Shown here one piece after another: positions 1 through 22,157 of a stretch of 22,157 bases of DNA. The translations under genes and the position numbers were made by a program. A model generated the notes under the pieces. That model saw nothing but the letters and a program-made list of their open reading frames with translations. It was not told where the DNA came from and ran no database searches. The stretch lies in the IMG/VR virus record IMGVR_UViG_3300034198_000511, positions 1 to 22,157 of that record, one strand, 5' to 3'. Within the stretch, counting starts at the first letter, position 1, and the number at the start of each line of letters is the position of its first letter. Source of the stretch: a virus.

Positions 1-363
1 AACCTCAATGTCCATTCCTGTAGTATAATTTTTGTAATAATTAAATACTCTTGTTTCTGGATTTTGAATAGCCTCCATCCAGTTATCAAATACTCGTTTA
101 ACATACATATTTTTATCTACATAAAAAGACATATTTAAATTATCGAATAATTTTTCGTAGGGAACTTCTCTAAACTCACCGAATGATCTGTTTTGAGCAG
201 TGGAAAAGTTCATACCTGGAAGTTGTACTTGGTCGCAGAATAAACTTAATGTTTGAGGAACTGTAGAATCTAAGCCAGTTAAAGGTGGAGTAAACTTCAC
301 TACATATCTGTTAGATCTAGCCAGACCTTGTGACTTAACTTCTGCGATAAATTTATCTAACAT
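1..363 (-). CDS. Tail-tube / baseplate tube protein (gp19/gp54-type), 3' end cut off by the window
   Basis: An open frame starts at ATG 363-361 and runs without a stop to the left edge, giving the first 121 residues. The N-terminus (MLDKFIAEVKSQGLARSNRY) leads into an alternating strand pattern with LSLFCDQVQLPGMNF, REVPYEKLFDNLNMSFYVD and a helix VKRVFDNWMEAIQNPETR followed by FNYYKNY. This layout (a 'cell' of beta strands closed by a 'W..-i.NP' helix) is what I know from T4 tail-tube family proteins: gp19, and the tube-like domains of gp48 and gp54. As gp48 lies just across the divergent region, the tube initiator gp54 is the best guess, but a gp19 paralogue cannot be excluded. A good ribosome site (AAGGAAAG on the minus strand, about 10 nt upstream) lies inside the end of the preceding gene, one base away. 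Confidence 0.7.
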   Translation of the reverse strand, partial: MLDKFIAEVKSQGLARSNRYVVKFTPPLTGLDSTVPQTLSLFCDQVQLPGMNFSTAQNRSFGEFREVPYEKLFDNLNMSFYVDKNMYVKRVFDNWMEAIQNPETRVFNYYKNYTTGMDIEV

Positions 364-364
364 A

Positions 365-967
365 CTACGCTTTCCTTATAATTTTCTTTGAGTCTGCCCA
401 GACTTCTGCCTTACTGGCACCGACGAATCGTTCAACTGGGAGTAACATAGCAGTCGCCCAATCTTTAGATGTTATTTGTCTAAACTGACTTCTCACATGA
501 TTGGAAAGATATTGTTTAACACATGGTCTTGCTGCAGCAAATCTAGATACACCATCAATTATTTGCCATGAGTATTTTAACTTGGTCATATCATCCATTC
601 TAGTGTTACTTCTATAGATTAGTAAGTTATCTAATAGAGTTATTCTTAGTGGATATGGAAGATAGTGCATATTTAATCCAATAAAACCATCAGGTGTTTT
701 TCTAAATGGAAATACTAGAGGAAATCTGTCATAATATGGTAGTTCAGCCTTACCCTTTGGATCATATGCATACATATACAAATGTCCAGGTTGTACTCTT
801 GTTACTAGTTGTTCTTCATTTCCATTAAGCACTCTAGCTGGGGTGATGTTCTGCCTACCCAGTAAGAGTACCTGTTGTTCGAACCATGCACGAGACTTCT
901 TAACTGTTGTTTCTAAGTCGTACTTATTTCGTTCGAATACATCTTTGATTGTTATTCGTTTAGGCAT
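365..967 (-). CDS. Conserved T4-like phage protein of unknown function, downstream of gp4
   Basis: This is a complete 200-residue protein that I recognise as a type common in marine T4-like phages but cannot name with confidence. Its centre has a conserved-looking core: GHLYMYAYDPKG at about residues 61-72, then LPYYDRFPLVFPF, GFIGLNMHYLPYPLR and a helical segment LLDNLLIYRS. The N-terminus (residues 1-45) and C-terminus are basic and helical. There is no signal peptide or membrane segment. It lies between gp4 (5-nt gap) and a tube-family gene (1-nt gap), so it probably belongs to the late virion or head-completion group. In T4, genes 3, 2 and 4 are neighbours, so a diverged gp2 (DNA end protector) or gp3 (tail terminator) is possible, but nothing I can read proves either. 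The start is fixed by the box CTAAATAA just before the ATG; there is no purine-rich ribosome site. Confidence 0.75.
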   Translation of the reverse strand: MPKRITIKDVFERNKYDLETTVKKSRAWFEQQVLLLGRQNITPARVLNGNEEQLVTRVQPGHLYMYAYDPKGKAELPYYDRFPLVFPFRKTPDGFIGLNMHYLPYPLRITLLDNLLIYRSNTRMDDMTKLKYSWQIIDGVSRFAAARPCVKQYLSNHVRSQFRQITSKDWATAMLLPVERFVGASKAEVWADSKKIIRKA

Positions 968-972
968 ATTAG

Positions 973-980
973 TTATTTAG
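973..980 (-). promoter_or_regulatory. Late-promoter-like CTAAATAA box before the 200-aa gene
   Basis: On the minus strand the end of gp4 reads CCTAAATAAC, which includes the last sense codons and the stop. The box ends 5 nt before the ATG of the next gene. It resembles the T4 late promoter TATAAATA and recurs at other junctions here. With T4 spacing the start site would be one base before the ATG, so either the transcript is nearly leaderless or the box has another role. Confidence 0.4.
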
Positions 981-1416
981 GTGTCAACCCCAAGTCGTAT
1001 TCAGTTATAATTTTGAATTCCCATCCTCGATTATTAGCATACTCAGTTGCAGCTTTCCACTTAGCTTGGTTTTTCATAAATACTAGAGACTCTGTGATAT
1101 ATCGTTTGGTCTGTTTTCCAGGAAAATCTGGAGGTTGTGTTTGCTTAGAAGGTTTAACTTCTATCAGATATATTTTTGAAATATTATCCCTAGTCTTTAC
1201 TTGTATTTTGAAGTCTACAAAATAACGATGTAATCTATCGTCTGTGGGGCAACGATATGGAACAATAGTTTCCTCTGAACTCCATTTAATTATACTGGGG
1301 TTTTTATCACACCAAGAAGCAAATCTTGTTTCCCAACTAGACCTCATAATGATGTTTGTGGGATCCCCAGTATATTTTTCAGGAAATATTGGGATAAATC
1401 TTCTTTTATGGAACAT
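973..1416 (-). CDS. 4: gp4 head-completion protein (TnsA-like nuclease fold)
   Basis: This 147-residue protein matches T4 gp4 (about 150 aa) along its whole length: an N-terminal RFIPIFPEKYTGDPTNII, then SIIKWSSEETIVPY (41-54), HRYFVDF (63-69), LIEVKPSKQT (84-93) and a C-terminal GWEFKIITEYDLG (131-143). The spacing of E29, D68 and E86-V-K88 fits a PD-(D/E)xK nuclease core of the TnsA type, which is what the family is known for. In T4 the protein acts late, on the filled head before the tail joins. The stop codon is the end of a CTAAATAA box that also precedes the next minus-strand gene. The start at 1416 faces gp48 across a 51-bp divergent region. No clear ribosome site precedes the ATG, but the N-terminus aligns well with the family, so I keep this start. 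Confidence 0.92.
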   Translation of the reverse strand: MFHKRRFIPIFPEKYTGDPTNIIMRSSWETRFASWCDKNPSIIKWSSEETIVPYRCPTDDRLHRYFVDFKIQVKTRDNISKIYLIEVKPSKQTQPPDFPGKQTKRYITESLVFMKNQAKWKAATEYANNRGWEFKIITEYDLGLTPK

Positions 1417-1422
1417 AAATAA
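1415..1422 (+). promoter_or_regulatory. ATAAATAA box, upstream copy in the divergent region
   Basis: This is the first of two plus-strand ATAAATAA boxes before gp48. It overlaps the start codon of gp4 on the other strand. It matches 7 of 8 positions of T4 TATAAATA, but the second copy at 1433-1440 has the better distance to gp48, so this one may be secondary or chance in AT-rich DNA. Confidence 0.3.
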
Positions 1423-1432
1423 GTAATTAGGA

Positions 1433-1440
1433 ATAAATAA
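1433..1440 (+). promoter_or_regulatory. 48: Probable late promoter for the gp48 run (ATAAATAA)
   Basis: ATAAATAA lies in the 51-bp divergent region. With T4 late-promoter spacing, transcription would start near 1445 and give a leader of about 23 nt that carries an AAGGG ribosome site at 1458-1462, 5 nt before the ATG of gp48. There is no -35-like hexamer, as expected for T4 late promoters, which use a gp55-type sigma and sliding-clamp activation. Confidence 0.55.
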
Positions 1441-1446
1441 CCACTT

Positions 1447-1454
1447 TTATTTAG
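1447..1454 (-). promoter_or_regulatory. 4: Probable late promoter for gp4 (CTAAATAA)
   Basis: The minus strand reads CCTAAATAAA here. T4-like spacing puts the start near 1442 and gives a leader of about 26 nt to the gp4 ATG at 1416. Together with the plus-strand box at 1433-1440 it makes a compact back-to-back promoter pair whose predicted starts almost meet (1442 and 1445). Confidence 0.5.
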
Positions 1455-1467
1455 GTTAAGGGTAAAA

Positions 1468-2562
1468 ATGCCAAGTATAGACAGACAAGCAGGATCTCCA
1501 GCAGTTCCTGCGACCAAACCACCTCCTCCAAATCTTTATACTCCAAGAGGAGAAGCATCAGAATTTTCAGCTGACAAGTATTCTATTGGACAGCATACCT
1601 ATCCAGATGATTTGTATAGTAACAAAGGAGTTTATGGTGGTAATTATGTTGTATTTTATATTAATGTATCAGAAGATTCTAAATTACTCAAAGATAAATC
1701 AGTTGAGACTGTAGCAGATTATCCCCCAAGAGATCAAGGTGACGCTGCTGGAAACCCAGTTAATTTAACTGCAGCAAATGCTACAGCTGGTGCTGTAGGT
1801 GGTTTAGTTGCGGGTGGATTATTCACAGGTGATATTAAAGGTGCAGCTAAAGCAGGTGCTGCTGGTGCAGTTGGTGGCGCAGTAGTCGGTGCTCTTGTTT
1901 CTGGACAAGGTACTCGTGCACAGAAAAGATTAAAAACTGCTATTGCTTTACATATTCCAAATCAACTACAGATTCGTTATGGTATGCAATGGTCAGAGGA
2001 TGATACTTCGATACTAGCAATGGCTGGTGCAGCTGGTGAAGAAGTTATGAAAGCTGTTAAGAATGGTAATGTTAGTTCAGGTGTTCCCGCAGGAAAAGCG
2101 ATGTTAGCTAATCTTGCTTTATCTAAAGGACCAAATGCTGGTGCCAACTCAGCTTATAGTGGCATTGCAGCAAATCCAAAGAAAGAACAAGTATTTAAAG
2201 GTGTTGATTTTAGAACATTCCAATTTGAGTATCAGTTTTTCCCAAAAGATCAAAAAGAAGCCAGATCAATTAGTAAAATTATAAATGAATTTAAGTACCA
2301 TATGCATCCAGAGTTCAAAGATGCTGGTAATTTTCTTTACATTTATCCATCTGAATTTGATGTATTTTATTACCAAAAAGGTCACGAGAATATGCATTTA
2401 CATCGTCATACTTCTTGTGTATTGACTGAGATGAATGTTAACTATACACCTAATGGACAGTTTAATACTTTTAGTGATGGTATGCCAACTCAAATTAACA
2501 TGACTCTTTCCTTCCGTGAATTGGCTCTATTGACCAAAGATAAAATCAAGGATGGTCTATAA
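1468..2562 (+). CDS. 48: gp48 baseplate tail-tube cap
   Basis: This is a 364-residue protein, about the length of T4 gp48. The N-terminus is proline-rich (residues 10-27, PAVPATKPPPP). GNYVVFYINV (59-68) starts the first folded part. Residues 103-146 are almost only Gly, Ala and Val with small spacing, a glycine-zipper-like stretch. Residues 152-175 (KRLKTAIALHIPNQLQIRYG) and 243-350 hold the tube-like part: FRTFQFEYQFFPKDQKEA, ISKIINEFKYHMHPE, YIYPSEFDVFYY, CVLTEMNVNYTPNGQF and a final TQINMTLSFREL. This order is typical of the T4 gp48/gp54 group, which caps the hub and seeds the tail tube; gp54 is the main alternative. It is the first gene of the plus-strand run, with its own promoter-like box and AAGGG site, and its stop overlaps the gp53 start (TAATG). 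Confidence 0.82.
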   Translation: MPSIDRQAGSPAVPATKPPPPNLYTPRGEASEFSADKYSIGQHTYPDDLYSNKGVYGGNYVVFYINVSEDSKLLKDKSVETVADYPPRDQGDAAGNPVNLTAANATAGAVGGLVAGGLFTGDIKGAAKAGAAGAVGGAVVGALVSGQGTRAQKRLKTAIALHIPNQLQIRYGMQWSEDDTSILAMAGAAGEEVMKAVKNGNVSSGVPAGKAMLANLALSKGPNAGANSAYSGIAANPKKEQVFKGVDFRTFQFEYQFFPKDQKEARSISKIINEFKYHMHPEFKDAGNFLYIYPSEFDVFYYQKGHENMHLHRHTSCVLTEMNVNYTPNGQFNTFSDGMPTQINMTLSFRELALLTKDKIKDGL

Positions 2563-3320
2563 TGTACTTTAAAGATTTTCAAAATATTTTTTATGATTAT
2601 GATATTACACATCAAGTTGGATCTGGTACTCAAGCCAAGGGTATTGCATCTGTCTCTGGTGGTATCGTAACCTCAGTTGCTATTACTGATGGTGGCACTG
2701 GATATAGTGATGCATTAATATCATTCACAGCACCACAAATTGAACCTGGAGTTACTGCTACTGCTCGAGCAATTGTTTCTAGTGGTAATATCACTCAGAT
2801 TGTTATGATAAATGGTGGTGTTGGATATAGTACCGCACCAACAGTAATTATTTCTACTCCATGGAAAACTTTACCAACAACAACAAAATCATTTATTGTT
2901 AAAGATATAACTAGAAATATTCGTTTTCGTAGAGACATTTTAGCAAATATTGCAGTATATGATGAGTATGATATTATTGATGGTGAAACTCCAGAAATCG
3001 TTGCTGAGAGAATTTATGGTAATCCAGAATATCACTGGATTGTTATGTTAGCTAATGATAGATACGATTATAGAAATGATTGGCCATTAACATACAATAA
3101 CTTACAACAGTATATAACAGATAAGTATGGATCTGCTGCTAATAATGTACACCATTATGAAAATTCAAATGGGTTGACAGTAGATTCAGATTATCCTAGC
3201 GCAGTTCCAATAACTAATGCTAATTATGAGGAACAAGTGAATGAGGCAAAACGAAGAATTAAACTTATTGCACCTTCTCTTATTTCTACTGTATTGAGAA
3301 ACTTTAAAGATCAAATGTAA
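2562..3320 (+). CDS. 53: gp53 baseplate wedge subunit with an inserted Gly-rich repeat domain
   Basis: This 252-residue protein is about 55 residues longer than T4 gp53 (about 196). Residues 109-252 match the family: FIVKDITRNIRFRRDI, YDIIDGETPEIVAERIYGNP (LysM-like), HWIVMLANDRYDYRNDWPLT, LQQYITDKYG, then a C-terminal helix with KRRIKLIAPSLISTVLRNF. The N-terminal FQNIFYDYDI also fits. The extra length is one block, about residues 20-105, with two Gly-Gly-x-Gly-Tyr units (GGTGYSDA at 44-51 and GGVGYSTAPTVII at 85-97). gp53 clamps neighbouring wedges around the hub in T4. The gene overlaps gp48 and the gp27-like gene by one base on each side, so translation is probably coupled. Confidence 0.9.
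   Translation: MYFKDFQNIFYDYDITHQVGSGTQAKGIASVSGGIVTSVAITDGGTGYSDALISFTAPQIEPGVTATARAIVSSGNITQIVMINGGVGYSTAPTVIISTPWKTLPTTTKSFIVKDITRNIRFRRDILANIAVYDEYDIIDGETPEIVAERIYGNPEYHWIVMLANDRYDYRNDWPLTYNNLQQYITDKYGSAANNVHHYENSNGLTVDSDYPSAVPITNANYEEQVNEAKRRIKLIAPSLISTVLRNFKDQM
2652..2861 (+). repeat. 53: Gly-Gly-x-Gly-Tyr repeat insert inside gp53
   Basis: Two diverged units of about 42 residues occupy gp53 residues 31-100. Each has a 'GG-i-t-s-v-a-i-t-d-GG-x-GY-s-x-a-P-x-v-x-i' pattern. The same unit appears many times in gp8 (14792-15016 and 15275-16591) and once or twice in the gp7-position protein, but T4 gp53 lacks it as far as I recall. Confidence 0.7.
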
Positions 3321-4612
3321 TGGAAGAATCTAAATCATTAAGATTTGCTGGTGATGTTAATATTAATAAAATCCAGATTATTTCTAGTTCTGGGTTTTTT
3401 CAGAATGTCACTGCTCAGGTTATAAACATACAATATTATGAGGATATATTTTCTCCATTCATTAGTGGTAGTTTAATATTAAAAGATTCATTAGATTTAC
3501 CAAATTTATTTCCATTTGTTGGAGAAGAATATGTTGATTTAGATATTTCTACTCCTGGAATTGATAAAGATAATATTAAAGGTAGATATTATATCTACAA
3601 AATGACAGATAGAGAACTTCTTGGTGATAGATCTGCTACCTACCAGTTACATTTTATTTCTGTTGAAGCAATTATAGATTTAAATAAAAAAGTTAGTAAA
3701 GCAATTGCTGGTAATGCAGCAGAGGTTGTTAAAAAAATAGTTGCTGATAAAATAGATGGATTACAATCATCTAAAGAATGTTTCGTAGAGCCAACAACTA
3801 AAGCAATTAAGTTTATACCTAATTTTTGGTCACCTGTTAAGTGTATTCAGCATATAACAGAACAAGCTGTTAATCAGAATCAATCTCCTAGTTATATATT
3901 TTTTGAAAATAGATTTGGCTTTTATTTTCTTTCATTAGAATCTTTATATGACAATAATGTATATCAAGATTTTAAATACGACAAATATACTCGTGATAAA
4001 ACTGGATCTGGACCAACAAGTGGTGATGCGAAAAATCCTTCTGAGGATTATAAAAGAATAACACAGATCTCTATCCCAAAATCATTTGATTATATGGATA
4101 GAATTATGAATGGTACTTTTGCATCAAAGGTGATTTCTTTTGACCTTACCTATAAAAAATATCAGGTAAAGAATTATAATATGTTTGATAAGTTTGAAAA
4201 GAAAAAACACTTAAACCCAAATGCAATATCTTCTTCTAAATCTATTTTTAGAAATGCATCAAAGATTGTAAATTATCCTAGAGCCACTGATACTTTTGTT
4301 GGCTTTGGTGATACCTCTACATTCAAAACATTTCAAGAAAGATTATCACTGTTTAAACAATTGGAAGCAATGAAATTAGAGATTGAAGTTCCAGGTCGTT
4401 GTGATTATACTGTTGGGCAAAAGGTTAATGTAGAATTAACTATGATGGAACCAATAAAGAAAAGTGATAGTGATGCAGACACTGTGGATAAATTATATTC
4501 TGGAAACTATCTTATAGCAGCAGTCAATCACTATATTGATAGAGACATGCATACATGTCATATGGAATTAGTTAAAGATAGTTTACAAAAAAATCTTGAG
4601 AGTGGAAAATAA
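3320..4612 (+). CDS. 27: gp27-like baseplate hub protein
   Basis: This 430-residue protein lies directly before the gp5 spike and overlaps it by one base (TAATG). The N-terminal half shows a hub tube-domain pattern: QNVTAQVINIQYYEDIF (29-45), FISGSLILKDSLDLPNLFPF, GEEYVDLDI and YQLHFISVEAIIDLN (108-122). Next come IPNFWSPVKCIQHITEQAV (166-184) and SYIFFENRFGFYFLSLESL (191-209), a signature I associate with gp27/gpD-type hubs. The C-terminal half has GRCDYTVGQKVNVEL and SGNYLIAAVNHYIDRDMHTCHMELVKDSL, typical of hub proteins that hold the spike. T4 gp27 is about 391 aa. It would form the trimeric ring that joins gp5 to the tube. The family call rests on pattern and position rather than strong identity to T4. 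Confidence 0.78.
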   Translation: MEESKSLRFAGDVNINKIQIISSSGFFQNVTAQVINIQYYEDIFSPFISGSLILKDSLDLPNLFPFVGEEYVDLDISTPGIDKDNIKGRYYIYKMTDRELLGDRSATYQLHFISVEAIIDLNKKVSKAIAGNAAEVVKKIVADKIDGLQSSKECFVEPTTKAIKFIPNFWSPVKCIQHITEQAVNQNQSPSYIFFENRFGFYFLSLESLYDNNVYQDFKYDKYTRDKTGSGPTSGDAKNPSEDYKRITQISIPKSFDYMDRIMNGTFASKVISFDLTYKKYQVKNYNMFDKFEKKKHLNPNAISSSKSIFRNASKIVNYPRATDTFVGFGDTSTFKTFQERLSLFKQLEAMKLEIEVPGRCDYTVGQKVNVELTMMEPIKKSDSDADTVDKLYSGNYLIAAVNHYIDRDMHTCHMELVKDSLQKNLESGK

Positions 4613-7600
4613 TGTCTTCATTTTATACTGGTATTGTTGAAAATAGATCTGACCCATTAAGACTTGGTCGTTGCCAAGTCCGTATTGTAGGTTTACATAC
4701 ACACGATAAGAATCAATTACCAACTTCAGATCTACCATGGTCTATGCCAGTACAGCCAATTGGTTCTGCTGCAATGAATGGTATTGGTTTTACTCCTGTT
4801 GGTCCAGTTGAAGGAACTACAGTAATTATAATGTTTGCTGATCCAGAACAACAGTATCCAATTATGCTTGGAACTGTTGGTGGCATTTCTACTGCTCCCA
4901 AGGCTATTGATGATGACGATTCTAGATCTGAAATAACTTCTCAGAAAACTAAAGATATTTCTGTTAGAACAGTCCCTGGACCAACTACTGGAAAACAATT
5001 AACTTTATATGATCCAGAAACTGGATCAACTAGTATAACATCTGACTTAAAAGCCAATATGAGAATTATTGGTCACCAGATGACTGAGGGAGCATATATT
5101 GTTTCTGTTGATAGTGGAACACAAATAACTATTAGCCAAGAAGTTGCTGGATATGAAGAAAATATTTTAAAATTTGAAGATCCTCCAACTAATTTAAGCG
5201 CAGTAGCAACAAGTAAAGTAGAAAATGTATTAACAGATTCAAATGGTAAACCAGTAGTAGATGGCTCTGGCACTCCTATTAAATCAGGAAATCCTACACC
5301 TGATGCTACTACACCAGAAACACCGAAGTCTACTACAACAAATGATGCTATTCCTACAGTTCCACCACCAAAGTCTTCTAGTAATGTTTCAAAGTCTTCA
5401 GCAGGTATTAAAGCACTGATTGCTGCTTGTGATAAAGTTGGTTTAACTACTAGAGAACAGAAGTGTGCCTTGCTTGGTATTGCTGGTGGTGAAACTGCAT
5501 GGCAGTCTATCCAAGAAGCGTATAATTATAGTGATGCCAGATTAAGACAGATTTTTAGAGTAACAGATGAGGAAGCTGCCAAGTGGTCTAATGCACCATC
5601 AAAGGGTATAACAAGAGAACAATTTTTCTCTTGGATATATGGACCAACTAAACGAGGTAAAGGTTTCTTTGGACATACCACTGACGCTATGGGTGGTAAG
5701 TATTATGGTCGTGGATTTATTCAACTCACTGGTTATTCAAATTACAAACGATACAATGATTTAGCAAATAAACTAGGTTTAGGCATTGACATTGTAAATA
5801 ACCCAGATTCTCTTGATAATGATATCAATGTTTCTGCTTTAGTTGCTGCTTTATACATTAAAGACAGAACTCCTTCTAATGTTAAGTCAACGGATCATCC
5901 TGGATATTTTTATGCTGCAAAGAAAGCTGTTGGTGTTAACTCACCAGACATTGCAGCAAGAAAACTTGCATATTATGAATATTTTTATGGCTCTAAAGCA
6001 GCAACCACTCCAGAAAAAGATGCAGCACCACCAGCAGTTGAACCTCCAGCAGATGGAAGTAGTCCAACTCCTGGACCATCAACAGATTCTACCACTAGTG
6101 GATCAAACAATACTGGATTTAGAGATCCAAATAATAAGTATCCACTAAAAGATTATTTAAATGAGCCAGACACAAATCGTTTAGCTCGTGGTATCAAAGA
6201 AGGTACTGTCATAGAAAAGAAAGATGGTACAAGAGTTACAGGTGTTCCAAAAGCAAATGGTGAAGGTTCGTGGGATCAACCATTGGCTCCATTTGGTGCT
6301 CAGTATCCATATAATAAAGTTATGGAAACTGAATCTGGTCATGTACAAGAATGGGATGACACTCCAGGACAAGAAAGAGTTCATACATATCATCGTTCTG
6401 GAACATTCACTGAGGTAGATTCTCAGGGAACTCAAGTTAATTTTATTGTTGGCGATAATTTTGTTTTAATGGAACGAAATGGGTGTATCGAAGTTAAGGG
6501 TGAGTGTAATATTACAGTTGATGGTAACACTAATATTTACGCTAGGTCAGATGCAAACATTCAAGTAGAAGCCAATGCTAATATTAAAGTTGGAAACAAT
6601 TTAGATATTGGTGTAGCAAATGATGTTTATATGGCTGCAGGTGGAGATTTCTTAATTAAAGCAGCTGGTAATTTTAATGTACAAGCTGCAAATATTAGTC
6701 AGAAAGCTGATGCTGTAAATATTGAATCTTCTGGAGATATGAATATACTTGCTGGTGGAACTCTCCATGCTGATTACTCACAAGGACAATTTGGTAATGG
6801 TGCTTCTGGTGCCAGCGATGTTGAACTATCTCCACCTGCTGCTGGATCGCCTGTTAATCCAACTGTACCATTTTTAATTCCACCAGATAGAAAGTTTGAA
6901 GAGAAGGCGAATGCAGAAACTCCTCAAGATTTAGATACACCAGAAGGGCGAGCAGCTGCAGCACAATCTGCTAAGAAAGAAGGTACTCCAGATGCAGCAG
7001 AACCAAAGGCATCAGAATCTTCACCAACCCCTGCAGGTGGTACTGATACTAAAGTCCCAGTAAGTTGTGAGGTCATTTATCAAACAAAGAACTTCACAAA
7101 CGATTATAGAATGTCTAAAAACTTTACTCTTGGTATGTTAATTTGTGGTGGAGTTGGTGGTGATCATAAACTTCAAGACCAGATGCTTAGTGATGTTGCT
7201 TCTGGAACATCAGCTGGAAATCTTAGACTGTATACTATTCAAGAAATTATTTGTAATTTAGCTACTACTGCTCAAAATTTATTAGAGCCGATAGTTGATA
7301 TACTTCCAGGTGGTATGGGTGGATATAAGAAACAATGGATGATATCATCTGGATATAGATTAAAGGGTGTTATCCCTCAAGAATCTCCAACATCATCACA
7401 TTGCAAAGGATTTGCTCTTGATGTTGCATTAATTACTCCAGATCGTTATAACAAAACATATGAACTTGTACAAAAAATTGAAAAACTTATACCATATGAT
7501 CAGCTTATATTAGAGTATAGACACTCAAACCAATGTTGGATTCATATGGGATATGCAGGCAAAGGTATTAGAAAGCAAGCATTCACAATGGTTAACGATA

Positions 7601-7674
7601 AAACATATCAGGGTACATATCCAAAAGGTGGATATGTGCTAGTCAACGATATTCCTCCACCTGTTAAGAAATAA
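4612..7674 (+). CDS. 5: gp5 spike with OB fold, GH19-type muralytic domain, octad beta-helix and C-terminal M15-type peptidase
   Basis: This 1020-residue spike is much longer than T4 gp5 (575). Residues 1-95 are the OB fold (FYTGIVENRSDPLRLGRCQV, then ADPEQQYPIMLGTVGG). Residues 225-262 are a Pro/Thr/Ser linker. Residues 263-460 are a GH19 (chitinase-like lysozyme) domain: AGGETAWQSI with candidate catalytic E294, the NYSDARLRQIF helix, and GGKYYGRGFIQLTGYSNY (361-378). A second linker spans about 465-500. Residues 575-632 begin the C-terminal stalk (ESGHVQEWDDTPGQERV), and 633-720 form eleven octads, the gp5/VgrG triple beta-helix. After an acidic Pro/Ala linker (740-815), residues 900-985 look like peptidase M15: SGYR (913-916), SSHCKGFALDV with H930 and D937, QLILE (E968) and WIHMG (H978). 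Classic T4 gp5 has a GH24-type lysozyme and no peptidase. The protein should pierce and digest the envelope during injection. Confidence 0.92.
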   Translation: MSSFYTGIVENRSDPLRLGRCQVRIVGLHTHDKNQLPTSDLPWSMPVQPIGSAAMNGIGFTPVGPVEGTTVIIMFADPEQQYPIMLGTVGGISTAPKAIDDDDSRSEITSQKTKDISVRTVPGPTTGKQLTLYDPETGSTSITSDLKANMRIIGHQMTEGAYIVSVDSGTQITISQEVAGYEENILKFEDPPTNLSAVATSKVENVLTDSNGKPVVDGSGTPIKSGNPTPDATTPETPKSTTTNDAIPTVPPPKSSSNVSKSSAGIKALIAACDKVGLTTREQKCALLGIAGGETAWQSIQEAYNYSDARLRQIFRVTDEEAAKWSNAPSKGITREQFFSWIYGPTKRGKGFFGHTTDAMGGKYYGRGFIQLTGYSNYKRYNDLANKLGLGIDIVNNPDSLDNDINVSALVAALYIKDRTPSNVKSTDHPGYFYAAKKAVGVNSPDIAARKLAYYEYFYGSKAATTPEKDAAPPAVEPPADGSSPTPGPSTDSTTSGSNNTGFRDPNNKYPLKDYLNEPDTNRLARGIKEGTVIEKKDGTRVTGVPKANGEGSWDQPLAPFGAQYPYNKVMETESGHVQEWDDTPGQERVHTYHRSGTFTEVDSQGTQVNFIVGDNFVLMERNGCIEVKGECNITVDGNTNIYARSDANIQVEANANIKVGNNLDIGVANDVYMAAGGDFLIKAAGNFNVQAANISQKADAVNIESSGDMNILAGGTLHADYSQGQFGNGASGASDVELSPPAAGSPVNPTVPFLIPPDRKFEEKANAETPQDLDTPEGRAAAAQSAKKEGTPDAAEPKASESSPTPAGGTDTKVPVSCEVIYQTKNFTNDYRMSKNFTLGMLICGGVGGDHKLQDQMLSDVASGTSAGNLRLYTIQEIICNLATTAQNLLEPIVDILPGGMGGYKKQWMISSGYRLKGVIPQESPTSSHCKGFALDVALITPDRYNKTYELVQKIEKLIPYDQLILEYRHSNQCWIHMGYAGKGIRKQAFTMVNDKTYQGTYPKGGYVLVNDIPPPVKK

Positions 7675-7676
7675 TA

Positions 7677-8144
7677 ATGGCTTGGACTCCATCAAATACT
7701 GCATTGAAGGTTGTGGATCAGTTGCCTGTTTATACTAGCTATTCACAAACCTTTTCTTATGTTGATCCAGACCCATTAACAGATTATGCAGTGACAGGAA
7801 TAGTTGCAGATAAAACTAATGCTTTGATGGTTGTTGGTACTAATAATATTTCTGGTCAATATGATGCGCAACCCCATGGTGGAAGTAGTATTACATATTT
7901 AACTAAAGATGGTACCTATAATACTGTTACTAATTTTAATGATATAACAAACTCATATGAAATATGTTCTTATACAGCACCAACTGTTCAGACTGTGACT
8001 TACAGTTATACTGTTACTGCTAAAGATATAAATCTCATTGGTCCAGATGTGCAGCAAACTTATACTGTTGTTTCTACCTTTAATTGGGATATAGGTAAAG
8101 ATGCGTTATTAAATGCTATTGCGCAAACTAGGATTGGAAGATAA
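7677..8144 (+). CDS. Unrecognised beta-rich protein between spike and spike tip
   Basis: I do not recognise this 155-residue protein. It is rich in Thr, Val, Tyr and Asn with alternating polar and apolar residues, so it is probably all-beta up to about residue 135. It ends with a short amphipathic helix (WDIGKDALLNAIAQTRIGR, 137-155). There is no signal peptide, no membrane segment and only one cysteine (in YEICSY). It follows the gp5 stop by 2 nt and overlaps the PAAR gene by one base, so its translation is locked between spike and tip. That place suggests a small spike or hub component or a helper of spike-tip assembly, but this is inference from position only. Confidence 0.85.
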   Translation: MAWTPSNTALKVVDQLPVYTSYSQTFSYVDPDPLTDYAVTGIVADKTNALMVVGTNNISGQYDAQPHGGSSITYLTKDGTYNTVTNFNDITNSYEICSYTAPTVQTVTYSYTVTAKDINLIGPDVQQTYTVVSTFNWDIGKDALLNAIAQTRIGR

Positions 8145-8446
8145 TGCCAGCTGTAGCTAGAATGACTGATAAAAGCACTGGACATGGTTGTTTTCCACCA
8201 ACTGCTATGGTATTAACTCCAGTTTCTAAGACTTTCTTTAATGGTAAATTGGCTGGATCGAAAAGTTCATCGTGTCAGTTTGCCACCCACTCATGTGGTG
8301 TAACTGTGCACCCACAATCTACTAGAATACCATCTAGTTCTGCGGGAAAAACATACATTGAAGGTAATTTAGCAGTTCGTATTGGGGATAGTATTGGTGA
8401 TGGCGATGCAATAGCGCAAGGTTCATCCAACTCTTTTATAGAATAA
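8144..8446 (+). CDS. 5.4: PAAR-motif spike tip (T4 gp5.4-like)
   Basis: This 100-residue protein has the PAAR layout: MPAVARMTDKSTGHG at the N-terminus, TFFNGKLAGSKSS (30-42), a CQFATHSCGVTVHPQ segment, then a repeat of the strand pattern KTYIEGNLAVRIGDSI (69-84) and a final GSSNSFIE. Candidate zinc ligands are H14, C16, H49, C51 and H56. T4 gp5.4 is about 97 residues and sits as a sharpened cone on the gp5 needle; this should do the same on the beta-helix. It overlaps the 155-aa gene by one base and has a fair ribosome site (GGAAG, about 6 nt before the ATG). Confidence 0.92.
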   Translation: MPAVARMTDKSTGHGCFPPTAMVLTPVSKTFFNGKLAGSKSSSCQFATHSCGVTVHPQSTRIPSSSAGKTYIEGNLAVRIGDSIGDGDAIAQGSSNSFIE

Positions 8447-8447
8447 C

Positions 8448-8455
8448 CTAAATAA
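8448..8455 (+). promoter_or_regulatory. 25: Late-promoter-like CTAAATAA box before gp25
   Basis: The 13-nt gap between the PAAR stop and gp25 contains CCTAAATAAG. The box ends 4 nt before the ATG. With T4 spacing the transcript would begin at the A of the ATG. The same arrangement occurs before the 200-aa minus-strand gene. No ribosome site is visible in the gap. Confidence 0.4.
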
Positions 8456-8459
8456 GAAT

Positions 8460-8852
8460 ATGGCAAGAATAACAAGAATCTTTTCAGATCTAGACCTAAA
8501 TTTTACTGCTCATCCAGTAACTAAGGATGTATCACGCAAATATGATGAGAACGCAATTAAAACTGCGTTAAGAAATCTTATCTTAACTAGTAACTATGAA
8601 AGACCATTTCATAGTGAAATTGGAAGTCCAATTAAGCGTTTACTATTTGAACCAGCTGGACCAATGTTAGCGATGACTTTAAAAAGAGCCATAGTTGATC
8701 TAGTTAATAATTTTGAACCAAGGGTAGAACTTATTGATGTATCTGTCTCCTTTTCTGGAGACAATAATGCAGTTTATGTAACAGTAGAATTTAAAGTTGT
8801 CAATACCGAGAGACCATTAGCTCTCGAACTAGTATTAGAGAGAACACGATAA
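8460..8852 (+). CDS. 25: gp25 baseplate wedge subunit
   Basis: This 130-residue protein is almost the length of T4 gp25 (132). It begins ARITRIFSDLDLNF, has VTKDVSRKYDENAIKTALRNLILT (20-43), PFHSEIGSPIKRLLFEP (49-65) and the family EPR motif within VNNFEPRVELIDV (82-94), then VYVTVEFKVVNT. gp25 forms the wedge core with gp6 and starts the sheath; it belongs to the gpW/GP46-like group shared with type VI secretion (TssE). The next gene, gp6, begins immediately after the stop, as expected for partners. The start lacks a ribosome site, but the first residues match the family, so the start is probably right. Confidence 0.95.
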   Translation: MARITRIFSDLDLNFTAHPVTKDVSRKYDENAIKTALRNLILTSNYERPFHSEIGSPIKRLLFEPAGPMLAMTLKRAIVDLVNNFEPRVELIDVSVSFSGDNNAVYVTVEFKVVNTERPLALELVLERTR

Positions 8853-10682
8853 ATGGCAAATAATAGAAAAATAACTGTAGCCGAATTAGATTTCGATGCT
8901 ATTAAAAACAATTTAAAAGAATTCTTAAAGGGGCAAACAGAATTTCAAGATTACGATTTTGAAGGTTCTGCGATGTCAGTACTATTAGATGTTCTTGCAT
9001 ATAATACACATTATAATGCTTTATACAATAACATGTCAATTAATGAGATGTTTTTAGATTCAGCAAGAAAAAGAAATAGCGTAGTATCATTATCTAAAAT
9101 GCTTGGATATACTCCAAGATCTTCTACCTGTGCAACTGCCACTGTAAATGTTGTTGTTTCTGGTGGAACAAGTACTCCATCTAATTTAACTATCCCAGCA
9201 TATAGTCAATTTGTTACTACTATTGATGGACAGGGACTAACATTTTATAACACAGGTTCTATAACTACAGTAAGAGTTGGTAATACATATACCTTTAGTG
9301 GTGTTACTCTAACAGAAGGAACACCAATCACGAACAGATTTACAGTTTCTTCTAGTTCTAGATACATTATACCAAATTCTGATGTTGATTTAAATACTTT
9401 GATGGTTAGAGTACAAGAGAGCGCACAGTCATCAGTTTATGAAGCATTTTCAAAATCAGAAACTATTGTTAATGCCAGTTCTGAATCAAAAGTTTATTGG
9501 ACTAAAGAAATTGATGATGGGTTATATGAAGTAACCTTTGGTGATAATAATATTGGTAGAGCATTGGATGTTGGTAATGTAGTTCATTTAGATTATTTTG
9601 TTTCTTCCAAAGAAACAGCTAATGGTGCTAGGGTATTTACATATAATGGTTCTACTCTTCTTTCTGGTGCTATAGTTAGCATCACTACAACTTCTCCTGC
9701 TGCCAATGGCGCAGATAAAGAATCTTTAGATAGTATTAGATTTAATGCACCAAAATTTTATTCTGCTCAAAATAGAGCAGTAACACCAGATGACTATAAA
9801 ACATTAATATATGCTAATGTTCCAGAAGCAAAATCTGTAGCTGTATGGGGCGGTGAAGATAATAATCCTCCTGTATATGGCAAAACATATATTTGTATTA
9901 GACCAAAAGATGCAACTAAATTAACAACAGTTCAAAAAGCTGCAATTATTTCTAGTGTTCTACAATCAAGAAATGTAGTTTCAGTTATTCCTGAGATTGT
10001 TGATCCAGAATACTTGAATATTGCTTTAAATGTTACTGTATACTACAATCCTCAAGATACTATTAGATCTGCTTCAGAAATAGCTAGTATTGTACAATCT
10101 GCTATCATGGCATATGATGCAGAAGATCTTCAAGTATTTGATGGTGTTTTTAGATTCTCTAAACTATCAAGAATTATTGATGCATCAGAACCTTCCATTG
10201 TTAATAACATATCTACTGTATTAATTAGAAGACAACTAACTCCAAGATATAATACTAGCGCACAGTATATCCTTAATATTATTAATCCAATTTATGCTGG
10301 AGATGGTGGTGGTGGATTTATTTCAACTGGATTCTTTATTGCGGGATCAGATGAAATTCACTTTTTAGATGATGATGGTCTTGGTTATGTGAGAATGTTT
10401 AGATATGGATCGAATGGTATTAAAATATATGTAGATCCACAAATTGGAATTATTGATTATGCTAATGGCACTGTTGATATAAGAAATTTACATATAACTG
10501 CTTTGGCAGATGTAGATTTAGAAATTTCTATTAAGCCACAATCAAACGATGTGGTATCTGCATTAACTCAAATTGCACAAATTGCTGAAGACCATTTATA
10601 TGTAACAGCAATTGCAGATCCAACAATAACTGGTGACCTTCGTGGTGGTTACAATTATACATTCGCAACAAGTAGATCATAA
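8853..10682 (+). CDS. 6: gp6 baseplate wedge subunit
   Basis: This 609-residue protein is somewhat shorter than T4 gp6 (660). The N-terminus is the clearest family match: ELDFDAIKNNLKEFLKGQ (11-28), FQDYDFEGSAMSVLLDVLAYNT (31-52), NMSINEMFLDSARKRNSVVSLSKMLGYTPRS (60-90). The middle part has baseplate_J-like stretches: VYWTKEIDDGLYEVTFGDNNIG and APKFYSAQNRAVTPDDYKTLI, VPEAKSVAVWGG and GKTYICIRPKD. gp6 dimers link the wedges into the ring around the hub. It starts directly after the gp25 stop and overlaps the next gene by one base. Residues 483-490 contain a flexible Gly run (GDGGGGF). Confidence 0.95.
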   Translation: MANNRKITVAELDFDAIKNNLKEFLKGQTEFQDYDFEGSAMSVLLDVLAYNTHYNALYNNMSINEMFLDSARKRNSVVSLSKMLGYTPRSSTCATATVNVVVSGGTSTPSNLTIPAYSQFVTTIDGQGLTFYNTGSITTVRVGNTYTFSGVTLTEGTPITNRFTVSSSSRYIIPNSDVDLNTLMVRVQESAQSSVYEAFSKSETIVNASSESKVYWTKEIDDGLYEVTFGDNNIGRALDVGNVVHLDYFVSSKETANGARVFTYNGSTLLSGAIVSITTTSPAANGADKESLDSIRFNAPKFYSAQNRAVTPDDYKTLIYANVPEAKSVAVWGGEDNNPPVYGKTYICIRPKDATKLTTVQKAAIISSVLQSRNVVSVIPEIVDPEYLNIALNVTVYYNPQDTIRSASEIASIVQSAIMAYDAEDLQVFDGVFRFSKLSRIIDASEPSIVNNISTVLIRRQLTPRYNTSAQYILNIINPIYAGDGGGGFISTGFFIAGSDEIHFLDDDGLGYVRMFRYGSNGIKIYVDPQIGIIDYANGTVDIRNLHITALADVDLEISIKPQSNDVVSALTQIAQIAEDHLYVTAIADPTITGDLRGGYNYTFATSRS

Positions 10683-13600
10683 TGACAACCTTGCTCGCTA
10701 AACCAAAGATATCTTCTTTAGTAAAATCTCAGTTACCTGAGTTTATTAGAGAAGACTATCAGACATTTGTTGCCTTTTTAGAGGCATACTATCAATATGT
10801 TGAAGAAAACGAAGTAGATTTAAAAACTTTAAGAGATTTAGATAATACTCTAGAAGAATACATTCGTTATTTTAAATCTGAGTTAGCCAGCAATTTACCT
10901 TATACTACAGTAGATACTAGATTTTTACTTCAACATATAAAAGAACAATATAATGCAAAGGGGTCAGAAGCCTCTTTTAAATTATTGTTTAGAATTTTAT
11001 TTAATAAAGAAGTAACAGTTGATTATCCATCTAAGCAAATTTTAAGAGCGTCTGATGGTAGATACAATCAAGATAACTCTGTATTTGCTCGTATTTTAAC
11101 AGGTAATCCACAAGACCCTGTTGGAAAATTAGTTGATGTTATAACTCCATCCAAAACTATTCGTGTTCTTGTAGATAGAAGACAAGATGTAGAAATTGAA
11201 GTTGATAGAGCGATTCAAGTTTCAGAAGATGTATATGAGTATTTAATTGATAGAAGATTCTTTGGTAATATTTCAGTTGGCGATAGACTTCGTTATCGTG
11301 ATGATGAAAATGGAATATATTTTACTGCAGAGATACTATCAACTACAACAGGTCTTCAAGTACTAACTGCAGGAACTGGATTTAGAGTTGGAGATATTTA
11401 CAATATTAAAAACTTTGATGGTACTGGTTCTATTTTAAAAGTTTCTACTGTTGATGAGAATGGTGGTATTGCCAAAGCGCAATTTATTAAATTTGGAACT
11501 GGATACTCTACTGATTTTACCACTACTATTTCTGCAACTTCAGGACAAGATATAGCAGGAACTGCTGGCACAGTTATTCAAAGACTTGATACTGCTATAA
11601 CAAGAGTTACTTTAACTGGAACTCTTGCAGTAACAAACAATAGTTTAACTGTTACGGGAACTGGAACATCATTTACTGCAGAAGTTGTTACTGGTGATTT
11701 AATATTTTTACCAAATGGAGTTTATACAGTAAATACTGTAGCTAGCACAACTTCATTAACTTTAACCTCTGTTTATCTTGGAACTACTGCTTCTGGTATA
11801 TCAACATATAGAGCAAGAGCATCTGGCGGTGGCACAGATAAACATACTACTATAAGCATTAGCGAAAAATTAGATGGTTTTGCCGAACTAGGAACATTTA
11901 GTAGTGCTGATTATTCTCTTGGTTCTACTGCTGCTACTCTAACTGGCACTCTTGCAGTAACTAATGGCAGTTCAACAGTAACAGGAACGAGTACTACATT
12001 TTTAACTTCTCTTGTTTATGGTGATGTTATAACTCTACCGAATGGAACTTATACATTTGGCAGAGCAGCAAGTAATACAAGTCTAACATTGGTTGAAACA
12101 CCAAGTATAGTTTCTCAATTAGTCAATTTAGATAATGGTTCTACTACTGTAACAAGAGTTACCACTGCACTATGGGGCACTTCATGGGTTGCCAATACTG
12201 CAGTAACACAAAACCAAAAACTATATTATGGTAATAATCTTTATGTAGTAGTAACAGCAGGTACAACCTCTACTTCTGCTCCATATGATACTGGAGTAAT
12301 TACTAATGGATCTGCAGTATTAAGATGGGTTTCCTCTGCTGATATTCCTTGGAATACTGGAGAAATTGTAGCTAGTGATGTTATTCGTATGCCAGATGGT
12401 AATACTTATACAGTATCATCAACAAGTTCAACTACTTTAACATTAAATACTCCATATACAGGAACTACTGCTACAAATCAGATAATATCTGTTGCATCGC
12501 CTACTAATTACACAGGAACTACTGCTTCTGGTTTAGCGTCAGTGGTATATACAAGACCAGGTGTTATAGATGGAACATATACTGGTTTAGTTCTTCGTGA
12601 ATTTGGTATTAGTTCTGCCGATGCAACTATAACTGATACTGATCCAGCAATTATTAAAGTAACTCTTGGTGCGCTGGCAAAATATCCAGGATACTATGTT
12701 ACGAATGATAGTTTCTTAAATGATGCTATTTACATCCAAGACAGTCGTTATTATCAAGCATACTCTTATGTTATTAAGATTGATGAAGCATTAGATACAT
12801 ATAAAACTGCTGTAAAGAATTTAATTCACCCAGCAGGCATGGCACTATTTGGTGAATATGATATTCGTAATGAATTCGATATTAGTGAAACATTAGAATC
12901 TTTAGTTAAAATTCTTGCTGTCACTAATTTAGATTCAGTTACTATGACTGAAGTGGGGCTTGCACTAGATTCTACTAGAATCAATCCTAGTTTAACTGCA
13001 TTATCTGGAACCTTAACAGCTGGTTCTACTGCAGGTATGCTAAAAACAATTGAAGATACCACTCTCAATTTTAATGGATTCGCCGACACTGGTGGGCAAT
13101 CAGTTGTTATGGTTGAACTTGGAAATGCTTTAGATTTAACTAGAGATAATCCAGATTTTGATGTAGTAAAACCAATTAATGATACTAGTTTAAGAAATCT
13201 TTTAAATGATGGAGTTACAGTTGATACATTCTATGTAACAATGACAGATGGTGGAGACAACCAAACATCTGCAAGAACTAATCCTGCGCTAGTTGCAAAC
13301 ACTGGAACTCTATTAAGTGGATCCGATGCAGGATTTATGAAGTCGTTGAATTATAACCATCTTATTAATGATGGTGTTACAGCTGATACTGAATCAGTTA
13401 TGATGCTAGATGGTGGAGATGATCAAACATCTGCAAGAACTAATCCAGCTTTAGTTGCGCCTAGTGGAACATTATTGAGCGCATCCGATGCAGGATTTAT
13501 GAAAGCGCTGAATACTACTACATTCACTTTTGCTGGTGCATTAGATGATAATACTGTAACTATGGCAGATGGTGGAGACAACCAAACATCTACTAGAACT

Positions 13601-13987
13601 AATCCAGTATTTATTGCAGCTTCTGGAACTTTACTGGCTAGTTCAGACTCAGGGGTTTATAAAGTATTAGATTCTGCGTCTCAGGTTCGTTATCTAAATG
13701 ATGGAGTTACTACAGATTCTGATACTCAGTCTCTATCTGATACTGATGCTGCTAACGCAACTGACCTAAATAGAACAAGACCCGCATTTGCCGTAACATT
13801 TAGAACATGGGACTCTACTAATGGAAGTTTAACCCATGTCTTAAACGACGGAGTTACTCTGGATAATGATACAACAACAATTTTAAGCAATGGTGGCTTT
13901 TTAGACTTAAATCCATATGCAGAAGCAGGATGGTTTTTAAATGATGGTGGTTTATATGTCGGAAACCAGATAGATTTCACAGGCTAA
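10682..13987 (+). CDS. 7: Large baseplate wedge protein at the gp7 position, with mosaic beta modules and C-terminal tandem repeats
   Basis: This 1101-residue protein lies between gp6 and gp8, where T4 gp7 (1032 aa) lies. Residues 1-130 (PEFIREDYQTFVAFLEAYYQYVEE, TRFLLQHIKEQYNAKGSEASFKLLFRILFN, ILRASDGRY) and 655-730 (SRYYQAYSYVIKIDEALDTY, LIHPAGMALFGEYDI) belong to a family I know from marine T4-like phages. Between them, residues 309-376 and 417-475 are two copies of a module with VTGTxTxF, GD and TSLTL, 556-600 holds a partial third copy, and 498-551 a tryptophan/tyrosine module also seen in gp8 and the DUF4815 protein. Residues 752-1040 are tandem repeats of about 54 residues. The last part repeats LNDGVT with changes. 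I see no direct resemblance to the T4 gp7 sequence, so the gp7 call rests on position and size. Confidence 0.72.
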   Translation: MTTLLAKPKISSLVKSQLPEFIREDYQTFVAFLEAYYQYVEENEVDLKTLRDLDNTLEEYIRYFKSELASNLPYTTVDTRFLLQHIKEQYNAKGSEASFKLLFRILFNKEVTVDYPSKQILRASDGRYNQDNSVFARILTGNPQDPVGKLVDVITPSKTIRVLVDRRQDVEIEVDRAIQVSEDVYEYLIDRRFFGNISVGDRLRYRDDENGIYFTAEILSTTTGLQVLTAGTGFRVGDIYNIKNFDGTGSILKVSTVDENGGIAKAQFIKFGTGYSTDFTTTISATSGQDIAGTAGTVIQRLDTAITRVTLTGTLAVTNNSLTVTGTGTSFTAEVVTGDLIFLPNGVYTVNTVASTTSLTLTSVYLGTTASGISTYRARASGGGTDKHTTISISEKLDGFAELGTFSSADYSLGSTAATLTGTLAVTNGSSTVTGTSTTFLTSLVYGDVITLPNGTYTFGRAASNTSLTLVETPSIVSQLVNLDNGSTTVTRVTTALWGTSWVANTAVTQNQKLYYGNNLYVVVTAGTTSTSAPYDTGVITNGSAVLRWVSSADIPWNTGEIVASDVIRMPDGNTYTVSSTSSTTLTLNTPYTGTTATNQIISVASPTNYTGTTASGLASVVYTRPGVIDGTYTGLVLREFGISSADATITDTDPAIIKVTLGALAKYPGYYVTNDSFLNDAIYIQDSRYYQAYSYVIKIDEALDTYKTAVKNLIHPAGMALFGEYDIRNEFDISETLESLVKILAVTNLDSVTMTEVGLALDSTRINPSLTALSGTLTAGSTAGMLKTIEDTTLNFNGFADTGGQSVVMVELGNALDLTRDNPDFDVVKPINDTSLRNLLNDGVTVDTFYVTMTDGGDNQTSARTNPALVANTGTLLSGSDAGFMKSLNYNHLINDGVTADTESVMMLDGGDDQTSARTNPALVAPSGTLLSASDAGFMKALNTTTFTFAGALDDNTVTMADGGDNQTSTRTNPVFIAASGTLLASSDSGVYKVLDSASQVRYLNDGVTTDSDTQSLSDTDAANATDLNRTRPAFAVTFRTWDSTNGSLTHVLNDGVTLDNDTTTILSNGGFLDLNPYAEAGWFLNDGGLYVGNQIDFTG
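11606..12106 (+). repeat. 7: Two copies of a VTGTxTxF...GD...TSLTL beta module in the gp7-position gene
   Basis: Copy one covers residues 309-376 and copy two 417-475. Both read TLTGTLAVTN-x-S-x-TVTGT-x-T, then GD-x-I-x-LPNG-x-YT and TSLTL. A diverged half copy (IRMPDGNTYTVSS, TTLTL) sits at 556-600, and another clear copy in the DUF4815 protein at 18777-18929. The pattern suggests small repeated beta domains used as spacers or for surface display. Confidence 0.75.
12173..12334 (+). other. 7: Trp/Tyr module shared by three virion proteins (copy in the gp7-position gene)
   Basis: Residues 498-551 start with WGTSWVANTAVTQNQKLYYG, continue with LYVVVTAGTTST-x-AP and a TG-x-x-TNGSAVLRWV end. Matching modules lie in gp8 at 15470-15622 and 15875-16033 and in the DUF4815 protein at 18084-18242. 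The pattern is W, then G/N-Q-x-x-x-Y, LY-x-V-T, GT, AP-x-H-x-SG, DG-T-A-x-L-x-Y/W. It looks like a small carbohydrate-binding-type beta domain, but that function is inference. Confidence 0.65.
12935..13801 (+). repeat. 7: Tandem repeat of about 54 codons in the gp7-position gene
   Basis: Units begin near residues 753, 808, 852, 906, 959 and about 1014 of the protein, mostly 53-55 apart. The central three are close: DGGDNQTSARTNPALVA, DGGDDQTSARTNPALVA and DGGDNQTSTRTNPVFIA, each followed by SGTLL-x-S-x-A/S-G-F/V. At the DNA level the first and second of these share two exact blocks longer than 20 nt, both at a distance of 162 nt, which points to recent duplication. The outer units are diverged. 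Confidence 0.85.
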
Positions 13988-13991
13988 ATAA
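13984..13991 (+). promoter_or_regulatory. Probable late promoter (CTAAATAA) for the 153-aa gene
   Basis: CTAAATAA includes the stop codon of the preceding gene. T4-like spacing puts the start near 13996 and gives a leader of about 20 nt that includes the strong ribosome site. The box lies in a small inverted repeat (GCTAA, 13983-13987, against TTAGC, 13992-13996) with no T-run after it, so I read it as promoter rather than terminator. Confidence 0.5.
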
Positions 13992-14003
13992 TTAGCAATT
14001 AAT

Positions 14004-14010
14004 AAAGGAG
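14004..14010 (+). promoter_or_regulatory. Strong ribosome binding site AAAGGAG
   Basis: AAAGGAG lies 5 nt before the ATG at 14016. It is the best Shine-Dalgarno match in the window, where most genes depend on stop/start overlap or weak sites, and suggests this small protein is made in large amounts. Confidence 0.8.
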
Positions 14011-14015
14011 ATTTT

Positions 14016-14477
14016 ATGAACTCAAACGAAACACTCGAAAATATTTTTAAAGTTACAGGACAAGTCAACATTAAGGTGTATGATGCGCAGGGTAATCTTA
14101 AAGATGAACGAAATACACATAATCTAGTTGTGTCTGCTGGTAAAATTTATATTGCTGGTCGTATGCAAGGAACTTCTATTCCAACTCTTATGGGTTGGAT
14201 GGCTATTGGAACTTCTACAGCAACTCCAATAGTTAGTCAGACACAGTTGACTACTGAAGCTGGTCGTGTTGCATTGGCATCATTTACTAATAGCGGAACA
14301 TCTGCAGTAACTGCTACTGCTACTTTCCCAGCTGGTACAGGTACTGGTGCTATTACTGAAGCAGCAATTTTAAATGCGGTATCAGCAGGTACTATGCTTT
14401 GTCGTACTACTTTCCCAGTTGTAAACAAAGCAGCTGGTGATTCTATTGCTATTACTTGGATTATTACAGTAAGTTAA
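14016..14477 (+). CDS. Conserved phage virion protein (153 aa) between gp7-position gene and gp8
   Basis: This 153-residue beta-rich protein belongs to a type widespread in tailed phages, though I cannot give a firm name. Its marks are an N-terminal strand pair TGQVNIKVYDAQGNLKDE (14-31), NLVVSAGKIYIAGRM (36-50), GWMAIGTSTATP (60-71), LTTEAGRVAL (78-87), TATFPAGTGTGAITEAAILN (101-120) and a C-terminal TMLCRTTFPVVNKAAGDSIAITWII (126-150). Related proteins are usually annotated as tail, fibre-associated or virion proteins. Its own promoter-like box and strong ribosome site set it apart from the coupled wedge genes and point to high copy number. It has no T4 counterpart at this position that I know of. 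Confidence 0.85.
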   Translation: MNSNETLENIFKVTGQVNIKVYDAQGNLKDERNTHNLVVSAGKIYIAGRMQGTSIPTLMGWMAIGTSTATPIVSQTQLTTEAGRVALASFTNSGTSAVTATATFPAGTGTGAITEAAILNAVSAGTMLCRTTFPVVNKAAGDSIAITWIITVS

Positions 14478-14491
14478 TTTTAGGGTTATAA

Positions 14492-17098
14492 ATGCCATCT
14501 TCATCTCTATTGAAGTCTGCATTACACAACTCAGTTGCTGAGGGGTTGTATAATGAAATTCAGACTCGTACCGCACGATATTATTACTTTCTAGGTAAGA
14601 CAGTATCGTGGACTACTGAAACTAGTCCACCATATCCTACTGATAGTTTTGCTTATGAGTTAGATACTCGTAATGAAATTATTACTATGAAAGAAATTAA
14701 ATCTACAGATGTGGCATTCGTTGTACCTAGAGTAGACTGGACTGCTAATACAGTTTATGATATGTTCGATGATAGGTATAGTGATGAGGTGCAAGGTATT
14801 AATTTAGTTACAGGTGGATTTGGGTATTCTGATCCACCAACAATAACTATTACTGGTGGAGGAGGAACTGGCGCAGCTGCTTCTCCTGTATTATCAGAAG
14901 GTGTTGTTATAGGAATAACTTTATCATCAAAGGGTTCTGGATATACTTCTGCACCAACAGTTGTTATTACTGGTGGCGGTGGTGAAGGTGCTACTGCAAC
15001 TGCTGTTATTAAAAGAGGTTTTTATGGTGCTGCTACAGTAGAAGATTCATATTCTTATGCACTGACTGATGAGTATAATGTTTACAAATGTCTTGATAAT
15101 AACAACAATGCTCTATCAACATCTAAACCAATTGGTACTGTTGTAGAACCTGTTATTATGCCAGACGGATATATGTGGAAGTATTTGTATAGTATTCCAA
15201 TCGCTCTTCGTAATAAGTTTTTAACTGATGCTTATATGCCAGTTGTTAACTCTCTTCGTGGACAGTTTTATTCTGGTGGAGAGATCTTGAATGTAGTTAT
15301 TGAATCTGGTGGACAAAACTATACATATGCAACAATAACAGTATCTGGTGATGGATACAGAGAATCTGATCCACTACTACTAAAGAGTATAACATTAAAT
15401 TCAGGTGGCTCTGCATATACTTCTGGAGCCACAGTTAATATTGATCCACCATTTAGTGGAGCAAATACATGGGCTGCAAGTAATGGAATTTTACTTGGCC
15501 AAAAAATTGAATATAATAACAATCTTTATGAATGCACTAAATCTGGTACACTAGCAGCACCTGCACCATCACATAGATCTGGGCAAGTTGCTAATGGAAC
15601 TGCGACTTTACTATATGTTGGTACTCGTGCAACAGGCACTCCAGTTGTATCTGGTGGTGTTATTACAAGCATTGCATTAAATGGTAGTGTTTACGAGATA
15701 AATATGAGTAATGGAGGATCTGGATATACTTCTGCTCCAACTGTTACTGTTAGCGGAGGGGGTGGTTCTGGATTTGTTGGTGCTGCGACTATGCGTGGAA
15801 CGAGTGTAGCTAAAGTTACAGTATCTGATGCGGGTTCTGCATACACATCTGTACCAACAGTATCTTTTGGAACTTTATGGACTTCTAGCGCAACATACAC
15901 AGTTAATCAACAAGTATACTATGGCACTCTTCTTTATACAGTGACGACTGCAGGAACTTCTGGTACACTTGCCCCAACACATTCTAGTGGTGCAGTTATG
16001 GCTACTGATGGGACTGCTATATTAACATATGCAGGACTTGCAGCAACAGGAACAGTAGGATTAAAATACGGTGCTGGCTATTCATCATTACCCAGTTTAT
16101 CAATTTCTCCAGTTTCTGGCGGATCTGGTTCGTCAGGTTATTTTGTTGGTGTTAAATCAGAAGCAAAATTATTACCTATTATAGATTCTGGTCAAATTGT
16201 TGGTGTACAGATTGATGATGGTGGTGTTGGATATACCTATGCTAACCTAACAGTTACTGGAGATGGTAATAATGGTGGTACTACTCCAAACACTGCTCTG
16301 TTAACTGCAGATCTATCTCCAGGTGATGTTGATACTCTACAAGCAAATACTGAATTACTGACTCCAGATGGTCGTATTATGGCTTATCCAGTTATTTCTG
16401 GTGGTTATGGATATGGAACTGCTCCAACAGTAACTATTGATGGTGATGGTACGGGTGCTGCAGCAACTGCAACAGTTAATAATGGAGCAGTAACTAAATT
16501 AACAGTCACTGGATATGGATTAGATTATCGTTGGGCGGATGTTACAATAACTGGTACTGGTAAAGGTGCTACTGCTAGAGCAGTCCGTGCTCCTTATGGT
16601 GGACATGGTAAAGATCCAATTAATGGTATGTTTGCTAGAACTCTAATGTTCTATACTAATATATCTAAAGATGCAAACCAAGGGTTTACTGTAAATAACG
16701 ACTTCCGTCAAATTGGAATTATTAAAAACCCTCGTCAGTTTGGTGAGTATGGTAACTTAAAAAGTTCATTAGCGTCAGCCTGTTATGTATTAACTGGTAC
16801 TGTAAATACTAATCAGTTTTTACCAGACATGACAATATATTTGGGTTCTTTAACAGGTAGACAGTTTAGAATTGTTTCAGTTACTAGTACTGGTATGTTG
16901 GTGCAGTCTTTACAGAATGCAGTGCCTACTATTGGAGCAACATTTTTAAACGCATCTTCAAATACTTTTGGTGTTGCTGGAGTTACTGAACCAACAGCAG
17001 ATAAATATTCTGGAGATTTATTGTTTATCGATAATAAACAAGCCTTTACTCCTACCGTGGACCAAACAGTTACTATTAGAACAGTTATTAGATTCTAA
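14492..17098 (+). CDS. 8: gp8 baseplate wedge subunit, greatly expanded by Gly-rich repeats
   Basis: This 868-residue protein is about 2.6 times T4 gp8 (334 aa), yet it carries the T4 landmarks in order: PPYPTDS (46-52), VVPRVDW (77-83), YNVYKCLDN (195-203), [13 protein letters not shown] (224-236), [13 protein letters not shown] (735-747), and at the C-terminus [22 protein letters not shown] (838-859) with a final IRTVIRF. The extra sequence is in separate blocks: residues 101-175 (two Gly-Gly-x-Gly-Tyr units), 262-700 (many more, plus two Trp/Tyr modules at 327-377 and 462-514) and about 756-835 (a beta insert with [11 protein letters not shown]). In T4, gp8 sits at the wedge periphery and binds gp7 and gp10, so the inserts probably project outward. 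It starts 14 nt after the 153-aa gene with an AGGG site. Confidence 0.92.
14792..15016 (+). repeat. 8: First Gly-Gly-x-Gly-Tyr block in gp8
   Basis: Residues 101-175 hold two units: [23 protein letters not shown] and, after a short linker, [22 protein letters not shown]. This block splits the gp8 core between the RVDW and VYKCLDN landmarks. Confidence 0.75.
15275..16591 (+). repeat. 8: Second, long repeat block in gp8
   Basis: About 440 residues (262-700) of repeat units separate the [12 protein letters not shown] and [10 protein letters not shown] landmarks. Units with the GG-x-GY or GSAY signature lie near residues 273, 306, 408, 448, 528, 577 and 638, most followed by a 'P-t-v-t-i' strand and a Gly-rich turn. 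Two Trp/Tyr modules interrupt the series. Confidence 0.8.
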
Positions 17099-17113
17099 TA
17101 AATAAGTAAATAA
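17098..17113 (+). promoter_or_regulatory. Tandem late-promoter-like boxes before the DUF4815 gene
   Basis: ATAAATAA (17098-17105) is followed directly by GTAAATAA (17106-17113). T4 spacing gives starts near 17110 and 17118 and leaders of about 20 and 12 nt. A purine-rich AGAGAAGAG at 17117-17125 lies 4 nt before the ATG at 17130. Confidence 0.5.
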
Positions 17114-17129
17114 CAAAGAGAAGAGCACA

Positions 17130-20100
17130 ATGATCGATTTTAATACCGAACCGTATAACGATGACTATGATGAAGAAAAGAATTTTCATAGAATTCTGTT
17201 TCGTCCGAGTTTTGCTGTTCAGGCTAGAGAGTTAACACAACTCCAAACTATTCTTCAGAAACAAATTTCTAGACATGGCGATGCTATTTTTAAACAGGGC
17301 GCAATGGTTATCCCTGGACAGGCATCAGTTGAAACTATTACACAGTTGAGTAAAGGTGCAGACTATGTTAAATTAACTGCAACATATAATGGTGTTGCAG
17401 TTGAAACTTTTATTGATCTTATTGAGGGTCAAACTGTTGAAGGTTTATCCAGTGGTGTTAAAGCGCAGATTATTAAGGTACAGAACGCAGAATCTTCAGA
17501 CCCAACAACCATTTATGTTCGTTATTTAAATTCTGGTTCAAACAATACTACAAAAACATTTTCAAATTCAGAAGTACTAAGAACACTTTCTGGAACATAT
17601 TCTGTTCAAACAGCAACGACTGGTGCTGTTGGAAAGGGTTCAACTGCAACAGTTGAAAAGGGTGTATATTATGTTAATGAGCATTTTGTGCTCGTTGAAA
17701 AACAAACTATTGTTCTCGACAAATATAGTAATGTTCCAAGCTATAGAGTAGGTTTACTTGTTGACGAAACTGTTGTAACACCAGAAGAAGACGAATCATT
17801 ACTAGATAATGCTCAAAACAGTTATAATTTTGCAGCACCTGGAGCGCATCGTTTTTATATTAATCTAGTTTTAACTAAAAAAACTATTACAGATACTGCT
17901 GATCAAGACTTTGTTGAGTTGATTAGAGTTACTGATGGTGCAATTAAAACTATTGTAGATGATACAGAATATTCTTTACTTGCTAAAGAACTAGCTGATC
18001 GTACTTATGATGAGTCTGGTCACTATACTGTTCGTGCATTTGAAATAGATGTTCGTGAACATAGAAATAATAATCGTGGACAGTGGGTAACTGGCACTGC
18101 ATATTTAATTGGTGATGTTGTTACCAATGCAGGGAATACATATTTTGCTAAAAATTCTGCTACTTCAGTAAATACTGCTCCTGTGCACACTAGTGGTACT
18201 GCTAGTGATGGCTCTAGTGGTGTTACATGGGAATGGACTGATAATCCACAATATAATCGTGGTATCTACACACCAGCTAATGGAGGAGACGAGACTCAAC
18301 TTGCTATTGGTCTTGAAGCGGGTAAAGCATATGTTCGTGGGTATGAGATTGAAAAAGATTCAACTACATATGTAGGAGTTCCAAAAGCCAGAACATTTGC
18401 AAATGCTGTTAATGCGATCGTTCCTGCACCAATTGGAAATTATGTCTTAGTAACTAATGTTAATAATGCTCCACCAATTGATACTCTAGATGTAGTGACA
18501 TTATACAATCGCCCAACAGGTTCTAGTTTTAGAGGTGCGATTCCAACTAGCGCAGTTATTGTTGGTTATGCTCGTGCTCGTTATATGGAATGGCATGATA
18601 TTCTACCATTTGGATATAGTTCAAAATACAAATTAGGGTTGTTTGATGTGCAACTTAATCCAGGATATGATTTTGCCAGAGATGTTAAATCGTTTTATTA
18701 TAATATTTCTAGTGATCCTAATTTAAGTTTTTCTGCTGATGTTGATCCTCAAGATATTACTATAAATCAATTGATTGGTTCTGTTACTGCTGCAGGAACT
18801 ACTGTTACTGGAAATGGAACATCATTCCAATCAGATCTAAGAGCAGGAGATTATATTTCTGTTGGTGGTGCTTTATATCGTGTTAATTCTATCGCATCAC
18901 AATCATCACTAACATTAGATTCATCACTAACTGCTACCAACTCTGCATTTATTTTAGTTAAATCTAAATTATATGAAACTCAATATTCTTCTTTAGTATT
19001 CCCATTACCATATAGAGCAGTTCGTTCTATTCGTAATGTTGGTGGTAATAATGATACTACTTTTTATGTCTACCAAAAATCTACAGTAACAGCTACAGGT
19101 ACATCTGCAGTTATTTCAACTAGTGGAACATTCGCATCAGCATTAGAAACAGATAATTATATCTGTATAGACAATGATGCTACTTCAGGTGGAACTATAT
19201 TTACACCTGTTAGTATTGTAGTAAATGGCTCTACTGCTACTATTACAGTTCCAGCGGGACAGTCTGGTAGATCTATAACTGTTATTGCAGCAGTTATTAG
19301 AAATGGTGGTGGATACGAAAAACCTAAAATCTTAACTACTGTTACTGGTGCTCTTTCAACTAATACATTTACAACAGCAGAAACTGCTCAAGCTGCTGCT
19401 ATTGTATTAGAACACGCAGACTTACATAGAATCATTAGTATTAAGATGGCTCCTACAATAGCGTTTGGTTCCACTCCTAGTAATGGTAATTATACTCAAG
19501 ACATATCAGAAAGATATGAGATTGACAATGGACAAAGATCTACACATTACGATCTCGCTCGTTTGATATTAAAACCATCTTATAGTCCACCAACTAATCC
19601 AATTAGAGTTGAATATGAATACTTCGATCATCAGACTGGTGATTATATTGATGTAAATTCATACTCTAATATTGATTACAAATCTATCAATCCAACTCTA
19701 AGAGATTCTATTGATTTTAGACCAAAGGTTGCTAATAAATCAGTTACTACTGGATGGCAGTACGGAAAAAGAACTTTCTCTGGAACTGGCTCATCTCTTT
19801 CTGCATGTCCAAAAAGAGGTGAAGATCTAGAAGTAGATTTTAGTTATTATCTTGCTAGACAAGATAAAATTGCTATCGATCCTAGTGGTAAATTTTTCAC
19901 AGTAACAGGTGTTCCTTCTATTACTCCTGGAGTACCAGAAAATCCATCTGTTGGAATGACATTATATAATATTGGTCTTGGTGCATATACATTTAATACT
20001 TCAGACACTGAGGTAGTTGTTAATAAAGTTGAAAATAAACGATATACTATGCGTGACATAGGAAAACTTGAAAAACGAATTGACAACCTAGAGTATTATA

Positions 20101-22157
20101 CATCCCTTTCTTTATTAGAACAAGAAACACAATCTTTAAAAATTACAGATTCTTATGGTATGGATCGTTTAAAGAATGGATTTATTGTTGATAACTTTAC
20201 TGGAAACGGTATTGGTGATAATTCTTCTGCAGATTATTTTTGTTCTATAGACATGGCGAATAAACAACTTCGTCCATTCTATACTATGAATAATATTAAT
20301 CTATTAGAGAAAAATTCTACTGATAACGCAAGAACTTCTTCACAATATAAATTGTGGGGTGATATAGCTACACTTCCATTAGATGCAACTACACCACATG
20401 TTGCTTTAATTAAACAAGAATACGCTTCTCGTTTAGAAAATGTTAATCCATTTGCTATTTTTACTTTCTTAGGCGATGTTAAACTTAATCCACCATCTGA
20501 TGAGTGGTTTGAAACAGAAAGAATGCCTGATATTGTACAACAAGTTGAAGGTAATTATAATTTAATTAAAACATTGACTGAGAAGGCTGGTGTTTTAGGA
20601 ACTGTCTGGGAAGCATGGCAGAATGAGTGGACAGGTAAACCATATGATACTAGAACTACAGTTAGAACAGTATTTACTGGTGCAGATGTTGGTAACATTT
20701 CAAATACATTTGAATTAACTGCTACATCTATTCCTCAAGTTAGAACAGGTTTAAATACATCTTTAGCTCTTAAAACTGATTATCAAGAAGTAGCAGATAG
20801 AACTGTTTCTACTACTGTTATTCCTTATATTCGTTCTAGAAATGTTTTAGTTCAGTCTAAAGCATTAAAGCCTGATACTAAATTTTATGCTTATTTTGAT
20901 GATATTGATATATCATCTTATATTACACCAGCTACTAAAATTGTTTATACATTAACTTCTGGAACATTTGACGATAGTAAAAATGTTGGTGGCGTTGCCA
21001 GTGAGACTAAACGAAGAATCAATGGTGATTCTCAGATATGTTTGAATAGAGGTGATGTAATTAGTAATTCAGGAAATACTGCTTCTGCAGTAGTTGTTGG
21101 AAATTATATAAATGCATCTGGTGCCAAAGTATTAGAAGTATTAAATGTTATTGGAACCTTTGCTAATGGGCAAACATTCACTGGAAATCCTAGTGGTGCT
21201 CAGGGTCAAATTACATCTATAGCTACCCCAACTACTTTAGTGACAGATAATAATGGTGGATTAAACTTCTTGTTTAATATACCTAATACGAATGCAGTTA
21301 GATTCCGTACTGGAGCCAAAGAATTAAAACTTATTGATGCTGCTACTTCTACTGGACAATGGACATCTCGTGGACGAGCAATGTATCGTGCTCAAGGTAT
21401 TCTAGAAACTAAACAGAAAACTATTAATGCAGTTCGTAATGCTGAATTAGTGCAAACAGTTATTGGTCCAAATGATGACCCTGCTGCAAGACAAACTATT
21501 GTACAGTATACTGATAGATTAATTGCTAGACAGTGGTATGACCCTCTGGCTCAATCGTTCTTAGTTGAACAAAAAGGTGGAGCATTTATAACTAAAGTTG
21601 ATATTTATTTTGCATCTAAAGATTCTTCTATTCCTGTTTCTCTTGACATTAGAGATATGGTAAATGGAACTCCAGGACAAAATGTATTACCATTTAGTAA
21701 AGTTACACTAACACCTGATAAAGTTAATCTTTCTGGTAATACTGTTACTATAGATGGTACTTTATATCCAACTTTTGATACAGCTACGACATTCACATTC
21801 CCTTCTCCAGTATATGTTCAAGAAGGGCAAGAGTACTGTTTTGTATTAGTATCAGATTCTAATAATTATAAAGTTTGGACATCATATGTAGGCGATACTA
21901 TTCCAGATTCTACTAGAACTATCTCCGAGCAACCATATGCTGGTGTGATGTTTAAATCGCAAAATGCTTCTACATGGACACCAGAACAAAATCAAGATAT
22001 TAAATTTACTATCTGGCGTGCAAAATTCGACACCAGTAAAGTGTCTAGTTTAGATTTTGTTAATGATGTTATCCCTTATTACAATTTAGAAAAAGATCCA
22101 ATTCAAACTATCTCTGGAACTAATACTGTTCGTGTGTGGCATTATGACCATGGTATG
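17130..22157 (+). CDS. Giant DUF4815-type virion protein, 3' end cut off by the window
   Basis: I translated this frame from ATG 17130 to the last base: 1676 codons with no stop, so the gene continues beyond the window. The N-terminus (FNTEPYNDDYDEEKNFHRIL, then FRPSFAVQARELTQLQTILQ) is the hallmark of the DUF4815 family in marine T4-like phages. Other family-like stretches are APGAHRFYINL, EAGKAYVRGYEIEKD (about 397-411), YEIDNGQRSTHYDLARLIL (about 795), NPTLRDSIDFRPKV (about 854), a short helical part DIGKLEKRIDNLEYYTSLSL (about 976), VNPFAIFTFLGDVKLNP (about 1105), and WYDPLAQSFLVEQ with GGAFITKVDIYFASKD near 1470. Inserted are a Trp/Tyr module (319-371) and a VTGNGTSF module (550-600) also present in neighbouring proteins. 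The role is unproven; a fibre-like or outer baseplate structure is likely. Confidence 0.88.
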   Translation, partial: MIDFNTEPYNDDYDEEKNFHRILFRPSFAVQARELTQLQTILQKQISRHGDAIFKQGAMVIPGQASVETITQLSKGADYVKLTATYNGVAVETFIDLIEGQTVEGLSSGVKAQIIKVQNAESSDPTTIYVRYLNSGSNNTTKTFSNSEVLRTLSGTYSVQTATTGAVGKGSTATVEKGVYYVNEHFVLVEKQTIVLDKYSNVPSYRVGLLVDETVVTPEEDESLLDNAQNSYNFAAPGAHRFYINLVLTKKTITDTADQDFVELIRVTDGAIKTIVDDTEYSLLAKELADRTYDESGHYTVRAFEIDVREHRNNNRGQWVTGTAYLIGDVVTNAGNTYFAKNSATSVNTAPVHTSGTASDGSSGVTWEWTDNPQYNRGIYTPANGGDETQLAIGLEAGKAYVRGYEIEKDSTTYVGVPKARTFANAVNAIVPAPIGNYVLVTNVNNAPPIDTLDVVTLYNRPTGSSFRGAIPTSAVIVGYARARYMEWHDILPFGYSSKYKLGLFDVQLNPGYDFARDVKSFYYNISSDPNLSFSADVDPQDITINQLIGSVTAAGTTVTGNGTSFQSDLRAGDYISVGGALYRVNSIASQSSLTLDSSLTATNSAFILVKSKLYETQYSSLVFPLPYRAVRSIRNVGGNNDTTFYVYQKSTVTATGTSAVISTSGTFASALETDNYICIDNDATSGGTIFTPVSIVVNGSTATITVPAGQSGRSITVIAAVIRNGGGYEKPKILTTVTGALSTNTFTTAETAQAAAIVLEHADLHRIISIKMAPTIAFGSTPSNGNYTQDISERYEIDNGQRSTHYDLARLILKPSYSPPTNPIRVEYEYFDHQTGDYIDVNSYSNIDYKSINPTLRDSIDFRPKVANKSVTTGWQYGKRTFSGTGSSLSACPKRGEDLEVDFSYYLARQDKIAIDPSGKFFTVTGVPSITPGVPENPSVGMTLYNIGLGAYTFNTSDTEVVVNKVENKRYTMRDIGKLEKRIDNLEYYTSLSLLEQETQSLKITDSYGMDRLKNGFIVDNFTGNGIGDNSSADYFCSIDMANKQLRPFYTMNNINLLEKNSTDNARTSSQYKLWGDIATLPLDATTPHVALIKQEYASRLENVNPFAIFTFLGDVKLNPPSDEWFETERMPDIVQQVEGNYNLIKTLTEKAGVLGTVWEAWQNEWTGKPYDTRTTVRTVFTGADVGNISNTFELTATSIPQVRTGLNTSLALKTDYQEVADRTVSTTVIPYIRSRNVLVQSKALKPDTKFYAYFDDIDISSYITPATKIVYTLTSGTFDDSKNVGGVASETKRRINGDSQICLNRGDVISNSGNTASAVVVGNYINASGAKVLEVLNVIGTFANGQTFTGNPSGAQGQITSIATPTTLVTDNNGGLNFLFNIPNTNAVRFRTGAKELKLIDAATSTGQWTSRGRAMYRAQGILETKQKTINAVRNAELVQTVIGPNDDPAARQTIVQYTDRLIARQWYDPLAQSFLVEQKGGAFITKVDIYFASKDSSIPVSLDIRDMVNGTPGQNVLPFSKVTLTPDKVNLSGNTVTIDGTLYPTFDTATTFTFPSPVYVQEGQEYCFVLVSDSNNYKVWTSYVGDTIPDSTRTISEQPYAGVMFKSQNASTWTPEQNQDIKFTIWRAKFDTSKVSSLDFVNDVIPYYNLEKDPIQTISGTNTVRVWHYDHGM

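Follow-up and report, generated by a model that had tools for sequence, protein, structure and literature searches.

The locus examined here raises the question of whether one gp5-type spike protein can carry two different cell wall enzymes, a GH19 glycosidase and an M15 peptidase, and how the second of them could be placed beyond a needle whose end is claimed by a PAAR protein. The whole stretch of DNA that was analysed (the window, a genome fragment of 22 kb recorded as a virus in IMG/VR) contains an operon for a T4-like baseplate, comprising tail-tube cap, gp53, hub/tail protein, gp5, PAAR, gp25, gp6, and wedge proteins. The hub/tail gene (3320-4612) is separate from the gp5 gene within this phage baseplate operon, and the latter is an ORF free of internal stops. 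Its extent and the residues singled out by the initial annotation, namely E294, GRGFIQLTGYSNY, H930, D937, E968, and H978, were found exactly where they had been placed (Table 1). In our opinion, this protein is best explained as a spike that is part of the virion and bears two enzymes, the peptidase in three copies tethered next to PAAR at the tip, with a probability of roughly 0.7.

Table 1 Features of the spike gene and its downstream neighbours, with the evidence for each
Feature	Residues	Position in window	Strand	Evidence or remarks
gp5-type spike protein	1020 aa	4612..7674	+	OB + GH19 + needle + linker + M15
OB domain	1-95	4612..4896	+	Gp5_OB; alignment with T4 gp5 10-105
GH19 glycosidase domain (predicted)	262-460	5395..5991	+	Pfam, AF2 model, Z to phage GH19 endolysins
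Proposed general acid	E294	5491..5493	+	invariant 24/24; on Glu of G-x-E-S in 4ok7, 8p8e
Proposed second acidic residue (E..NYS motif)	E302	5515..5517	+	invariant 24/24; on E of ENFNYS/ENLNYS in 4ok7, 8p8e, 9ms6
GRGFIQLTGYSNY, GH19 substrate-site motif	366-378	5707..5745	+	G, R, Q, N, Y invariant
Inter-domain segment	461-553	5992..6270	+	GFRDPNNKYP... part
Triple beta-helix needle	about 554-732	6271..6807	+	matches T4 gp5 376-566; conservation
Pro/Ala-rich linker	733-818 (~86)	6808..7065	+	partly conserved ETPxDxxTPEGR segment; dN/dS
M15 (LAS-fold) zinc peptidase domain (predicted)	819-1000	7066..7611	+	phrog_894, AF2 model, 1lbu
Proposed Zn ligand	H930	7399..7401	+	27/27; on 1lbu H154 via Mcat1 M15; on hedgehog Zn histidine
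Proposed Zn ligand	D937	7420..7422	+	27/27; on 1lbu D161 via Mcat1
Proposed general base	E968	7513..7515	+	25/25; on Glu of hedgehog YYES
Proposed third Zn ligand (WxH motif)	H978	7543..7545	+	25/25; invariant across carriers
ORF, function not assigned, phrog_1168		7677..8144	+	between gp5 and PAAR; absent from some relatives
Separate PAAR tip protein, gp5.4-like	100 aa	8144..8446	+	phrog_281 7e-17; matches Acj61 gp5.4

Sequence comparison places the protein in the T4 gp5 spike family. Pfam detected Gp5_OB (PF06714) with an E value of 5.3e-21, phmmer aligned T4 gp5 (1k28) to residues 4-94 in the OB domain and 554-696 in the needle, the latter corresponding to residues 376-566 of 1k28, and the needle matched PHROG 430 at 5e-84; the protein thus has the N-terminal OB domain and the triple beta-helix needle of this family. 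The GFRDPNNKYP... part of the segment that precedes the needle is structural, since it is also present in enzyme-free hubs such as that of HTVC008M.

Could such a protein be an assembly artefact or a gene fusion peculiar to this contig? The only point in favour is that the contig is itself a 22-kb fragment. A second scan gave at least 460 M15 relatives, of which 80 were kept, and among 64 ORFs whose 5' end is complete, from many samples, 63 contain both GH19 and M15; the exception (L012) has an interrupted frame. This pattern search missed the full-length homologues L022, L023, L025, L026, and L028, which are included in the conservation alignment. Since the four-part architecture is also found in the complete genome of Synechococcus phage BUCT-ZZ01, it is not a chimera and not unique to this contig, and we reject an artefact as hardly credible.

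Some further observations concern the locus and its relatives. The small phrog_1168 ORF was detected in only 28 loci among the relatives, and a wedge-type protein of 1101 aa (window 10682-13987) contains near-repeats (ARTNPALVA..GTLLSGSDAGFMKSLN). The nearest relatives of the gp6 protein are found in pelagiphages and Melnitz. A cyanophage host, an idea that came from BUCT-ZZ01, was discarded, as psbA was not found in ten long relatives, the longest of 174 kb.

For the central domain, the Pfam match to Glyco_hydro_19 (2.7e-6) exceeds the family cut-off, and this match was present in all 29 relatives sampled. The AF2 model (pLDDT 92.6) matched the SPN1S endolysin (4ok7), TseP (8xcl), and KTN6 gp46 (8p8e) with a Foldseek probability of 1.00, and VIA Z scores of 18.0 (7r6s), 16.6 (9eoi), 16.3 (4ok7), and 15.7 (TseP) support a predicted GH19 fold, with Z values of 16-18 to GH19 endolysins. 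Profile alignments with 4ok7 and 8p8e place both E294 and E302 on endolysin Glu residues. The initial annotation had listed E294; as a correction to it, the second proposed GH19 acid is E302, which lies in the endolysin-type motif E..NYS. Q371, N377, and Y378 are, like these two residues, invariant in 24/24 relatives, and the sequence holds the catalytic Glu pair and the GRG..QL(T)..xNY motif of the family. A GH19 domain is thus predicted in the place where a T4-type lysozyme might be expected. Since other gp5 proteins have different contents in this central slot or leave it empty (pf16, HTVC008M), the result excludes a T4-type lysozyme, but not gp5 orthology.

The Pfam family name, chitinase class I, might suggest that the central enzyme is a chitinase or acts on a glycan other than peptidoglycan. 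However, chitinases reached Z scores of only 10-12 against the model, 3-6 Z units below the endolysins and TseP (those of plant type were among the lower-scoring ones), and the domain lies where T4 gp5 has its lysozyme, a slot in which relatives have Phage_lysozyme2 or a VgrG3-type domain. Because the best structural and profile matches are phage GH19 endolysins and TseP, and because E294 and E302 align with the endolysin Glu residues, a peptidoglycan glycosidase is the likelier prediction, while we consider activity on chitin or another glycan very improbable.

For the C-terminal domain, the sequence by itself is a weak guide. PHROG 894, annotated as endolysin, matches residues 832-1000 at 4e-12, and tblastn aligned the domain over 90% of its length to Cr30, pf16, and PA5oct. 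The Pfam family M15_3 remained below its threshold when only the window protein was searched (E 0.17; domain score 15.8 vs a cut-off of 23.2 bits); the pf16 homologue of the domain clears this cut-off with 24.3 bits. A PDB profile search with the domain returned chance matches only (ribosomal L26), and the M15 assignment therefore rests on the fold, the PHROG match, and a bridging alignment. The AF2 model (pLDDT 90.3) was matched best by the Streptomyces Zn DD-peptidase 1lbu, with a VIA Z score of 11.1 and an rmsd of 3.2 over 131 aligned residues, well clear of the next structure; Foldseek gave a probability of 0.99 for the same pair, but a modest E value of 0.005 and a TM score of 0.43. The structures that follow are hedgehogs (Z about 6), LysECD7, ChiX, and VanY proteins, all members of the LAS superfamily, and the fold of the model is of the M15/LAS type. 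In the bridging alignment, the Moraxella Mcat1 M15 protein connects H930 and D937 with H154 and D161 of 1lbu, which are zinc ligands of that enzyme, and the alignment with hedgehogs also places the Glu and His pair of the M15 domain. The putative SxHxxGxAxD motif, the catalytic Glu/Asp, and the (W)xH motif can all be recognised, and W976 is likewise invariant (25-27 of 25-27 relatives). With confident structure predictions for both domains, matching solved GH19 and M15 enzymes, the proposal that one gp5 spike combines these two families is supported and withstands the fold part of the refutation that the initial annotation had set for it. Together with the conservation described below, the match goes well beyond what chance would give.

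After 1lbu, hedgehog proteins form the best-matching structural group, and they have the zinc residues in common with the M15 domain, which leads to the alternative that the M15 domain serves as a wall-binding or receptor-binding module retaining the LAS fold without catalysis. Hedgehogs are not known to be peptidases, though fold and zinc residues are shared. However, 1lbu, by far the best match, is an active DD-peptidase, the ligands and the catalytic Glu are all invariant in the clade of the window protein and across needle and PAAR carriers, and the nearest small homologues of the domain are annotated as peptidases or endolysins. A purely binding function is therefore improbable in our estimation.

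The relatives used to assess conservation had been retrieved by peptide patterns that contain none of the active-site residues, and a set selected by the M15 motif was excluded from the counts because it is biased for M15 residues. All catalytic residues that had been proposed are invariant in relatives found in this way; three distant T4-type gp5 proteins (L037-L039) are without the two enzyme domains. In comparisons with the two closest relatives, dN/dS was 0.04-0.08 for GH19 and 0.08-0.10 for M15, while the linker reached 0.24-0.33 vs 0.03-0.10 in its flanking domains, which indicates purifying selection on both enzyme domains, the linker being less constrained.

This linker had been described as long and acidic. 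Its length was borne out, but it is only mildly acidic (14 D/E and 8 K/R in residues 729-818) and instead rich in Pro and Ala (14 P, 15 A). Its first part (residues 733-783, window 6808-6960) contains a clade-conserved motif, P.R..EE....ETP.D..TPEGR, which may contact PAAR or be a site of processing.

The initial annotation had also noted the PAAR gene of this phage, and saw in it a conflict with an enzyme beyond the needle that only folding back or cleavage could settle. A PAAR gene is located downstream in 69 of the 70 relatives with enough sequence, and the needle terminus DYxxGQFGNGA is strongly conserved in the alignment of relatives, which rules out the M15 domain as a replacement for the PAAR tip. 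In T4, gp5.4 is bound by the last beta-strand of gp5 (PMC4576200), and DYxxGQFGNGA is a candidate for this last needle strand and for PAAR docking. The extension would thus begin directly after the site where PAAR presumably docks, an arrangement that resembles specialized VgrG proteins, in which additional C-terminal domains come after the spike; tip-mounted enzymes are standard among VgrG and PAAR proteins of type VI secretion systems (T6SS) (PMC10433429), and the supposed conflict is not real. The two options mentioned above are joined by a third, in which the M15 domain is tethered beside PAAR at the tip, and this is the simplest view, given that other phages have the same domain fused directly to PAAR. 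T4 gp5 undergoes proteolysis in maturation, so the M15 domain at the tip could also be removed by cleavage.

Removal would be expected if the M15 domain were a maturation device, aiding the folding or register of the needle trimer or acting as an assembly protease, and were then cut off in the linker without ever entering the cell. Cleaved C-terminal chaperone domains are known in fibrous phage proteins (PMC4576200), and the long, fast-evolving linker with its conserved segment would fit this scheme. However, the same M15 domain also occurs joined to PAAR and to other small proteins that lack a needle to be folded, and its invariant active-site residues are of the peptidoglycan type. Moreover, the PA5oct PAAR-M15 record bears the note 'ESI-MS/MS', which suggests detection by proteomics in a sample that the note leaves unstated. 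We regard a role confined to maturation as unlikely.

For the tethered two-enzyme spike, we infer catalysis, zinc binding, presence in the virion, and any cleavage of the spike protein from sequences and structural models. Since the spike protein is presumably trimeric, three GH19 domains would be arranged around the base of the needle, and flexible linkers would keep three M15 domains close to the PAAR tip. The division of labour, with GH19 acting on glycan and M15 on peptide, would follow from the predicted families. We propose that sheath contraction drives PAAR and needle through the outer membrane, upon which the tethered M15 peptidases would be the first to arrive at the wall, where they would cleave cross-links or stem peptides (D-Ala-DAP or L-Ala-D-Glu). 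The GH19 domains would come next, cutting glycan strands and widening the hole for the tube. The spike would then resemble the specialized VgrG or PAAR proteins of T6SS in its action, but drill an entry hole rather than poison the cell.

Homologous M15 domains occur in several settings. The hubs of Caulobacter phage Cr30, Pseudomonas phage pf16, and Methylophilales phage Melnitz have M15 past the needle like the window protein, but differ from it elsewhere: Cr30 carries Phage_lysozyme2 in the central slot, pf16 lacks an enzyme there, and the gp5 of Melnitz is divided between two genes, its OB half bearing a VanY-like domain. The two Melnitz genes (L005) extend over 4962-6002 (VanY-like, OB half) and 6002-8005 (M15, needle half). 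The hub of HTVC008M lacks both enzymes and does not extend past the tip of the needle. The central slot is thus exchangeable, being occupied by GH19, Phage_lysozyme2, a VgrG3-type domain, or nothing. One gp5-like ORF (L142, IMGVR_UViG_3300047444_000069) combines a T6SS VgrG3-like C-terminal domain (PF21277, 1.6e-45) in the central slot with a C-terminal M15, and provides a direct domain link from phage spikes to armed VgrG proteins. PA5oct, Peetri, Astolliot, Milchi, and Vibrio phage 207E48.1 also have a homologous M15 at the spike tip, but carry it on the PAAR protein rather than the needle. Other ORFs join M15 to divergent PAAR-like proteins (L146-L148, L151, L159, L166, L170; L146, the one tested, matched phrog_281 at 1e-4) or to an N-terminal domain of ~130 aa (MSLEIFKQNMLSYM...; L133, L134, L136, L138-L141, L144, L157, L167, L169, L171, L172). 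The latter gave no PHROG match in L134, the one tested, and is possibly another tip or hub protein. In the M15 tree carriers cluster (10 changes vs about 40 in shuffles), and the clade of the window protein is a well-supported needle lineage; deep branching is weak, and we make no claim on the direction of carrier switches. Judging from what is known of gp5 and PAAR anatomy, what the M15 carriers appear to have in common is their place at the tip of the spike.

Phages of Gram-positive bacteria are known to have virion lysins with two activities, and T6SS to have wall-cutting effectors with two functions. In the literature searched we found no description of GH19 and M15 on one gp5, which is not proof that none exists. 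In reviews, endopeptidase virion lysins were described as almost limited to Gram-positive phages and nearly absent in Gram-negative ones (PMC5380687, PMC6116005), and jumbo-phage PAAR proteins as standalone and unfused (PMC7824862). At the sequence level, M15-armed needles and PAAR proteins contradict both generalisations, and they link the spikes of phages with the armed VgrG and PAAR spikes found in T6SS. We give about even odds to the broader idea that a two-slot armed spike is general in contractile phages, with an exchangeable basal glycosidase and a conserved tip zinc peptidase that has moved among needle, PAAR, and other tip proteins; such a spike would be the phage counterpart, and a possible source, of the specialized VgrG and PAAR design in T6SS. 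The cultured phages BUCT-ZZ01, Cr30, pf16, and PA5oct offer an experimentally accessible case in which to ask how wall cutting is shared out between the tip and the shaft of a spike.

Among known systems, T4 gp5 (tail lysozyme/central spike, 1k28) resembles the window protein in its OB fold, an enzyme in the middle, a triple beta-helix needle, and a PAAR protein of the gp5.4 type. It differs in having T4 lysozyme in the centre where the window protein has GH19, and the latter extends ~290 residues past the needle, carrying M15. The baseplate hub of BUCT-ZZ01 (UTS51949.1) shares all four parts and retains intact motifs for GH19 and M15, but its enzymes are only 27-30% identical to those of the window protein, its annotation is merely baseplate hub subunit, and its PAAR gene is located elsewhere in the genome. 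The T6SS effector TseP (8xcl) has a similar GH19-like lysozyme domain and is described by its depositors as having a dual function, but is not a phage spike. Specialized ('evolved') VgrG and PAAR proteins of T6SS, such as VgrG3, carry an enzymatic domain behind the beta-helix or on the PAAR tip, and the window protein likewise has an effector-type domain C-terminal to its beta-helix. In contrast, specialized VgrG proteins have a fused gp27-like base and a T6SS context, while gp27 and gp5 are separate genes in the window; no immunity gene was noticed in passing there either. A specialized VgrG or PAAR intoxicates a competitor, whereas the window enzyme presumably opens the way into the host. 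By this analogy, the window spike would work like a specialized VgrG, but is not one.
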